NCBI GenBank assembly: GCA_015062115.1
Contig: SUVG01000004.1
Location: 1 to 64,000 of the forward strand
DNA: 64,000 nt
Direction: 5' to 3'
Source: Elusimicrobium sp.
GTDB lineage: Bacteria; Elusimicrobiota; Elusimicrobia; Elusimicrobiales; Elusimicrobiaceae
The notes under the pieces are model-generated. The model worked only from the letters and a program-made list of their open reading frames with translations. It searched no databases and had not been told where the DNA came from. How positions within the stretch are numbered: the stretch's first letter is position 1; each line of letters begins with the position of its first letter. Positions 1 through 64,000 of this stretch are shown here, one piece after another. The position numbers were made by a program, and so were the translations under genes.

Positions 1-2244
1 ATAATCAGTAAAAATGTGGTTTTTTCCGGCATGATTGAAAGCAAAACCAACTATATTTTGTTGTTCTTGGTATGGGGCGGTTTGTGGCTTTTATTCCCGG
101 CTCTTAAAACCAATCTTTCCGGCGAGGGATTGTTTTCGCATATTTTCGATTGGTATGCCCTTTTTATGTGGCTTTTGGGTATCTTTTTGGGCGTACGGGT
201 GTTGAAAAAATTAACGCAGGAAAATATTTTGGTACTCATGTTCGTAGCCGTATTTTTGGCCTGTTGTTACGGGGTGATTCAGGCGCTCGGGTTAGAGTTT
301 TTATGGCCGTTTGAAATCAACCAGTTTGCTACCAAAGCGTTTTCTACTTTCGGCAATCCGAACTTTCTGTCTTCTGCCGTTGTGATGTTATTGCCTGCTT
401 TGCTTGTTTACTATATGCGTACCAACAGTAAAAAAGATTTATTTGTTTACGGCCTATTGGTGTTGGTTTATATTTTATTCTTGTCCTTCGGGTTGGCGCG
501 TTCTTGCTGGATAGGGGCCGCCTGCGGACTTTTTATGATGTGGATGTTCGGCACGTTGCGTTCGCTTATTTGGAGCCGCAAAGGCCGCGTCTTTTTACTT
601 GCTCTTCTTGCCGTGGGCGTAGGCTGGGGTTCCGTGTATTGGGACGGAGAAGATGCGCCCAGCCCGGTAGCCAAACGCGCGGTGGAACTAACGCAGGTAA
701 CGCCCTCCAATATTACATTGAAAGTAGATAGAAAAAACATCTTCCAATCGCTCCACCAGCGTTTGTTTATGTGGGATGTTTCCAAAGAAATTTTTCTTAG
801 CCAACCCGTCTTGGGAAGCGGACTTGGAAATTTCCAAATGGCATTTGAACAAAACCAACCCAAAACTTTGTTGCGCCATCCCAATTTGCGCGAATTAAAA
901 ACCCTCACGCACGCGCCGCATAACGAACTTTTCTTCCAGTTGGCACAAGGCGGTATTGTGGGGTTGGGGCTTTTCCTGTTCATGTTTATGGTTCTCTTTT
1001 TGGAAGTGCGCGATTTTGCCGCTCACAAAAAAGAGGGGGATAAAAAACAACTTCTGCAAGCCTTATTCTGCGGTATTTTGGGTATGCTGGCGGACAATAT
1101 GTTAAATATTTCTCTGCATGCCGTTGTACCGGCGTTTCTGTTTTGGTGGATCGTCGGGGCGGAAGTAAGCGGTGTGGGGAAGGAAGAGCGCCGGGTTCCT
1201 ATTACCGCTAACCCCGTTACCAAAACGGTTGCCTTGGCGATTTTGGGTGTAAGCGTAGCCATTATTTTTTGGCAGGGACTCTGGTTTGAAAGTGAATACC
1301 GTTCTTTTGCCGGGCAAAAAAATGTGGCGGAAAAAGATTATTCGGCCGCTGTGGAAAATTTATCCGCTTCGCTGAATCTTTACCCGGCCAACACCGAGGC
1401 GGGTTTCCGTTTGGGTAATGTTCTTCTTGCCGACGGAAAATACAAGGAAGCCTTGGCTACCTTTGAAAAAACTATTTCCGCCGCATCGTATTACGAAGAA
1501 GTTTATTTCCATGCCGCTTTGGCCGCATTAGGAGCCAAGGATAATAAAAAAGCCGTTCGCTATTTAATGGAAAATTTGCGTTTGCATCCGTACAATCTGC
1601 AAGCCTACAGCCTCTTAAGCGAACTCCTTTACGAAGATGTTATTTACGCCGATGCGGACGCCTTGGCGTTAATGGAGCGCGGGTTGACCCTTTTCCCCTA
1701 CGAGACGGGTCTGTGGCGCGTGGCGGGGGAAATTTATAGCAAACTCGGGGAAACCGAATATGCCAAAAACACCTACAAACGCGGACTGACGGTGGATACC
1801 TTGGACAAGGAACTGCTAAAACGCTTGGAAGCGTTGTATCCCAGCGGATCTTTGGATAGACCCGCCGTTATCGCTCAAGCCGCTCGTTTGCAACGCCACA
1901 GCGACAAGGCAGATAAATTTGCCAAAATGTCGCCCTACTATCAGCAACGCTTGCGTGCGGATATCGAAGATTATATATCCACTTATCCGCAAGATACGAA
2001 CGGACAAATTTTGCTGGCACGGGTGCTTTCTTTATCCGGAAACGATATTAAAGCCAAGGAAGTGTTGGAAAGTGTCCTGCGGGAATATCCGGACGATTTG
2101 TGGGCCAACCTGGCCCTTTCCACCTTGTTTTACAAGGCGGAAGATGTGGAAAATGCCAAACGCTGTTTGGAAGATGCCCTTTTTTACTATCCGCAAAATG
2201 CCGTGGCGTTGGCGCGCATGAAGGCAATTTCGGTGAAAAAATAA
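1..2244 (+). CDS. O-antigen ligase-like (Wzy_C) membrane protein with C-terminal TPR domain, probably 5'-truncated by the window edge
   Basis: The frame is open from base 1. The first candidate starts, GTG at 16 and ATG at 31, lack a Shine-Dalgarno, so the true start is probably upstream. Counting from the GTG there are about ten hydrophobic helices (roughly 12-30, 44-62, 70-90, 115-133, 142-178, 190-206, 310-330, 348-382, 405-422). A large extracytoplasmic loop precedes the motif HAPHNELFFQLAQGG near 299-313, the pattern of the Wzy_C/WaaL family, whose members transfer lipid-linked glycans to lipid A or to protein. Residues 430-742 are tandem TPR-like helices. It sits just upstream of a pilus operon, so a role as pilin O-oligosaccharyltransferase is possible. 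That is inference from position; an ordinary O-antigen ligase or polymerase is equally compatible. Confidence 0.75.
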   Translation: MISKNVVFSGMIESKTNYILLFLVWGGLWLLFPALKTNLSGEGLFSHIFDWYALFMWLLGIFLGVRVLKKLTQENILVLMFVAVFLACCYGVIQALGLEFLWPFEINQFATKAFSTFGNPNFLSSAVVMLLPALLVYYMRTNSKKDLFVYGLLVLVYILFLSFGLARSCWIGAACGLFMMWMFGTLRSLIWSRKGRVFLLALLAVGVGWGSVYWDGEDAPSPVAKRAVELTQVTPSNITLKVDRKNIFQSLHQRLFMWDVSKEIFLSQPVLGSGLGNFQMAFEQNQPKTLLRHPNLRELKTLTHAPHNELFFQLAQGGIVGLGLFLFMFMVLFLEVRDFAAHKKEGDKKQLLQALFCGILGMLADNMLNISLHAVVPAFLFWWIVGAEVSGVGKEERRVPITANPVTKTVALAILGVSVAIIFWQGLWFESEYRSFAGQKNVAEKDYSAAVENLSASLNLYPANTEAGFRLGNVLLADGKYKEALATFEKTISAASYYEEVYFHAALAALGAKDNKKAVRYLMENLRLHPYNLQAYSLLSELLYEDVIYADADALALMERGLTLFPYETGLWRVAGEIYSKLGETEYAKNTYKRGLTVDTLDKELLKRLEALYPSGSLDRPAVIAQAARLQRHSDKADKFAKMSPYYQQRLRADIEDYISTYPQDTNGQILLARVLSLSGNDIKAKEVLESVLREYPDDLWANLALSTLFYKAEDVENAKRCLEDALFYYPQNAVALARMKAISVKK

Positions 2245-2296
2245 GTAAAAAACATCTTCAAATCGTACGCGCGTGAAAAAAATAAAAAAAAGTCTC

Positions 2297-2324
2297 TTTA
2301 CAAAGCGCGCTAAATTGCTATAAT
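2297..2324 (+). promoter_or_regulatory. Sigma-70-type promoter of the pilus operon
   Basis: TTTACA (2297-2302) and TATAAT (2319-2324) are separated by 16 bp. This is the only convincing promoter between the ligase gene and the OmpA-like gene at 2386, so it probably drives the pilus operon. The leader would be about 55 nt. Confidence 0.6.
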
Positions 2325-2385
2325 TCTAGTATCTGTGTTATTGCAAAGATGTAGGACGGTACACAGTAAGGGATAGGATTACCGA

Positions 2386-4332
2386 ATGATAAAAACAAAT
2401 AAATACTTCAATTATTTGGTTGTTTTTCTTTTTTGCTTTTCGTTGGTAAGCGGAAATTTTGTTTTTGCTGCCAGCCCTGCTAAGCAATTGGCAAAAGGTA
2501 TTTCTCTATACGAGAAAAACAAAACCGAAGAGGCTATGGATTATTTCATTGAGGTTCTTGTCAGTGGAAATAAAGAACAAGTAGCCGAAGCCAACAAATA
2601 TGTGGAATTGATTCACAACCGCATTGGTGGGATTCAAACTCCCGTGGAAGTTGATGTTCACTTCAAAGAAGGGGAAGTAAAATCTTTGGATGAAGTGACC
2701 GAAGCTGCCATCGTGGAAGCCCAACAACAGGCCGAAGCCGCCGCTGCCGAAGCTGCTGCCAAAGCCCAAGCGGCTAAGGAACAGGCCGAAGCTGCTGCCT
2801 TGGCAAAACAACAAGAAGTGTTGGAAGCCGTAGATGCGCAACAACAAGCCTTAACGGAACGCATCGAAGCACAACGCCAAGCTGCGTTGGACCGTGCCGA
2901 ATCCAACCGCCAAGACGCTTTGCAAAAAGCCGCTGATGTAAACGAAGCCGCTTTGGAAGCCGCCACCGTTGCGGCTACCGTCGGTGATGCCGGCCTGACT
3001 CAAACCGCCAAAGACGATTTGAAGGCCGTAGAACAACAAACCTCTTCCGTTTTAGATGCTGCCCAATCCTCCGCGGCCGGAACGCCGCGGCAGGAAGGGG
3101 TGTTGACCACCTCTGCCGCGCCCGCCGAAACGGCCACTTCTACTTTTGTAGATTTGACGACTCCGGACGCAGTGGAAGCGCGTGAAATTTACACACGCCA
3201 AAAAATCGCCAGCATGACCGAAGCCGCTATCCAAAAAATTAACGCGACCGAAGGCGTGCATTTGTATTTCCGCGATAACCAACCCGATGCGTTGGATATT
3301 GACCCCGAAGTAATTTTTGACGGTAGCAAATTCCGCACCGAATCCTTGCCCTTACTCAATAACATTTATGAACTTTTGGCTCTTACTCAAGGAGCCGGTT
3401 ATACCATTTTGCCTCCCGGTTCTTACACGGACGATGTAACTTTGCCCGGTATCCGTCAAGCGATGGCGTTGAATTCTTATTTAATTAACCGCGGTATTTC
3501 CGAAGGGAAACTGCACTACAATATGGGTTTGGTGGACGAAGAACCGCCGGCTCAGTTTGCCAACTTACACGGTCTTTCCATCGTGTTTGATTACACCGCC
3601 AAATTACCCACTAATTTAGAGAAAAACGAAAAGAACGAAAAAGCCCCGCTTCTTAGCATGGCCGTTGTTCCGTTGTGCCACGCGATTGATCGTTCTTTGG
3701 GTGAAGCGTTTGCTATCGATTTTTCCGTATTGGAAACCATTAGCCCTATCGATAACTGGATGTTACAAGTGGTACAACACGGACGCGACGGTAAATTTTA
3801 TGTCGTTCGTCAGTTGGAAGGCTTTTCGCCCGTTTATCACCAAATTTTATGGAACGGCCGCAAAGGCATCATCGGGCCGGAACTTCCTTGCGGTAAATAT
3901 ACCTTAGTATTAACCGCGACGGATTTGAAAGGCGAAAAACAAACTTTGCGCCGCCGTGTAGTAGTAAAATGCTCGGAACAGAAAACCTCTTCTTGTTCCA
4001 CCGGTTCTTGTTCGGCTAAAAAAGAATCTGCCGACGATATCTGCCCCAAATGCGATTACAAAACCGCTCGCTTGTGGGTAAAACCCGGTCGCACGATGAA
4101 AGCCGTTACCGTTGAAGAACCTGCGGCTGAACCGGTTGCCGTAACTGCTTCTACGGAAGTAACTGCCGATCCGTTAGCCAATGTGGCCCCGGCTACCGAT
4201 GCCACGCCGCAAGACTTGATGGATCCGTTAGGGGCTGACCCGTACGCCATGAACGATGCGATGGCTCCGTTACCGCAACAACCGGTAAACAATCCGTATG
4301 ATATGCCGTACGAAGAATATAATGCCAATTAA
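2386..4332 (+). CDS. Secreted OmpA-like protein with Ala/Gln-rich coiled coil, first gene of the pilus operon
   Basis: 648 aa with a signal peptide (about 1-29). A TPR-like helical pair (31-80) is followed by a long Ala/Glu/Gln-rich coiled coil (about 105-235). Residues 290-405 look like an OmpA/MotB fold: a beta strand DPEVIFDGSKF, a helix, then IRQAMALNSYLINRGISEGK, which matches the xxRAxxVxxYLxxxGI pattern of peptidoglycan-binding OmpA domains. A Cys-rich stretch near 525-560 contains CPKC, and the end is Ala/Pro-rich. It lies 20 bp before pilM, so it is probably co-transcribed with the pilus machine. It may anchor that machine to peptidoglycan, as TsaP/FimV-type accessory proteins do, but I see no LysM domain. 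Function is inferred. Confidence 0.7.
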   Translation: MIKTNKYFNYLVVFLFCFSLVSGNFVFAASPAKQLAKGISLYEKNKTEEAMDYFIEVLVSGNKEQVAEANKYVELIHNRIGGIQTPVEVDVHFKEGEVKSLDEVTEAAIVEAQQQAEAAAAEAAAKAQAAKEQAEAAALAKQQEVLEAVDAQQQALTERIEAQRQAALDRAESNRQDALQKAADVNEAALEAATVAATVGDAGLTQTAKDDLKAVEQQTSSVLDAAQSSAAGTPRQEGVLTTSAAPAETATSTFVDLTTPDAVEAREIYTRQKIASMTEAAIQKINATEGVHLYFRDNQPDALDIDPEVIFDGSKFRTESLPLLNNIYELLALTQGAGYTILPPGSYTDDVTLPGIRQAMALNSYLINRGISEGKLHYNMGLVDEEPPAQFANLHGLSIVFDYTAKLPTNLEKNEKNEKAPLLSMAVVPLCHAIDRSLGEAFAIDFSVLETISPIDNWMLQVVQHGRDGKFYVVRQLEGFSPVYHQILWNGRKGIIGPELPCGKYTLVLTATDLKGEKQTLRRRVVVKCSEQKTSSCSTGSCSAKKESADDICPKCDYKTARLWVKPGRTMKAVTVEEPAAEPVAVTASTEVTADPLANVAPATDATPQDLMDPLGADPYAMNDAMAPLPQQPVNNPYDMPYEEYNAN

Positions 4333-4352
4333 TTTAAGGGGATATAAATAAT

Positions 4353-6002
4353 ATGAATCTTTCAGAAACGCTAATTGGCCAAAATATGAATACCCACCCG
4401 GATTGCTTGGGTGTGTATATCGGTCTTGATGAAATTTATGTGGCCCAAACTTCCAAGAAAGATAGTGGTATCGTTTTGGAATCTTTGGTGCGTGTGCCGA
4501 TTCACTCTGTGGATAAAAGCAACTTAAAACCGCTTGATTTGAACGAGACTTTTTTCTCCATGGACAACTGGGTGGAAACGCTTAAAAAAGTAATCACCCG
4601 TAAAAAATGGAAAACAAATCGCGTGGTAATCAGTTTGGCTCCGGCCTTCTGCTTGCTTCGTCACTTTGTAATTCCGGCTGCCATTGAACGGAAAATGTGG
4701 AAAAGTTCTATTCCGCTCCAAGCGCGTAAGTATATTCATTTCCCGTTTGAAAAAGCAGAATACGCCTACCATGTATATGAATTTGAAACCGCCGCTACCA
4801 AGCAAAAACGCTTGGGCGTGGTGTTTGCTTTGACCACCAAACTCATTATCGAACGCTTACAAAAAGGCCTTAAATCTATCGGTTTGGAATTGATTTCCGT
4901 GGAACCTTCCAGCCTTTCGATGGGACGTGCGTTTAACGACAGCGATAAAGAAGCCGTCGGTCAAGGCGGACGGATTTACTCCTTCTTCGGTAAAGATATG
5001 GCCAGTTTCGTTTTCTTAAACGAAAACGCCCCTGTTCTTTTACGCGATGTGGAAATTTCCGGTTCTTTACCGGCCGAACGCCGCCGTTTCGAAATTACTA
5101 ACTGCACGGAATTTATTGCCAAGCAGTTGGAAAAAGACCCGTTTGAAGAAGCCGTCATCGTCGGGCATGAAGTGGATCAATGGATTCCTGCTTTGGAAGC
5201 CGACTCCAAAAAGCCCGTTCGTAAATGGAATTTAAGCGAAGTGTATGGCATCGATACCCGCTCTGCCGGGGAAATTTCCGCTATTGGCGGAAGCATCAAG
5301 TTCTATGACCATAAAACGCCGGATATCGACTTTACCAAAGGAAACCGCTTAAGTGAATATGAATTTAACGCCAGTTTGACCGCGTGGAAAGTGGCCGCTG
5401 TGGCTGTTGTCATCCTTTTGCTTTTAATCGGTAAAAATTTCTTGGGTGTAAAGAAGGCGGAAAAAGAACTTCGCCAGGTGCAGGCTACCAATACCCAAAC
5501 GATTGCCGATTTTGCGGGATTGACGGCCAGTCAAATCCAGGCCAATTTGGAAAAAATGAAAACCCAAAACTCGAACTTACAAGCGATGGATTCTTACGAT
5601 AAAGTAATTACTCCGTTGCTGGTGGAGTTGGTGGATACGATTCCGCAAGGTATCTGGATTACCAAATTTTCCTATTCGGATCAGTTCCCTGCCAAAGGTA
5701 GCGGCGAAACCCGCAGTATCGTGATGGAAGGGGCTATTGAAACCGGGAAGGACGGTCGCGCGGATATTGCTTTAGCCAACCGCTTCAAAGATGACTTATT
5801 AGCCAAACCGTTGTTTCAAGCCGTTTGTGCTAACAAAGAAGAAGCCGTGCGCTTCAAAACTTTTGCCGGTACTGCCGGCGGCGGTGGAGGAAATACTTCT
5901 TCCGGCGGTGATGATGATGATAAAGATCAAAATGCGTTAAAGCAAACAACCTTCGTGTTGAACTGCTCTTCCAATGAAGGAGGTCGCACCTATGGCCGCT
6001 AA
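4353..6002 (+). CDS. pilM: PilM-PilN fusion protein (type IV pilus inner-membrane platform, GspL-like)
   Basis: 549 aa. Residues about 18-335 follow the PilM actin-like fold: VYIGLDEIYVAQ at the start, then FVIPAAIERKMWKSSIPLQA and PFEKAEYAYHVYEF. A single transmembrane helix (about 343-365) is followed by a periplasmic coiled coil and the ferredoxin-like end found in PilN. In most pili these are two proteins; here one polypeptide carries both, as in GspL of type II secretion. A Gly/Ser/Asp-rich insert (GGGGGNTSSGGDDDDKDQ) precedes the last strand. In the family PilM-PilN links the cytoplasmic ATPase ring to the periplasmic alignment complex. Its 3' end overlaps the PilO-like gene by 11 bp. 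Confidence 0.85.
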   Translation: MNLSETLIGQNMNTHPDCLGVYIGLDEIYVAQTSKKDSGIVLESLVRVPIHSVDKSNLKPLDLNETFFSMDNWVETLKKVITRKKWKTNRVVISLAPAFCLLRHFVIPAAIERKMWKSSIPLQARKYIHFPFEKAEYAYHVYEFETAATKQKRLGVVFALTTKLIIERLQKGLKSIGLELISVEPSSLSMGRAFNDSDKEAVGQGGRIYSFFGKDMASFVFLNENAPVLLRDVEISGSLPAERRRFEITNCTEFIAKQLEKDPFEEAVIVGHEVDQWIPALEADSKKPVRKWNLSEVYGIDTRSAGEISAIGGSIKFYDHKTPDIDFTKGNRLSEYEFNASLTAWKVAAVAVVILLLLIGKNFLGVKKAEKELRQVQATNTQTIADFAGLTASQIQANLEKMKTQNSNLQAMDSYDKVITPLLVELVDTIPQGIWITKFSYSDQFPAKGSGETRSIVMEGAIETGKDGRADIALANRFKDDLLAKPLFQAVCANKEEAVRFKTFAGTAGGGGGNTSSGGDDDDKDQNALKQTTFVLNCSSNEGGRTYGR

Positions 6003-6660
6003 TCTAAAGAATAATAAACACGTGGAAAACCTTAAAAAAGGTTTCCAGGATATTCAAACCGTAGCCCAAGAAGGCAACTTTAAGTTGTTTGCCAAACAAT
6101 TGGTGGCTGTGGTGTTGGTATTCTTTGCCTTCAAATTTTTAACCGGTAAATTCCTGGAAAAAGAGAATAATTTGAGAGGGCAAATGGAAGCCATCCGTCT
6201 CCAACAAACCAATGAGCGTGAATATGAAACCAACAAACGCAAACTGATTAGATTGGAGCCGCGTTTCCCGGATATTTCCGGCAAGAACGAATACTTGGTT
6301 ACCAAAATCTTGGAAATTTTCAAAGCAGAAAATTTAACACCCCAAGTAGAAAATAACCAAACCGAAGATACCAGCAATGCCACTTATGTGATTACTTCGT
6401 TGGGTGCCAGCACGGAAATGGACTTTCTTTCCTTTGCCGAATTTTTGGCCCGTATTGAAAACAGAAAGGATTTTCTAAAAGTAACGGAGGTTTCTATCGA
6501 TAAAGATAGTGCCCCGGAAAATTTAGGAAAAAATAAAATTTCCTTAAAATTTAATACGATTTTCCCGAAAGAGAAAATTGCCAAGAACTTGTTCAAAGAT
6601 TATGATAAACTTGTAAAAGAGATGCAGGAAGAAGAAGCTGCCAAAAAGGGGGGTAAATAA
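5992..6660 (+). CDS. pilO: PilO/GspM-like alignment subunit
   Basis: 222 aa. The start is the ATG at 5992, because AGGAGG at 5978-5983 sits 8 bp before it; an upstream in-frame ATG at 5974 lies before that ribosome site. A short cytoplasmic N-terminus is followed by one membrane helix (about residues 30-50, LFAKQLVAVVLVFFAFKFL), a coiled coil rich in Arg/Glu, and a small alpha/beta domain (about 90-210). This is the usual architecture of PilO. It overlaps the PilM-PilN gene by 11 bp, suggesting translational coupling. PilO pairs with PilN to form the periplasmic collar below the secretin. The family call rests on architecture and position; sequence identity in this family is low. Confidence 0.75.
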   Translation: MAANLKNNKHVENLKKGFQDIQTVAQEGNFKLFAKQLVAVVLVFFAFKFLTGKFLEKENNLRGQMEAIRLQQTNEREYETNKRKLIRLEPRFPDISGKNEYLVTKILEIFKAENLTPQVENNQTEDTSNATYVITSLGASTEMDFLSFAEFLARIENRKDFLKVTEVSIDKDSAPENLGKNKISLKFNTIFPKEKIAKNLFKDYDKLVKEMQEEEAAKKGGK

Positions 6661-6663
6661 ATC

Positions 6664-7512
6664 ATGAGAAAACTATCCATGTTAATTCTTACGGGTTTGT
6701 TAGCCGCTCCGTTTGTATCGGCTCAGCAAGCCGTCGCTCCGGAAATGCCCGCTTTTGAAATCGCGGAAGAAACGGAAGTTGCCGTTGCTGCTGCACCGGC
6801 CCCGGTAGAAGTGGCTCCTGCTCCTGTTGCGGAAGTTGTGCCTGCTCCCAAACCGGCTCCTGCCAAAAAGAGAGCACGCCGTTCTTCCCGTAGAAGAAAA
6901 GCCTCCGCTAATGCTAATTTAACCGGCACGGTGGCTCCCGAAGCCAAAAAAGCGTTAGATGCTCAGGCAGAAGTATCGGTTTCTCCTGCGAAAGCTCCTG
7001 TTGCAAAAGGACAAACCGGAAATGCGGCCTTGGAAGCCGATATTGCCGTTGCTACGGCGAATACGGACAATACCCCCGGCGAAGGGGCAGTGGCTCCGCG
7101 CGAACCCGTAGCGGAAAATGCACAGCCGGTGGAAGCGCCGCGTGTGGTATTCAACCCGATTACGCGCCGCGACCCGATGTTGTCTCCGGACGATTTCTTG
7201 ATTTTGCAGTATCGTGAACAGCAACGCTTGGCAGCCGAAAGAGCGGCCCGCGAGCGTGCTGAGGCCGAAGAAAGAAGAAGACGCGAAGAAGCCGAACGCT
7301 TGCGTCAACTGGAATTGGCCCGCTTGAAAGATCCCACCCGCGAAGTACGCCACCGTATTCATATCGGTGGTATTATCGGGAAGGAAGTGTTCATTGGCAG
7401 TAAAGTATATACAATCGGCAACCGCGTGTTGGGTGCTAAGATTGTTGAAGTTCGCCCCGATGAAGTGGTATTCTCTTATAAAGGGCATAAATTTGTTCGT
7501 AGAATGAAGTAA
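6664..7512 (+). CDS. pilP: PilP/GspC-like periplasmic protein
   Basis: 282 aa with a signal peptide (1-20, cleavage near VSAQ). A Pro/Ala/Val-rich linker includes a basic patch (KKRARRSSRRRKA, about 64-80). FNPITRRDPMLSPDDF, near 160, resembles the RDPF motif that opens the PilP domain. A charged Arg/Glu helix (about 180-220) follows, then a compact beta domain (IHIGGIIGKEVFIGSKVYTI to the end) like the GspC homology region/PilP. In known systems this domain contacts the N0 domain of the secretin, which is the next gene. There is no lipobox, whereas Proteobacterial PilP is a lipoprotein. Confidence 0.7.
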   Translation: MRKLSMLILTGLLAAPFVSAQQAVAPEMPAFEIAEETEVAVAAAPAPVEVAPAPVAEVVPAPKPAPAKKRARRSSRRRKASANANLTGTVAPEAKKALDAQAEVSVSPAKAPVAKGQTGNAALEADIAVATANTDNTPGEGAVAPREPVAENAQPVEAPRVVFNPITRRDPMLSPDDFLILQYREQQRLAAERAARERAEAEERRRREEAERLRQLELARLKDPTREVRHRIHIGGIIGKEVFIGSKVYTIGNRVLGAKIVEVRPDEVVFSYKGHKFVRRMK

Positions 7513-7546
7513 TAGTTTCACATTTAGGTAATTCACAGGAGGATAG

Positions 7547-9142
7547 ATGATAAATCGTTTAGCAGTTGTGTTGGCAGGTGTGGCTGTGCTTGGAGTAGGT
7601 TCCACGGCTTTTGCCCAAACCCAAACCCTTCCCAGCGACAACACCATTGCCGTCACCGAAAAAACAACGGTAAAATTGTCCGGTGAAACCGATCTGTACA
7701 AAGAAACGGAAGTTTCTTCCCCGTTGGATCGCACGGTATCCATTCGTGTTTCCAATGTACCGATATCGGCTTTCTTGAACAGTATTACCACGCAGGCTAA
7801 AATTAACTTCATTATGAGCGAAGAATTCGCGAATAAAAAAGTTACCGCCTCTTTGACTCGCGTGTCTGTGCGTGAGGCGTTGGATACGTTGCTTCGTGTT
7901 CATGGTCTTGCTTATCAGCGCATTGGTAAGAGCGACAGTTACGTAGTAACCAAACGCTCCAACGATGCTCCGGATACGATCACCAAGATCTATACGCTTA
8001 GCTACATTTCCTTGCAAGGCATTGGTTCCGCTTCTAGCGAACTTAACAGCATTATGCCGCAAGATGTATCTACCGGCGGTGGTTCTTCTTCCTCCGGTTC
8101 TGCCGATATGTCTGCCGGTGGTGGTATGGGCGGTATGGGTGCCGGTGGTGCCGGCGGTACGGATTCTTACAGCGGCGGTGCGGAAATTACTGCTATCGTT
8201 AAAAGCATGCTTTCTCCCGTGGGCCGTATTGCGATTGATCCCCGCACCAACAAACTCATCATTACGGACGTGGCCGAAGTATTCCCGCAAGTGGAAAACA
8301 TCTTGGCCGAATTGGATATCAAACCTCCGCAAATTTTGATTGAAGCCCAAATCGTCGAAGTCAGCAAAACCAGCGGTTTAAGCCTCGGTTTTGAATACGG
8401 CGGCGACGGCGGCACCATGGTTGCGATGACCGGTCCCAAACGCAAAGTGGACTACGAATACATCAAAGGCCAAGGTGTAAAAGGTTGGAACTACATTTTC
8501 CCGACCAAAGAACAATTAAACAGCAACGGTGGCATGGGCGGCGATTCCGGCAGCAGTTCCTCTTCTTCTTCTTCCAGCGATGAGGGCGAAGATGAAGGCG
8601 GTTTGTTGGACTTCTCTGCTTTCAACATCGTGCTCAAAAGTTTGCTTACCCGCGGTGAAGCCAAATACTTAGGTAAACCGAAAGTGGTAACCTTAAACAA
8701 CAAAACGGCTACCATCACCACCTCTACCGATGCGACCGTCGGTCAAACCATGAGCCAATCCGGCAGTGGTTCCGGTGAAGGTATGACCACCACTTCTGCG
8801 GAAAGAAAACGCGTAGGTCTTACCTTGCAAGTTACTCCGCAGGTAAACCGCGAAGGGTATGTAACCCTTTACGTGCAACCTTCTTACTCCGATGTAGTCA
8901 GCTCCGGCTTCGACTACTCCAAAGACACCACCACGCGTGCCGCTTCCACGCTCGTTCGTGTGAAAAACGGTCAAACCGTGGTTATCGGTGGGTTGTTGAC
9001 TTCCCGCGAAACGGATCAAACCCGCAAAGTTCCGCTTTTGGGTGATATTCCGATACTTGGTTGGTTGTTCACCAGCAAAACGAAATCTAAAAGCACCACC
9101 GACTTGGTTATCTTCATCACACCGACCATCTTGGCGGAATAA
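7547..9142 (+). CDS. pilQ: Secretin (PilQ/GspD family outer-membrane pore)
   Basis: 531 aa with a signal peptide (1-23) and a strong GGAGG ribosome site 4 nt before the start. An STN/N0-N1 region (about 55-130) contains the typical VPISAFLNSITTQAKINFIM. Next comes a Gly/Ser/Met-rich insert (about 180-215), a secretin N-domain, and a Ser/Asp/Glu-rich loop (about 335-355). The C-terminal secretin domain ends with VPLLGDIPILGWLF and TTDLVIFITPTIL, the family signature. Multimers form the outer-membrane channel for the pilus or pseudopilus. I see no separate pilotin gene. Confidence 0.93.
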   Translation: MINRLAVVLAGVAVLGVGSTAFAQTQTLPSDNTIAVTEKTTVKLSGETDLYKETEVSSPLDRTVSIRVSNVPISAFLNSITTQAKINFIMSEEFANKKVTASLTRVSVREALDTLLRVHGLAYQRIGKSDSYVVTKRSNDAPDTITKIYTLSYISLQGIGSASSELNSIMPQDVSTGGGSSSSGSADMSAGGGMGGMGAGGAGGTDSYSGGAEITAIVKSMLSPVGRIAIDPRTNKLIITDVAEVFPQVENILAELDIKPPQILIEAQIVEVSKTSGLSLGFEYGGDGGTMVAMTGPKRKVDYEYIKGQGVKGWNYIFPTKEQLNSNGGMGGDSGSSSSSSSSSDEGEDEGGLLDFSAFNIVLKSLLTRGEAKYLGKPKVVTLNNKTATITTSTDATVGQTMSQSGSGSGEGMTTTSAERKRVGLTLQVTPQVNREGYVTLYVQPSYSDVVSSGFDYSKDTTTRAASTLVRVKNGQTVVIGGLLTSRETDQTRKVPLLGDIPILGWLFTSKTKSKSTTDLVIFITPTILAE

Positions 9143-9163
9143 CAGTAGTTTATTTTGTAAAAT

Positions 9164-9210
9164 GTGCCCTGTCCCCGGCTTCAAACGGGGACAGGCACGT
9201 AGCGTATAAT
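9164..9210 (+). promoter_or_regulatory. Long hairpin followed by a TATAAT box between pilQ and pilB
   Basis: GTGCC(C)TGTCCCC pairs with GGGGACAGGCAC across a 10-nt loop (9164-9198). No T-run follows, so it is not a classic terminator. TATAAT lies at 9205-9210, 24 bp before the pilB ATG. The hairpin could be an mRNA processing or stability element that lowers expression of the ATPase relative to the secretin, and the TATAAT may give a secondary promoter. Confidence 0.4.
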
Positions 9211-9234
9211 ACAAGGGTTTAAGAGGATTAGGAA

Positions 9235-10974
9235 ATGGCAAAACAGTTGACAGAAATTTTAATGGAATCGGGTATTTTGGACGCAGAACAAGTAAAGCGC
9301 GTTCAGCTCTTTTCCAAACAGAATAACGTAACCGTGGCGGAAGCCATCGTAAAATTTGGTTTCGCGACCGAAGAACAAGTAACGGCTGCGCTTTCTAAAC
9401 ATTTTGCGGTTCCCTACGCTTCTAGAGAAAATGGAATTTTGGTTCCCGAAAAGGAACAAAACCTGCAGGAAATTATTCCCGAAAAATTTGCGCGTGAAAA
9501 TATGGTTATCCCCTTGTTCGTGGAAGAGGACGAACTGGCTGTAGCCGTATTGGATCCCACCAACGTATTCTTGCTTGAAAACATTAAAATGATGTCCGGC
9601 AAGCAAGTGCAGCCCTTCTTGGCCAGTAAGAGCCAAATGTTAAATGTGTTGGATGCGTTCTATTCCAATAAAAACCTTTTGGAAGAAGTCATGAACGAAG
9701 CCGCCAAAGGCGAAGCTGCCGGATCTGCCGAAGGAACCGACGACGATGTAGATGTTTCCGGTTACTTGGACTTGGATAAAATAAATGCCAACTCTTCCCC
9801 GTATGTAAAACAGGTAAACGCCATTTTGCGCCAGGCCATTGCCGAGCATACTTCCGATATTCACTTGGAAATGTTTGACGAACGCGTTTCGTTGCGTTTC
9901 CGCATTGACGGTTCTTTGTACGAGCGTTCCGCCCCGGCGAAGGAATCTGTAAACGCCATTATTTCACGTATTAAAATTTTGTCCAAATTAGACATCGCTG
10001 AAAAGCGTTTGCCGCAGGACGGAAGTTTTACCATCCGTTATCAAAACCGTTCCATCGAAGTCCGTGTGTCTGTCTGTCCCGCCGTATATGGGGAAAAACT
10101 CGTGCTCCGCGTACTCGACAGAGGGACGGGAAACATGACGGTAGATAAACTCGGTTTCGAACCGGAACAGAAAAAAGCCTTCTTGGAGGCTTCCAACTTA
10201 CCGCACGGTCTTATTTTCTTGACGGGGCCTACCGGTTCCGGTAAATCTACTACCTTAAACGCGGTACTTACCACCATTAAATCTCCGGAACTCAACTTTA
10301 TGACCTTGGAAGACCCGGTAGAATACAAATTGGACGGTATCAGCCAAGTGCAGGTAAAAGCCAATATCGGGCTGACCTTTGCGGCGGGGCTTCGCTCCTT
10401 CCTTCGTCAGGATCCTGATGTTATTCTGGTGGGGGAAGTCCGCGATAACGAAACGGCCGAAGCGTGCTTGAAAGCCGCGTTGACCGGTCACTTGGTGCTT
10501 TCCACCTTGCACACCAACGAAGCGTTGGGTGCTATTCCCCGTTTGATTGACATGGGCATGGAACCCTTCCTGTTAGCCAGTTCGTTAGCCTTGGTGGCGG
10601 CGCAGCGTTTGGTGCGTATGCTTTGCCCGTATTGCAAAGTGCCGCATATCCCGGATCCGGCCACTTTGGCCCGTATTATTAAAGAAGGGCATTTAAATCC
10701 GCGCGATCAAAACTCCTGGACTTTTTTCAAATCAGTAGGTTGTCCGCGTTGTTTCGGTACCGGGTTTAGCGGTCGTCGTGCTATTTACGAAGTGTACCGT
10801 ATGTCCGAAGAAATGCGTAACATCATTTATAAAACGCAGGATTTGGTGGCCCTTAAACAAGCGGCTGTCCGCTCCGGGGCGCTTAACTTGCGCGCAAACG
10901 GTTGGCGCAAAGTAATCCGCGGGCAGACAACTATTGATGAAATCTTGAGTATTACTACGTCGGACGACGAATAA
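9235..10974 (+). CDS. pilB: Type IV pilus assembly / type II secretion ATPase (PilB/GspE)
   Basis: 579 aa. The N-terminal MshEN/T2SSE_N-type domain (about 1-150) precedes the hexameric ATPase core. Walker A is GPTGSGKST (about 330-338). The Asp box lies around EDPVEYKLDG, Walker B is DVILVGEVRD (about 394-403), and the His box is TLHTNEA. A zinc-binding pair CPYC...CPRC follows (about 464-505), as in PilB/GspE. It powers extrusion of the pilus from the inner membrane. No retraction ATPase (PilT) or prepilin peptidase (PilD) is in the window. AGAGG sits 8 nt before the start. Confidence 0.95.
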   Translation: MAKQLTEILMESGILDAEQVKRVQLFSKQNNVTVAEAIVKFGFATEEQVTAALSKHFAVPYASRENGILVPEKEQNLQEIIPEKFARENMVIPLFVEEDELAVAVLDPTNVFLLENIKMMSGKQVQPFLASKSQMLNVLDAFYSNKNLLEEVMNEAAKGEAAGSAEGTDDDVDVSGYLDLDKINANSSPYVKQVNAILRQAIAEHTSDIHLEMFDERVSLRFRIDGSLYERSAPAKESVNAIISRIKILSKLDIAEKRLPQDGSFTIRYQNRSIEVRVSVCPAVYGEKLVLRVLDRGTGNMTVDKLGFEPEQKKAFLEASNLPHGLIFLTGPTGSGKSTTLNAVLTTIKSPELNFMTLEDPVEYKLDGISQVQVKANIGLTFAAGLRSFLRQDPDVILVGEVRDNETAEACLKAALTGHLVLSTLHTNEALGAIPRLIDMGMEPFLLASSLALVAAQRLVRMLCPYCKVPHIPDPATLARIIKEGHLNPRDQNSWTFFKSVGCPRCFGTGFSGRRAIYEVYRMSEEMRNIIYKTQDLVALKQAAVRSGALNLRANGWRKVIRGQTTIDEILSITTSDDE

Positions 10975-10998
10975 TTTTAGTTAGTAAGAAGAGGGTTT

Positions 10999-12231
10999 AT
11001 GCAAAAATATACATATACAGTAAGGGACGCGAACGGTAAAACTCTAAAAGGTTCTATCCAAGCGGACAACAGAGAAAAAGTGATTTTAGCCTTGCAGAAT
11101 AAAGGCTACCTGGTGCTTGATGTAAAAGAAGGCACCGGCGGCGGTTTGTTTGGTGGCGGGGGTGGATCTTCTCCCCGCAAGCGTGGGGGGAAAGTACCCG
11201 GCCACGTGCTTGCCTTCTTTGCCGAACAACTTTCCACGCTTATCGCGGGCGGTGTTCCGCTCGTGCGTGCGGTTTCGTTGTTAGGGGAATATGCTTCTAA
11301 CCCGAACTTGGGGGTTGTTCTTTCCCAAGTTGCTAAAGATATTGCCGGCGGTCAGTCCTTACATACGGCCCTTTCTCAGCATCCCAAAACCTTCAGCCAT
11401 ATTTGGTTGTCCTTGGTACAAGCCGGGGAAGTGGGCGGTCAGTTGGCCGATACTTTGATGCAGGTGGCTCTCTACACCAAGACGCAGGAAGGTATGAAGG
11501 GTAAAATTATTACCGCTATTACCTATCCGGCGGTGTTGGGTTTTGCTTCCGTGGGCGTACTTGTGTACTTCATTGTCGGGATCGTACCGACCTTCGCCCA
11601 AATCTTCAAAGATTTTAACATCGAACTGCCGTTGATTACCGTTTTGGTACTCAATGTTTCCAGCTTGCTTATTAACCATGCGGTACTGCTTATTGTAGGT
11701 ACGATCGGGGCTATCGTCGGTTTCCGTTTCTATATCAAAACGACTGACGGTAAAAAACGCTGGCACTCGTTCCTCATTTCCATGCCGCTCTTTGGAAACT
11801 TTTTGAAGAACATTTACTACGACCGCATGCTTTCTACCATGTCCACTTTGTTAAGAAGCGGTGTAACCATTTTGAACGCTATTTTGGTATTGGAAGAATC
11901 TTTTGATAGCAATGTCATTATTCAAAATGCGCTTAAACATGTACGTGCCGAAGTGGCGGCCGGTAAATCTATTTCCGAATCTTTCCGTGCCACGGGGGTT
12001 TTCCCGGGGTTGATGACGGAAATGATGCTGATGGGTGAAGAGTCCGGTAAATTGCCCAGCATTGTTGCGACGCTTTCCAAGTTCTATGCCGATAACGTAG
12101 ATCAGTTTATTGCGCGTTTCTCCGCAGTAATCGACCCGATTCTTATTTGCGGTATCGGTTCGTTAATCGGTATTATTGTAGCGTCCATCTTCTTGCCGAT
12201 TTTCAAACTTTCCCAAATCGGCGGACAATAA
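10999..12231 (+). CDS. pilC: Inner-membrane platform protein PilC/GspF
   Basis: 410 aa with two copies of the T2SSF fold (about 72-195 and 275-398) and three or four membrane helices (about 172-195, 215-243, 375-400). Family signatures include FAEQLSTLIAGGVPLVRAVSLL and GVFPGLMTEMMLMGEESGKLP. A Gly-rich loop (GGGLFGGGGGSSPRKRGGK, about 49-67) separates the N-terminal cytoplasmic arm. It forms the rotating or scaffolding core on which the ATPase acts. It lies 24 bp after the ATPase and 9 bp before the first prepilin. Confidence 0.94.
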   Translation: MQKYTYTVRDANGKTLKGSIQADNREKVILALQNKGYLVLDVKEGTGGGLFGGGGGSSPRKRGGKVPGHVLAFFAEQLSTLIAGGVPLVRAVSLLGEYASNPNLGVVLSQVAKDIAGGQSLHTALSQHPKTFSHIWLSLVQAGEVGGQLADTLMQVALYTKTQEGMKGKIITAITYPAVLGFASVGVLVYFIVGIVPTFAQIFKDFNIELPLITVLVLNVSSLLINHAVLLIVGTIGAIVGFRFYIKTTDGKKRWHSFLISMPLFGNFLKNIYYDRMLSTMSTLLRSGVTILNAILVLEESFDSNVIIQNALKHVRAEVAAGKSISESFRATGVFPGLMTEMMLMGEESGKLPSIVATLSKFYADNVDQFIARFSAVIDPILICGIGSLIGIIVASIFLPIFKLSQIGGQ

Positions 12232-12240
12232 GGAGATTGT

Positions 12241-12780
12241 ATGAGAGAATCTAACAAGGGTTTTACTCTACTGGAAGTTTTAATTGTTGTTGTCATTGCC
12301 GTATCTGTGGCGGCGTTTGGCGTTCCGGCTTATAAAAAAAGCCAGGAACGCAACCGCTATTTGGCGGCCCAAGGGGTGCTGATGGATTTGGGAAATGCTG
12401 TGCGTACCTTCCGCCAAGATTTGAAAATTGACTGTATATCTAACGACGTTGCCGTCAAAACTTTCCCTTATTCCACGACTGCCGTGCAGTTGGCTTATTC
12501 TTGGCAAAAAAATACCCAAGAAGGGGATTTGTCTTCCCTTACGACTAATGCTGCTATGGGAGCCGCCATGTTTACGCGCAAGTATTTGGCTCCTATTCCG
12601 TTTACTTCCGGGAGCACTTTTAAGGGATATACTTTTTTCTTGTGTCCGCAAACTACTTCGTCTTCCTCTTATTGTTGCGGGGGAGATTCCACTGTAGTTG
12701 CTTGTACCCGTAATACCAGTTCCACGAACTATCAGTGGGCCCGGTATCATAAAGACGGCTCCATTACGCAAAGCAACTAA
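12241..12780 (+). CDS. Type IV prepilin-like protein 1 of the operon (GspG/major-pilin type)
   Basis: 179 aa. The class III leader ends SNKG, followed by FTLLEVLIVVVIAVSVAAFG, with Phe+1 and Glu+5 as required by prepilin peptidase and for assembly. The C-terminal globular part is short and has Cys pairs (CGG and CTR, about 141-150) that could form a disulfide-bonded loop. It directly follows PilC, where the major pseudopilin or pilin usually lies. Which of the six is the major subunit cannot be told from sequence alone. Confidence 0.88.
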   Translation: MRESNKGFTLLEVLIVVVIAVSVAAFGVPAYKKSQERNRYLAAQGVLMDLGNAVRTFRQDLKIDCISNDVAVKTFPYSTTAVQLAYSWQKNTQEGDLSSLTTNAAMGAAMFTRKYLAPIPFTSGSTFKGYTFFLCPQTTSSSSYCCGGDSTVVACTRNTSSTNYQWARYHKDGSITQSN

Positions 12781-12834
12781 GCGCCTTGACAAGCGCCCAA
12801 ATGCTTGCAATACTTATAAATAGAGGGAAATTCT

Positions 12835-13335
12835 ATGCGTAATAAAAAAGGTTTTACATTGTTGGAACTGTTAATTGCGGCCACCATTATTGGTACGCTT
12901 GCCATGTATGCTACCATTTCTTACCGCAACAGTATTTTTGAAACGCGTTTGGCAGAAGCCAAGGCTCGTACCGAAACGGTGGCCAACGCCTTCCAACGTT
13001 TTGATATGGATTATCCGGGATCCAGTATGAGCGGTGCTATCCTTAATACTAAAAGAGGAACTTGTCCCGAAAATCCCGGTGCTTCCACCAATGCGCAAGA
13101 TTTGGTTAACTGCGGTTACTTAGAAGAAGGAAATTGGAACACGGAATATTTTGACATCGTTCCGTGCCGCAAAAATAATCCGCCCTCGGTTTGTCGTGAG
13201 CTGATGGATGATGCTTTGGCTTGTTTACAAACAAGCTCTACATTGAATAAAAAAATTCCTGAGCAGTACGAAGGTTACTTATATTGCATCGGTGAAATTA
13301 CCGGGCCGAAAGAACGTTTAAGCAGTGCCAGTTAA
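12835..13335 (+). CDS. Type IV prepilin-like protein 2 of the operon
   Basis: 166 aa. Leader MRNKKG, then FTLLELLIAATIIGTLAMYA, with Glu+5 present. The globular region carries five Cys residues (for example CPENP, NCGYL, PCRKN, VCREL). A good ribosome site (GAGGG) lies 9 nt upstream. The 54-bp gap before it contains TTGACA (12786-12791) and a weak AATACT 17 bp later, so a minor internal promoter is possible. Probably a minor pilin. Confidence 0.85.
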   Translation: MRNKKGFTLLELLIAATIIGTLAMYATISYRNSIFETRLAEAKARTETVANAFQRFDMDYPGSSMSGAILNTKRGTCPENPGASTNAQDLVNCGYLEEGNWNTEYFDIVPCRKNNPPSVCRELMDDALACLQTSSTLNKKIPEQYEGYLYCIGEITGPKERLSSAS

Positions 13336-13347
13336 AAAGGAATTCTT

Positions 13348-13929
13348 ATGAAGAAAGGTTTTACGTTAATGGAAATGTTGGCAGTAGTGATGGTAGTGGC
13401 GGTGATTGTATCTATGTCCGTCCCTGTGTTTCGTACGGTTCGTTACGAAATGAAAAACTCCCAAGCCAAAGCGGCGGCCAAAAAATTGGCTGAATCCATG
13501 CGTTCTTTTTATCAATCCAGTAGAGGGCGCTTGGTGGAATCTGCCTGTTTTAACCCTACTGATACGACGGGTAATCAGCTTATTCTTACTCAAGCAAGTG
13601 ATTGTAATTTAGATTCCGCTACCGGGATTCCCAATAAAAATGTCACCACAGCGGCGGATCTGGAACAACTGTTTGCTTGCGGGTATTTGTCTTTTAAAGA
13701 TTTTGCCTCTTTGCCGTACCATTTCTGCACTTGTAACCCGACGCTGTCTCCCTCGGGACAGAGTTCTTTTTGTTCGGTGTCGGAATTTACTTCTACGGTA
13801 AAACCGTATGTAGTGGCGTATGGAGCGGGTAAAGCGGCCGGTTCTAAATTTAATAATAATGATAAAGCCGTAGGCGGATACCACATTTATGTGGATCACA
13901 ATATGCGTGCTTTGGATAACTTAGATTAG
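13348..13929 (+). CDS. Type IV prepilin-like protein 3 of the operon
   Basis: 193 aa. A very short leader MKKG is followed by FTLMEMLAVVMVVAVIVSMS with Glu+5. The C-terminal domain is Cys-rich (FACGYL, FCTCNPT, SFCSV), suggesting disulfide stabilisation in the periplasm. It lies 12 bp after the previous pilin. Probably a minor pilin; no closer assignment is possible. Confidence 0.85.
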   Translation: MKKGFTLMEMLAVVMVVAVIVSMSVPVFRTVRYEMKNSQAKAAAKKLAESMRSFYQSSRGRLVESACFNPTDTTGNQLILTQASDCNLDSATGIPNKNVTTAADLEQLFACGYLSFKDFASLPYHFCTCNPTLSPSGQSSFCSVSEFTSTVKPYVVAYGAGKAAGSKFNNNDKAVGGYHIYVDHNMRALDNLD

Positions 13930-13937
13930 GGGTGTTT

Positions 13938-14489
13938 ATGAAAAAACTTTTGAAGCGTATTTTTCGCAAAAGAAAAGGCGTAACCATTTTGGAAGGCTTG
14001 ATTTCTTTGGGTCTTTTGGCGTTGGTGGCCTCGGGGACGTTCGGGGTACTCCTTTCCATATCCCGTCAAGCCTCCAGCCCGGATATCCGTGAGGAAATGG
14101 TGTGGGCGGTGGAACGCGCACACGAGCAACTGCAAATGTATGCGTCTGAAATACAATCAGCCAGGGGGGTTGAATTTTCTTTAGCTAACGGCCTTTGCGG
14201 AAATGCGAGTGTGAATCGGGTGGTCGATAGTAATCCTCTTTCCAACACCACTCATGACATTAAATGTATGCTTCCGGCTATTTGCGATGTTTCTAATTCT
14301 TCGTTTACCTATAGTGTTACCAGCAATACGGTTTCCGTGGCGGAGCGTAGTTATGCTAATTCTTATACGACTACATCTGCTTATGGATATGAAATGGTAG
14401 GCATGGTGGCCGGTGGTTCTGCGGGGGTTTCTACTGCTCCGGTAAGAAAAATTGAATTTTCCATTACTTGCAACGGGTTTACTTTATGA
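13938..14489 (+). CDS. Type IV prepilin-like protein 4 of the operon (PilV/GspI type)
   Basis: 183 aa from ATG 13938, chosen over an upstream in-frame GTG at 13932 because GGGG (13929-13932) sits at ribosome-site distance from the ATG. The leader is longer and strongly basic (MKKLLKRIFRKRKG), followed by VTILEGLISLGLLALVASG with Glu+5. Long leaders and this helix type are common in PilV/GspI-class minor pilins. It overlaps the next gene by 4 bp (ATGA). Confidence 0.82.
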   Translation: MKKLLKRIFRKRKGVTILEGLISLGLLALVASGTFGVLLSISRQASSPDIREEMVWAVERAHEQLQMYASEIQSARGVEFSLANGLCGNASVNRVVDSNPLSNTTHDIKCMLPAICDVSNSSFTYSVTSNTVSVAERSYANSYTTTSAYGYEMVGMVAGGSAGVSTAPVRKIEFSITCNGFTL

Positions 14490-15178
14490 TGAATAAAAAA
14501 GGTTTTACGCTTACGGAAATTTTGCTTGCGGTGATGATTGTTGGCATCATCGGGGTGGCGCTTGCTTCTTTGACGACGGCAGCCTCCCGTGAATCCGGGA
14601 TTGGGCGCAGCAAAGTGATGATGCGCAACAACTTATCCCTTTTTATGCGTATGATGCGTCTAGATGTGCAGAATACCACCCGCGTGCTTTACAAGAGCGG
14701 AGAAGTTTCCGGCGGAACCTCTCAGGTGCCGCTTCTTGCATTAGGGCAAAATGTAGATTTGCGCGGGCAACAAGTAGGTGACAACGCTCCTACAGTTGTG
14801 TTGTACTGTTTCCAACCCGGGAGCATTACAAAAACCACTTCCGGCGCTACGGTAGTGCCGAGCGGATCGAAAGACGGCGGCTCCATTTATCGTTATGAAG
14901 TACCCTATGCCAGTTATTCTGTTTCTGTGGGCGAGCCGAATTGCCCCAGTAGCGGCGGAGAAGAAATTTTAAGTAATGTAAAATATATTCCGTCTTCCAG
15001 TGAATATCCTGTTCCGTATATCGGGCCGAGATATATTCCTACAGTTTCTAATTCCGTCAGAAGAGATTTAGGTTCTGTTATTTATGTAAATATTATCACG
15101 GAACTTCCCAGTAATCCTGTAGTAAATGATGTAATTCAGGAAGATTTGGTTGTCCGTAACGGTTTTAGTATGAATTAG
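14486..15178 (+). CDS. Type IV prepilin-like protein 5 of the operon (PilW/GspJ type)
   Basis: 230 aa. The start is ATG 14486, or the adjacent ATG 14489, overlapping the upstream stop. The upstream TTG at 14468 would give an implausible leader. Leader MMNKKG, then FTLTEILLAVMIVGIIGVAL with Glu+5. The length (largest of the set) and the position after a GspI-like and before a GspK-like pilin match the PilW/GspJ slot. The tip complex GspI-J-K primes assembly in known systems. Confidence 0.82.
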   Translation: MMNKKGFTLTEILLAVMIVGIIGVALASLTTAASRESGIGRSKVMMRNNLSLFMRMMRLDVQNTTRVLYKSGEVSGGTSQVPLLALGQNVDLRGQQVGDNAPTVVLYCFQPGSITKTTSGATVVPSGSKDGGSIYRYEVPYASYSVSVGEPNCPSSGGEEILSNVKYIPSSSEYPVPYIGPRYIPTVSNSVRRDLGSVIYVNIITELPSNPVVNDVIQEDLVVRNGFSMN

Positions 15179-15186
15179 GAGGGGTT

Positions 15187-15606
15187 ATGCTAAAAAATCA
15201 AAAAGGTGCCGCTTTGCTTCAAGTTTTGTTAATTACGGTAGTGCTTGCCGGTATGGCTACCATGTTGTTGCGTGCCAGTTTATCCCGCACTTCCGGTGCC
15301 CGCCAAACGCGCCGTTCCGTGTCCTCCCAACTTTACATCAATGCTTGTATGGCAGAAGTAAACACCTTCTGGACGCTCAAAAGTCCCGAAGCCTATGCGC
15401 GTGATATGCAAGCCTGCATTATGCACTGCGCGGACGGGGCCGACCCGGACGGGAACGGTGCTATTTCTGTCTGTGCTGCCGCAAAACAGGTGAAAAGTTA
15501 TACTTGTGAAAACGGTGTGGAGGCTGAATTTATCGAAAATCTTCCTGACGGCCGCTGCAGATTGGAATACAAAATTCCTACCAACTCCTCTCTTGCCCAC
15601 TTATAG
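15187..15606 (+). CDS. Pilin-like protein 6 of the operon lacking Glu+5 (PilX/GspK type)
   Basis: 139 aa. The leader MLKNQKG is followed by AALLQVLLITVVLAGMATML. Position +5 is Gln instead of Glu, which is typical of GspK/PilX tip subunits that do not need Glu+5. It is much shorter than GspK, with no room for its large alpha domain, so it is nearer to PilX. GGAGG lies 5 nt before the start. Cys residues (ACMAE, ACIMHC, VCAAA, YTCEN, GRCRL) are frequent. Confidence 0.8.
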   Translation: MLKNQKGAALLQVLLITVVLAGMATMLLRASLSRTSGARQTRRSVSSQLYINACMAEVNTFWTLKSPEAYARDMQACIMHCADGADPDGNGAISVCAAAKQVKSYTCENGVEAEFIENLPDGRCRLEYKIPTNSSLAHL

Positions 15607-15614
15607 GGATTTGT

Positions 15615-17258
15615 ATGAGAAAGTATCTCCTGCTTGTGCTTTTAAGTGGATTGGCGGTTTCTTCCTTTGCTCAGCGTAAGTCCGCCGCACCCGGGGTATC
15701 TTCTTCTATTCGGGTTTCTACCGCGGTGGAGGCTCCGCAGTCCAATATTGATTTATTAAAACAATCTTTACAGTCTTCCGGTCAAGTAGCCGGTGTGGCC
15801 GAAAATGCGCCGGCTTCTTCCGCTAAGCCTTCTCCTGCCACTACACAACCTGCTGTTTCGCCTGCTTCCGCGTCCGCTTCTGCCGCCTCTGCGGTTCGTG
15901 CGGTTGTTTCGACCCCGAACACATTGGATATGCCCCTTGAAATGGGCGGTTCGGTGCAAAGTGTGCAAACGACCGTAGAACCCGTTAAAAAGCAACTTTC
16001 ACCCGAGGCGGCTAAACGGGTAGAACAAGCCAAACAAAAACGCGAGGCGGGCCAAAAAAAGGCAAAAAAGCCTACTCCTACGCCGTTAGAGAAGGATATC
16101 GAGCGTTCTAATTCCCTTTTGCCTCCTTCCCAACAGGTTCCTGCCGCCGAACCGGAAGAAGATTCTGCCGAAGAGGCCGCCGCCGATGCGGAATTGGAAT
16201 ATGCGGTTCGTATGTTGGAAAAATCGCGCGAGGCCATGGCCGCGGCTGATCGGTATATCCCGCCGTCTGCCGCCCAAAATAAACCGAACAAAGTTCCCGC
16301 GCCCAACAAGAAATTTAACCCCAATGCCTTCCGCCCCGGGGTTACTTGGCAAGCCAGTAAAAGCACTCATTTTGATATCTACACGCAAAAACGTTCTTCG
16401 GGCATCAGTTCTTCCAATATGTCCATGACTTTTGAGTCTTCTTACCAAACCTTGCGGAGATTTATTCCGTGGATGATGTCCGGTCGGGTGCGTGTGTTTG
16501 TGTACCAAGACCACCAATCTTACCTGCGCCACGAGCCCAATGCCAAAGCTTGGACGCGCGCGCTTGCGTATCCTACCCGCGGAGAAATTGTGGTATATGA
16601 CGAGCCGGGCAAAAACCAAGAATTAAAAGAAGTTTTTACCCACGAACTTACCCACATTTTTACACAGCAATTTTTTGATAAACATAAAACCGGGCGTATT
16701 ATGACACCTACTTGGCTGGACGAAGGTTTGGCTGTTTTACTGGAAGACCAAGCCTATAACGGCATGAAGGGTGGCCCGTGGGCACAAGATTTTAAGACCC
16801 TTAATTTCCAGCGTGACCCCTCCGGTCAGGTAGCCAGCTTCGGTTCCACCTCCATGTTCGGCCCTTCCAAAGGCAAACGCCTTACTTCCAAACGAGCCGG
16901 TAAACCCGTTTATTTTACCTCGTTTGAAGCCTTTATGCAGGAAGGTTCCTTAGAGGCGGCCGAAGGACGCGGAAAAACACAAGATTGGTATTTTCAAGCC
17001 TACACAATGGTGCGTTTCCTGTTGAATCCGGCTGGGGGGGCTTCTCCTTCCAACCGTATGCAATTTGAACAGTTTACGCGTCTTTTGTCCCAAGGCGAAG
17101 CCGTGCGCGATCCTTCTACCGGGTTTTTGGTAAAAGATTCAAAAGGTAAAACGGTTTACGAGCCTTACTCGGTAGAAAAAGCACTGGGAAAAGCCTACCG
17201 TTACGGAACAATCGCCAATTTTGAAGATAATTTCTGGCGATGGGCCGGCCGCGAATAA
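15615..17258 (+). CDS. Secreted zincin-like peptidase (gluzincin, MA-type), last gene of the pilus operon
   Basis: 547 aa with a signal peptide (1-19, SSFAQ). A low-complexity Ala/Pro/Ser/Glu region (about 20-235) is followed by a peptidase-like domain. THELTHIF (about 342-349) supplies HExxH, and WLDEGLAVLLED about 25 residues later supplies the third ligand Glu, as in M1/MA-like gluzincins. It starts 9 bp after the last pilin and ends at a strong terminator, so it is probably part of the operon. It could process pilins or surface substrates. Activity is inferred from motifs only. Confidence 0.75.
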   Translation: MRKYLLLVLLSGLAVSSFAQRKSAAPGVSSSIRVSTAVEAPQSNIDLLKQSLQSSGQVAGVAENAPASSAKPSPATTQPAVSPASASASAASAVRAVVSTPNTLDMPLEMGGSVQSVQTTVEPVKKQLSPEAAKRVEQAKQKREAGQKKAKKPTPTPLEKDIERSNSLLPPSQQVPAAEPEEDSAEEAAADAELEYAVRMLEKSREAMAAADRYIPPSAAQNKPNKVPAPNKKFNPNAFRPGVTWQASKSTHFDIYTQKRSSGISSSNMSMTFESSYQTLRRFIPWMMSGRVRVFVYQDHQSYLRHEPNAKAWTRALAYPTRGEIVVYDEPGKNQELKEVFTHELTHIFTQQFFDKHKTGRIMTPTWLDEGLAVLLEDQAYNGMKGGPWAQDFKTLNFQRDPSGQVASFGSTSMFGPSKGKRLTSKRAGKPVYFTSFEAFMQEGSLEAAEGRGKTQDWYFQAYTMVRFLLNPAGGASPSNRMQFEQFTRLLSQGEAVRDPSTGFLVKDSKGKTVYEPYSVEKALGKAYRYGTIANFEDNFWRWAGRE

Positions 17259-17277
17259 TTCTTTTTGCATTTCTAAA

Positions 17278-17310
17278 GCCCCGCAGTCTTAAACCTGCGG
17301 GGCTTTTTTG
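17278..17310 (+). terminator. Intrinsic terminator of the pilus operon
   Basis: GCCCCGCAG pairs with CTGCGGGGC around an 8-nt loop, followed by TTTTTT. Confidence 0.92.
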
Positions 17311-17446
17311 TATGTATGGAGAGCATTGGAGTAGCAAGTAAAAGGGGGGTATCCTCTTATATGTACGGGAAAGGGGCAAGTGCCCTCTTAGGATAAACTC
17401 CTGTACATAGCGGTTCCCCGATAATGTGTCTGTTGGCGGTTATTTA
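17311..17446. other. Intergenic stretch without gene; contains AAAAGGGG...TTAGGATAAA segment
   Basis: There is no ORF with a ribosome site. The stretch holds AAAAGGGG at 17340 and TTAGGATAAA at 17388-17397, with a small hairpin GGGCaagtGCCC between them. A similar arrangement occurs at 23170-23221. Nature unknown. Confidence 0.3.
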
Positions 17447-17481
17447 ACAAAAGAAAACTCCCCGTCCGTTTGGGCGGGGAG
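17447..17481 (-). terminator. Terminator of the minus-strand secreted-protein pair
   Basis: CTCCCCGTCC pairs with GGGCGGGGAG (17458-17481), and on the minus strand a T-rich run follows (complement of aaaagaaaa). Confidence 0.85.
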
Positions 17482-17505
17482 GGAAGATTTATGTATTAAG
17501 AAGGA

Positions 17506-18303
17506 TTATTTTTTGCAGGTATGGGGTACGCCGTGGAATCTTTTATCAACGGTTAACTCAGCACCGCATTTATCACAATGGGTGGCGGGCATTTTAACTT
17601 CCGTGTTATCTTTTGCTACCGGGGTGGCAGAGCAAAGACCGATTCCGTGGGTAGCATCGCAGTGTTGTCCGGGTTCGGTAATGGCTTGGCCGCATCTGTG
17701 GCAAACGGGAGCTTTTTCTTCTGCATTTGCTTGCGGGCAGGTATGGGGTACACCATGGAATCTTTCATCAACGGTTAACTCAGCACCGCATTTATTGCAA
17801 TGAGTGGCCGGCATTTCTACTTCCGTGCTATCATCTTCTTCCGGGGTGGCAGAGCAGAGGGCAACATGGCCGGTGGCACTGCAGTGTTGGTGGTCTTCAA
17901 CGATTTCTTCCCCACATCTGTAACAATAGGATTTCTCTTCTTTGGTTTGTTTGCAATAATGTTTGCAACCATGGAATCTTTCGTCGTCAATGGTTAATTT
18001 TTCTCCGCATTTGGGGCAGTGGGTAATGTTGGCATTTGTATATACTACGCCTTCTTGTTCAGGGGTAGGCGAACATAAACCCGTATGATTTTTTGCAGAA
18101 CAGTGTTGTCCTGCATGGGTAATTTCTTGCCCACACGCATGGCAAACCGCTTTTTTGGCTTCATCGGCTTTTTTCTTGGCTTCCATTGCTTTTTGAGCTA
18201 CGGCACGCACTACTCCGACCGGAAGAGCGGGGGATACCAGTTGGGCCTTAACGGTTACACAGGCCACTAACAATAAAACTAAAACTAAAGTAATTCTTTT
18301 CAT
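17506..18303 (-). CDS. Secreted protein built of three tandem Cys/His zinc-ribbon-like repeats
   Basis: 265 aa with a signal peptide (about 1-20, VTVKAQ). From residue 52 on it consists of three repeats of about 70 residues. Each runs CxxCGxxI...QHCxxxxHxxLCSxTP...HCxKCGxxLTxDxRFHGxxHxC, so each has two CxxC knuckles plus conserved His and Cys. Repeats 2 and 3 are the closest pair. Cytoplasmic zinc ribbons usually carry such knuckles; here they are exported, so the Cys may bind metal or form disulfides in the periplasm. It is 21 bp downstream of the next minus-strand gene and probably shares its promoter. No family recognised. Confidence 0.75.
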   Translation of the reverse strand: MKRITLVLVLLLVACVTVKAQLVSPALPVGVVRAVAQKAMEAKKKADEAKKAVCHACGQEITHAGQHCSAKNHTGLCSPTPEQEGVVYTNANITHCPKCGEKLTIDDERFHGCKHYCKQTKEEKSYCYRCGEEIVEDHQHCSATGHVALCSATPEEDDSTEVEMPATHCNKCGAELTVDERFHGVPHTCPQANAEEKAPVCHRCGQAITEPGQHCDATHGIGLCSATPVAKDNTEVKMPATHCDKCGAELTVDKRFHGVPHTCKK

Positions 18304-18324
18304 ATATTTACCCTAATTTAAAAT

Positions 18325-18951
18325 TTAAAAACCTTCTTCTCCCGTAAGACCACCCATCAAGACGGTGGAGATAAGGGAAACTTCTTCTTCGGTTAATTTG
18401 CCGGTTTCAGTCAAGTAGCCCAAAGAAGTCATGAAGGCAGAGAGTTTAACGATTTCTTGGCTGATATTGTTGGGAGTAAGTTGGATATAGTTAAGTTTTG
18501 TATCTAAATCTAATTGTCCCATACCAATCAACAACGCAACTGTTCTTTGGAGTTGTTCCGGGCCGGCTTCGTTAATTTTGTTGAAATCCAAGGATTGAAT
18601 AATCGTTTCGGTTAAGGTATTCAAGCCCGCTTCTAAAGCATTTTCAATCGGTACCAAGGTGGCTTCTAATTCTTCATCGGAAACTTCTTCTTCATTTTGA
18701 ATTTTTACCAAAAAGGATCCCAAGCGTTTCAAGGGATCAGCCACATGATTTTCCATCGCTTGAATAATGTCTTTATCGGAAGCGGTGGTTTTTTTGTCCG
18801 TTATGCGTTGGGAAAATTCTTGAAAGAAAACACCAACGGCTTGTTGGGTTTCCGTTTGAATAATTTGTTCTTCACTAATAGGGCTTTGTGCAAAAGCCAT
18901 AGTAGCGGTTAAGGCGGCTACGACGGTGATAACTAGTTTTTTCAGGTTCAT
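18325..18951 (-). CDS. Secreted alpha-helical protein of unknown function
   Basis: 208 aa with a clear signal peptide (1-21, TMAFAQS). The rest is predicted mostly helical and acidic, without Cys or recognisable motifs. Ribosome site AGGAGG lies 7 nt upstream. First gene of a two-gene unit with the zinc-ribbon-repeat protein. Its promoter region carries the tandem RGGYC-N4-GRCCY element (19009-19050), shared with other exported-protein genes in the window. Function unknown. Confidence 0.7.
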   Translation of the reverse strand: MNLKKLVITVVAALTATMAFAQSPISEEQIIQTETQQAVGVFFQEFSQRITDKKTTASDKDIIQAMENHVADPLKRLGSFLVKIQNEEEVSDEELEATLVPIENALEAGLNTLTETIIQSLDFNKINEAGPEQLQRTVALLIGMGQLDLDTKLNYIQLTPNNISQEIVKLSAFMTSLGYLTETGKLTEEEVSLISTVLMGGLTGEEGF

Positions 18952-19008
18952 AAATCCTCCTATAAAATGTCCTTCTTACTATAATCATAATAAATAAACC
19001 GCTAAAAA

Positions 19009-19050
19009 CCAATAAGTCTTTAGACCTAATTGCCGTAGAAAAAAGACCTA
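19009..19050 (-). promoter_or_regulatory. Tandem RGGYC-N4-GRCCY element, site A, with promoter
   Basis: On the minus strand TAGGTCTTTT and, 22 bp further down, TAGGTCTAAAGACTTATTGG. The second copy runs into a TTGGTT -35-like box. TATGAT follows after exactly 17 bp (18984-18989 on plus coordinates). The gene start at 18951 is about 58 bp downstream. Confidence 0.6.
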
Positions 19051-19084
19051 TAAAAATTATGGGCCCTTTTCGTTCAAAATGTAC

Positions 19085-19090
19085 TACAAT
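19085..19090 (+). promoter_or_regulatory. -10 box of clpP, spacing suggests a leaderless mRNA
   Basis: TACAAT ends 7 nt before the clpP ATG (19098). No Shine-Dalgarno is present. Transcription would start at or next to the start codon. No good -35 seen. Confidence 0.45.
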
Positions 19091-19097
19091 ATACAAT

Positions 19098-19685
19098 ATG
19101 ATTATACCTACTATTATTGAAAAAAACGTCGGTTATGATATTTTTTCCCGTCTGCTTAAAGATCGCATCATCTTTGTAGGCGGCCGCGAAGGCGAGGTGG
19201 ACACCGCCAGTGCCAATATGATTATTGCCCAACTTTTGTACTTGGACGCGGAAGACTCCAACCGGGAAATCAACCTCTACATCAACTCTCCCGGCGGTTT
19301 GGTAACGGCCGGCCTTGCCATCTACGATACCATGCAATTTATCAAAGCCCCCATTACTACCATTTGTATGGGCCAGGCCATGAGTTTCGGCGCCGTGTTG
19401 TTGGCCGCCGGTTCCAAAGGGCGCCGCTATGCGCTGCCGCATTCCCGCATTATGATTCACCAACCCCTCATTTGGGGCGGGGGGATTTCCGGTCAAGTAA
19501 CGGATATCGAAATTGAAGCCCGCGAACTGCGCGACAGCAAAGAACACTTGCTTGATATCTTAGCCAAACACACCGGCCAAGATAAGGAAAAAATCCGTCA
19601 AGACAGCGAACGCAACTATTATATGTCCGCTCAAGAAGCCAAAGAATACGGATTGATCGACGAAGTGTTGGAACTGAAAAAATAG
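19098..19685 (+). CDS. clpP: ATP-dependent Clp protease proteolytic subunit ClpP (Asn in place of catalytic Asp)
   Basis: 195 aa from ATG 19098; an upstream in-frame ATG at 19059 would add 13 residues that do not fit ClpP. The S14 fold is clear: [18 protein letters not shown] with nucleophile Ser96, and SRIMIHQP with His121. Aligned to E. coli ClpP, the catalytic Asp171 (TERDRF) corresponds to SERNYY, so the third residue is Asn173. Listeria ClpP1 also has Asn there and is catalytically unusual. ClpP forms a tetradecamer fed by ClpX or ClpA-type unfoldases; none is encoded nearby. Stand-alone transcript with its own terminator. Confidence 0.95.
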
Positions 19686-19700
19686 TCTTTGTTTGAGATA

Positions 19701-19735
19701 AAAAGGAGGCAAAAGAAAAAATTGCCTCCTTTTAT
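19701..19735 (+). terminator. Terminator of clpP
   Basis: AAAAGGAGGCAA pairs with TTGCCTCCTTTT, ending in a T-rich tail. Confidence 0.88.
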
Positions 19736-19744
19736 ATACAAGGC

Positions 19745-19773
19745 TTGAATGTTTCTCTTTTTACCTATATACT
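19745..19773 (+). promoter_or_regulatory. Promoter of the orphan pilin at 19810
   Basis: TTGAAT and TATACT are separated by exactly 17 bp. A GGAG ribosome site lies 6 nt before the pilin ATG. Confidence 0.55.
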
Positions 19774-19809
19774 ATTTCTATCTGTAACTTTCCAAATTAC
19801 GGAGATTTG

Positions 19810-20337
19810 ATGAAAAAGGGTTTTACTTTGATAGAACTTTTAGTCGTAGTGCTAATCATTGGTATCTTATCTGCCGTGGCGCTACCTCAATACCAAAAAG
19901 CGGTATATAAGTCCCGCATAGGTGATGTGTTTAATGGGTTCCGGGTTATTCGCCAAGGTATGGAAGCGTATTATTTGGCTAACGGTACTTGGCCTACCGC
20001 TTTGGAAGACTTGGATATTTCCGTTCCGCAGGGCGATTGGCAATATGAACTCGTCAATGCAACCGGGGGCGAAAGTTCTTTGTGGCCCAACCTCAAGCAA
20101 CCCCGGGGAACTGCTTCCATCGCCGCGTGGAATACCAAATTGGGTGGCGGATATGGTAAAGGGGCTATCTTTTATTCTATCCCGAGCCGCAATAAAACCA
20201 ATCCCGGCGTATTTTGTTGCTTGTGGACAGAACAGTTTTCGGCCAAATTCGGAGAATTTTGCCGGGCAAACAAAGGCCCGACTACTTCTGTCGGTTCTTG
20301 CTATACGGGCACGAAAGTGCCGATTCGGGCGGAATAA
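19810..20337 (+). CDS. Orphan type IV prepilin-like protein A
   Basis: 175 aa from ATG 19810 (the TTG at 19807 is not needed). Leader MKKG, then [20 protein letters not shown] with Glu+5, followed by the family block ALPQYQKAVYKSR and YYLANGTWPTALEDLDI. Cys pairs (FCCLW, EFCRAN, SCYTG) are in the C-terminal part. It is transcribed alone, away from the assembly genes, and presumably uses the machinery at 2.4-17 kb. Its first 42 nt are identical to those of the pilin at 25964. Numerous orphan pilin-like genes are characteristic of Elusimicrobium. Confidence 0.88.
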   Translation: MKKGFTLIELLVVVLIIGILSAVALPQYQKAVYKSRIGDVFNGFRVIRQGMEAYYLANGTWPTALEDLDISVPQGDWQYELVNATGGESSLWPNLKQPRGTASIAAWNTKLGGGYGKGAIFYSIPSRNKTNPGVFCCLWTEQFSAKFGEFCRANKGPTTSVGSCYTGTKVPIRAE

Positions 20338-20359
20338 AAACAATACGATTTAAAAGTTG

Positions 20360-20391
20360 CTTCCGGGCCAACAGGCTTGGAAGTTTTTTTA
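20360..20391 (+). terminator. Terminator of orphan pilin A
   Basis: CTTCC...GGAAG outer stem with an inner GCC-aaca-GGC, followed by TTTTTTT. Confidence 0.7.
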
Positions 20392-20405
20392 TTGTTAAAT
20401 TAAAA

Positions 20406-20454
20406 TTAGCACTCTTTTTAATTTCTTGCTAATTTTAGAACGATTTGATACAAT
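20406..20454 (+). promoter_or_regulatory. CIRCE-like HrcA operator overlapping the lon promoter
   Basis: TTAGCACTC (20406-20414), a 9-bp spacer, then TCTTGCTAA (20424-20432). The CIRCE consensus is TTAGCACTC-N9-GAGTGCTAA. The left half is perfect, the right half matches 6 of 9, and the spacer is exactly 9. The -35 TTGCTA (20426-20431) lies inside the right half. TACAAT (20449-20454) follows after 17 bp, so a bound repressor would block RNA polymerase. Confidence 0.7.
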
Positions 20455-20512
20455 ATACATAAGTAATACCGGGCTTGGAAGTAAAAGAGCCCATACGAAA
20501 GAGGGTAAAATA

Positions 20513-23080
20513 ATGGAAGAAATTAAAAAAACTACACTTTCTTTACCGACGGTAGTGCCGGCTGTTGCCATACGCGATGTGGTAATGTTCCCGGGGATGA
20601 GCCTGCCGCTTTCGGTAGACCGCGAAAAATCTGTTGCCGCGGTGGAACTGGCACTTAATACGCCGGAAAAATACATTTTGGCCGTATCTCAAAAAAATGC
20701 GGATATTGATGATCCGCGCGAACAGGATATTTACCATTTCGGTGTGATTGCGCAAATTACCCAAAACCTGAAAATGCCGGACGGCTCCATGAAGATTTTT
20801 CTTCAGGGATTGGCCCGCGCACAAGTGCATAAACTGGAAATGAACCTGGCGGCTAACTCTTGGTTTGCCACCGTCGATTATATCGAAGAAGAAGATGATA
20901 ATTCCCCGGTGGTGCAAGCCTTGATGCGTAAAGTGCTTGATGAATTTGACCACTATGCCCGTGTATCCCGCCGTATTGCGGTGGAAGGGGTGTCTTTTCT
21001 GCGTCAAATCAACGATGCTTCCAAATTGGTAGATACCGTAGCCTCCAACATGGTGGTAAAAACGGCCCAACGCCAAGAAATTTTGGAAGCCGTACACATC
21101 AAAGACAGACTGGAAAAAATCTTAAAACTTATTACCAGTGAAGTGGAAATTTTGGGACTGGAAGAAAAAATCCACTCCAAAGTTCGTGCGCAAATCGAAA
21201 AAAACCAAAAAGAGTACTATTTGAACGAACAAATGAAAGCGATTCAAAAAGAACTCAGCCAAAAGGACGACTTCCAAAAAGAACTCGACGATATGCGCGC
21301 CAAAATCAAAAAGAACGGTTTGCCTCCTCACGCCAAAGAAGCCGCCCAAAAAGAATTGGATCGTTTGGCCAAAATGGCGCCCTTCTCTCCCGAGGCTACC
21401 GTTTCGCGCACTTATTTAGATTGGCTTCTCAACATGCCGTGGAACAAAACCACCGAAGATGTGCTGGACTTAAAGGAAGCCAAAAAGATTTTGGACGAAG
21501 ACCACTTCGGTCTTGCTAAACCCAAAGAACGTATTTTGGAATACTTGGCTGTCAGCAAATTGACAAACTCCCTACGCGGGCCGGTGCTTTGCTTTGCCGG
21601 TTCCCCGGGGGTGGGTAAAACTTCGCTTGCCAAGTCGATTGCGCGTGCCATCGGGCGCAAATTTGTGCGCATGAGTTTGGGCGGCGTGCGGGACGAAAGC
21701 GAAATTCGCGGGCACCGTCGCACCTATATCGGTTCTATGCCGGGGCGTATTATCCAAGGCATCAGCAAAGCCAAAAGTTCCAACCCTGTGTTTTTGTTGG
21801 ACGAAATTGACAAAATGGGTTCGGACTGGCGCGGAGACCCGGCGGCGGCCTTATTGGAACTATTGGACCCTGAACAAAACAAAGAGTTCAGCGATCACTT
21901 TTTAGATGTTCCGTTTGATGTATCCAAGGTTATGTTTATTACGACGGCCAACTCGTTGTCGCATATTCCTACCACCTTGCGCGACCGCTTGGAAATCATT
22001 GATTTCGACGGTTACACCGAATACGAAAAGCACGATATCGTGGATAATTATTTGCTTCCTAAACAAATGAAAATTCACGGTGTAAAACCGGGTCAGTTGG
22101 AAGTAGCCCGCGAAGCGGTCGCCCTTTTGATGCGCGATTATGTGCGCGAAGCGGGCGTACGCAACTTGGACCGCGAAATCGGTTCTTTGTGCCGTAAAGC
22201 CGCCAAGATGTTGGTGGAAGGTAAGAAAAAAGTTTCCGTTACGCGCGAAAACCTGCACGAATTTTTAGGTGTGCCCAAGTATTCCAACTTTGCCACCGAA
22301 GAAAACGGCGTGGGTATTGCTACGGGCCTGGCCTGGACGAGCGTGGGCGGAGAAACCTTGTCTATCGAAGCCACCAAATTGCCGGGCAAAGGGCAACTTA
22401 TTTTAACGGGTATGCTTGGAAATGTGATGAAGGAATCCGTGCGTGCCGCTTTAACTTATGCCCGCAGCCGCGGTTACGGAGCGGACTTAGATTTTGATAA
22501 ATTGGATTTCCATATCCACTTCCCCGAAGGGGCTGTGCCGAAAGACGGCCCGTCTGCCGGCAGTGTTATTACCACCGCGTTGACCAGTTTGCTTACGGGG
22601 CTTCCCGTAAAGAAACGCTTGGCCATGACCGGCGAAGTAACCATTACGGGGCGCGTGCTTCCCGTCGGCGGTATTAAGGAAAAATTCCTCGCCGCCTACC
22701 GCGAAGGGGTCAAAACGATTCTCTATCCGCACACCAACGAAAAAGATGTGTCCGAAATTCCGCAACGGGTACGCAAGGAACTCACCCTTATTCCCGTAAA
22801 ACACATCGACGAAGTGTTGCCTTTGGCGTTGGAAGGGTGGAAGGAGTTTTCCGCTCAAAAGGAAAAAACCTCCGCTAAAAAAGCGTCTTCCAAAAAAACG
22901 GCAAAGCCTGCCAAGAAGGCCGCCAAAAAAACGGTGAAACCCGCAAAAAAGGTTGCCGTCAAAAAGGCCTCTCCCAAAAAAGCACCCGTCAAAAAGACCG
23001 TTAAAAAAACGGTAAAAAAATCGGTGCCGGTGTTTGGGAAAAAGAACGGGGCTAAAAAAGCCGTCAAAAAACGCAAATAA
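20513..23080 (+). CDS. lon: ATP-dependent protease Lon with a Lys/Ala/Pro-rich C-terminal tail
   Basis: 855 aa from ATG 20513, with GAGGG 8 nt upstream; the longer frame from 20426 would start inside the promoter. Order: N-terminal substrate domain (VPAVAIRDVVMFPGM), coiled coil, AAA+ module with Walker A GSPGVGKTSLA and Walker B VFLLDEIDKMG. The S16 protease domain has the catalytic Ser in KDGPSAGS and the Lys in GGIKEKFLAAYREG. After the usual end there is a tail of about 70 residues made almost only of Lys, Ala, Pro, Thr and Val (for example KKASPKKAPVKKTVKK), like bacterial histone-H1-like proteins. The tail probably adds nucleic-acid binding. Heat-shock control through HrcA is suggested by the CIRCE-like site. 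Confidence 0.96.
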   Translation: MEEIKKTTLSLPTVVPAVAIRDVVMFPGMSLPLSVDREKSVAAVELALNTPEKYILAVSQKNADIDDPREQDIYHFGVIAQITQNLKMPDGSMKIFLQGLARAQVHKLEMNLAANSWFATVDYIEEEDDNSPVVQALMRKVLDEFDHYARVSRRIAVEGVSFLRQINDASKLVDTVASNMVVKTAQRQEILEAVHIKDRLEKILKLITSEVEILGLEEKIHSKVRAQIEKNQKEYYLNEQMKAIQKELSQKDDFQKELDDMRAKIKKNGLPPHAKEAAQKELDRLAKMAPFSPEATVSRTYLDWLLNMPWNKTTEDVLDLKEAKKILDEDHFGLAKPKERILEYLAVSKLTNSLRGPVLCFAGSPGVGKTSLAKSIARAIGRKFVRMSLGGVRDESEIRGHRRTYIGSMPGRIIQGISKAKSSNPVFLLDEIDKMGSDWRGDPAAALLELLDPEQNKEFSDHFLDVPFDVSKVMFITTANSLSHIPTTLRDRLEIIDFDGYTEYEKHDIVDNYLLPKQMKIHGVKPGQLEVAREAVALLMRDYVREAGVRNLDREIGSLCRKAAKMLVEGKKKVSVTRENLHEFLGVPKYSNFATEENGVGIATGLAWTSVGGETLSIEATKLPGKGQLILTGMLGNVMKESVRAALTYARSRGYGADLDFDKLDFHIHFPEGAVPKDGPSAGSVITTALTSLLTGLPVKKRLAMTGEVTITGRVLPVGGIKEKFLAAYREGVKTILYPHTNEKDVSEIPQRVRKELTLIPVKHIDEVLPLALEGWKEFSAQKEKTSAKKASSKKTAKPAKKAAKKTVKPAKKVAVKKASPKKAPVKKTVKKTVKKSVPVFGKKNGAKKAVKKRK

Positions 23081-23103
23081 AAAAGCCTTAACTTTTCCGT
23101 TAG

Positions 23104-23136
23104 CCGCCCGGTAAAAACAAACCGGGCGGTTTTTTG
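23104..23136 (+). terminator. Terminator of lon
   Basis: CCGCCCGGT pairs with ACCGGGCGG, followed by TTTTTT. Confidence 0.92.
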
Positions 23137-23272
23137 TGTAAAAGAAAGGCCTTCTAAAATATCCCGTATAAAAGGGGTAACCGCCACAGCAGGGTTTGGG
23201 ACTGTAGCGGTTTAGGATAAAATCAAAATGTTCTCTATATTACTAGAATATCAATTGCCGCTGGTAAAAAAA
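23137..23272. other. Intergenic stretch with AAAAGGGG...TTAGGATAAA segment
   Basis: No gene is seen. AAAAGGGG at 23170 and TTAGGATAAA at 23212-23221 flank a hairpin (CCGC-C-ACAG...CTGT-A-GCGG). This resembles the segment at 17340-17397. It could be a small structured RNA or a dispersed repeat. Confidence 0.3.
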
Positions 23273-23273
23273 A

Positions 23274-23291
23274 GGGTCTTTGGGCCCAATG
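23274..23291 (+). promoter_or_regulatory. RGGYC-N4-GRCCY element, site B
   Basis: GGGTCTTTGGGCCCAATG. The ATG of the TPR lipoprotein (23366) is 75 bp downstream. A partial second copy, TAGGACTTTTATTG, lies near 23319-23332 and a TATAAT follows at 23333-23338. This is the weakest member of the set. Confidence 0.4.
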
Positions 23292-23365
23292 CAAAAAAAA
23301 TTTGTACCTAGAAAAAATTAGGACTTTTATTGTATAATTTTCTAGGACTGGAGGATAATTTGACG

Positions 23366-23965
23366 ATGAAAAAAACGATTTTGTTAATGCTTTTAAGTTT
23401 AATGGCGGGGTGTGTTACTTTGCCTACTTCTACCGAGTGTTTGTTGCGGGCGGACGGCTATTTCAAAGACGGCAAAGCCGCACAGGCGTTGAAATACTAC
23501 AACCGCGCCATTGAATTAAACCCCGATAATTTGGAAGCCTACGCTTCGCGCGGAAGCGTACATTTTTTTCAGGGTCATTACGATTTGGCGGAAGCCGATT
23601 TTGTGCATGTTCTAAAGGTAAATCCCTATCAAGCCGATGCTTACACGGCCTACGCCAGTACATTGGCCGCCAAAGGCGATTATCAAAACGCGCTCGAAAT
23701 TCTAAATTTGGCCATACGCTTAAATCAGCGTAAGCCGGAGATTTTCTTTTCGCGTGCGGGCGTAAACTTTATGTTGGGCCACTATCAGGAAGCCATTACC
23801 GATTACACTTCCGTCCTCAACCTTTATCCGGCGGGAGATGTATATAACGCGCGCGGTGCGGTATACCTGAAGATGGGCGAAAACGAAAAAGCCCAGGCCG
23901 ATTTTGATACCGCAAAAGCGGGGGGAATACCGGAAAAATTAAATATTTATTCCATGATAGATTAA
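23366..23965 (+). CDS. TPR-repeat lipoprotein
   Basis: 199 aa from ATG 23366; a TTG at 23360 with better spacing to GGAGG is an alternative. Signal peptide with lipobox LMAGC (Cys at about 17). Four to five TPR units cover residues 24-190, for example ALKYYNRAIELNPDNLEAYASRGSVHF, the classic helix-turn-helix pattern. Lipoproteins of this layout (NlpI/PilF-like) act as protein-protein scaffolds in the envelope, and PilF/PilW of the pilus system is one such. Whether it serves the pilus here is unknown. Confidence 0.8.
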   Translation: MKKTILLMLLSLMAGCVTLPTSTECLLRADGYFKDGKAAQALKYYNRAIELNPDNLEAYASRGSVHFFQGHYDLAEADFVHVLKVNPYQADAYTAYASTLAAKGDYQNALEILNLAIRLNQRKPEIFFSRAGVNFMLGHYQEAITDYTSVLNLYPAGDVYNARGAVYLKMGENEKAQADFDTAKAGGIPEKLNIYSMID

Positions 23966-23992
23966 CTTTCCCCGACGAGAAGAATAAAAAGT

Positions 23993-24022
23993 TTGCACGA
24001 AAGATATTTCTTTTGCTATAAT
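23993..24022 (+). promoter_or_regulatory. Promoter of the CAU tRNA
   Basis: TTGCAC and TATAAT with an 18-bp spacer, the -10 preceded by TTGC. The tRNA starts 18 nt after the -10. Confidence 0.65.
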
Positions 24023-24039
24023 AAATGTACGAGATTTAA

Positions 24040-24113
24040 GTCACCGTAGCTCAGTTGGTTAGAGCGATTCTCTCATAAGGAATAGGTCGGTGGTTCGAGC
24101 CCACCCGGTGACA
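24040..24113 (+). tRNA. tRNA with anticodon CAT, probably elongator tRNA-Met
   Basis: A full cloverleaf can be drawn. The acceptor GTCACCG pairs with CGGTGAC, the D-arm is GCTCAGTTGGTTAGAGC, the anticodon loop is CTCATAA (CAT), and the T-arm is GGTGG-TTCGAGC-CCACC. The discriminator is A and CCA is not encoded. The G1-C72 pair rules out initiator tRNA. Elongator Met is likely, but the lysidine-type tRNA-Ile2 also reads CAT and cannot be excluded. Confidence 0.92.
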
Positions 24114-24123
24114 TTTTTTATTA

Positions 24124-24147
24124 CCCTCCCAAGCGGAGGGTTTTTTT
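24124..24147 (+). terminator. Terminator of the CAU tRNA
   Basis: CCCTCC-caagc-GGAGGG followed by TTTTTTT. Confidence 0.85.
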
Positions 24148-24219
24148 ATGGAAAAATATTCCCTTAATATTCGTGCAAAAAATCCCAAAATGTACTATCA
24201 TTAAAATACGGAGATAAAT

Positions 24220-25452
24220 ATGAAAAAAACCTTCGCTTCTCTTTTTGTGTTATTTGTGGCCGCTTTGCCGGCTGTTTGTGCATCCACCTGCGAAACCCGC
24301 GTGGATCGCCACCAGGACGCTACCACCCGTCAGCGTGTGGCCCATTGTTTAACCCCCGAAGCCGAACCGCCCGCTCCTGCCGGGCCGGAACTTGTTTATT
24401 ATGGGGTTTCTTCTTCTAAACCGCAGGAAGAAAAAGCCGAAACCGCTAAACCCCGTAAACAAATGTATTTTGATAAAGACGGAGTAGCCGTTTCCAACGA
24501 TTTTGTGGACACCCGCCGATTTCCCGTGTTCACCAACGATACTTTAAGCGAACAACAGCGCATGGCTTTGGAAGCCGCCGAGAAAAAACAAATCTTACAA
24601 GATTCTAAAGCCCAAGAACAAGATGCGTTGTCCGCTAAAAAGGAAAAAACAGCCCGCGCTCCGCGCCGTTTGGATACCCCTGCCGCGACGAACGAAGTAC
24701 CTGTGCCTGCCGTTATTTCCATTACGCCCGAAACGGCTTCCGTATCCGCCCCCGTGGCCCAAGCCGAGCCTGCCTATCCCGCGACGGCTACCCAAAAAGA
24801 AATTTTGCAACGCTATGCTTCCAAACCGGCGGCCATTGCCCAAGAAGAGGAAATTTACGAACGCCCCACTGATGCATCTTCCTACACCGAACTGGTGGAA
24901 CGCGCTATCGTAAGCCCTTACGGCGATGAAGAATACCCTGACGAATTAGTGGCTCGCCCCCTGCCGGAAATCGTGCCGCCCGTTAAGCCTGCTCCTGCCA
25001 AAAAAGAAACGAAAACACAGGAGCCCGCTGTAGCGCAAACGACCGAAGGGGAAACTCAAGTTGCCCAACCGCAGGAAGAACCCCTTTTGGAAGAACCGCA
25101 AGTAGATCCGGAGCAGGCCGCTGTTTATGCCGCTTTGGAAGAACAACGCAACTATGCGGCCCGCCAGCAAAAGCCTAAACGCGTGATGAAGGAAGTGGCC
25201 CCGCAACCGCAAGAACTGGCCCCGGCCGCCGCTCCTGCCGATGCGTATGGCGATATGCAACCGGTAACTCCCTCGTACCCGACGGATACTCCGCCCGCCG
25301 AACTGGCCCAGGCCCAAGCGTTGGAAAACAATCCGGTTTCTCTTCCCGATCCTTCGGCCTATTCCATGCCGGAAGATTTCACGGATGATGATTTGTTAAC
25401 GGGCAACGAATCTTTTGGCTACAATGCCACGGATCCCGCCATGCAACCGTAA
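24220..25452 (+). CDS. Secreted Pro/Ala/Glu-rich low-complexity protein
   Basis: 410 aa with a signal peptide (1-21, AVCAS). The mature part is dominated by Ala, Pro, Glu, Gln and Lys and looks largely disordered. Two Cys residues (TCETR, HCLTP) near the N-terminus may form one disulfide. No recognisable domain. The composition resembles spacer-type envelope proteins that span the periplasm, but this is only an impression. The next gene, a small membrane protein, begins 36 bp downstream and may be co-transcribed. Confidence 0.65.
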   Translation: MKKTFASLFVLFVAALPAVCASTCETRVDRHQDATTRQRVAHCLTPEAEPPAPAGPELVYYGVSSSKPQEEKAETAKPRKQMYFDKDGVAVSNDFVDTRRFPVFTNDTLSEQQRMALEAAEKKQILQDSKAQEQDALSAKKEKTARAPRRLDTPAATNEVPVPAVISITPETASVSAPVAQAEPAYPATATQKEILQRYASKPAAIAQEEEIYERPTDASSYTELVERAIVSPYGDEEYPDELVARPLPEIVPPVKPAPAKKETKTQEPAVAQTTEGETQVAQPQEEPLLEEPQVDPEQAAVYAALEEQRNYAARQQKPKRVMKEVAPQPQELAPAAAPADAYGDMQPVTPSYPTDTPPAELAQAQALENNPVSLPDPSAYSMPEDFTDDDLLTGNESFGYNATDPAMQP

Positions 25453-25488
25453 CTTGACAAAACACACTTTGGAGATTAGAATTAACTT

Positions 25489-25767
25489 ATGCAAAAGATA
25501 CTTACTTTTATCAAAAGACCGTATGCAGAAAAAGGGTTTATCGTTGGGACGTTTGATTTGTTAGTCAAATTAGCGGCCTTGTTTGTGTGGTGTTATCTGT
25601 CGGTAATTTTGGCGACTTTATTTTTTGATTCCATGTTGCTGGACTATAACCCGCTCAACAAATTGTGGTGGTTTTCTTACTGTTTCTTTATCTTCTTTGG
25701 AGCCACATGGCTTGCCTACATTGTGTTTTTTGTGCGCGATTACGACGAAGAGGAAGAAGAGTTTTAG
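25489..25767 (+). CDS. Small membrane protein with two transmembrane helices
   Basis: 92 aa with helices at about 20-44 (LLVKLAALFVWCYLSVILATLFF) and 58-82 (FSYCFFIFFGATWLAYIVFF), then an acidic tail DYDEEEEEF. No family recognised. GGAG lies 14 nt upstream of the ATG, rather far. Ends just before a strong terminator. Confidence 0.65.
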   Translation: MQKILTFIKRPYAEKGFIVGTFDLLVKLAALFVWCYLSVILATLFFDSMLLDYNPLNKLWWFSYCFFIFFGATWLAYIVFFVRDYDEEEEEF

Positions 25768-25791
25768 GTTAACTGCCTGATTAAACTTTTT

Positions 25792-25823
25792 AAGAGAACA
25801 AGTTATTGCTTGTTCTCTTTTTT
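25792..25823 (+). terminator. Terminator after the small membrane protein
   Basis: AAGAGAACAAG pairs with CTTGTTCTCTT, followed by a T-rich tail. Confidence 0.9.
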
Positions 25824-25963
25824 CTTTTTTAAGGGAATTAAAAGAGGTGTTTTTCGCCCAAGGCTTGACCCGTTTTTTTTTTTCTTACAATGTACCTAAT
25901 CGGCAGGCAGAAGAAAATATAATATCGTTTGTTTGCCGAAAACTTATTTATAAGAGGTTTTGT

Positions 25964-26443
25964 ATGAAAAAGGGTTTTACTTTGATAGAACTTTTAGTCG
26001 TAGTGTTAATCATCGGTATCTTGTCTTCGGTGGCGTTGCCTCAGTACAATATGGCAGTGGCGAAAAGTCGCCTTACGGATTCTCTGCAAATTGCGTATGG
26101 CGTAAAAAAAGGACAAGAAATCTACTACCTGGCTAATGGTTCTTATGCTGTAAATTTAGATGATTTAGATATAGATTATTCACAAGTATGTCATATGCCC
26201 TCGCAGGAAGATAGAAGCATGATACTATGCCAATTTGCTAGATTTGATAATCTTGTCGGGGCGGTATCTACTGGGTCTTCTAATCGTATAAAATTTAATT
26301 TTTTTGCTTCTGGGTTTGATAATACAATGAATGGTGATTTAGAAATTGATGTGTGGTTTGCGAATTCAAATAATCCAAACACAACCACTTGCACCGGATA
26401 TACCGATATGGGAACTAAATTGTGTAAAAATATGAATTTGTAA
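25964..26443 (+). CDS. Orphan type IV prepilin-like protein B
   Basis: 159 aa from ATG 25964 (AAGAGG 7 nt upstream); the longer frame from 25847 would place the prepilin leader 39 residues in. Leader MKKG, then [33 protein letters not shown] and [23 protein letters not shown]. The first 42 nt equal those of pilin A, while the rest has diverged and is AT-richer towards the 3' end. A single-gene unit. Probable alternative or minor pilin. Confidence 0.87.
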
Positions 26444-26445
26444 AA

Positions 26446-26478
26446 TAAAAAACCCCGCCTAATCAGCGGGGTTTTTTA
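26446..26478. terminator. Bidirectional terminator between pilin B and the symporter gene
   Basis: AACCCCGC and GCGGGGTT with A/T runs on both sides, serving two convergent genes. Confidence 0.9.
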
Positions 26479-26489
26479 GTAAGGTTTTT

Positions 26490-27974
26490 TTAATTCTTTT
26501 TTCCGACAATATTTTTTAAGTTTTTTGCCGTGGTTTTAACAATTACTTTTCTAAAGCACCACAACGCCCAAATATTGGGAAGGGTCATCATGGTCATGGT
26601 CAAAATTACCAAAGCCCACATAAAGCGGGTGGATACATTAGCCTCGGCGGTGCGGGTTAAAGAGTCCGTGATGAAAAAGTCCCACGAGAAACTGGTTCCA
26701 ATCCATGCCCCGATAAATACCAGCGCAATAAAGAGCACGCGGGAAGGTTTAATCAGTTTATTGCTTCCTTTGCACAAGAATTGAAGGGCTTTTTCCGTGT
26801 AATATCCCCAACCGATAATCGTGGTAAAAGAGAAAATTACGAGCGAAAAAATAAGAATCGGCGTGCCGATATAGGGCACCGTTTTGAACGCGCTGTTGCA
26901 CAGGTTAGCCGCGTACACATTGGGGTTTTGCCAATCGCCCGCGAGCACAATTACAATACCCGTAAGCGAGCAAATAAAAATCGCCCAAAAAACAGAAGTA
27001 GCCGACACAATGGCCATTTGCGTAGCACTGCGGGTTTTGGCTGCCGCCGCCGCAATGGAGGCACTCCCCAAGCCCGCTTCCGTAGCCAGTACGGCACGCG
27101 TAAACCCGGCCGTAATAGCGGGGATAATACTTTGCACCAGCGCCATAATTCCTACACCCACCGCACCGCCAACGGCGGCTTTACCGGTAAATGCACTTTT
27201 GATTACCACTAAAATCGCAGACGGAACTTCAGAGAAATTCATCACAATTACAATGAAGGCAAGCAGTAAGTACAGCCCGCCCATAATCGGCACCAACCAC
27301 TCCGAGTAAGCGGCAATTCTTTTTACACCGCCGATAATTACAATGCCGGAAAGGAAAGCAACAATTACCCCGATATACCACGGGTTCAAATTGTAGCCTT
27401 CGCGCAAGGCATCGGCAATGGAGTTGCTTTGTAAGGCGCTTCCGGCGGTCAATCCCATTAACAAGGTTCCCACGGCAAACACAACGGCCAACCACTTGTA
27501 TTTCAAGACATTGGCCAAGTAATACATCGGGCCGCCGACATATTCCCCGTCGGCCAGTTTGACGCGGTACTTAAAAGCAATTAAACACTCGCAGTATTTA
27601 ATGGCAAAACTGAAAAAACCGGCTACTATCATCCAAAATAAAGCCCCCGGGCCGCCTTCGGCTACGGCGGTGGTCACCCCGATGATGCTGCCCGTTCCTA
27701 CGGTGGCACCAATCATCACCGCCAAAGAACCGAAACTGCTTACCATGCCTTCGGAATCTACTTTGGCTACGGATAATTTCATGGCAGGCCACGTATATTT
27801 TTGCAGAAAGTTTAAGCGAACGGTAAAATAAATTCCTAAAAACAAGAGAAGAAAAATCATGGGAGGGCCCCAAATCAGTGCGTTAAATCCGTTCATCACA
27901 TCATACGCACTTTGTACGGAAGGTTCCGCCAAGAACGCCGAAAGGGCGTTCCATAAATTAAGCAAACTTTGCAT
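26490..27974 (-). CDS. Alanine/glycine:cation (Na+) symporter family protein (AGCS)
   Basis: 494 aa with about eleven hydrophobic helices. Family signatures include MIGATVGTGSIIGVTTAVAE early and the conserved FTRAVLATEAGLGSASIAAAAA block, characteristic of AGCS/DagA transporters. Members import alanine or glycine with Na+ (occasionally H+) across the inner membrane. Ribosome site AGGAGA 11 nt upstream. A single-gene unit, consistent with amino-acid-dependent growth in a gut fermenter. Substrate cannot be fixed from sequence. Confidence 0.93.
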   Translation of the reverse strand: MQSLLNLWNALSAFLAEPSVQSAYDVMNGFNALIWGPPMIFLLLFLGIYFTVRLNFLQKYTWPAMKLSVAKVDSEGMVSSFGSLAVMIGATVGTGSIIGVTTAVAEGGPGALFWMIVAGFFSFAIKYCECLIAFKYRVKLADGEYVGGPMYYLANVLKYKWLAVVFAVGTLLMGLTAGSALQSNSIADALREGYNLNPWYIGVIVAFLSGIVIIGGVKRIAAYSEWLVPIMGGLYLLLAFIVIVMNFSEVPSAILVVIKSAFTGKAAVGGAVGVGIMALVQSIIPAITAGFTRAVLATEAGLGSASIAAAAAKTRSATQMAIVSATSVFWAIFICSLTGIVIVLAGDWQNPNVYAANLCNSAFKTVPYIGTPILIFSLVIFSFTTIIGWGYYTEKALQFLCKGSNKLIKPSRVLFIALVFIGAWIGTSFSWDFFITDSLTRTAEANVSTRFMWALVILTMTMMTLPNIWALWCFRKVIVKTTAKNLKNIVGKKN

Positions 27975-28152
27975 AGTAAAGATTCTCCTAAAAAATGGTA
28001 CAACTTAAGATTTTATCAAATATAGAAGTCAGATAGTAAAAATAAAATGATTTTGACGGAAAAAAACTTTCCAAAACCGCATAATATGATATATAATTTT
28101 AGTAGTGTTATTACGCGCGTGTGTAAGGCGCATATCATTAAGGAGACGGGTT

Positions 28153-28608
28153 ATGAAAAAAATTTTTACTGTAGTTGCGGCCGCCGTATTGTGTGCGGCT
28201 TGTTCGTCCAACAAATCTAATGTTAAAACGGCGCAGGCCTCTAATGTTTCTGCCAAAGATGCCAAATATCAAATTATCGACCAGGAATTTGACAATCTCT
28301 TGGCGCCGGAAACCGATTATGATACTTTACCCGCTTATGAACTCCAAGCCTGCGGCGATTCTTACTTGCCTCCCGCCGAAGTGAAATTGAAAGGCACCGA
28401 AAAACCCGCCAAAAAGGCTGCTAAAAAAACTGCGGTCAAAAAGACGGAAGAATCTTCCAACACCAATGTAACGAAGAGTAAAAAGGTAATTAACACTACC
28501 AACATTTACTATGTGGACGGTTCCGGCCCGGATACTTCCACCACAACCACCCAAACTACCTACTCCTCTAACGAGGTATTGCCGGAAGATTTCCCGGACA
28601 CGCTGTAA
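28153..28608 (+). CDS. Small lipoprotein with Lys-rich middle
   Basis: 151 aa from ATG 28153 (AGGAG upstream). Signal peptide with lipobox LCAAC (Cys at about 17). The middle has a short AKKAAKKTAVKK stretch like the Lon tail, and the end is Thr/Ser-rich (TTTTQTTYSS). No domain recognised. Lies 4 bp before nadA, so nadA may be translated from the same mRNA. Confidence 0.65.
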   Translation: MKKIFTVVAAAVLCAACSSNKSNVKTAQASNVSAKDAKYQIIDQEFDNLLAPETDYDTLPAYELQACGDSYLPPAEVKLKGTEKPAKKAAKKTAVKKTEESSNTNVTKSKKVINTTNIYYVDGSGPDTSTTTTQTTYSSNEVLPEDFPDTL

Positions 28609-28612
28609 GCGT

Positions 28613-29656
28613 ATGTTAGAAACTTTAGAAAAAGAAACCCAACTGACTCAAGAAGCCCATAGACTATATGGGCTTCTTAACTCTGTTTCCAAGACGAACT
28701 GCGCCAACTGGACTTACGAAGATTGTTTGGCGGCTGCCCCTTACACCCTTTCCATAAACCGTTTTAAGAAGGAAAAAAATGCCGTCATTTTAGCCCACTC
28801 CTATACCACTCCCGATTTGGTTTACGGCGTGGCGGACTATCGCGGCGATTCCTACGAATTGGCACAAAAAGCGCGCGAGTGTTCGGCGGATATCATCATT
28901 TTTGCGGGGGTATGGTTTATGGCGGAAACGGCTAAAATCATTAACCCTTCCAAAACGGTGTTAATTCCGGCCGGTCATGCCGGGTGCAGTTTGGCTGATT
29001 CCATGACGGGGGAAGATGTAAAAAAATTGCGCGCGGCGCACCCCGGTGTGCCTTGCCTGTGCTATATTAACAGCACCGCCGAGGTAAAAGCCCAGTGCGA
29101 CAGTTGCGTTACTTCCGGCAATGTCTATGATATTGCCCAAAAAATGCCCGGAGACGAACTTATTTTTGTGCCGGATACCTTGATGGCCCAAAATTTAGAT
29201 GCCGAATTAAAACGCCGCGGAACGCCTAAAAAAATTATCTCTGCCGGCGGTACTTGTTGCGTACACGATAAGTATTCGGCCGAAAATGTGGACGCGTTGC
29301 GTGCCGAACACCCCGGTATCCGCGTGGTAGCCCACCCCGAATGCCCCATTTCCGTATGCGAAAAGTGCGATTATGTGGGCAGTACCAAAGGCATGGCCTC
29401 GTATGTAGCCGGTAGCGACGGGAAACTGTTTGGTATGTTAACGGAGTTCGGGTTGGTGAACCGTATGCAGGCCGAACACCCGGACAAACAATTTATTTGG
29501 CCGTTTGGCACTTGCAGTTACATGAAGCAAAACACATTAGCAAACACTTTGGAAGCGCTTGTTGATCCGCGCCCCGAGCAATTGGTGCAGGTGGACGAAA
29601 AAATTGCCCTGGCCGCCAAAAAATCTATTGATAAAATGTTCGAGTTAGCCCAATGA
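28613..29656 (+). CDS. nadA: Quinolinate synthase NadA
   Basis: 347 aa from ATG 28613; the longer frame from 28511 runs inside the lipoprotein gene. It condenses iminoaspartate with dihydroxyacetone phosphate to quinolinate in NAD biosynthesis, using a [4Fe-4S] cluster. Cluster-type Cys are seen at about 125 (GHAGCSLADS), 215 (AGGTCCVH) and 301 (GTCSYM), plus the AHPECPISVC and VGSTKGM motifs. Overlaps nadC by 4 bp. No nadB or aspartate dehydrogenase gene is in this window. Confidence 0.95.
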   Translation: MLETLEKETQLTQEAHRLYGLLNSVSKTNCANWTYEDCLAAAPYTLSINRFKKEKNAVILAHSYTTPDLVYGVADYRGDSYELAQKARECSADIIIFAGVWFMAETAKIINPSKTVLIPAGHAGCSLADSMTGEDVKKLRAAHPGVPCLCYINSTAEVKAQCDSCVTSGNVYDIAQKMPGDELIFVPDTLMAQNLDAELKRRGTPKKIISAGGTCCVHDKYSAENVDALRAEHPGIRVVAHPECPISVCEKCDYVGSTKGMASYVAGSDGKLFGMLTEFGLVNRMQAEHPDKQFIWPFGTCSYMKQNTLANTLEALVDPRPEQLVQVDEKIALAAKKSIDKMFELAQ

Positions 29657-30489
29657 TGATTCTGGATAAAATTATAGAACTTGCTTTGCAGGAAGATTTA
29701 AGTTTGGGGGATATTACCTCCGACACGATTTTTACGCCCGAAACCCGGGCCGAAGCCGCCATTACCGCCAAGGAAGATTTGGTGTTGTGCGGTATGGAAG
29801 TGGCCAGAACTGTCTTTGCCGCGGTGGATCCTGCCGTAGAATTTTTACCGCTTAAAAAAGAGGGGGATTTTGTATCCAAAGGCGAAAAAGTGCTTCTCTT
29901 AAAAGGCCCGGCTCTTTCTATTTTGAAGGCCGAGCGCACCGCGCTTAATTTTATGCAACGCATGAGCGGTATTTCCACGGCTTCGCGCGAATATGCCGCT
30001 ATCGGCAATAAATACGGCGTGATGATTGTGGATACCCGCAAAACCCAGCCCGGCTTAAGACGCTTAGATAAATATGCCGTGCGCGTGGGCGGGGCACGCA
30101 ATCACCGTATCAGTTTGGCCGACAGCGTGATGATTAAAGATAATCACATTGCCGCCGCCGGTTCCATTACCGCGGCCGTTGCCAAAATTAAATCGGTTAT
30201 CGGGCATACCCCTAAAGTGGAAGTGGAAACCACTAATTTGGACGAAGTAAAAGAAGCCTTGGCCGCCGGGGCGGATATCATTATGTTGGATAATATGACC
30301 CCGGAAGAAATTTTGGTTTGCAAGCAGGAAATTGCAGGCCGCGCCATTATTGAAGTATCCGGCGGGGTGAATAAAGATAACCTGGAAAGTTACTGCAAGA
30401 CAGGGGTAGATGTTATTTCCATGGGTGCGCTTACTCACTCGGTACCGGCTAAAGATTTAAGTCTAAAAATAGTACAATATATTAAATAA
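29653..30489 (+). CDS. nadC: Nicotinate-nucleotide pyrophosphorylase (carboxylating) NadC
   Basis: 278 aa. Converts quinolinate and PRPP to nicotinate mononucleotide, CO2 and PPi. Family motifs include LQEDLSLGDITSD at the start, ERTALNFMQRMSGIST, and VDTRKTQPGLRRLDKYAVRVGG with GGARNHR and IKDNH. Translationally coupled to nadA by an ATGA overlap. Confidence 0.96.
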   Translation: MMILDKIIELALQEDLSLGDITSDTIFTPETRAEAAITAKEDLVLCGMEVARTVFAAVDPAVEFLPLKKEGDFVSKGEKVLLLKGPALSILKAERTALNFMQRMSGISTASREYAAIGNKYGVMIVDTRKTQPGLRRLDKYAVRVGGARNHRISLADSVMIKDNHIAAAGSITAAVAKIKSVIGHTPKVEVETTNLDEVKEALAAGADIIMLDNMTPEEILVCKQEIAGRAIIEVSGGVNKDNLESYCKTGVDVISMGALTHSVPAKDLSLKIVQYIK

Positions 30490-30507
30490 AGAATTAGAGG
30501 AAGATGC

Positions 30508-31713
30508 ATGGATTATAATAAACTTTTTTCTTTGGTGGTCTCCCGCTCCAAAGCCTCTGCTATCCGGGAATTGTTAAAAGTTATTTCCCGCCCGGAGATT
30601 ATTTCGTTTGCGGGGGGATTGCCGGATCCTGATTTATTCCCTACCCAAGATGTTGCCGATATTATGGCCGAAGTGGTAAAAACTTCGCCGAAAGAAGCCT
30701 TGCAATACGGTACGACCGAAGGGCAAGGAACCTTAAAAAAAGAACTCGTAAAACTTTTGAAGGAAACCGAAAATATTGATGCCAAACCCGAACAGTTATT
30801 AGTGGTTTCGGCTTCGCAACAAGCCTTGGATATGACGGCCCGCCTGTTTGTAAACCCCGGCGACAGCATCATTACCGCTTCTCCTACCTATTTGGGGGCT
30901 TTGCAGGCTTTTCAGGTAGTAGGGGCCCATATCGTGGGGGCGGAAAGCGATGCTTATGGCATTTTGCCCGAAGATTTAGAGGCTAAACTGGAAGGGCTTA
31001 AAAACCAAGGAAAACAATGTAAATTTGTGTATTTGGTGCCTGATTTTCAAAACCCCACGGGTACGACTATTCCCGAAAAACGCCGTCAGGAAATTTTAGA
31101 AATTGTAAAAAAATACGATACCTTTATTTTGGAAGATTCTCCTTACCGCCAAGTGCGTTTTGAAGGGAAATCTCCCCGTACTTTTTACGAAATAGACGGC
31201 GGGCAGGGGAATGTAATTACCATGTTCACTTTTTCTAAAGTGTTTGTGCCGGGTTTCCGCCTTGGGTTTATCCTCGGGCCCGAAGAAGTTATCCGCAAAT
31301 ATGTCATTTTGAAACAAGCAATTGATTTGTGTACTTCGCCCATTTTGCAGTTGGCCACGGCAGAATACCTGCGCCGCGGCTTACTGCAAGCCCATGTGAA
31401 TAAAATTATTGATTCCTACCGCGAAAAACGCGACCTGATGTTAAAAACTTTGGCCGAGTATATGCCGAAGAATATCTCTTGGACGCGCCCGGAAGGGGGG
31501 CTTTTCCTGTGGCTTACTTTGCCTAAGCATATGGACGCAACGGCCCTGCTGCCCAAAGCCATCGAAAACAAAGTGGCGTTTGTGGCGGGGGTAGATTTCT
31601 ACCCGGCGGGTGATGTGTATAACGATATGCGTTTGAACTTTTCCTACTCCTCTAAGGAGCAAATAGTGGAAGGTTTGAAACGCTTGGCACAAACGATTAA
31701 AGAAAATCTTTAA
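30508..31713 (+). CDS. PLP-dependent class I/II aminotransferase (2-aminoadipate/aromatic transaminase-like)
   Basis: 401 aa of fold-type I. The PLP Lys is K244 in FTFSKVFVPGFRLGF. Other motifs are QYGTTEGQGTLKKEL, SASQQALDMTARLF, PDFQNPTGTTIPEKRR and the final Arg region MRLNFSY. Closest in pattern to the MocR-related, regulator-free aminotransferases such as LysN or 2-aminoadipate transaminase. The exact amino acid substrate is unknown. It begins 18 bp after nadC and could be in the same operon. Confidence 0.88.
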   Translation: MDYNKLFSLVVSRSKASAIRELLKVISRPEIISFAGGLPDPDLFPTQDVADIMAEVVKTSPKEALQYGTTEGQGTLKKELVKLLKETENIDAKPEQLLVVSASQQALDMTARLFVNPGDSIITASPTYLGALQAFQVVGAHIVGAESDAYGILPEDLEAKLEGLKNQGKQCKFVYLVPDFQNPTGTTIPEKRRQEILEIVKKYDTFILEDSPYRQVRFEGKSPRTFYEIDGGQGNVITMFTFSKVFVPGFRLGFILGPEEVIRKYVILKQAIDLCTSPILQLATAEYLRRGLLQAHVNKIIDSYREKRDLMLKTLAEYMPKNISWTRPEGGLFLWLTLPKHMDATALLPKAIENKVAFVAGVDFYPAGDVYNDMRLNFSYSSKEQIVEGLKRLAQTIKENL

Positions 31714-31751
31714 TTGCGTGCGAAAACGAAACGACTGTGCTTTTGTTTTAG

Positions 31752-31777
31752 AACCCCTCTTTAAGAGGGGTTTTTTA
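31752..31777 (+). terminator. Terminator of the nadA-nadC-aminotransferase unit
   Basis: AACCCCTCTT pairs with AAGAGGGGTT, followed by a T-run. Confidence 0.9.
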
Positions 31778-31793
31778 CGGTATATAGAAACAG

Positions 31794-31825
31794 AAAAAGC
31801 CCGCCTTTATAAGGCGGGCTTTTTG
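31794..31825. terminator. Bidirectional terminator, mainly for ackA
   Basis: AAAAAGCCCGCC pairs with GGCGGGCTTTTT. On the minus strand it follows the ackA stop. Confidence 0.9.
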
Positions 31826-31836
31826 ATTTGTAAGCA

Positions 31837-33192
31837 CTATTTGTTTTTCAATTCTTCGGGCAGATTAACGGCGGCCTTTAAGAGTTGCGGATTCTTTTTT
31901 GCATCTTCAATAAAGGCTGCATCGCGTAGTTTGTTGCGGTAATCTTTCTCTTGGAAAATATAGCGGAACTTGGTGTAAACATCGTAAGTTCCGGCCAAGA
32001 GGGCCACAATATCCTGCACCCCTACGATTTCTTCGTCGGTGGGGATAACAAATACTTTTACTTTGGAGTTATCGGCCGAAATACAAGATTCGGCTTTATT
32101 GGTTTCGGCGCAAAGGTTCTTTTCTTCGTCAATAATAATGCCGAAGTTTTCTAACCCTTTAAGCACCATGGCGCGCACATTGCTGGCGCGTTCCCCGATG
32201 CCGGCGGTAAAGACGATACTGTCCAAACGGCCCAGGGCGGCCATATACGCCCCGATATATTTTTTAATACGGTAGCATTGTACATCTAACGCGAGTTTGC
32301 ACAGTTCATCGCCGTTGGCGGCCCCTTTGCGTACATCGCGTTGGTCGGAAAAGCGATCTCCCGTGAGGGCAAACATACCGCTCTTCTTGTTCAAAATGGT
32401 ATACATTTCTTCCGGGGACATGTTAAGTTTTTTCATCATGTGGAAGCAAATGGACGGATCCATGTCTCCGCTGCGGGTACCCATTACAAGTCCTTCAAGG
32501 GGGGTTAATCCCATGCTGGTATCCAAGCATTGGCCGTTTTTTACAGCCGTTACGCTGGCACCCGCGCCGATATGGCAGACAATGGTGTTTACTTCATCTA
32601 CATTTTTGTCTAACAATACGGCGGCACGGCGGGAGGTATAAAGAACGGAAGAACCATGAAAGCCGTAGCGGCGGATATGGTGTTCGGTGTACCAGTTGCG
32701 CGGCAACGCATACATATAAGAGGAAGCCGGCATGGTTTGGTGAAAAGCCGTATCCATTACACATACGTGGGTAACTTCGGGTAACAGGGCGCGGGCCGCT
32801 TCAATACCCATGATATGGGCCGGGTTATGTAAGGGGGCTAAATCGGCAATGTTTCTTAATTCTTCCACTACTTTATCGTCCACGATAACAGATTTGGCAA
32901 ATTTGCCGCCGTGTACGATGCGGTGCCCCACCGCGCTGATTACATTGATATTTTCAATGACGCCGTGTTCCGGGTGAGTGATGGTTTCAATTACCAGGTT
33001 GATGGCATCTTTATGGTCGGCACAATCCTTTTGTAATTCAAAGGCAGGGAGGCCGGGTCTGTCATGCGAAATAGAAGAGCCGTTAATGGCAATGCGTTCT
33101 ACCACACCGGCACAAAGGCTTTTTTTGTTGTCCCAGTCATAGACACTGTATTTTACAGACGAACTTCCGCAATTCAAAAATAAAATAATCAT
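31837..33192 (-). CDS. ackA: Acetate kinase with C-terminal extension
   Basis: 451 aa. Catalyses acetyl phosphate + ADP to acetate + ATP. Seen are LNCGSSSVKYSVYD (N-terminal phosphate site), GHRIVHGG, MDTAFHQTMP, HIGAGASVTAV, GTRSGDMDPS and FTAGIGE, all standard acetokinase motifs. Usual length is about 400; here about 50 extra residues follow the normal end (VYTKFRYIFQEKDYRNKLRD...). The partner pta is not adjacent. GAGG ribosome site upstream. Substrate-level ATP formation fits a fermentative gut bacterium. Confidence 0.94.
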   Translation of the reverse strand: MIILFLNCGSSSVKYSVYDWDNKKSLCAGVVERIAINGSSISHDRPGLPAFELQKDCADHKDAINLVIETITHPEHGVIENINVISAVGHRIVHGGKFAKSVIVDDKVVEELRNIADLAPLHNPAHIMGIEAARALLPEVTHVCVMDTAFHQTMPASSYMYALPRNWYTEHHIRRYGFHGSSVLYTSRRAAVLLDKNVDEVNTIVCHIGAGASVTAVKNGQCLDTSMGLTPLEGLVMGTRSGDMDPSICFHMMKKLNMSPEEMYTILNKKSGMFALTGDRFSDQRDVRKGAANGDELCKLALDVQCYRIKKYIGAYMAALGRLDSIVFTAGIGERASNVRAMVLKGLENFGIIIDEEKNLCAETNKAESCISADNSKVKVFVIPTDEEIVGVQDIVALLAGTYDVYTKFRYIFQEKDYRNKLRDAAFIEDAKKNPQLLKAAVNLPEELKNK

Positions 33193-33330
33193 TGTTTATT
33201 TTCCTCGTCAAAATATGTAAACGGAAAAAAATTTTCCTCACTATCATTGTAGCAAAAATACAGCACGAAAATAACCGTAATTTCTTGCACTTTGTTTTCG
33301 GGTTTGTTACCATACTCAAAAGGAGTTTTT

Positions 33331-34542
33331 ATGAGAAAAACAATTACTTTTCTTTTGATGAGTTTATCATCCGTTTTTTTAGGAGCCCAAAGTTTCTATG
33401 CGCCGGGCCAAATTCAAGATGTGGCCGGTACACCCGGTAAACGCAGTTTTGCCGGAGACGGGGGGGATTCTCTTGCCGCCCGCTTGGCTAATCCCCTGGG
33501 GGTGGCAGTTGACAGACGGGGGAATATCTATTTTTCGGACACGCTCAACCACCGTATCCGTAAGGTGGATCAACGCACCGGACGGATAGAAACCGTGGCA
33601 GGGACGGGGGAAAAAGGGTTCAAAAATGATGGCGGTAATGCCGAAATGGCTACCTTAAACGGCCCGACGGGAATAGCCTTTGATACATTAGGGAACTTAT
33701 ATATCGCCGATACGGGAAACCAGCGTATTCGTATGCTAACCCCCAACGGCTATTTATATACCGTAGCGGGAGACGGGCGTAAAGGATACAATGGGGACGG
33801 CATGCGTCCTAAGGCTTCCAGTCTTAGAAATCCCACCGGGGTGGCCGTCAGCCCGCGCGGGGAAGTGTATTTTTCGGATACCGGCAACCACTTGGTGCGT
33901 AAAATAGACCGTCAAACAGGTACGCTTATAAATGTGGTAGGTACCGGTGAACGCGGAAACGACGGAGACGGCGAGTTGGCTTCCAATACGCGCTTAAACC
34001 GCCCTTCCTCTCTTGTTTTTGATGATAAAGGGAACCTGTTTGTTGCCGATACAGGAAACCACCAAGTTCGTTGGATAGAGCCCCGCAAAACACTTACTTT
34101 TGTGATAGCCGGTACGGGGCGCCGCGGTTTTTCGGGAGAGGGAGACAGAAAATGTACGGACAGCCAATTCAGCAACCCCACAGGTTTAGCTGTAGATAAA
34201 AAAGGGCGTTTGTATATTTCCGATACGGACAATCAACGAATTCGCCGTTTAGTGGTAGAAAGCCGTATGGATAGCAAAGTAGAAACGGTGGTCGGTAACG
34301 GTAAACGCGGCTATAATGGTGACAGTATGGACGCATGGGACGCGGAACTGGCCTACCCGGGGGCTTTGTTTATTACTCCGCACGATATGCTTTATTTTGT
34401 GGATACGGGCAATAATTTAATTCGTAGGGTACATCGTATTTCCACGGTGGATGCTCCGGTTACGCATCATGCGTACGGAACGGGAGCGGCCCAACCGGAC
34501 GAACGAAATTTCTTACAAGTTTTGTTCGGTATTGGGAAATGA
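33331..34542 (+). CDS. Secreted NHL-repeat beta-propeller protein
   Basis: 403 aa from ATG 33331 (AGGAG 7 nt upstream). Signal peptide about 1-18 (FLGAQS). About six NHL repeats with the pattern GNLYIADTGNQRIR and GxGxxGxNGDGxxAxxAxLxxPTGVAV, forming a beta-propeller. Such exported propellers bind ligands or surface polymers. No catalytic motif seen. The stop overlaps an ATG (34539), but the following pilin has its own promoter and start. Confidence 0.85.
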   Translation: MRKTITFLLMSLSSVFLGAQSFYAPGQIQDVAGTPGKRSFAGDGGDSLAARLANPLGVAVDRRGNIYFSDTLNHRIRKVDQRTGRIETVAGTGEKGFKNDGGNAEMATLNGPTGIAFDTLGNLYIADTGNQRIRMLTPNGYLYTVAGDGRKGYNGDGMRPKASSLRNPTGVAVSPRGEVYFSDTGNHLVRKIDRQTGTLINVVGTGERGNDGDGELASNTRLNRPSSLVFDDKGNLFVADTGNHQVRWIEPRKTLTFVIAGTGRRGFSGEGDRKCTDSQFSNPTGLAVDKKGRLYISDTDNQRIRRLVVESRMDSKVETVVGNGKRGYNGDSMDAWDAELAYPGALFITPHDMLYFVDTGNNLIRRVHRISTVDAPVTHHAYGTGAAQPDERNFLQVLFGIGK

Positions 34543-34560
34543 AAAATAATTCTAAAAAAT

Positions 34561-34588
34561 TTGAAAAACCGATTATTTCTAGTATAAT
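34561..34588 (+). promoter_or_regulatory. Promoter of the TSP1-like pilin gene
   Basis: TTGAAA and TATAAT with a 16-bp spacer. The pilin ATG is at 34626 with CGGAG before it. Confidence 0.65.
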
Positions 34589-34625
34589 TATTATAAGGGA
34601 AATAATTTTCCCCGGAGAATTCAAT

Positions 34626-35888
34626 ATGAAATTAAATAAAAAGAAAAAAGCATTTACATTAACGGAACTCTTGGTGGTAGTAATTATCATCGGGGTATTG
34701 TCTGCCGTGGTGCTTCCCAAGTTTAACAAAATTGTGGAAACCCGCAAAACGACGGAAGCGGAAGAACTGATGGCGGCGGTACGCACGGAACAGGAAAAAC
34801 GCTGTGCGTTGGATAAGAATTATTTAACCGATAGCGACAAGTTAACCGATGTGTTAACTTCTACCAATACCAAAAACTTTAATTACTCCCTTACCGACAC
34901 AGGTATTAAGGCTGAGAGCAACGGGAAATATAAGTACGAATTGCAGATGCCGTCTTATGCGGACGGACGCATTTGTTGTGCAAACAGAACGGAGTTGGAG
35001 TGTTTGAAATTAAATAAAGACTATCCGTTATGCAGTGAACTGATTGCCAAGGCAGATTATGACGAGGGAAAGGCTTGTGCGGGGACGACAACACCTGCTG
35101 TTCCGCCCGTAATCCAATGTCCCGGTTCTGCCACCGAAAAATGCGGCTGTAACAACGCGGGAGAAAGAACGCGCACTTGCAATACTTCTACCGGTGAGTG
35201 GAGTGAATGGAGTGCGTGTACTGTTGCAGATGAGTGTGAATGTACAGGTACCAAACCGGCTACCTCGCAAACTTGTAACTCTTGCGGTACTCAAACCAGA
35301 ACGGTAACTTGTAATACTTCCACCGGCGAGTGGAGCGCCGGAAGTTGGAGTACCTGCAGCAAAACAACGGCGGAATGCTCCTGTAAGGCTACGCCTGTTT
35401 ACAGTAAATATCATAGCGATGCTCCCCCTAGTGGTTATGATGGGGGCGGTGAATTTTTTGGAGACTATGTGTATATAGATTATATTTCTGGATATGAGTG
35501 TAAAGACGGGGCCGGTAATGCTTGCGACGGGTGTAAAATACCGTCTTGCAGTGACCCTTCTTTCTTTAATGCACATAAACAGACTTGCTGCAAAACGGAA
35601 ATGAAATCTCACCCGTCCTGCTGTACGACTGCCGTGAATGTACAACAAGCTTGCGGTTATGTCCCCCAAGGACAGCAGTGTAATAAGTGGACTTGGGAGT
35701 GTAAAAACATTGCAGGCGAAAGTTGTCTTGGTTGTTCTATGATGATGGAAACGACTGGAGACGAGGAACCGTTGCCGGACGATTATGAGCCGACCCCGGG
35801 AGAAGGAACGGATTTTTCTGACCGTTTTGAGGATGTTGATATAGATAAGGAACTTGTCCTCGAAGATATTCCTTCCCTTCAGTTGTAA
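34626..35888 (+). CDS. Orphan type IV pilin-like protein with thrombospondin-1-like Cys/Trp repeats
   Basis: 420 aa from ATG 34626. Leader MKLNKKKKA, then FTLTELLVVVIIIGVLSAVV with Glu+5; the residue before the cleavage point is Ala instead of Gly. After a pilin-sized region (to about 160) come two repeats with the thrombospondin type 1 look: GERTRTCNTSTGEWSEWSAC and CGTQTRTVTCNTSTGEW followed by SAGSWSTCS. A long Cys-rich region follows (more than 20 Cys), with an acidic end. TSP1 repeats in eukaryotes bind glycans and matrix, so an adhesive tip-type pilin is plausible. An alternative start at 34539 is unlikely. Confidence 0.82.
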   Translation: MKLNKKKKAFTLTELLVVVIIIGVLSAVVLPKFNKIVETRKTTEAEELMAAVRTEQEKRCALDKNYLTDSDKLTDVLTSTNTKNFNYSLTDTGIKAESNGKYKYELQMPSYADGRICCANRTELECLKLNKDYPLCSELIAKADYDEGKACAGTTTPAVPPVIQCPGSATEKCGCNNAGERTRTCNTSTGEWSEWSACTVADECECTGTKPATSQTCNSCGTQTRTVTCNTSTGEWSAGSWSTCSKTTAECSCKATPVYSKYHSDAPPSGYDGGGEFFGDYVYIDYISGYECKDGAGNACDGCKIPSCSDPSFFNAHKQTCCKTEMKSHPSCCTTAVNVQQACGYVPQGQQCNKWTWECKNIAGESCLGCSMMMETTGDEEPLPDDYEPTPGEGTDFSDRFEDVDIDKELVLEDIPSLQL

Positions 35889-35912
35889 TTTTTTATAAAA
35901 GCATCACAATAG

Positions 35913-35946
35913 CAGGCGCCGGTAACCCCCGGCGCCTGTTTTTTTT
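35913..35946 (+). terminator. Terminator of the TSP1-like pilin gene
   Basis: CAGGCGCC pairs with GGCGCCTG, followed by TTTTTTTT. Confidence 0.92.
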
Positions 35947-35999
35947 GTACAATTTCCTAGGAACGCTTTATTGACCATTAACCTATTTAAGGAGTTTCT

Positions 36000-36488
36000 A
36001 TGCAGAGAGGTTTTACTTTAATTGAACTGTTAGTAGTGGTGTTAATCATCGGCATCTTGTCGGCGGTGGCACTCCCGCAGTACCAAGTGGCGGTGGATAA
36101 AACCCGTTTTATGAATTATCTTTCTCTGGCAAGGAGCGTAAAAAGAGCGGAAGAAATATACTATATGGCCAACGGCACTTACACGCGTCACTTGGCCGAC
36201 TTGGATATTGATTATTCCCACGCCTGTACCTTAGCCTATGTCAATGAGTGGCAATGCCCCGACGGATATTTTATCGATATTGTGAGTGCGAATAATTTAC
36301 CTACGGGAGCAATACGTGTAGCATTATGCCCGGGATACAATACAGGAAGTACCGCTTGCTACGCAAACAAAATGGCTACCGTTACCGTAGTGCTCGATCA
36401 CCCGACAGGGACCTATTATCCTGGGTGTGTATCTACCGGAGACAGAGGAAAGAAAATCTGTAAGAGTTTAGGCGATTTGGCAAAATAA
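36000..36488 (+). CDS. Orphan type IV prepilin-like protein C
   Basis: 162 aa. Leader MQRG, then [56 protein letters not shown]. The same layout as pilins A and B, including Cys in the C-terminal half (WQCPDG, LCPGY, ACYAN, PGCVS, KICKS). GGAG lies 6 nt before the ATG. Probably alternative pilins of one paralogous set. Confidence 0.87.
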   Translation: MQRGFTLIELLVVVLIIGILSAVALPQYQVAVDKTRFMNYLSLARSVKRAEEIYYMANGTYTRHLADLDIDYSHACTLAYVNEWQCPDGYFIDIVSANNLPTGAIRVALCPGYNTGSTACYANKMATVTVVLDHPTGTYYPGCVSTGDRGKKICKSLGDLAK

Positions 36489-36515
36489 AAAACCCCACTT
36501 TTTGAGTGGGGTTTT
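36488..36515. terminator. Bidirectional terminator between pilin C and asnS
   Basis: AACCCCACT pairs with AGTGGGGTT with A/T flanks. Convergent genes end on each side. Confidence 0.88.
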
Positions 36516-36531
36516 CCTGTAAGATTTTGTA

Positions 36532-37830
36532 CTAGGGGTGGATTTTATCCATCATGCGGGCGAACGGAATTGTTTCGCGCACGTGTTGGAGTCCGCAAAT
36601 CCAGCGAACCATGCGTTCAATTCCCATGCCAAATCCGGCATGCGGCACGCTTCCGTATTTGCGTAAATCTAAATACCAACTGTATCCTTCGGGGTCGAGG
36701 CCTTGTTCTTTGATGCGTTCCACTAAAACATCGTAATCGGCTTCTCTTTCACTTCCGCCGATAATTTCACCCGCGCCTTCGGGCCCGATTACATCAACCG
36801 CCAACACTACTTTCGGGTTTTTGGGGTCGCGTTTCATGTAGAAGGCCTTAATAGCGGTGGGGTAGCGGTGAATCATGATAGGGGTATCGTAATCTTCCCC
36901 GAGAAGGGTTTCTTCGTCCCCGCCAATGTCTCCGCCCCACGGGGTATCGTTGCCTTTTTTGTGTAAAATTTCAATGGCGTCCGTGTAGTCGATACGGGGG
37001 AAGGGTTTTTCCACCGTGGCTTGGAGTTTGGTAGTGTCGCGGCCTAAGGTTTTTAGGTCGGCCGCACAATTTTTAAGTACTTGACCTACAATGTATTTAA
37101 TAAAGTCTTCGGCCAAGTCCATGTTATCGTCCAAATCGTTATAAGCCACTTCGGGTTCTACCATCCAAAATTCCGTCAAGTGGCGGCGCGTTTTAGATTT
37201 TTCTGCACGGAAGGTAGGCCCAAAGCAGTAGGTGCGGCCCAAGGCCATGGCAGAGGCTTCCCCGTATAATTGTCCGCTTTGGGAGAGGAAGGCTTTTTCG
37301 CCGAAATAATCGGTTTCAAAAAGGGTGCTGGTGCCTTCGCAGGCGGCGGGGGTTAAAATGGGGGAATCCGACAGGATAAACCCGTTTTTATGTAAGTATT
37401 CGCGGATAGCAAAGATGATTTCGTCGCGCACGCGCAAAATAGCCGCTTGACGGGCAGAACGCAACCAAAGGTGGCGGTGCTGCATCAAAAAGTCCGGGCC
37501 GTGTTCTTTGGGGGTAATCGGGTAGTCTTTGGCTAACTGGACTACTTCCAGGTTGGTTACGCCCAACTCAAAACCCAAGGGGGAGCGTTTGTCCTCGCGT
37601 ACGGTACCGGTAACGATGATGGAAGATTCTTGGGTTACTTTGTCCCCCAAGTCAAACAGTTCCGGCGACACTTCGCCCTTAAACATAACACATTGGATAA
37701 TGCCGCTTCCGTCGCGCAGTTGCAAAAAGTGCAATTTCCCGCTGGAGCGTTTATTATAGAGCCAACCTTTTAACGTAATTTCTTGGCCTAAGTATTGGCC
37801 GACATCTTTGACTCTTATTTTGCTAGCCAT
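36532..37830 (-). CDS. asnS: Asparaginyl-tRNA synthetase
   Basis: 432 aa, class IIb synthetase. An OB-fold anticodon domain (about 15-100, [16 protein letters not shown]) is followed by the catalytic core. Motif 2 is around [22 protein letters not shown] and motif 3 is [12 protein letters not shown]. The short length, the lack of the bacterial AspRS GAD insertion and the ending [16 protein letters not shown] favour AsnRS over AspRS; a bacterial-type aspS is present at 42016. Charges tRNA-Asn with asparagine. Ribosome site GAGGG upstream. Confidence 0.93.
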
Positions 37831-37989
37831 AAATTCCCTCGTAAATAATAGTAAAATGAATATATATATTCTATCTTTTTAATAAAGAAAATGAAATCGT
37901 GTTTTTATAATGAGAGAGAAAAACACGTAGAAAACCCACCATAAATTAAGTAAACGAGAGAAACCTTTTCTTTTCTCTCTTGGATATGC

Positions 37990-37995
37990 TATAAT
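37990..37995 (+). promoter_or_regulatory. Extended -10 promoter of tRNA-Ala
   Basis: TGCTATAAT, an extended -10. The same TGCTATAATAAAT string precedes the CAU tRNA. The -35 is only a T-rich stretch. Confidence 0.55.
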
Positions 37996-38036
37996 AAATA
38001 AGTCCTAGTTACGGCGGTGCCGTAAACCGATTTATC

Positions 38037-38112
38037 GGGCGTGTAGCTCAGCTGGGAGAGCGCCTCGTTCGCAACGAGGAGGTCGTCGGTTCGATCCCGA
38101 TCACGTCCACCA
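38037..38112 (+). tRNA. tRNA-Ala (anticodon CGC)
   Basis: Acceptor GGGCGTG with CACGTCC includes the G3:U70 wobble pair, the alanine identity element. D-arm GCTCAGCTGGGAGAGC, anticodon stem CCTCG/CGAGG with loop TTCGCAA (CGC, reads GCG), T-arm GTCGG-TTCGATC-CCGAT, discriminator A and encoded CCA (38110-38112). Unlike the CAU tRNA, CCA is encoded. Confidence 0.96.
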
Positions 38113-38128
38113 TTTAATAATTCTAATA

Positions 38129-38152
38129 ACCCCGCCCGAGCGGGGTTTTTTT
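38129..38152 (+). terminator. Terminator of tRNA-Ala
   Basis: CCCCGC-ccga-GCGGGG followed by TTTTTTT. Confidence 0.9.
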
Positions 38153-38180
38153 ATGTTGAATTTTGGCGCCGTTTTACGCG

Positions 38181-38228
38181 AGTTCGCCGAAGGTCGTCGG
38201 GTAATACGGTATAATTTGCCACCATTTA
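38181..38228 (+). pseudogene. Decayed copy of the tRNA-Ala 3' half
   Basis: GTTCGC, AGGTCGTCGG and CCACCATTTA occur in the same order and similar spacing as in the 3' half of tRNA-Ala and its flank. The T-loop and acceptor pairing are lost. A second copy of the same terminator follows at 38230. Confidence 0.5.
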
Positions 38229-38229
38229 G

Positions 38230-38251
38230 ACCCCGCCCGAGCGGGGTTTTT
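38230..38251 (+). terminator. Second copy of the tRNA-Ala terminator
   Basis: CCCCGCccgaGCGGGGTTTTT, identical in stem and loop to the terminator at 38129. Confidence 0.85.
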
Positions 38252-38282
38252 AATTTTATATACTTTATCCATAGTGCTTTTC

Positions 38283-38310
38283 TTGAATTTTGTTGGAAAT
38301 CCTTTATTCT
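38283..38310 (+). promoter_or_regulatory. Promoter of the large secreted zincin
   Basis: TTGAAT and TATTCT with a 16-bp spacer, 26 bp before the ATG at 38336. Confidence 0.5.
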
Positions 38311-38335
38311 ATGATTGACGATTTGTTTATTTAAT

Positions 38336-40696
38336 ATGAAAAAAATTACCTTATTGTTTTTACTACTCTTTATTTATCCGTCCCTTGCTTTTTCTTGGGG
38401 GATTATGGAGCCTTGTTTGGCCCGCGTCAGCCAAGATAAGCGTTGTTTTGTTGAAAAATTATCGCGTGCGGGGAATTATCCTTGCATTTCCGTTAAGTTG
38501 GAAGGGCCCCGGGTGGAAGGAGTTTCCGCGCAGGAATTAAAACAAATTTCTCAGGTTGCCCTTAAAGATTTAAGCGCAGCCTTCCATCGTTGGTTTGGCC
38601 CGGTTCGTTCCCAAATTGTTCAGGCGGGCCGTGCCGAAGAGTTTGCAGATTTTTTGAACATTTATCCCAATGGGGTGCGGGTATTTTTAGAAGATAAAAA
38701 CACTCCTTCTAACCCGCAATGCTTAAATCTGGCCCTTTATCTTTCCAGCGGGGGAGTTTCTACATGTGCTGATGCCAATGCTTTGGAAAACAGAATCCGT
38801 TGGTACACCTTTAATTATCGTTTCCACGACGGAGGCGGTTATTCTTTATCGTCTAGGGGGTGTCCTCCGGAATCTGTAGTAACGCATGAGGTGGGGCACT
38901 TGATGGGCTTGGCAGATTTGTATTGGAATAAATTAAATCATGATTCCAATATCACCCAAGAATTTTCGCTCCTGTCCGTGGGGATTTCTACTTACGAAAT
39001 GGAAAAATATTCCGTCATGACTACCGCCCAAGCAAATTATTCCGTGCGTTGTGATGATTTGGACGGCATTATCAATATGTGGGATGTGTTGCTTGCCAAA
39101 CAAGGGAAAACTTCTCCCCGTTGGGAAAAAGGCTGGACAAGTTTCTGCCCGGCATACCAAGCCAAAAACTTTCGCTATGCCTACGGGCAACCCTACCGCA
39201 GCGAGGAAGAAAAAAACACCAATAAACGCAGAATAGAGGCCATCAATTGGTTCGAAAAAGGCGCTTTGGAGTGGCAGAAAGAGTATGAGCGCTTGGGAGA
39301 CGAAATCGCGCGTTTAAATAAAAAATTGGAAACAGCCTCCGAACAAGGTGTTTTAACCACGCTTGATTTAATGGATTCGGCCCGTATGAATTATTTAGCG
39401 GAACGTCAAAAGAAAGTCGGTATCATTTATTCCAGCATGAACGAGATGGATGATAATGATAAGATAGGTTTTTTGGGTGTGTACGACAAAGTCCAAGCCC
39501 TTATAGCGCAAGACCCGGATATTGCCCCCGGTAAACCCTTATACAACCCGGAAAAATTGGCCCGGGCCACCCCTTACGAATACCATTTGTATGCAGCAGT
39601 AGAGAAGAAAAAACATGTGTGTCTGTCTTGCGGGAAAGAAATTGAACCGGACGAAGAACTTTCCTCTGTTTCCAGAGGGCATGTGTTCTATTTCCACGAG
39701 GATTGCCCCAGACGGGCCAAAGCTTCTCAATCTCAGGAATATATCCGCAAATACCGTTACGACCGCGAGCAAACAAAGGCTCCTATACTTTCGTATGCGG
39801 AATTGTATAAAAAAGCGTTGCGGGAAGGGATAGACTTTCAAGTGGCTTCTATGTCTGCTTCTCCCGCTTTATCCATGGTGTCGGTTCCTCCGTTAGAAGA
39901 GGTGGCCAAATCGGCCGCGGTGCCGGATATAGATGTATTTGCCACTCATTCCGCTAAAGAAACATTGCCGCCTGCTGCAAGTACGCCCGTTAAGGGGGGG
40001 CTTTCTGCAAAGCAGGTTTCTGCGCCTAAAGATACCAGACAGCAACCGTCTACTAAACCGCAAGGAAAACCGAAGGTGTTGCCTGCTGCGCCGGAATCTA
40101 AACCGGTGCGTAAAACACCCGCCACCCGCCCGGAATCTTCGAGTAAAGCAAAAGCAAAATGCTATGTGTGCGGGAAAGAAATGGAAGAGGGAGCCTATCA
40201 CTCTTTCGCGCAAAGTAAACATGTTCATAAAAAGGGGGAGTGTGCCTTGCGCGCTTTTACCCAGTATCATAAAACTGATGCGGAAAGTTTAGCCCGCTAC
40301 GAAGGATTTTATTTCTTACATGTGCCGCAAGATGTCGTGCAGGCTAAGGCTGATATGCGTTCTTTGGGAATTACGGTGGCCGATGTTCGAAATTATATTT
40401 CCCAACAACAGGAAACTCAAAATCGCTTATTGCAAGAACAACAGGCTTCTCGCCGTGCCGAAAGCGAGCAGGCCTCCTTGCGGGAAAAGTGCCGTTTTTA
40501 TATGAATGTTTCTCAAGCAGATGTGGATCTTTTTAAGCAGGAAAACAAACGCGCCCTAACCAAAGCGGAAAATAAAAAATCTGCAGGGGGAGTGCTGAGT
40601 AAAAAACAGGAACGCTTGTTGCGGCAGTATAACCAACTGTTGGAAAATTTCAAAATAACCCAACAATGTGCCGTTTTGGATAAAAAAACGAAGTAA
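38336..40696 (+). CDS. Large secreted zincin-like metalloprotease with two Cys-rich treble-clef-like modules
   Basis: 786 aa from ATG 38336. Signal peptide about 1-20 (LAFSWG). VVTHEVGHLMGLADLYW (about 181-197) is HExxHxxGxxD, a metzincin/zincin-type zinc site. Helical segments with coiled-coil character follow at about 295-400. Two modules, CLSCGKEIEPDEEL...HEDC (about 425-455) and CYVCGKEMEEGAYH...GEC (about 608-640), share CxxCG(K/Q)E(I/M) with the exported zinc-ribbon-repeat protein at 17506. A Lys/Pro/Ser linker separates them and a helical tail ends the protein. Substrate unknown. Confidence 0.78.
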   Translation: MKKITLLFLLLFIYPSLAFSWGIMEPCLARVSQDKRCFVEKLSRAGNYPCISVKLEGPRVEGVSAQELKQISQVALKDLSAAFHRWFGPVRSQIVQAGRAEEFADFLNIYPNGVRVFLEDKNTPSNPQCLNLALYLSSGGVSTCADANALENRIRWYTFNYRFHDGGGYSLSSRGCPPESVVTHEVGHLMGLADLYWNKLNHDSNITQEFSLLSVGISTYEMEKYSVMTTAQANYSVRCDDLDGIINMWDVLLAKQGKTSPRWEKGWTSFCPAYQAKNFRYAYGQPYRSEEEKNTNKRRIEAINWFEKGALEWQKEYERLGDEIARLNKKLETASEQGVLTTLDLMDSARMNYLAERQKKVGIIYSSMNEMDDNDKIGFLGVYDKVQALIAQDPDIAPGKPLYNPEKLARATPYEYHLYAAVEKKKHVCLSCGKEIEPDEELSSVSRGHVFYFHEDCPRRAKASQSQEYIRKYRYDREQTKAPILSYAELYKKALREGIDFQVASMSASPALSMVSVPPLEEVAKSAAVPDIDVFATHSAKETLPPAASTPVKGGLSAKQVSAPKDTRQQPSTKPQGKPKVLPAAPESKPVRKTPATRPESSSKAKAKCYVCGKEMEEGAYHSFAQSKHVHKKGECALRAFTQYHKTDAESLARYEGFYFLHVPQDVVQAKADMRSLGITVADVRNYISQQQETQNRLLQEQQASRRAESEQASLREKCRFYMNVSQADVDLFKQENKRALTKAENKKSAGGVLSKKQERLLRQYNQLLENFKITQQCAVLDKKTK

Positions 40697-40715
40697 AACT
40701 CTAATCAAGAAACCG

Positions 40716-40740
40716 AAAGGGGCCGTTTGGCCCCTTTTTT
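40716..40740 (+). terminator. Terminator of the secreted zincin gene
   Basis: AAAGGGGCC-gttt-GGCCCCTTTTTT. Confidence 0.9.
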
Positions 40741-40776
40741 CAAACCTCCGCTATCCCTTAAACACTTATAAAATGC

Positions 40777-40782
40777 TAAAAT
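40777..40782 (+). promoter_or_regulatory. -10-like box of hisS, possible leaderless start
   Basis: TAAAAT ends 7 nt before the hisS ATG. No Shine-Dalgarno. An alternative -10 (TATAAA near 40768) would give a very short leader. Confidence 0.35.
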
Positions 40783-40789
40783 TAAGTAT

Positions 40790-42019
40790 ATGGCTAAACT
40801 TGTACGCGGGTTTCGGGATATCTTCGAACCCCAATCTAAAAATTTTACGGAACTTGAAAACTGCGCAAGAAGCGTGTTTTCCCTCTATGGTTTCGGCGAA
40901 CTTCGTTTGCCGACGGTAGAGTTGAAAGAACTTTTCATTAAATCTACGGGCGAAACGACCGACATTGTTCAAAAAGAAATGTATGCTTTTGAAGATGCCG
41001 GCCATCGCCAACTGGCTATTCGCCCCGAAGGAACCCCCGGGGTGGTGCGTGCCTATTTGGAAAATAATTTTGTGCAAAACGCACCGGTGCAGAAACTTTA
41101 CTATATCGGTAATATGTTTCGTGCCGAGCGCCCGCAAGCGGGCCGCTACCGCGAGTTTGAGCAAATCGGCGCTGAGTATTTGGGTAACTCCGCTCCCGCG
41201 GCCGATGCGGAAGTGATTTTAATGCTCAAAGATATTGTGGCCAAATTCGGGGCTAAAAATTATAAGGTAAAAATCAACAGTCTCGGGTGCGATAAATGCC
41301 GACCGCTCTATCGCCAGGCTCTTATTGATTTTCTTTCTAAAGAAAAAGACACTTTGTGTGAAAATTGCCAGACCCGTTTGGAAAAAAATCCGCTCCGTGT
41401 ATTAGATTGTAAATTGGACGGAGCCCGTTTTGCGGGTCGCGTGCCTACTATGTGCCTTTGTGAAGATTGCCAAGTCCACTTTGACGAAGTGCAAGCCCTG
41501 CTGAAAGGAAAAATTGATTTTGAAGTGGATCCCATGCTCGTGCGCGGGTTAGATTACTATTCCCGAACCGTGTTTGAATTTCAAGCGGGAGATGCTTCGC
41601 AAAATGCCATTGCCGCCGGCGGCCGTTACGATACGCTCGTAAAAAATATGGGGGGGCCTGCTACTCCTGCCATCGGTTGGGCCATGGGTGTGGAACGGGT
41701 GATTATGTCTCGCGGAGAAGTGGCGGCGGAAAAACCCAAGAGTGTGTATTTCGTGTCCATGGATAAAACCTGTAACGAAACGGCTTTCAATTTAATGCAA
41801 TCTTTGCGTTCGGCGGGCGTGCGCACCGAAGGCGGCCTTTTTGATAAAAACATCAAGGGCCAAATGAAACAAGCCGACCGTTGCGGTGCTTCTTACGCGC
41901 TTATTTTGGGTACGGACGAATTAGCCGCACACGAAGTTACGCTTAAAGATTTGGAAAGCGGCGAACAAAAAAGGATTTCTTTTGACGCTTTAACTGACGA
42001 GGTAAAAAAATTAGTATGA
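40790..42019 (+). CDS. hisS: Histidyl-tRNA synthetase
   Basis: 409 aa, class IIa. It has the RGFRDIF start, motif 1 region LYGFGELRLPTVE, RPEGTPGVVRAYLEN, motif 2 MFRAERPQAGRYREFEQIGAE, the HisA signature GLDYYSRTVFEF and motif 3 AIGWAMGVERV. The anticodon domain fills the last 90 residues. Charges tRNA-His. It overlaps aspS by 4 bp (ATGA), so the two synthetases are co-translated, a common arrangement. Confidence 0.96.
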   Translation: MAKLVRGFRDIFEPQSKNFTELENCARSVFSLYGFGELRLPTVELKELFIKSTGETTDIVQKEMYAFEDAGHRQLAIRPEGTPGVVRAYLENNFVQNAPVQKLYYIGNMFRAERPQAGRYREFEQIGAEYLGNSAPAADAEVILMLKDIVAKFGAKNYKVKINSLGCDKCRPLYRQALIDFLSKEKDTLCENCQTRLEKNPLRVLDCKLDGARFAGRVPTMCLCEDCQVHFDEVQALLKGKIDFEVDPMLVRGLDYYSRTVFEFQAGDASQNAIAAGGRYDTLVKNMGGPATPAIGWAMGVERVIMSRGEVAAEKPKSVYFVSMDKTCNETAFNLMQSLRSAGVRTEGGLFDKNIKGQMKQADRCGASYALILGTDELAAHEVTLKDLESGEQKRISFDALTDEVKKLV

Positions 42020-43764
42020 AGAGAACCAATTATTGCGGGGAAATTACATCTGCCCTGCTCGGTACTAAACAAACCCTTTGCGGGTGGGTAAACAGCTACC
42101 GCAACCACGGGGGAGTATTATTTTTAGATTTGCGTGACCGCACCGGTATCTGCCAAGTGGTGGTAGAGCCTTCCAGCCCTTTTTTTGAAACGGCTTACGG
42201 CCTTCGCAACGAGTATGTAGTGGAAATTACGGGTACGGTAAAAGCCCGTATCGAAGGAGCCGTAAACCCGAATATGAAAACGGGTGAAATAGAAGTGGTG
42301 GCGGAAGAATTAAAAGTATTAAATACTTCTATTGCGCTCCCGTTTGATGTGGAAAAATCCCGCTCGGTTGCGGAAGAAATTCGCTTAAAATACCGCTACT
42401 TAGATTTAAGAAACCCGCAAATGTTTGCCAACCTCCATCTGCGCCATCGCATCGCCCAAGCGGCTCGCCGTTATTTGGACGAACAAGGTTTTATCGAGGT
42501 GGAAACCCCGGTGCTTACGCGCTCCACGCCCGAAGGCGCGCGCGACTATTTAGTGCCTTCCCGTGTTCACCACGGCGATTTTTATGCCTTGCCGCAAAGC
42601 CCCCAAATGTTCAAACAAACATTGATGGCCAGCGGTATCGACCGCTATTTCCAATTGGCGCGGTGCTTTCGCGATGAAGACTTGCGTGCCGACCGCCAAC
42701 CCGAACATACGCAAATCGATATGGAAATGTCCTTTGTTACTATCGACGATATCCACGAAATAGTGGAAGGCATGATGAAGGAAATTTTCAAAACGGCCGG
42801 TAAAGAATTGCAAACTCCTTTTATTAAACTTCCGTTCGAAGAAGCCATGGAACGCTTCGGTTCCGACAAGCCGGACTTGCGCTATAACTTGGAACTGAAA
42901 AATGTAGCCGGTGTTTTTGCCAAAACGGAATTCAAAGTGTTCAAAGATGTCCTCGCCGCCGGCGGTGCCATTTATGCCTTGCGCGGGGAAGGCGGCGCTT
43001 CCTATTCCCGCGGTCAACTCGATAAACTGACCGACTTGGCTAAAAAGAACGGTGCCAAAGGCTTGGTGTGGATAAAAGTGAAAGAAGGGGCGTTTGAAGG
43101 CCCTACCTGCAAATTTTTCACGCAGGAAGAAATGTCTTCCTTGCAAACGGCCGTGGGTGCCCAAAACGGCGATGTTATTTTAGTCGGGAGCGATTTAGTT
43201 AAACGCACTTGCCAAAACTTCATGGGTGCGCTTCGCAAAGAACTCCTTAAAGGTTTAACCAAAACGAGCGATTGGGCTTTTGCGTGGATTACTAACTTCC
43301 CGTTGTTGGAATATATCCCTGAAGAAGACCGTTGGGACGCCGCCCACAACCCGTTCACCGCAGCCGTGGAAGAAGATTTGTCGAAATTGGAAACCGACCC
43401 CGGCTCCGTGCGTTCTTATCAGTTTGACCTCGTGTTAAACGGGAACGAATTGGCTTCCGGCTCCGTACGCAACTGCCGCCGCGAAGTGCAGGAACGCATC
43501 TTGGCGTTAATGAAACACTCCAAGGAAGAAGCCGCTCTTCGCTTTGGTATGTTGTTAAATGCCTTGGAGGCAGGAGCTCCTCCTCACGGCGGAATCGGGC
43601 TTGGGTTGGATCGCATTACCGCGCTTTTAGCCGGGGAAGATTCTATCCGCGAAGTTATTGCCTTCCCCAAAACGGCACAAGCCGTCTGCCCGCTGACGGA
43701 ATCTCCCAATAAAGTTGATGACAAACAACTGGAAGAATTGGGAATTGAAATCAGCAAAAAATAG
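42016..43764 (+). CDS. aspS: Aspartyl-tRNA synthetase (bacterial type)
   Basis: 582 aa, the full bacterial length including the GAD insertion domain (about 285-410). An OB-fold at 15-105 (LCGWVNSYRNHGGVLFLDLRDRTG) is followed by catalytic motifs FQLARCFRDEDLRADRQPEHTQ (split over two lines of the active site) and GGIGLGLDRITALL. With asnS and glyQS also in the window, aminoacylation genes are well represented. Whether it is discriminating cannot be told, though asnS makes that likely. Confidence 0.96.
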   Translation: MKRTNYCGEITSALLGTKQTLCGWVNSYRNHGGVLFLDLRDRTGICQVVVEPSSPFFETAYGLRNEYVVEITGTVKARIEGAVNPNMKTGEIEVVAEELKVLNTSIALPFDVEKSRSVAEEIRLKYRYLDLRNPQMFANLHLRHRIAQAARRYLDEQGFIEVETPVLTRSTPEGARDYLVPSRVHHGDFYALPQSPQMFKQTLMASGIDRYFQLARCFRDEDLRADRQPEHTQIDMEMSFVTIDDIHEIVEGMMKEIFKTAGKELQTPFIKLPFEEAMERFGSDKPDLRYNLELKNVAGVFAKTEFKVFKDVLAAGGAIYALRGEGGASYSRGQLDKLTDLAKKNGAKGLVWIKVKEGAFEGPTCKFFTQEEMSSLQTAVGAQNGDVILVGSDLVKRTCQNFMGALRKELLKGLTKTSDWAFAWITNFPLLEYIPEEDRWDAAHNPFTAAVEEDLSKLETDPGSVRSYQFDLVLNGNELASGSVRNCRREVQERILALMKHSKEEAALRFGMLLNALEAGAPPHGGIGLGLDRITALLAGEDSIREVIAFPKTAQAVCPLTESPNKVDDKQLEELGIEISKK

Positions 43765-43783
43765 TTGTTTGAACAATCTAGAA

Positions 43784-43812
43784 GGGAGCCCTTAACCGGG
43801 CTCTCTTTTTTT
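43784..43812 (+). terminator. Terminator of hisS-aspS
   Basis: GAGCCC-ttaacc-GGGCTC with a G-U/G-C extension, followed by TTTTTTT. Confidence 0.88.
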
Positions 43813-43822
43813 ATAAGCAAAA

Positions 43823-43890
43823 TAGGTCTTTTGAAGGAATAGAAAATAGGTCTAAAGGCCCTTGTATCCGCGAAGTAAATTGAGTAACAT
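43823..43890 (+). promoter_or_regulatory. Tandem RGGYC-N4-GRCCY element, site C, with promoter
   Basis: TAGGTCTTTTGAAGG at 43823 and TAGGTCTAAAGGCCCTTG at 43847-43864, 24 bp apart. The second copy ends in TTGTAT (-35-like, 43862-43867), with TAACAT (43885-43890) 17 bp later. The lipoprotein ATG at 43929 is 65 bp beyond the element. Confidence 0.6.
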
Positions 43891-43928
43891 ATTCTAGAGG
43901 TGATCCCTACGCTCATCGTGGTAAAATT

Positions 43929-44981
43929 ATGAAAAAAAATTCTTTTTTATTTCTTTTGTTGTTTGCGCTTGGTGCGCTTGTTTCTTGTACTCCTCCCGAA
44001 GAGGAAGTACACCCCAAACGCCCTTCTCAGCGTTCGGCTAACTTAAAGCATTATGTTTCTAAAGCGCAAAATTTGCGTGCGCAGGCATTGGCCCGTTCTA
44101 AGCCGTTGGTATCTAAACCGCTTTTGTCTGCAGATGTGTTTGCAAAACTGCACTTACAGGAAGATTCCCGCCTTTCCGCTTTTTTGACCGATTACCAAAA
44201 AAAATTGTCTGCTTCCGTGCGGGCGGCTTCCGCTGCGCGCGTGGCTGACAAAGCCGGCAAGTTGCTTACCAAATTCAGAAATGAAGTGGTTGCCACTGCC
44301 AAAGAGGCTAAAACTCCGCAAGAATTAAAAGAAAAAATAGCCGCTTTGAACGACGAAAACACAAAAGCCTTAACCGCTTTAACGCAGGAAGAAGAAACCC
44401 ACACTTGGAATATTCCCGATAAAAAATTGCTTGCGTATTCTCAACAGATGTTAGAAGACTCTTCCAGAGTGCTCTATAACGATATCCTGCGCGATTACGG
44501 ATTGCCCTGCGCTCAAAAAGCCTTGCCGATTCTCAAAAAAGCGGGGGACGACTCCTGCTTGGTGCTTTCTTCCGCACCCACTACGGAAGATGTGGAAGAA
44601 GAATTAAAACGCGTGGCCGCGGAAGCCGACAGCGCTTTTAACGAAGTATTGAAAAAATACGGGAATCCTTCCGTCCATTTTAAGCAGGAAGAAATTTCCG
44701 CCATTTCTGCCGAAGCAGCGGCTTCGTACACGGAATTGGAAAAACAATTTGAAAAATTATATGGGTTGGGGGCTGTTTCCCAAGCCAAACCCATTTTTGA
44801 ATCCTACCAAAACGGGCTTCAAACCCTTCTTTCCAAGCCGAGTCGTCTGAGTAGCAAACAAGAACAGTTGGAAAGATTGGAAGGCAACTTCCGCGAAGAA
44901 ATCACCTCGTTGCAAGTTCGCTTGAACAGTGATTTTGAACGCCGCGCCATGGCCCGGCGTTTATCGGCCACGGTGGAATAA
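43929..44981 (+). CDS. Helical lipoprotein, paired with the next gene
   Basis: 350 aa with lipobox LVSC (Cys about 20). Almost entirely alpha-helical and charged. It contains imperfect helical repeats of about 50 residues starting with YG and followed by YQ...L, for example LYGLGAVSQAKPIFESYQNG then SKQEQLERLEGNFREEI. The downstream gene has the same pattern, so the two probably diverged from one ancestor. Co-transcribed with the next gene (3-bp gap). Function unknown; an envelope scaffold is possible. Confidence 0.72.
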   Translation: MKKNSFLFLLLFALGALVSCTPPEEEVHPKRPSQRSANLKHYVSKAQNLRAQALARSKPLVSKPLLSADVFAKLHLQEDSRLSAFLTDYQKKLSASVRAASAARVADKAGKLLTKFRNEVVATAKEAKTPQELKEKIAALNDENTKALTALTQEEETHTWNIPDKKLLAYSQQMLEDSSRVLYNDILRDYGLPCAQKALPILKKAGDDSCLVLSSAPTTEDVEEELKRVAAEADSAFNEVLKKYGNPSVHFKQEEISAISAEAAASYTELEKQFEKLYGLGAVSQAKPIFESYQNGLQTLLSKPSRLSSKQEQLERLEGNFREEITSLQVRLNSDFERRAMARRLSATVE

Positions 44982-44984
44982 AAT

Positions 44985-46781
44985 ATGGAAAAAAAATCTT
45001 TGCTTCTTCAATTAAGCATTTTGATTATCGTGTTGCTGGGGGCCGGCCTGGCGGCGTTGCGTTGGTCGGGCGAGGAAGGAGTTTCCCACTCTTATAACAA
45101 GGCCCGCACTTCTTCGGGTTATGCCCAACAACCGCCGACTCGCGAACCTTCTTTTGAGAATTTGAAAAAGCAAGAAATGCTGGGGCTGGCCCCTTCTTCG
45201 CCGCGTACTGGAGCGAGATATGTAAGAACTCCCGACGGTCGTCTTGTTCCTGCCGGGCCGAGGTCTTCAACTGCGGCGAATCTCTCTGCCGATATGTCCC
45301 TTCCTTCCGGCCGTCCGTACGCCTTAGGCGGTCGTCATGGGGCTTCTGTGGGAAATTTACCGCAAAACTCTTTTAACCCCAAAGGCCTTTCCAATATCAA
45401 TTACAATAAATACGGTTCGTCTTCTGCGGGAACTTCCGCAGGGGGAACTGTGGCGGGGGGAGAAGGTGCCGCCCGCGCGGCAGGGGTTTATCAACCGACT
45501 GTTGCGGAGCAGCAAGCGCGCGAACTTGCGCCGTATATGGCTTCTTTAACTAATAAAGACCGTGCCAAAAAATTACAACAACAATTAAATGCCGTCACTC
45601 TTGGGGTGGAACGCGCCTTGGCGAAGGCTTTACTTCCTAAAAGTAAAAAAGATGCCAATATCGAAAAATACCTGAACAGAAACGCTTCCCCGCAAGCCGT
45701 AGCCGCCGGGCCGTTTGCCGGGGTTATCCAACAAGTTGCCGCCCAACGCGCAGGCGTAGTCAGCAGTATGGGAAACGCGTTTGGTAAAGAGGCCGCTAAA
45801 GAAGCGGGACAAGTGATGAGCGATTATCAAAACGAACTTTCTTCCGCGCTTACGCAACCCGGTCAAACGCAAGAACAATTAGCGCAAAAAACGCGTGAAA
45901 TCAGTCAAAAGTATAATGACAAACTCCAAAAGGTAAGTGAAAAGCACGGCTTTCAACAATTCTATGCCGAAAGAGTTGCCAAAGACAATCAACTCAAAGA
46001 AGAGCTTTCCAAACATTACGGGCCGGAAATTGTCGCCGCGGCCGGAGCAAAAATTGATGCCGCACGCGAAAAAGATATGCTCCTTGCAAGGCAAGGATTG
46101 CCTGCCGAGGAGTATTATAACCAGCAACTCTCCAACCAACAAAGCCGCCGCAAGGAAATTGAGGCCGTTATCACCGGTGCGGGGAAATCTACTCGTGGTT
46201 TATTGGAAGCCGAAAACCAGTTGGAACAAAACGAAGTAGCCCGTGCTTTAGAGGCGGAGGAGTCCGGCCAAAAACAAGTGCGCGTGTATCGTGCTTCCGA
46301 AGAAGAATTAACGGCTATCGGCACTTCTCTTTCTCAAGAACGCAAAGAAAAAGTACAGGCGGCCGATTCCTTGTATGGGGCGGAAGGCGCGCAACGCATG
46401 GACGCCGTTTACCAACGCTATTACCAGGAATATATGCGTATTTGGAACGACCCGGAAACTTCCCGCACGGAAAAACAAGAAGCCAGCATGAATTTGCGTC
46501 AGGAAGTGAATAACGAAATTGACCAAATCCAACGCGACCCGTCCTTACAACAAGCGCGTGTAACCCGTCAGGTAGATGCGCAAATGTCGCAGATTATGGA
46601 CAGTATGTCGGGTGCTTCGCCCGAACAGAAAGATGCGGTGGAACAGCGTGCCCGCCCGATATTAACCGAAATGTACGAACGCGCAAATGAAATTCAAAAT
46701 TCCAACTTGCCGGAAGATGAAAAACAACGCCGCTTGCAACGCGTGCAGGAAGACGCACAACGCCAACTTTCGGCTATCTAA
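44985..46781 (+). CDS. Membrane-anchored helical repeat protein
   Basis: 598 aa. An N-terminal signal-anchor helix (about 7-26, LLQLSILIIVLLGAGLAAL) is followed by a Ser/Gly-rich low-complexity region (about 30-170) and a Gln/Glu/Ala-rich helical part (about 175-598). Repeats such as DYQNELSSALTQPGQTQEQL and LYGAEGAQRMDAVYQRYYQE resemble units in the preceding lipoprotein. No catalytic motif. Probably works with that lipoprotein across the periplasm; this is inference from co-transcription and shared repeats. Confidence 0.7.
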   Translation: MEKKSLLLQLSILIIVLLGAGLAALRWSGEEGVSHSYNKARTSSGYAQQPPTREPSFENLKKQEMLGLAPSSPRTGARYVRTPDGRLVPAGPRSSTAANLSADMSLPSGRPYALGGRHGASVGNLPQNSFNPKGLSNINYNKYGSSSAGTSAGGTVAGGEGAARAAGVYQPTVAEQQARELAPYMASLTNKDRAKKLQQQLNAVTLGVERALAKALLPKSKKDANIEKYLNRNASPQAVAAGPFAGVIQQVAAQRAGVVSSMGNAFGKEAAKEAGQVMSDYQNELSSALTQPGQTQEQLAQKTREISQKYNDKLQKVSEKHGFQQFYAERVAKDNQLKEELSKHYGPEIVAAAGAKIDAAREKDMLLARQGLPAEEYYNQQLSNQQSRRKEIEAVITGAGKSTRGLLEAENQLEQNEVARALEAEESGQKQVRVYRASEEELTAIGTSLSQERKEKVQAADSLYGAEGAQRMDAVYQRYYQEYMRIWNDPETSRTEKQEASMNLRQEVNNEIDQIQRDPSLQQARVTRQVDAQMSQIMDSMSGASPEQKDAVEQRARPILTEMYERANEIQNSNLPEDEKQRRLQRVQEDAQRQLSAI

Positions 46782-46800
46782 CAAAATTGTTTTACCAAGC

Positions 46801-46830
46801 AAAACACCCCGATTATTCGGGGTGTTTTTT
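46801..46830. terminator. Bidirectional terminator between convergent genes
   Basis: AAAACACCCC-gattatt-CGGGGTGTTTTTT. Confidence 0.92.
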
Positions 46831-46878
46831 TATGGATATTTCATTATTTCTATTGAAAAAAACAGCGTGTGCGAAGTT

Positions 46879-48954
46879 TTAATTTTCGGGAGAAACAAAA
46901 TCTGCCAATGGAAAATAGTGGTTTAAGATATCTTTGTAATCTTGCCCCGCATCGGCCCTGCCTGCGGCACCCGTTTGGCAAAAACCTACGCCATGGCCCC
47001 ACCCGCCGCCATAGAAAACAAAGTGTTTGAGTTGGCGGTTTTCATAGTGGGGGACTACAATAAAATAACTGCTTCTAAGCATGCCTAAACTTAAATTATT
47101 GCGGATTACATTTTCTTTGTTCAGCGTGACGGTTCCCTTGGTTCCTTTGACAAGCAACCGACTGACATAGCCCGAGCGGCCGCGGCGTTGCGGGATCAAG
47201 GCAACAATACGGCCGATGTCTTTTTTCTTGCGCTTGATAACAGCCCGTAATTCTTCCTCGTCCACTACCCTCGTCCAACGGTATGCCGCCATGCTGACAT
47301 GTTTATCGTAGCGGCTGAAGGCATCGTGCGGATATTGCAATAATTCTTTGAAGTGATAAGGCTGGAGTTTTTCAAAGTCAAAATTTTTATAATCGGAAAC
47401 AGGGTGCAGATAGGGGGTGGAACTCCACCCGGCTTCTTTGGCGCTTTGTGTAAAACCGCCACAGTTGGCCGAAAACACGCTTTCTATCGGTTTTCCGTTA
47501 TATTGCATGGTTTGCCCTATGGTAGATTCTACGGCCGCATTTCCGCGTTCGCTTTCAGCACTGACACCTCCGTATACTTGGCAGTTTTGCGTGTCGCACA
47601 TATCGTAGCCGCTGGAGCGGTGTTTGCCGAGGTGTTTGAGGGCATAAGTGCGGGCCAGTACCGCTTGTGCGCGTAAGGCGTTCATGGGGAAGTTGGTAGG
47701 CATTTCCGAAGAAATAACCCCTTGCAGGTATTCTTCCATATCCACTACATTGACGGGTACCAATGTATTTAGTTTGGGGTTGTGGAGTACTTGTAATTTT
47801 CCGCGGTATTCTTTATCGTCCACGCTGGCCCAGGTCATGCCGGCGCCGCTCATGACATTTTTTACGATAATGGTGTGCCCTTCTCCTTCCGTTTTGGAAG
47901 AGGGGGAAACCGTAATAGATTTTTGAAAAGGAAATTTTTTACCGGTGGGGGATAAAAGATGCGTTTTGCCGTTTTCCAGTACGGCTACCCAACTTTCTTT
48001 GGCTTTACCGCGTACAAGAACTTTTCCGTTATCATTAAGTACCACAAACGCGTGCGACGGAATAAAGTGAACCGTCTTGCGGGCGGAAGGTTTACCGTTT
48101 GGGCGCATACCGATGCCGATTTTAATGGGGCGCGGGGCAACCCCTTCGGGTAGTATAACGGGCTTTACAAGCGTGTGGGAATCTATTTCTTTATCGGAAG
48201 AGAGTTGCTTTTCCGTACGGGTAATGCGCGGACGCAAGCGGGCCAGGGCCTTGCCGATTTCTTTGTTATTTTTATCGGACGAATAAATCATGCGGTATTG
48301 GCGGTAGGCTTCGTTATAATTGCCGATTTTTTCCAGCGCATTTGCGTAATGTTTTTTGGCTTCGATAAATTGGTGGTCGTAAGTGGATGCCTTTTGGAAA
48401 ACTTCCGCCGCATTTTTATAATCTTTTTCTTCCTCGTACAAAAGCCCCAGTAAATAGTTGGAAAGAGCCGTGTGGGAATTGCCGCGGGCCGCCATTTGGA
48501 AATTATACTTGGCTAAATTTTTTTCGTTAAGCCCCATTTGCGCGCGGGCTAAATTGATGTGTAAAAATTCGGCACGGAAAGGGTCGTGCGGAAGTTCGGA
48601 AAGCAAACGCTCCGCGTTTACATATTGTCCGTCCGCCAGGTAGGCCTCGGCAAGCGTTTCAATAATTTCGCGGTCTTGCGGATGGGCGCGGTAGCCCGCC
48701 AAAGAAATATCTACCGCCAGCTTGGGGGAATTGCGTTCCATGGCAATATAGGCCGCATTTAGAAACGCTTGTTTATTTTGCGTGTCTTTGGAAAGGGCTA
48801 TATAGGCTTGGAGGGCTTTTTCGGGCTCGTAAGAAAAGTATAAATCCCCGGCTTCTTTCAGGCGTTGTTCTTCGGTGAGCGAAGCGTTATTTTCGGCAGC
48901 GGAAACGGCCGAAAGACATATAAAAAAGAGAAGGACGGAAAGTAGTTTTTTCAC
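46879..48954 (-). CDS. TPR and SpoIID/LytB-domain envelope protein
   Basis: 691 aa from a GTG start at 48954, preceded by AGGGG. Signal peptide about 1-19 (AVSAAE). TPR helices occupy about 25-260. The C-terminal half (about 395-690) is a SpoIID domain: VVDMEEYLQGVISSEMPTNF, LRAQAVLARTYALKH, VFSANCGGFTQSA and GGWGHGVGFCQTGAAGRA. SpoIID proteins are lytic transglycosylases or amidase enhancers acting on peptidoglycan, known from sporulators but also widespread in non-sporulators. Here it probably serves cell-wall remodelling. Confidence 0.9.
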   Translation of the reverse strand: MKKLLSVLLFFICLSAVSAAENNASLTEEQRLKEAGDLYFSYEPEKALQAYIALSKDTQNKQAFLNAAYIAMERNSPKLAVDISLAGYRAHPQDREIIETLAEAYLADGQYVNAERLLSELPHDPFRAEFLHINLARAQMGLNEKNLAKYNFQMAARGNSHTALSNYLLGLLYEEEKDYKNAAEVFQKASTYDHQFIEAKKHYANALEKIGNYNEAYRQYRMIYSSDKNNKEIGKALARLRPRITRTEKQLSSDKEIDSHTLVKPVILPEGVAPRPIKIGIGMRPNGKPSARKTVHFIPSHAFVVLNDNGKVLVRGKAKESWVAVLENGKTHLLSPTGKKFPFQKSITVSPSSKTEGEGHTIIVKNVMSGAGMTWASVDDKEYRGKLQVLHNPKLNTLVPVNVVDMEEYLQGVISSEMPTNFPMNALRAQAVLARTYALKHLGKHRSSGYDMCDTQNCQVYGGVSAESERGNAAVESTIGQTMQYNGKPIESVFSANCGGFTQSAKEAGWSSTPYLHPVSDYKNFDFEKLQPYHFKELLQYPHDAFSRYDKHVSMAAYRWTRVVDEEELRAVIKRKKKDIGRIVALIPQRRGRSGYVSRLLVKGTKGTVTLNKENVIRNNLSLGMLRSSYFIVVPHYENRQLKHFVFYGGGWGHGVGFCQTGAAGRADAGQDYKDILNHYFPLADFVSPEN

Positions 48955-49009
48955 GAAGGGCCCCTATTTTTATTTTATTATATCATATCCCCGGCGGACT
49001 TCGTTTTAG

Positions 49010-49015
49010 TATAAT
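49010..49015 (+). promoter_or_regulatory. -10 box of lipA, leaderless spacing
   Basis: TATAAT ends 6 nt before the lipA ATG. No Shine-Dalgarno and no good -35. Confidence 0.5.
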
Positions 49016-49021
49016 TTTTAT

Positions 49022-49912
49022 ATGCTTCCTATTCCCCAATGGTTAAAAGATTTAGTCGGCCGCAACAAAGCGGCGTTTCATTCTTCCGCAGCGCAGGCAG
49101 CCCAGCGTTCGCTTGATCACAACTGTTTGCATACGGTGTGCCACTCCGCCAAATGCCCCAATCGCGGAGAGTGTTTTAATTGCGGCGATGCCACTTTTAT
49201 GGTGCTGGGGGATATCTGTACGCGCGGTTGCCGTTTTTGCGCGGTAACCAAAGGCAAACCGCTTGCTCCCGACACCAACGAGCCCGAACGGGTTGCTCAA
49301 GCGGTGAAAGCATGGAAAATTGAATATGCCGTTTTAACCATGCCCACCCGCGACGACTTGCAAGACGGCGGTGCGGCGCATTTTGCGCAAGTAATCAAGG
49401 CTATTCATACGCTTACGCCGAAAGTGCAGGTGGAGCCGTTAATCTCGGACTTAAAGGGAAATACAGACGCATTAAAAACCGTGCTGGAAGCCCACCCCGC
49501 AGTGCTTGCACACAATGTAGAAACGGTGCAGGAACTTTACCCTTCCGTACGCGTGGGTGCCGAATATAAACGCACGCTTACTTTGTTGGAAAACAGTAAA
49601 AAAATCGCGCCGGAAATTTTTACCAAGACGGGTTTTATGGTAGGCTTGGGGGAAACGGAAGAACAAATCAAAACCTTGATGCAGGACTTACGCAACGCAG
49701 GGGTAGATTTAATTACAATCGGGCAATACTTGGCTCCCTCAGCGGGGCATTATCCTGTGGTGCGCTATCCCGAGCCGCAAGAATATTCCGCTTGGGAAAA
49801 GCAGGCCCTTTCCATGGGATTTAAGGGGGCGGCCTGCGGGCCGCTCGTGCGCAGCAGTTACCGCGCGGGGGCTTTGTATCGCCAGGCATTGTTAAGCAAT
49901 ATAAAAAAATAA
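49022..49912 (+). CDS. lipA: Lipoyl synthase LipA
   Basis: 296 aa radical-SAM enzyme inserting two sulfurs into protein-bound octanoyl groups. Auxiliary cluster Cys are at 40, 45 and 51 (VCHSAKCPNRGEC). The radical-SAM CxxxCxxC is at 66, 70 and 73 (CTRGCRFC). Also ETVQELYPSVR, KTGFMVGLGET and the terminal GPLVRSSYRAG with the conserved RSSY Ser. No lipB or lplA is adjacent. It is probably leaderless. Confidence 0.96.
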   Translation: MLPIPQWLKDLVGRNKAAFHSSAAQAAQRSLDHNCLHTVCHSAKCPNRGECFNCGDATFMVLGDICTRGCRFCAVTKGKPLAPDTNEPERVAQAVKAWKIEYAVLTMPTRDDLQDGGAAHFAQVIKAIHTLTPKVQVEPLISDLKGNTDALKTVLEAHPAVLAHNVETVQELYPSVRVGAEYKRTLTLLENSKKIAPEIFTKTGFMVGLGETEEQIKTLMQDLRNAGVDLITIGQYLAPSAGHYPVVRYPEPQEYSAWEKQALSMGFKGAACGPLVRSSYRAGALYRQALLSNIKK

Positions 49913-49915
49913 TAG

Positions 49916-49921
49916 TATAAT
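49916..49921 (+). promoter_or_regulatory. -10 box of the acidic lipoprotein gene, leaderless spacing
   Basis: TATAAT ends 6 nt before the ATG at 49928, just after the lipA stop. No ribosome site. Confidence 0.45.
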
Positions 49922-49927
49922 AAAATT

Positions 49928-50296
49928 ATGAAGAAACTAATTTTTAGTTTATTTGTTTTAAGTTTTTTAACGGCTTGTGCCGGTAATCCGCCTGCGTGGT
50001 GGAACCCGGGAAATGTCTATTCCAACACGGGCCGCCAGACCGTTTCTAAAGAAAAGCAACAACCTAACCCCGCCCAAGCGGGTGCGCTTTTGGAAGAAAT
50101 GGAAGAAGAGCCGACCGAAGTTTCCATTTCCGTATCAGACGAATCTTACGAAGAAATGGCCCTGACCCCGTTGCAGGACGAAGAAAACGAGGAATTAAGC
50201 GGTGATTCTTCCGCCCAAAGCGTTACCCCGACAGAGGAAGATTTTACGGCGGATTCGTCGGTTGAAGGGCTTCCTCTGCCCAGCGTATTAGAGTAG
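49928..50296 (+). CDS. Small acidic lipoprotein
   Basis: 122 aa with lipobox LTAC (Cys about 18, then AGNPPAWWNPGN). The mature chain is very rich in Glu, Asp and Ser and likely disordered. No family recognised. It follows lipA by 15 bp but appears to have its own -10 box. Confidence 0.65.
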   Translation: MKKLIFSLFVLSFLTACAGNPPAWWNPGNVYSNTGRQTVSKEKQQPNPAQAGALLEEMEEEPTEVSISVSDESYEEMALTPLQDEENEELSGDSSAQSVTPTEEDFTADSSVEGLPLPSVLE

Positions 50297-50485
50297 ATTT
50301 GTTTTATAAAATTGTGTTATAACAACACAAGAAAAGTAGTTGTTGTTTTACCTAAACCTGTGGGTTTAGTTACAATGGCTGTTATTATTTGGGTTACTGA
50401 GAATGGCTCAAATATAATAGCCGTTTTTTTTATGCTTCTTCGGCTTCCTTGTTATATCTTGAGCCTAACAGAACAAGGAGAAAAA
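50297..50485. other. Intergenic region with several hairpins, possible terminator/small RNA
   Basis: ACAACA...TGTTGT (50326-50348, followed by TTTT), CTAAACC-tgt-GGGTTTAG (about 50352-50369), and GGCTGTTATTATTT against AAATATAATAGCC (about 50384-50427) ending in TTTTTTTT. The last looks like an intrinsic terminator, so a short untranslated RNA could lie between. No ORF with a ribosome site. Confidence 0.35.
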
Positions 50486-50641
50486 ATGAAAAAAATAGTA
50501 GTCTTGCTAGGAATCCTACTGTGTGGCACGGGGGTTGCCTTTGCACAAAGTGGACTAAGAGTAGGGGATAATTATATTTCTATATCCTTAGGAGGTGGAA
50601 ATTCTACTGACAAAGCAGAACAGGTCTTTGAATTGATATAA
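50486..50641 (+). CDS. Very short secreted peptide (possibly a gene remnant)
   Basis: 51 aa from ATG 50486 with AAGGAG 7 nt upstream. A complete signal peptide (about 1-21, GVAFAQS) is followed by only 30 residues, SGLRVGDNYISISLGGGNST and a short tail. It may be a genuine small secreted peptide or the 5' remnant of a longer secreted-protein gene. The hairpin right after it suggests an intact transcription unit. Confidence 0.5.
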   Translation: MKKIVVLLGILLCGTGVAFAQSGLRVGDNYISISLGGGNSTDKAEQVFELI

Positions 50642-50655
50642 CTTCCTACAAATTG

Positions 50656-50686
50656 GAACCCCTCGGTTTCTCCAACCGAGGGGTTC
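50656..50686 (+). terminator. Strong hairpin after the short secreted peptide
   Basis: GAACCCCTCGGTT pairs perfectly with AACCGAGGGGTTC over a 5-nt loop. The following T-run is weak (AACTTT). Confidence 0.7.
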
Positions 50687-50689
50687 AAC

Positions 50690-51176
50690 TTTGCGTCTTC
50701 ATTTATACTCCTTTTTTACATGTTTCCTACAACCGGGCCACCTAACGGGATTTATGCCGCCTGCGCTCCAGCACGGCCGAACCAATACATCAACCGGAGG
50801 AGTTACCGTCATTCCGCTTTGCCGCGCGGCCTTCTTCCGCCACGCTACACCGCTTTACGACGCTTGACAAGCACCCCGTTTCACAAAGAAACAAAACCCA
50901 AAGGCCCTGTTCCTCTGCCGCCGAAACCGTCATGCCTGATGCCCTTGCAAGACACCGAACAGTTATGTAACAAAACCGCTCTAAACTTGCAACCGGAACA
51001 CCCGCCCACATCTTTCGGCACGGTACCCGTCCCCGCTAACCTTCAGCTTTATCCGCTTTCCGGTAAACGGCACCCGTTGGCCCTTCAATTAAACTTCCGT
51101 AAAACTAGTATAAGGGAAAAAGAAAAAAAATCAAGGGGTAAAATAAAAAAATAATTTCTCGTCGGGGAAAAATAAA
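50690..51176. other. Unexplained GC-richer segment without a credible gene
   Basis: About 0.4 kb (50720-51110) is visibly richer in C/G than its neighbours. It has open frames on both strands (50720-51154 plus, 50790-51011 minus), but both give Pro/Arg- or Cys-rich peptides without ribosome sites. On the minus strand a TATACT box lies near 51107-51112. It could be a structured RNA or a decayed or repeat-derived sequence. RNase P RNA, tmRNA and SRP RNA signatures were not found. Confidence 0.35.
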
Positions 51177-51213
51177 AAACACCCCAAAAAGCAAATGCCT
51201 TTTGGGGTGTTTG
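51177..51213. terminator. Terminator (minus strand gene at 51227-51913)
   Basis: AAACACCCCAAAAAGC pairs with GCCTTTTGGGGTGTTT. Confidence 0.9.
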
Positions 51214-51226
51214 AAGGTAAAACTTT

Positions 51227-51913
51227 TTAGTCGGCCAATAAGTCTTCAGCCACGGGGGAATTTAGTTCTTCAAAATCTTTTAAGTTTTTGGAACCGATGC
51301 AAACATCAATCGTTTTGTATTTTGTGTTGATGATGAGGTGCAAGTTCGTCTTAAAAGTATAGTGGATAATTCCGTTTTCCAACAGGCTCGCTTTCAAGGG
51401 CGTAAGTTCCGCCGGGCGTTTGGTTTGTTGGGTGGGGGCGCTAAAGAAAAGACGCAAGAAGGTTACTTGCCCCAAAGACATATTGATCGGAGAGAAAGTA
51501 TCCGCGTTGCGGGCATAGATTTTGTAATCTTCAAAAATGTCGTTATCTTTAAGCACGCTTTCTACATAAGAGTGATTTTTCAAAATAGCATCTTTGTGTT
51601 GGTGCGCGGTTGCCTGATTAACGAAGGTGCGTTGGCGTTCGGTTTGGACGCGTTCCACTTCGGTACGGACGGCATCTTGGGCTTCGTAAGCACCTACGGG
51701 TACAAATTTATGAGAGGTACCCAAGCCTAAAAAGGCCGTTTTCAAAAAGCGTTTAGCATCATTTTTTTTGGTTTGCGATTTTACCGCATACAACCAATAG
51801 GCGTAGTACCCTTTGTGGGTAATGCCGGAGTAGCCGCTGGTCCAGTCTTTTTGGGCGGCGGCGGGCAAGGTGAGCCCTAAGAACAACACTGCAACAATAA
51901 TTACTTTCTTCAT
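51227..51913 (-). CDS. Secreted protein of unknown function
   Basis: 228 aa with a signal peptide (1-20, PAAAQK). A mixed helical/beta protein without recognised domain or Cys cluster. Its C-terminal third (YKIYARNADTFSPINMSLGQ and onward to the final beta strands) aligns loosely with the next minus-strand gene, so the two may be distant paralogs. AAAGG ribosome site upstream. The promoter region holds site D of the RGGYC-N4-GRCCY element. Confidence 0.68.
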   Translation of the reverse strand: MKKVIIVAVLFLGLTLPAAAQKDWTSGYSGITHKGYYAYWLYAVKSQTKKNDAKRFLKTAFLGLGTSHKFVPVGAYEAQDAVRTEVERVQTERQRTFVNQATAHQHKDAILKNHSYVESVLKDNDIFEDYKIYARNADTFSPINMSLGQVTFLRLFFSAPTQQTKRPAELTPLKASLLENGIIHYTFKTNLHLIINTKYKTIDVCIGSKNLKDFEELNSPVAEDLLAD

Positions 51914-51974
51914 GCTAGTATTCCTTTCATTGGTTTAGTTATGAAATATTATAAAAAAGATTTGTCCCCGTAAA

Positions 51975-52013
51975 AAAGGGTCAAAAGACCTATATGCGTA
52001 TAGGCCTTAGGAC
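51975..52013 (-). promoter_or_regulatory. Tandem RGGYC-N4-GRCCY element, site D
   Basis: On the minus strand TAGGTCTTTTGACCCTTT (51992-51975), preceded by GTCCTAAGGCCTA (52013-52001). A TATAAT follows about 18 bp after the -35 position. The gene start at 51913 is 62 bp downstream. Confidence 0.6.
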
Positions 52014-52020
52014 TCACATA

Positions 52021-52052
52021 AAAAAACCACTATCTGCAGATAGTGGTTTTTG
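52021..52052. terminator. Terminator of the minus-strand gene at 52068-52637
   Basis: AAAACCACTATCTG and CAGATAGTGGTTTT form a perfect symmetric hairpin. Confidence 0.88.
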
Positions 52053-52067
52053 TGAAAAGCAGAAACT

Positions 52068-52637
52068 TTAATCGTATAGACCGTCCTTGCTTTCCAAGAA
52101 CAGGGTGCGCGATTCGTAATTAATGCGGATTTGATAGTTTGCGCCGGGGGTGGCATTTTGCCAGGCCAGGTAGGCTTCTTTCCCAGCGGAAATAAAGACC
52201 GGGGCCAAGGCTTTGTTAAATTTATCTTGCTGTACGGATTGTTTTAAGAAACTCATTAAAAAGAGCCATTCCGTTTTAGATAAATTTTCTAAAAACGCTC
52301 CGTTGGGGGCCAAAACAACTAACGAATAATTTTTGAAGAGTTGATGGCCTTTTTTGGCCTCTAACAAAAGTTTATACCTTTCTTGGGAACGCATAGTAGC
52401 GGAAAGTTCTTCTACTTGCGGGGTGGATACTTGGGGAATTTTATTTTCTTTTTCTACAAAGTCTCTTGCCCATGAAACAAAAATCTTCTTTTGGATATTT
52501 TTTGTTGTTTTTTTGCTTGCTTGCTCAGCGTGGCGTTGGCCTAATGCCGCAAGAATGGGGCTGGGGCCTTGCCATTGGGCAAAAGCGGGGACGGATAGAA
52601 CAAATAAAGCAGATAGCAAAATAGCGGTTTTTTTCAT
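52068..52637 (-). CDS. Secreted protein of unknown function
   Basis: 189 aa with a signal peptide (1-20, PAFAQW). Predicted helical with a C-terminal beta hairpin (ANYQIRINYESRTLFLES). The segment FKNYSLVVLAPNG...LSKTEWLFLMSFL resembles FEDYKIYARNADT...MSLGQVTFLRLFF of the 51227-51913 protein. It has its own terminator and site E of the shared operator upstream. Function unknown. Confidence 0.68.
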   Translation of the reverse strand: MKKTAILLSALFVLSVPAFAQWQGPSPILAALGQRHAEQASKKTTKNIQKKIFVSWARDFVEKENKIPQVSTPQVEELSATMRSQERYKLLLEAKKGHQLFKNYSLVVLAPNGAFLENLSKTEWLFLMSFLKQSVQQDKFNKALAPVFISAGKEAYLAWQNATPGANYQIRINYESRTLFLESKDGLYD

Positions 52638-52680
52638 AAATATCTCCTTGTATATAGTAGAACAACCTCCCTACACCCTC

Positions 52681-52746
52681 ATTCTAACGTTGCCCGGTGT
52701 TTTCGGCAAGGGTCTTTGGGCCTAGGGCGCGGGTAGGTCTTAGCGG
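52681..52746 (-). promoter_or_regulatory. Tandem RGGYC-N4-GRCCY element, site E, with promoter
   Basis: On the minus strand CTAGGCCCAAAGACCCTTG (52725-52707), preceded by GCTAAGACCTACCC. TTGCCG (-35-like) and TAGAAT (52686-52681) are exactly 17 bp apart. The gene start at 52637 is about 68 bp from the element. Confidence 0.6.
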
Positions 52747-52749
52747 AAA

Positions 52750-52784
52750 AAGAAAACCTGCCCTTTTATAAGAGCAGGTTTTTT
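52750..52784 (-). terminator. Terminator of glyQ-glyS
   Basis: AAAACCTGC and GCAGGTTTT, T-run on the minus strand. Confidence 0.82.
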
Positions 52785-52799
52785 AGAAATTACTGATTT

Positions 52800-54890
52800 T
52801 TACAGTTGGGTAATATCGGCCACTGTTTGAGTAAGGTAGCGGCGCACGCGGGCCAACAAAGCCAAGCGGTTGGCTTTTACGGCCGGGTCTTGCGCGTTTA
52901 CCATTACATCGGTAAAGAAGTTAGCCAATACTTCCTTAAAGGAACCGTAGGTTTTCAAGACGCGTAAGTAGGTTTCTTTATCGGCGGCGGTGTTAATGGC
53001 GCAACCCAAAGAGGCATCTACTTCGTGAATTTTGTCATACAAGGCTTTTTCGGCAGGAAGTTCAAATAAACCTTCGTTTACCGTTTCCTGCACATTTTCG
53101 GCTTTCTTTAAGATATTGCATACGCGTTTGGCAGATTCCAACACCGAAGAAAATTCTTCGCCGGTTTTGACGGTTTCCAACGCACAGACGAGCGCTTCCA
53201 CTTGGGTAAGCGGAAGTTCGTACCAGTTGGATACCGCGCTTAACACACGCGCATCGTGGCCGCGTTGTTCAAGCACCAAAGCCAAGCGTTGGAAGAGGAA
53301 CCCGGGCAGTTCCTTCAAGCCTTTATCCTGCGTGCCTTCGGGGAAGAGGGCCGCTGTTTTTTCCACTAATTCTTTTAAGGAAATGTTCATGCCCTTTTCC
53401 AGCAAAATGCGAACCGCACCAAAGGCTTGGCGGCGCAAGGCAAACGGGTCTTCGCTACCGGTGGGAATTTGACCGATTAAAAAGTTGCCCACCAAAGTAT
53501 CCATTTTCCCGGCTAAAGAAACGATTTGCCCCACTTCGTCCGCAGGGAGTTCGGCGGAAGAAGTAAGCGGGTAGTAAAACTCTTTCATGGCGGTGGCGGC
53601 ATCTTTATGGCCTTCCAATTCGGCATAGCAACCGCCCATGTAGCCTTGGAGTTCCGGAAATTCATAGACGACATGGCTGGCTAAATCGGCATACGCGTAA
53701 GAAGCGGCATAATCCACTGTTTGTTTTAAGGCGGTTTTACCCAGTTTTTCAGTCAACCAATTGGCAAGTTGTTGGGTGCGGGCAGATTTATCGTGCATCG
53801 AACCCAAGCCTTCCAAAAATTGCACATTTTTAAGTTTTTCCTTAAACGCCGCGAGGCCTTCTTTTTTATCGTTTTCAAAGAAGAATACCGCATCGGATAA
53901 ACGCGCGGACATAACTTTTTTGAACCCGTCGCGCACTTCGTTTTGATTGACGGAAATGCCGTCTCTTACGGCGATAAAATACGGTTGCAGTTCACCCTCT
54001 TTGTTGGTAACGGGGAACATTTTGATTTGTTTTTTAAGCACCGTGGTAATAAGGTCTTTGGGGAGAGTGAGAAATTTAATTTCAAAATCTCCGCCTACGG
54101 CTACGGGGTGTTCGGTAAAAAATACCGTTTCTTCGATAAGGGCCGGATCCAAATCGGCTTGGTAGCCGCGAATTTGCGCCTCGTTGGAAACCGTTTTGAT
54201 AAGGGCTTCCTGGCGGTCTTGCGGCAGAACCAGCACGGGTTGGGGTTGGTTGCGCAAGAGTTCGGCGTAGTAGGCTTTGTCGGCCTTGGCTACTTTAATC
54301 GGTTTTCTGCCAAAGGAAGAAAGCGGGTAGGTATTGCGGTCGGAAGTAACGCCCGCTACGCTAAATTTAATTACCTTTTCTCCGTATAAGCCGATTAAGG
54401 AACGAATCGGGCGGCCGTAGCGCAGGCCGGAGTCTTCCCAAATCATATTTTTGGCAAATTCCAAACCGGTTACCAAACGGGTAAAAATTTCGGGCAGGAG
54501 TTTTGCGGTTTTTTCGCCTTTAATTTTAATGTTGGCGTAGATAAACGGCCCTTTTTCGGTTTCTACTACCGTTAAATCTTCGGGCTTAATGCCGTTCTTT
54601 TGGGCAAACCCGGCAGATTGGGGGGTAAAGTTTCCGTTTGCATCTTTTAACAGTTTAGCAGGCGGGCCTTTTACTTCCTTTTGGATATCGGCAGACTTAT
54701 CGGCCAGTTCTTCAATGAGTAACACCAATCGGCGGTAAGTGCCGAAAGATTGTACAGATTTATAGGCCAGGCGTTTTTCAGCTAAAACTTCCGCCGCCAA
54801 AGTTTCAAGTTGCTTTAAGGCGGGAGCCATAAAGCGCGAAGGCAAATGTTCTACCCCGATTTCCAATAAAGCATTTTTCAAAGTAGTCAT
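52800..54890 (-). CDS. glyS: Glycyl-tRNA synthetase beta subunit
   Basis: 696 aa, normal for GlyS of the alpha2-beta2 bacterial enzyme. Begins LLEIGVEHLPSRFMAPALKQL. Characteristic blocks are GPPAKLLKD, MIWEDSGLRYGRPIRSLIGLYG, EGLGSMHDKSART and DPFALRRQAFGAVRILLE. The beta subunit carries tRNA recognition and the anticodon-binding end. Overlaps glyQ by 1 bp. Confidence 0.96.
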   Translation of the reverse strand: MTTLKNALLEIGVEHLPSRFMAPALKQLETLAAEVLAEKRLAYKSVQSFGTYRRLVLLIEELADKSADIQKEVKGPPAKLLKDANGNFTPQSAGFAQKNGIKPEDLTVVETEKGPFIYANIKIKGEKTAKLLPEIFTRLVTGLEFAKNMIWEDSGLRYGRPIRSLIGLYGEKVIKFSVAGVTSDRNTYPLSSFGRKPIKVAKADKAYYAELLRNQPQPVLVLPQDRQEALIKTVSNEAQIRGYQADLDPALIEETVFFTEHPVAVGGDFEIKFLTLPKDLITTVLKKQIKMFPVTNKEGELQPYFIAVRDGISVNQNEVRDGFKKVMSARLSDAVFFFENDKKEGLAAFKEKLKNVQFLEGLGSMHDKSARTQQLANWLTEKLGKTALKQTVDYAASYAYADLASHVVYEFPELQGYMGGCYAELEGHKDAATAMKEFYYPLTSSAELPADEVGQIVSLAGKMDTLVGNFLIGQIPTGSEDPFALRRQAFGAVRILLEKGMNISLKELVEKTAALFPEGTQDKGLKELPGFLFQRLALVLEQRGHDARVLSAVSNWYELPLTQVEALVCALETVKTGEEFSSVLESAKRVCNILKKAENVQETVNEGLFELPAEKALYDKIHEVDASLGCAINTAADKETYLRVLKTYGSFKEVLANFFTDVMVNAQDPAVKANRLALLARVRRYLTQTVADITQL

Positions 54891-55765
54891 TAGGCGGCCT
54901 CCTCTTCCTTCTTTTCTACACTGTCCACATAGGCTTTGGCACAGGCTTTGGCCAAATTGCGGATTTTGGTGATATTGTTGGTGCGGTCGGACACGCTGAT
55001 AGCCCCGCGGGCTTCCAACATATTAAAGTAGTGGGAAAGTTTCATGGCGTCGTCGTATGCGGGGAGGTATAAGCCCTTTTTGCACAAAGCCATGCACTCT
55101 TCTTCGCACTCTTGGATATAGCGGCGCAAATGTTCCACATTAGATTCTTCAAAGTAGTAGTGGGAAAATTGCCGTTCGTTTTCGTGATGAACATCGCGAT
55201 AAGTGACCGTGTCGTTCCAACGCAAATCAAAGACATTATCCACTTTTTGGCAGTACATGGCAATGCGTTCAAGCCCGTAGGTAATTTCTACCGTAATGGG
55301 GTTTAAGGCATAACCGGCCATGTTTTGGAAATAGGTGAATTGGGTGATTTCCATACCGTCGAGCCAAATTTCCCAGCCGACGCCGGAAGCACCCAAAGTG
55401 GGAGATTGCCAATCGTCTTCAATCCAGCGGACATCGTGTTGTTTAGGATCCAGACCAATGGCTTTTAAAGAATTTAAGTAAATTTCTTGAATATTGGCCG
55501 GGGCCGGTTTCATGATTACCTGATATTGGTAATACTTGCCCAAGCGGTTCGGGTTTTCGCCATAGCGGCCGTCGGCAGGACGGCGGCACGGTTCCACATA
55601 GGCGCGGTTAACGGGTTTGGTGGTTAAAGAGCCGAAAAAGGTTTCGGGGTTATAGGTGCCGGCGCCTTTTTCCACGTCGTAGGGCTGAACAAGAATACAG
55701 CCTTGTTTAGTCCAGTAATTGTTTAGGGCGGATATCATATCCTGAAAATTCATACCATATTTCAT
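54890..55765 (-). CDS. glyQ: Glycyl-tRNA synthetase alpha subunit
   Basis: 291 aa class II catalytic subunit. The start at 55765 gives [18 protein letters not shown]; the second Met at 55753 is an alternative matching the usual N-terminus. Motifs are [74 protein letters not shown] ends 10 nt before the start, so the leader is at most a few nucleotides. Operon with glyS. Confidence 0.96.
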
Positions 55766-55830
55766 ACGTATCTATATTATATAAAATAAGTATAGCGGTG
55801 GGTACCCGTGCGTATGGGCGCGAAATTTAT

Positions 55831-55836
55831 TACAAT
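55831..55836 (+). promoter_or_regulatory. -10 box of the HAD phosphatase gene, leaderless spacing
   Basis: TACAAT ends 6 nt before the ATG at 55843. No ribosome site. Confidence 0.45.
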
Positions 55837-55842
55837 AACTTT

Positions 55843-56502
55843 ATGATTACAACCGTTATTTTTGATATGGACGGTTTGCTGTTAAGCACCGAACCTATTT
55901 ATTTTGAGTGTTATAAAAAAGCCGCCGCCGAAGACGGGCGCGAGTTTACCTACGAACTTTTTGAAGCCTGTGTGGGTATGAGCGGGGAAGATTCGTGCGA
56001 TTTGATTCAACATCATTTTGGCCCGGAGTTTGATGTTCAAAAGTTAATCCGCCGCACCTATGACCACTTTGAGGACTATATCCGACAGGGTGGGGAAGTA
56101 GATTTCCGTCCCGGGGCCAAAGAAGCGGTGGAGTATTTCCACCGGAACGGCTTTAAGGTGGCGCTTGCATCGTCCAATATCCGCCAATGGGTTGAGTATT
56201 TACTAAAGAAAAAAGGTATCAACCAATACTTTTCTTCCGTCACCACGGCAGACGATGTTTCCAAACCCAAGCCCGACCCGGAAGTGTACCTAAAAACGGC
56301 CGAAAAATTGGCAACCGATGTTACGCAGTGCCTGGTATTTGAAGATTCCATTGCCGGGGCCACGGCGGCCATTTCGGCGGGTATGCGCACTTGCGTGGTG
56401 CCGCAAATCAAACAACCCAATACCTTTGTGCGCCAAAACGCGTTTAAGGTTTATAGGTCACTCGAAGATATTTATAGCGATATGGAAGATTTAACCGCGT
56501 AG
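55843..56502 (+). CDS. HAD-superfamily phosphatase (beta-phosphoglucomutase/phosphatase-like)
   Basis: 219 aa from ATG 55843. HAD motif I is FDMDGLLLSTEP (nucleophile Asp, acid/base Asp), motif II is VALASSN, motif III Lys is in VSKPKPDPEVYL, and motif IV is CLVFEDSIAG. A helical cap (C1 type) lies at about 15-80. Members dephosphorylate small sugar or nucleotide phosphates; those with the PDPEVYL block group with beta-phosphoglucomutase and 2-deoxyglucose-6-phosphatase. Substrate unknown. Confidence 0.92.
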   Translation: MITTVIFDMDGLLLSTEPIYFECYKKAAAEDGREFTYELFEACVGMSGEDSCDLIQHHFGPEFDVQKLIRRTYDHFEDYIRQGGEVDFRPGAKEAVEYFHRNGFKVALASSNIRQWVEYLLKKKGINQYFSSVTTADDVSKPKPDPEVYLKTAEKLATDVTQCLVFEDSIAGATAAISAGMRTCVVPQIKQPNTFVRQNAFKVYRSLEDIYSDMEDLTA

Positions 56503-56520
56503 AGATTTTCCGTTTGGCAA

Positions 56521-56555
56521 AAAATATCCCGCCTGTTTCGGCGGGATATTTTTTG
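56521..56555. terminator. Bidirectional terminator between the HAD gene and recO
   Basis: AAAATATCCCGCC pairs with GGCGGGATATTTTTT. Confidence 0.92.
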
Positions 56556-56566
56556 TTTAAGCAAAT

Positions 56567-57262
56567 TCACGCGGGCATTTCCGCCGGGAGGGGTAAATTG
56601 TCCTCTGCCAAGGTATCCATGGAAACATCTTCCAGACCGAAAGGTTGGAGTGTTTGGAGCGGATAAGTTAAGTATTGGTTTAAGAAGCGTCTGCAAACAC
56701 TGTTGCACTTGGAAAGCGAAAGTAAATCTTCCGGTTCGCTGAAAGTAAGCGAAGTGAAAGGGGCTTCGTGCATTTTTTGCCAAAACTCCGGGGATATTTT
56801 AAGCACGGGGTGATCTAACCCATAACCCGCTTGTTCCATCAACCGCAGGGTAAATGCCGCCTGAAAGGCCGGGTTAACAGGGCCTTTTTCCAGTTCGCTA
56901 AGGGCCGATAAAAGTAAATCAAATTTCCCTTCGCTGGGTTGGTGTAACGGGGTCAGCCGCATCATCAATTCACAAAAGTGAAATGCAAGCGCGGTGCGTT
57001 TCAGGTCTTGGCGAATAGCGGGAAAAACGGAAATCATTTTTCCGCCCGTAATCGTGCCGATAACCCCGCCGCGGCGCACATAAATGCGGTAATCTGCGCA
57101 GGCAAAAGGTTCGCTGACGGCTTTTAATTTTCCGGCAGGGCGCATCACCCCGGGCAAACGCGCGTTCAAGCGCCCGTGCTCGCGGGTGTAAAGCGAAACG
57201 ATGCGGTCGGTTTCGCGAAATTCTTGGCGGAAAAGAATAATGCCTGCGTCAGTAAAAATCAT
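56567..57262 (-). CDS. recO: DNA repair protein RecO
   Basis: 231 aa. An N-terminal OB-fold (about 1-80, AGIILFRQEFRETDRIVSLYTREHG and GRLNARLPGVMRP) is followed by a helical domain. The usual C-terminal CxxC zinc motif of many RecO proteins is absent, leaving only scattered Cys. RecO with RecR loads RecA on SSB-coated single strands. No Shine-Dalgarno; TATATA lies immediately upstream. Confidence 0.85.
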   Translation of the reverse strand: MIFTDAGIILFRQEFRETDRIVSLYTREHGRLNARLPGVMRPAGKLKAVSEPFACADYRIYVRRGGVIGTITGGKMISVFPAIRQDLKRTALAFHFCELMMRLTPLHQPSEGKFDLLLSALSELEKGPVNPAFQAAFTLRLMEQAGYGLDHPVLKISPEFWQKMHEAPFTSLTFSEPEDLLSLSKCNSVCRRFLNQYLTYPLQTLQPFGLEDVSMDTLAEDNLPLPAEMPA

Positions 57263-57309
57263 TCTATATAAAGGGTAGCAAATTCCCCGGTTTTTTGTGA
57301 GGTTATTTA

Positions 57310-57346
57310 AGGGCCTATATCTTCTTGGGCCTTTTGGCCCTTGTAG
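57310..57346 (+). promoter_or_regulatory. Tandem RGGYC-N4-GRCCY element, site F
   Basis: AGGGCCTAT (57310-57318) and the perfect palindrome GGGCCTTTTGGCCC (57327-57340), then TTGTAG. A TTGAAT-18-TATACA promoter follows just downstream (57348-57377). The gene ATG is at 57402. Confidence 0.6.
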
Positions 57347-57401
57347 TTTGAATTCAAATTTAGGAAAATTTTATACAACCTTAAATTGTTGGAAAATAAA
57401 G

Positions 57402-58163
57402 ATGAAAAAACTGTCACTCGTGCTTTTTGCAACTTTCTTACTTTTACCGGGAGCCCTTTTGGCCCGTGGACCCAGAACCTTTCGACCCGTTGTAAATGCT
57501 TTTGGCAAGCAACCCGCGCGGCCGGTTGTTTCTTTGCCAAATGCGTGGGCTTTTCCTAAAACGCACTTTTCCCGTATACCTTCTGCCCGCTTTGTACAAC
57601 CCGCTCAAGTTCCTTTGGTAAACGGTATCGGTAAGCAGAACCAAATTGTTTCTTTTACTCCCTCAAAACCTTTCGCGAGCAAATTGGAAAATTCTTTGGA
57701 ACGGAAATTCGCGCAATACCGCTTGGCTAATCAATTCGGCCAAATCCGCCCGGTTCCTGCGCTTTCCATACTGGGTAATTTGCCTTCCCAACAGGAAGAA
57801 TACCGCCGTTTGGTGGACGCCTTGGGAAGCGGGAAAGAGGAAAAGCCTTTGCCTTTCTTGGCTAAAATGTGGTTGGATAAAGGCGGGTTTGTTCGCTATC
57901 AAAACGAAGAACAACTGGCTGCCGATTGTCATGCCTTCTATAAAGGAGAAGGCACTGCTTATATTTATTCCCTCACTCAACATAAGGTATTGGTGTATGA
58001 ACTCCCGATGCCTATTTTTTACCGAACTCCTTATTCCGGGTTTGTAACGCTTGTTCCCGGAGAAAAGTATGTAATTATGTATGATACGGTGGAAGAAAAA
58101 GGCCGTATCGTAGAAAAATGGCTTTTTGATAATCCCACTTTTTTTAGTTTAGTATCTCGGTAG
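57402..58163 (+). CDS. Secreted protein of the HAFYKG paralog family, short member
   Basis: 253 aa from ATG 57402; the longer frame starts within the operator. Signal peptide about 1-20 (ALLARG). The C-terminal 90 residues (QLAADCHAFYKGEG, then VLVYELP and GRIVEKWLFDN) align closely with the C-terminal domain of the next gene. This defines a paralogous exported domain of about 90 residues. The N-terminal part is Pro/Phe/Arg-rich. Function unknown. Confidence 0.72.
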   Translation: MKKLSLVLFATFLLLPGALLARGPRTFRPVVNAFGKQPARPVVSLPNAWAFPKTHFSRIPSARFVQPAQVPLVNGIGKQNQIVSFTPSKPFASKLENSLERKFAQYRLANQFGQIRPVPALSILGNLPSQQEEYRRLVDALGSGKEEKPLPFLAKMWLDKGGFVRYQNEEQLAADCHAFYKGEGTAYIYSLTQHKVLVYELPMPIFYRTPYSGFVTLVPGEKYVIMYDTVEEKGRIVEKWLFDNPTFFSLVSR

Positions 58164-58165
58164 AA

Positions 58166-58206
58166 TCAAAAGACCTAACACAAAATAGGCCCTTTGACCC
58201 TTGTTA
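58166..58206 (+). promoter_or_regulatory. Tandem RGGYC-N4-GRCCY element, site G
   Basis: TCAAAAGACCTA (58166-58177) and TAGGCCCTTTGACCCTTG (58186-58203), then TTGTTA. No strong -10 is evident at 17 bp. The gene ATG is at 58265, 61 bp beyond the element. Confidence 0.6.
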
Positions 58207-58264
58207 TTACTTAAAAACTTTTATTGAATATATGTAAGGATAAATCTTAAAGAGGACTTTTACT

Positions 58265-59587
58265 ATGACCCAATTAAACCGCTTTTCTTGTGTATGCTGT
58301 GCCCTTATGTTGCTTGCTCCTGCCGCTTTTGCTCAAAGGAATTTAATTAAGGGGGGGAAAAATGTTGCAAAGGCTTTAACCGGTGCTCCGGCCAAATTAC
58401 CTGCTATCACTTCCCGTGCGGCTTCTGCTTTGCCTAAAACCGTTACCGCTACCCAATTAAAAATTAAATTCCCGGAAGAATATGTTCAACTGGAAATTCC
58501 CTTCCCTGCGCAAAGCCCTGTTACCGAAACTTTAGCCGAGTCTATCAGTAAAAAAATAGAAAAGGTTTCTGCTACAGGCGTGCTGGGCGGCGGAAACAGC
58601 AATCTGTCTTCCACCTTCAAAACTCCCGACGGAGAATTGGTTCGTAAAGTGGTATTGGGCCCCGAACACTTTTCTAAGTCCAATAAAGCCGGTACCACTA
58701 TGGGGTATTTGAAAACTCAAAAGATGAGTTATCCTTTACAAAACCCCAAAGGTGCGGAAATTATCGTTGCCAAAAACGACAAACTGCGCTATTTGTCCGA
58801 CTTGAAAGCAGTTGTAAAAAGAGATGATTTTTTAGTAAGAAACGCGGAAAGTGGAACCATTGAAATTGTCCGGAGTCAGCAAGCCCCTGCGTGGATGACC
58901 GAAGGTTTTGAGGCCGCTTATAAAAAAGAAAATCCGAGCCATTTTGATTTGCACTTTGCCTTTTCTCCCGAACCTGTGGCTGTGCGGCATTTTACCGGCA
59001 TGAAAGCCCTTTTGGAAGATAAAGCGGCGGCGGAATTAAGAATCGAACTTCCTTTCCACCCGCTTACTAAGGCCCCTGCCACGGTTTATAATCTGCTTAG
59101 AACCTGCGAAGTAGTTGGGGTGGGGGAACTGGGCCCTCGCACCATGATTGTCCGCCACCAGGACGGTTCTTTTGATGTTCACGCTTTTGACGAAATTCCG
59201 CCGGTATTGGAAAGCCAAATTATCCAAGCGACTCCTGTAGTTCGGTCCATTTCGTTGGAAGTCGGCCCGAACGGAGAAATTTCTGCGTCTAAAGAGGCCC
59301 TTGAGATAGAGACTATAGAAACATGGACTAAAGCGGGTTTTCCGTTGCTGTACGATGGCCAAACGCAACTTGCCCAAGATTTACATGCTTTTTATAAAGG
59401 AAACGGGAAAAAACAAATCTTTTGGGGCGAAGAAGTAACGGTATATGAACTGCCTTGCAGAATAGGTTATAAACCAGTCGGAAGAGAAGGAACCTTCCTG
59501 GAACCCAATGGTAGCAAAGTGGTAATTTATAACGGACGCGGCGGACAAATTGTAGATAGATCTGCTTTGGAACTCTATAATAAATAA
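58265..59587 (+). CDS. Secreted protein of the HAFYKG paralog family, long member
   Basis: 440 aa with a signal peptide (1-22, AAFAQR); ribosome site AGAGGA upstream. A long N-terminal part (about 40-330) has a segment with repeated PFPAQSP/PFHPLTK-like strands (YVQLEIPFPAQSPVT and AELRIELPFHPLTKAPATVY). This suggests an internal duplication. The C-terminal part (QLAQDLHAFYKGNG, VTVYELPCRIGY, GGQIVDRSALELYN) matches the preceding gene. No enzymatic motif recognised. Carries site G upstream. Confidence 0.72.
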   Translation: MTQLNRFSCVCCALMLLAPAAFAQRNLIKGGKNVAKALTGAPAKLPAITSRAASALPKTVTATQLKIKFPEEYVQLEIPFPAQSPVTETLAESISKKIEKVSATGVLGGGNSNLSSTFKTPDGELVRKVVLGPEHFSKSNKAGTTMGYLKTQKMSYPLQNPKGAEIIVAKNDKLRYLSDLKAVVKRDDFLVRNAESGTIEIVRSQQAPAWMTEGFEAAYKKENPSHFDLHFAFSPEPVAVRHFTGMKALLEDKAAAELRIELPFHPLTKAPATVYNLLRTCEVVGVGELGPRTMIVRHQDGSFDVHAFDEIPPVLESQIIQATPVVRSISLEVGPNGEISASKEALEIETIETWTKAGFPLLYDGQTQLAQDLHAFYKGNGKKQIFWGEEVTVYELPCRIGYKPVGREGTFLEPNGSKVVIYNGRGGQIVDRSALELYNK

Positions 59588-59595
59588 TCTTTGTT

Positions 59596-59624
59596 TTGCA
59601 AACAATCGCAATAAAAGATATAAT
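59596..59624 (+). promoter_or_regulatory. Promoter of the rpmH-rnpA cluster
   Basis: TTGCAA and TATAAT with a perfect 17-bp spacer, about 100 bp before rpmH. Confidence 0.75.
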
Positions 59625-59668
59625 ATAGTACGTTTCAAGTGAAACAATTTTAAATTAATTAATAGGAG

Positions 59669-59713
59669 ATACGCTCTTTCCAGTTCGGGTTTCCCGTGCC
59701 AGAATTAGCGTAT
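59669..59713 (+). promoter_or_regulatory. Leader hairpin upstream of rpmH
   Basis: ATACGCT pairs with AGCGTAT, enclosing a smaller CGGG-ttt-CCCG hairpin. It ends 10 nt before the rpmH ATG, so it could control ribosome access. An AGGAG lies at its 5' edge (59664-59668). Confidence 0.45.
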
Positions 59714-59722
59714 AAGAAGAAA

Positions 59723-59860
59723 ATGTTACCGACTTACAGACCTAACAAAAGAAGACGTGCCAAACATATCGGATTCAGAGCCAGAATGGCTACCGCCGGC
59801 GGCAGAAAGGTGCTCAGCGCCAGAAGAGCCAAAGGACGCCACGAACTCATCAGAGCCTAA
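59723..59860 (+). CDS. rpmH: 50S ribosomal protein L34
   Basis: 45 aa. [20 protein letters not shown], then [20 protein letters not shown], the L34 family pattern. L34 usually begins MKRTYQPS; here MLPTYRPN replaces it. Small and strongly basic, it binds 23S rRNA. The neighbour is rnpA, 3 bp downstream, as in most bacteria near the replication origin. Confidence 0.96.
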
Positions 59861-59863
59861 TTT

Positions 59864-60253
59864 ATGCAGCCCAATGGTCTGCCGCGTTTTTGCCGCCTTC
59901 ACCTTAAAAGCGATTTTCAAGGGGTTATAAAAGGCGGCATTAAACTGCAATATAACGGAGTTGTGTTGTGGGGGAGGGGTAGCACAGAAAAGCGCCCGGC
60001 CCGTTTTGCGGTAGTGGTGTCAAGGAGACTTGGCCCGGCGGTTATGCGTAACCGCGCCAAAAGGCTTCTGCGGGAAGCATTCAGACTTAATAGGAAATAC
60101 ATTTTACCCGGAACGGACCTTGTTGTAAGTCCTCGGGACAGCGAAAAAATAGCAGATGTGCACGCAGCGCAGGACGCGCTCATGACACTGTGCGGCAAGG
60201 CCGCCCTGCTTAGAGAGTCTTCAGATAAAGCGAACCCTGCTATTGAAGATTAA
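59864..60253 (+). CDS. rnpA: Ribonuclease P protein component
   Basis: 129 aa. The RNR signature is MRNRAKRLLREAFRLNR, preceded by RFAVVVSRRLGPAV. It binds the RNase P RNA and helps process tRNA 5' ends. Start ATG 59864, 3 bp after the rpmH stop. Followed by yidD after 3 bp. Confidence 0.94.
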   Translation: MQPNGLPRFCRLHLKSDFQGVIKGGIKLQYNGVVLWGRGSTEKRPARFAVVVSRRLGPAVMRNRAKRLLREAFRLNRKYILPGTDLVVSPRDSEKIADVHAAQDALMTLCGKAALLRESSDKANPAIED

Positions 60254-60256
60254 AAA

Positions 60257-60493
60257 ATGAAAACGATTTCGCTTTTTTTCAAGAATTTGTTGCTTTGGCT
60301 GCTCAGTGCGTTCATGTTATTTGTCCGCCCGCTTTTAGGGCCAAAAGGTGTCTGCCGTTTTACACCTACCTGTAGCCAATATGCCAAACAAGCGATTTCC
60401 AAATATGGCGTGTTAAAAGGTTCTTATTTAGCCGTCAAGCGGGTGCTTAAATGTCACCCGTTCCATCCGGGCGGATACGACCCGGTGCCCTGA
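60257..60493 (+). CDS. yidD: Membrane protein insertion efficiency factor YidD
   Basis: 78 aa. An N-terminal amphipathic/hydrophobic stretch is followed by the hallmark [15 protein letters not shown] and [13 protein letters not shown] with conserved Cys residues. YidD assists YidC-dependent membrane insertion. It lies between rnpA and yidC as usual. Confidence 0.95.
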
Positions 60494-60571
60494 TTCCTTT
60501 CCCTGTCTGTTTATTTTCCGCTTGCCGGCTGCACGGTTCTTCCGTGTCGCCTGTTGTTATATAGGAGTATT

Positions 60572-62170
60572 ATGAACAGACAGTTTTTAATTACCGCCAT
60601 GTTTTTCTTGCTGGTAATTACCGGTTACAATCAGTTTGTAGCCCTTCCCCGTGCCCGCGCCGCTCAGGCCGCGGCCGAGGAACAGTTGAAAAAAACCGCA
60701 GAAGAAGCCTCCCAAAAAACTTCTTCCGCCGTTTTGGTGGCAGGCGCACCTGTTACCAAAGAAACACCTACCGAAAAACCCGAAGAACTCATTACCTTGA
60801 ATCTTCCTCAGGCGGATATTACTTTTTCGTCTAAAGGTGCCGGGATTAAAACTTATCTTTTCAAAGATATTGTCGGCGATGTGGACCTGACCCCGTATCA
60901 AGGGCCCGGGTATTTTGCCACTTTACCGACGGTAGATTTTGCCGAGTTTTCCCGCACGCAAGATTCTATTACTTTCTCGGGGGATATCGTCCCCGGGTTT
61001 ACCGTTTCCAAAACATATCGTTTTAACGAAAACGGTATCAACAACCTAACCGTTACCTTTGAAAACAAAACTTCCAAAGACTTAACCCTCGGCGAGTGGA
61101 ACTACCACTTCGGCCCCGGGCTTTCTACGGTAAAAAGCGAACTCAAAGATAATGAACGGGAATCCAAAGCTGTCTATTTGGTACAAGAGGCCGGAAAGAA
61201 AAAACCGACCTTGGAAGTTTTTGAGAAGGACGATTCCCAGCCTTCCCTTCCGTGGGTATGGGCAGGGGTGGAAAACCGCTATTTCCTGTCGGTGTTGATT
61301 CCCCAAGATTGGAAACCGGGTGCTTTGGCCACGAGCAAGGAAGTAATCGGAAAACAAAAACGCATGTGGGGGCTTTTTGGCGAAGGTGATTTGAAAGGCC
61401 CGCAATTGTCCGTTTCCGTACCGGGTGCCAATGTGGAGGCGAACTCCAAACTCGTCTATAATTCCGACTTTTATTTCGGCCCGAAAGATTACAAAGCCTT
61501 CTTGGCTTTACCGTATCACTTGGATCGCAGTATCGCTTTCGGTTTCTTCGGTGCTCTTGGTAAAATTGCCCGTAATGTGTTGGAAACTTTTTATGGTTGG
61601 ACGGGCAACTATGGGGTTTCTATTATCATGTTGACGATTTTGTTGCAAGCGATTCTGTTTAAGTTTACGCTGATGCAATTAAAATCGGCCGCTCAAATGA
61701 AAAAGATTCAACCCGAAATGAAGCGTATTCAAGAAAAATATAAAGGCAACCCCGAAGCCTTAAACCGCGAAACCTTGAACCTGTATCGCAAATACGGGGT
61801 CAATCCGCTCGCGGGTTGCTTGCCGATGCTTATTCAGTTGCCTATCTTTTTGGCACTGTTCAATGCGCTTAGAACTTCGTGGTCGTTACACGGAGCCGAT
61901 TTCGTATTCTGGATTACGGATTTGTCTTCCAAAGATCCGTATTATATCTTGCCCATTTTAATGGGTGCAGTGATGTTCTTTCAACAAAAAAACAATATGC
62001 CTGCCGGGACAGATCCTGCCCAGGCCGCTATGTTTAAGTATATGCCGGTGTTTTTTACCGTGCTTTTTATGAACTTCCCGTCCGGCTTGGTGTTGTATTG
62101 GTTGACCAACAGCTTGCTTACTTTCGGGATTCAAACACTTGTTAACCGCAAAATAGCGAAAGCCAACTAA
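60572..62170 (+). CDS. yidC: Membrane protein insertase YidC
   Basis: 532 aa from ATG 60572 (TAGGAG upstream; the frame from TTG 60554 is unnecessary). N-terminal signal-anchor helix (3-20), large periplasmic beta domain (about 65-320), then the 60KD_IMP core with five helices. The conserved hydrophilic groove region is in LLQAILFKFTLMQLKSAAQM. KYGVNPLAGCLPMLIQLPIF and LYWLTNSLLTFGIQTLVNRK are typical. Inserts membrane proteins with or without SecYEG. Gram-negative length and domain layout. Confidence 0.97.
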   Translation: MNRQFLITAMFFLLVITGYNQFVALPRARAAQAAAEEQLKKTAEEASQKTSSAVLVAGAPVTKETPTEKPEELITLNLPQADITFSSKGAGIKTYLFKDIVGDVDLTPYQGPGYFATLPTVDFAEFSRTQDSITFSGDIVPGFTVSKTYRFNENGINNLTVTFENKTSKDLTLGEWNYHFGPGLSTVKSELKDNERESKAVYLVQEAGKKKPTLEVFEKDDSQPSLPWVWAGVENRYFLSVLIPQDWKPGALATSKEVIGKQKRMWGLFGEGDLKGPQLSVSVPGANVEANSKLVYNSDFYFGPKDYKAFLALPYHLDRSIAFGFFGALGKIARNVLETFYGWTGNYGVSIIMLTILLQAILFKFTLMQLKSAAQMKKIQPEMKRIQEKYKGNPEALNRETLNLYRKYGVNPLAGCLPMLIQLPIFLALFNALRTSWSLHGADFVFWITDLSSKDPYYILPILMGAVMFFQQKNNMPAGTDPAQAAMFKYMPVFFTVLFMNFPSGLVLYWLTNSLLTFGIQTLVNRKIAKAN

Positions 62171-62184
62171 AGGAGTATTTTATT

Positions 62185-63534
62185 ATGGCACACAAAATTA
62201 AAGTAGAAGCCAAAGAAGTAGCCGATGCAATCGCAAAAGGCTTAAAAGAATTGGGTTTAAGAAGAGATCAAGTAGAAGTAACCGTCTTAAAAACGCCGAA
62301 GAAAGGTTTTTTGGGCATAGGTTCCCGCCCGGCTGTGGTAGAATTGCGCCAAAAACGCTGGAGCACGGCTGATTTAGATGCGCAAATCTATATGGACGTC
62401 CCGAAGCGCAAATCTAAACCTTCCCGCGGCGGCCGCAAAGACCGCAACTCCCGCGGCGGTCGCAGAGGGGCTCGCCGTACCTCGGATTTGGAAATCCGTA
62501 TTCCTCGCGTAGAAAAAGGCCCCAAAGCCAACGAAGCGCAACTTTTGCCCAGTGAGGCTATCCAGAACGCCGTTATCCCGGAAAACTTGAAAGCCCCCAT
62601 GCAAGAAGCCAAAGATCACTTGGCCAATGTGTTAAGCCACATGGGCGTAAAAGTGGAAAACTTAAACGTGTGGTGGGACGAAAAACAACAACGCATCTTA
62701 CTTACTTTCGATTGCGACCACCCGGCCATTGTTATCGGTAAAGAAGGCAAAACCTTGGAGGCTATTCAATATCTGTCCACCTTGGCTATCAGCCGTCATT
62801 TTGATAAACCGATTTCCGTCATCACGGATACGCAAAACTATTGGAGAAAAGCGGAAGATAAAATCGATGCCGAAATTGCCAAAGGTATTGATGCAATTAA
62901 GCGTGGGCACAGTGTGTTCCGTTTCCGCCCCATGAGTGCCCAACTGCGCCGCTATATTCACCGCGCGGTGGAAGGCCACGAATATGTGGTAACTGCTTCG
63001 GAAGGGGAAGGCAAATGGCGTAAAGTTACCTTCCGCCCTACCGATAAAGCCACGGCTGATTTCCAAGCCGGTAAAGCCCCGGCAGATTTTGTTCCCGGTG
63101 TAATCGGTGAGGATATCCCCGAAGAAACACAGGAACAAGCCCCTGTTCAGCCCGTGGAAGAAACCCCGGTGCAACCCGTAGAAACAGCCCCCGTTGCCGA
63201 CACTACCCCGGTTGCTGAAACGGCTCCCGTAGCCGAAGAAAACCCGGCGGAAACCACTGCCCCGGAAGCGGTCGCACAAATGCCTGTTGCAGTTGAAGAA
63301 ACGGTGGAAGTAGTCGTGGCGCAAGAACCCGTGGAAGAAAAACAAGAATCTTCTTGCTCTTGCTGCAGCGGTTGTTGCGGTTCCTGCGGGGAAGAACCTG
63401 CCCCGGCTGAAACCCCTGTTGGAGAAGAGGTGGCGCAACCCGCACCTGAAATGCAAGCCCCCGTGGCGGAAACGCCCACTTGCGATTGCGGCCCGTTATT
63501 TGAAACTCCCGCCAACACGGAAGAAAATAAATAA
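62185..63534 (+). CDS. jag: Jag/KhpB-like RNA-binding protein with acidic, Cys-clustered tail
   Basis: 449 aa. Jag_N domain (1-55, KGFLGIGSRPAVVEL), basic Arg/Gly linker (about 74-100), KH domain with VIGKEGKT (183-190), and R3H with RRYIHR (about 255-260). Family members end near residue 290; here a tail of about 150 residues is Pro/Glu/Val/Ala-rich. The tail includes a Cys cluster CSCCSGCCGSCG near 393-404 and CDCG at the end. The RNA-binding core is standard, the tail is not. Neighbour of yidC, as in many bacteria. Confidence 0.92.
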   Translation: MAHKIKVEAKEVADAIAKGLKELGLRRDQVEVTVLKTPKKGFLGIGSRPAVVELRQKRWSTADLDAQIYMDVPKRKSKPSRGGRKDRNSRGGRRGARRTSDLEIRIPRVEKGPKANEAQLLPSEAIQNAVIPENLKAPMQEAKDHLANVLSHMGVKVENLNVWWDEKQQRILLTFDCDHPAIVIGKEGKTLEAIQYLSTLAISRHFDKPISVITDTQNYWRKAEDKIDAEIAKGIDAIKRGHSVFRFRPMSAQLRRYIHRAVEGHEYVVTASEGEGKWRKVTFRPTDKATADFQAGKAPADFVPGVIGEDIPEETQEQAPVQPVEETPVQPVETAPVADTTPVAETAPVAEENPAETTAPEAVAQMPVAVEETVEVVVAQEPVEEKQESSCSCCSGCCGSCGEEPAPAETPVGEEVAQPAPEMQAPVAETPTCDCGPLFETPANTEENK

Positions 63535-63552
63535 ACCAATTGTTTTTAAGAT

Positions 63553-63586
63553 AAACAGGCACAGGTAAAAACTGTGCCTGTTTTTG
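63553..63586 (+). terminator. Terminator after jag
   Basis: AAACAGGCACAG pairs with CTGTGCCTGTTT, followed by TTTTG. Confidence 0.92.
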
Positions 63587-63670
63587 TTTTCCAGAGTCTA
63601 TAAAATACCTTTCGTTTTTCTTTGCGCGCGTGCGTACGGAAAATATCCTAAAAAAGCCCCTCAAAAATGA

Positions 63671-63676
63671 TAAAAT
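63671..63676 (+). promoter_or_regulatory. -10-like box of mnmE, leaderless spacing
   Basis: TAAAAT ends 6 nt before the mnmE ATG. No ribosome site. Confidence 0.4.
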
Positions 63677-63682
63677 ATATCT

Positions 63683-64000
63683 ATGCAAACAACCATCTGC
63701 GCATTGGCAACGGGTGCGGGCGGAGCGGTGGCTTTAGTGCGCCTTTCCGGCCCGGACGCTTTGTCTATTCTTTCTAAAGTTACCCGTCGGCAAACCGCCT
63801 GGTCTCCCCGTGTGCAAACTTTTTGCACTATCTACGACGGAGAAACCGTATTGGATAAAGCCCTCGTTACCTACTTTCAAAGCCCTCACTCTTTTACCGG
63901 GGAAGATGTAGTGGAATTTGCCCTGCACGCTTCCTCTTACATCAAAGGCAGACTGTTGGAACTTTTGTGCGAAGCCGGTGCCGTGCCTGCCAAAAGGGGG
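63683..64000 (+). CDS. mnmE: tRNA modification GTPase MnmE, N-terminal part (cut by window end)
   Basis: The first 106 codons are present. TICALATGAGGAVALVRLSG matches the N-terminal formyl-THF-binding domain of MnmE, whose usual start is DTIAAIATPPGRGGIGIVR. SFTGEDVVEFALHAS corresponds to the family's TGEDVVE block, with HA in place of the common HGG. MnmE with MnmG forms the cmnm5 modification at wobble U34 in certain tRNAs. The GTPase domain lies beyond the window. Confidence 0.9.
   Translation, partial: MQTTICALATGAGGAVALVRLSGPDALSILSKVTRRQTAWSPRVQTFCTIYDGETVLDKALVTYFQSPHSFTGEDVVEFALHASSYIKGRLLELLCEAGAVPAKRG

Follow-up and report, generated by a model that had tools for sequence, protein, structure and literature searches.

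Zinc-ribbon families, in which two CxxC-type knuckles form one metal site, are mostly cytoplasmic, and MqsA antitoxins add a C-terminal HTH to a finger of the YgiT type. Zinc-finger arrays are usually regarded as intracellular. Among eukaryotic scaffolds, LIM-only and PINCH-type proteins are built from small zinc modules in tandem and lack an enzyme domain. Here we describe a predicted exported finger-array protein encoded in a 64,000-nt stretch of an Elusimicrobium sp. contig (SUVG01000004.1, positions 1 to 64,000; hereafter the window), whose genus is most probably Candidatus Avelusimicrobium.

The ORF at 17506..18303 (minus strand, ATG start) encodes 265 aa, in which a signal peptide and then a helix rich in Ala and Lys precede three tandem alpha-beta units. 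It is a real gene, since homologues were found in 31 further species and the dN/dS values, at 0.14-0.6, are below 1. The signal peptide, read from the sequence as MKRITLVLVLLLVACVTVKA followed by Q, spans residues 1-20 (18244..18303, minus strand) with predicted cleavage at VKA-Q. The structural model has a helix at residues 2-21, and complete relatives keep an N-terminal signal-like segment that usually ends in AFA-Q. The signal peptide claimed from the sequence alone, read here as cleavable, is borne out by conservation across the family. Residues 12-15 (LVAC) resemble a lipobox, but by inspection LVAC occurs in this member only and there is no invariant lipobox Cys family-wide. The lipoprotein reading was rejected, and because most relatives have AxA-Q sites, we consider cleavage by signal peptidase I more likely. 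The Ala/Lys-rich helix, predicted by AlphaFold2 and matched by a similar segment in relatives, covers residues 29-50 (18154..18219, minus strand).

The units begin at residues 54, 127 and 201, a period of 73-74 residues, and 28 of their 75 aligned columns are invariant, in agreement with the three tandem Cys/His repeats first noticed; units 2 and 3 share 70% identity. Each unit comprises two distinct single-site fingers, alpha and beta, with one CxxC apiece. Alpha has the spacing C-x2-C-x10-C-x8-C (more fully, C-x2-CG-x2-I-x(4)-QHC-x-A-x(5)-LC), and beta the pattern C-x2-C...H-x-C (more fully, C-x2-CG-x(2)-LT-x-DE-R-F/Y-HG-x2-H-x-C). On the minus strand, the alpha fingers lie at 18073..18144 (C54-C77), 17854..17925 (C127-C150) and 17632..17703 (C201-C224), and the beta fingers at 17953..18018 (C96-C117), 17737..17799 (C169-C189) and 17515..17577 (C243-C263). 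In 25 units drawn from many species, alpha is invariant at C3, C6, Q15, H16, C17, A19 and C26 and beta at C45, C48, G49, D55, H59, G60, H63 and C65. Ten of these are of ligand type (alpha, C,C,H,C,C; beta, C,C,H,H,C), and invariance elsewhere is rare. The metal-ligand-like pattern proposed earlier is supported. The accompanying estimate of about eight ligands per unit holds as a count, with about four per finger, but not for every residue named: neither the H lying between QHC and LCS nor that of HCxKCG is conserved outside this protein.

This arrangement differs from that of a zinc ribbon. The protein exceeded the cut-off for PF13240 (Zn_Ribbon_1; 32.8 versus 25 bits, summed over three stretches), with the match covering positions 1-15 of 23, and for TIGR03831 (YgiT-type finger; 21.8 versus 20.2), with the match covering positions 25-43 of 46 only. 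It fell below the cut-offs for PF12773 (DZR; 25.5 versus 27.3) and for TIGR03830, which includes the HTH (19.2 versus 61.8 bits). The likeness to Zn_Ribbon_1, DZR and the YgiT-type finger lies in the CPxCG-type knuckle; the second CxxC of the ribbon families is replaced here by C..C or H-x-C. Given that the Pfam and NCBIfam models cover one CxxCG knuckle and that both fingers are without a second CxxC, we rejected a zinc-ribbon identity, and the two CxxC knuckles of the YgiT/MqsA type are likewise not found. The description of each unit as a double-knuckle zinc ribbon is therefore replaced by one of two different single-site fingers. The repeat had also been held to belong to no settled family, and the profile search, named beforehand as the refuting test, placed it in none.

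The comparison with LIM proteins is one of organisation. Like LIM-only and PINCH-type proteins, the finger arrays have tandem small modules, here with zinc as the predicted metal, no enzyme domain and a proposed scaffold role. Unlike them, the arrays are predicted to be exported, are bacterial, do not fit the LIM spacing (C-x2-C-x16-23-H-x2-C-x2-C-x2-C-x16-21-C-x2-C/H/D) and have no significant sequence or fold match. LIM was absent from the Pfam scan lists for the protein, and LIM, GATA and PHD chains headed an insignificant Foldseek list (E at least 0.4). Foldseek searches with the full-length and unit models gave no significant fold match and none hinting at a binding function, and a PDB sequence search with the protein gave no match. 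The finger array may work like LIM-only arrays, an analogy that carries no claim of membership. The metal-free model of an alpha-beta unit, which includes alpha finger 2 and beta finger 2, had a mean pLDDT of 90.6 with hardly any regular secondary structure, as would be typical of metal-organised folds. The full-length AlphaFold2 model had a pTM of 0.25, which we read as suggestive of beads on a string.

The CxxCG knuckle had been said to recur in a zincin at 38336, and this was not supported, given that the repeat profile found only the three units of the 17506-18303 ORF genome-wide (E <= 0.001). The zincin, an M6-like protein at 38315-40696 (TIGR03296, below cut-off), resembles the finger-array protein in being exported and in having CxxCGKE knuckles (CLSCGKEI and CYVCGKEM). 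It differs in the second half of its two CxxC...H..C fingers, where a distant H-x(3-6)-C weakly resembles DUF2175, and it was missed by the repeat profile. The zincin is an instance of another finger type outside the cytoplasm.

A scan of 84,980 species genomes with a single sequence found no relative, and therefore a family alignment was used for searching. A genome-contig scan with this alignment gave matches only in Elusimicrobiales or in MAG contigs. The search of Elusimicrobiota proposed by the sequence-only reading, carried out with a profile built from 17 units, showed the family to be present in 32 of 66 genomes of the genus to which the window belongs, with no convincing match outside that genus in 341 Elusimicrobiota genomes. 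Two matches were marginal. One, in another Elusimicrobiota family (L113; E 3e-5), is an 81-aa two-finger protein that resembles alpha (CxxCGK(E)...GGIC.NSP) and matches the repeat profile weakly; unlike the finger family it is of cytoplasmic type, without a signal peptide and without a beta finger. The other (L114) is a single ordinary CxxC match close to a contig end. A mobile origin was rejected for lack of any family match in plasmids, phages and viral contigs.

Within the genus, the family is modular, with alpha, beta, gamma and delta fingers that vary in order and number. The gamma finger of relatives reads CxxCGxxITDExxxxKCPxDPDVxC and their C-terminal delta module CIYCGEEI..Q.C..CTVNCPDCGxNLRDPKNL..DGxHRCRFK. 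Complete members are 130-453 residues long, and among the shortest is one that lies at a contig end; two or three gene copies occur in tandem in L027, L031, L035-L038 and L105. A GGDPHN/GGDPHAN linker peptide recurs in L027, L030, L035-L038, L095, L105 and L107 and is absent from the 17506-18303 member; it may stand at either terminus or between fingers and, among the ORFs examined, was found only in the finger family.

Conserved Cys residues in an exported protein could instead be paired, as in small Cys-rich secreted domains, giving a metal-free extracellular repeat protein stabilised by disulfides. Four Cys are present in each alpha and each gamma finger, as pairing would allow, and the pilins of the genus have an even Cys count in 32 of 33 cases (these are orthologues and so not independent). 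Because of the even counts, disulfides probably form somehow in exported proteins of the genus, and exported Cys would probably pair. DsbB and VKOR went undetected in the 66 genus genomes, and a DsbA-family match above cut-off was found in one of the 66 (G081:C24:24982-25593, L093), which speaks against disulfides. We nevertheless dropped as decisive the argument that no Dsb system means a reduced, zinc-bound protein, given the even Cys counts of the pilins. Three other observations, together with the invariant ligand-type residues, favour metal. The beta finger has three Cys and an invariant His; the mature Cys count is odd in 15 of 39 complete members, a result not expected from folding through disulfides alone; and among 92 alpha-type matches, in all of which CxxC is kept, Cys serves as the fourth ligand in 88 and gives way to His in four, a swap that is classical for zinc sites. 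On these grounds the protein probably holds zinc rather than disulfides, and we regard the disulfide-stabilised alternative as quite unlikely.

We tentatively favour, at somewhat short of even confidence, a zinc-stabilised binding or scaffold array that would reside either within the envelope or outside the cell. The protein, which carries a signal peptide, would be exported by Sec. Each module of ~21-25 residues would then be organised by a single bound metal ion, most likely Zn(II), with Cys4 as the ligand set in alpha and Cys3His in beta. As beads on a string, the array could keep its metal sites fixed while surfaces and copy number change, and multivalent binding or scaffolding would be its most likely job.

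The array may work with a second exported protein encoded just upstream. At 18325..18951, on the same strand (minus) and 21 bp upstream of the finger gene, lies a gene for a predicted exported, Cys-free helical protein of 208 aa, and the two genes form a probable operon. An exported Cys-free helical protein is usually encoded upstream of the finger gene in relatives. The homology of the window's protein to this partner family is weak (E 1.2e-7 over the full length, 8e-4 for the mature part; 15.8 bits versus 7.6 bits for the best of 500 shuffles). In most relatives the finger gene adjoins clpP, often divergent, and lon. On the other side of the locus are a conserved exported Peptidase_MA-like protein, found in the window at 15615-17258, and a pilin/assembly cluster, which in the window includes a secretin (PF00263) and a PilM-like gene. 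Several finger-less species have an empty site (L073-L075, L077, L078, L090 and L091), where clpP and the peptidase flank either the partner alone or nothing. In other species a similar partner-finger cassette was found at a second site, between uvrA/ybaK-like and RDD-like genes (L026, L032). We also noted that clpP seems leaderless, with a TACAAT -10-like element ~7 nt before its ATG (window about 19090-19110) that is conserved in related species.

Upstream of the partner-finger operon, at 19017..19051 (minus strand), are two copies of a promoter box (ATAGGTCTTTT and TTAGGTCTAAAGAC). Genome-wide, the TAGGYCYWWWGRCCC box occurs 60-104 bp upstream of genes that mostly encode exported proteins, which supports the putative regulon proposed for this locus. 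The pattern TAGGYCYWWWGRCYC gave 17 genome sites versus one for the reversed control, and most of the 17 have a script-called ORF start 60-104 bp downstream; nearly all of these ORFs encode predicted exported proteins, and one encodes a membrane sensor kinase. With a related pattern there were 10 genome sites versus none for the control. Among the finger genes, 24 of 39 have a box within 1.3 kb upstream, versus 1.2% of shuffles, mostly 55-131 bp before the gene or near the head of the cassette. The window's sites are at 19017-19051, 43822-43861, 51978-51993, 52710-52724 and 58166-58200, with further loci at L125-L141. We observed that the box takes the form TAGGYCYWWWGRCCC(TTG), often with an inverted partial copy upstream. 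The sensor histidine kinase, L135, is itself a box target and possibly an autoregulated controller. Another box-bearing gene (L116:287-1438) encodes a 384-aa protein that, oddly for one predicted to be exported, contains a response-regulator receiver domain (PF00072, 33.3 bits). The finger array would be expressed under this box in common with other exported proteins.

The neighbourhood raises the possibility that the array is instead an extracytoplasmic zinc buffer, storing six metal ions and delivering them to exported zinc peptidases made nearby, namely the Peptidase_MA-like protein at 15615-17258 and an M20 peptidase of the same regulon. The six predicted sites per protein, the conserved exported zincin that adjoins the finger locus and the presence of the same promoter box at the M20 peptidase gene are all consistent with such a role. 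The zincin, however, also occurs in species without the finger protein, and the sites form part of conserved finger folds, not of loose Cys/His runs. Moreover, none of the box-bearing genes found was recognised as coding for a zinc transporter (most have no Pfam match); this led us to reject zinc-uptake regulation as the meaning of the box and adds to the reasons for considering the buffer unlikely.

The evolution of the family also counts in favour of the binding or scaffold array. In 23 of 29 cases a unit groups with others of its own protein (shuffle mean 0.75, maximum 8), a sign of repeated local duplication or homogenisation (concerted evolution), and in L106 two units are identical. Compared with lon (0.01-0.07) and the peptidase (0.04-0.06), dN/dS of the finger genes is high at 0.14-0.6, with dN inflated by shuffled modules; by these estimates the family is fast-changing yet constrained by purifying selection. 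A secreted factor directed at the host or at rival microbes and diversified by an arms race would account for the fast evolution, tandem copies, module shuffling and patchy presence, and would suit the gut habitat described for Ca. Avelusimicrobium (PMC8035907). With no dN/dS above 1 and no enzymatic or targeting domain, we judge such a factor quite unlikely.

A further, unlikely possibility is that minimal zinc-held fingers are the recognition modules of a display system, at the surface or secreted, that is specific to the genus. Between species the modules would undergo expansion, shuffling and homogenisation, much as a repertoire of antigens or adhesins does. If true, this would be a use of tandem zinc-finger arrays outside the cytoplasm that is undescribed in the literature searched. 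An exported, modular and fast-changing family confined to one uncultivated-rich gut genus would show metal-stabilised mini-domains serving outside the cytoplasm, an environment in which metals and thiols are difficult to retain. The finger family also offers a handle on a promoter-box regulon of uncharacterised exported proteins in Elusimicrobiota.
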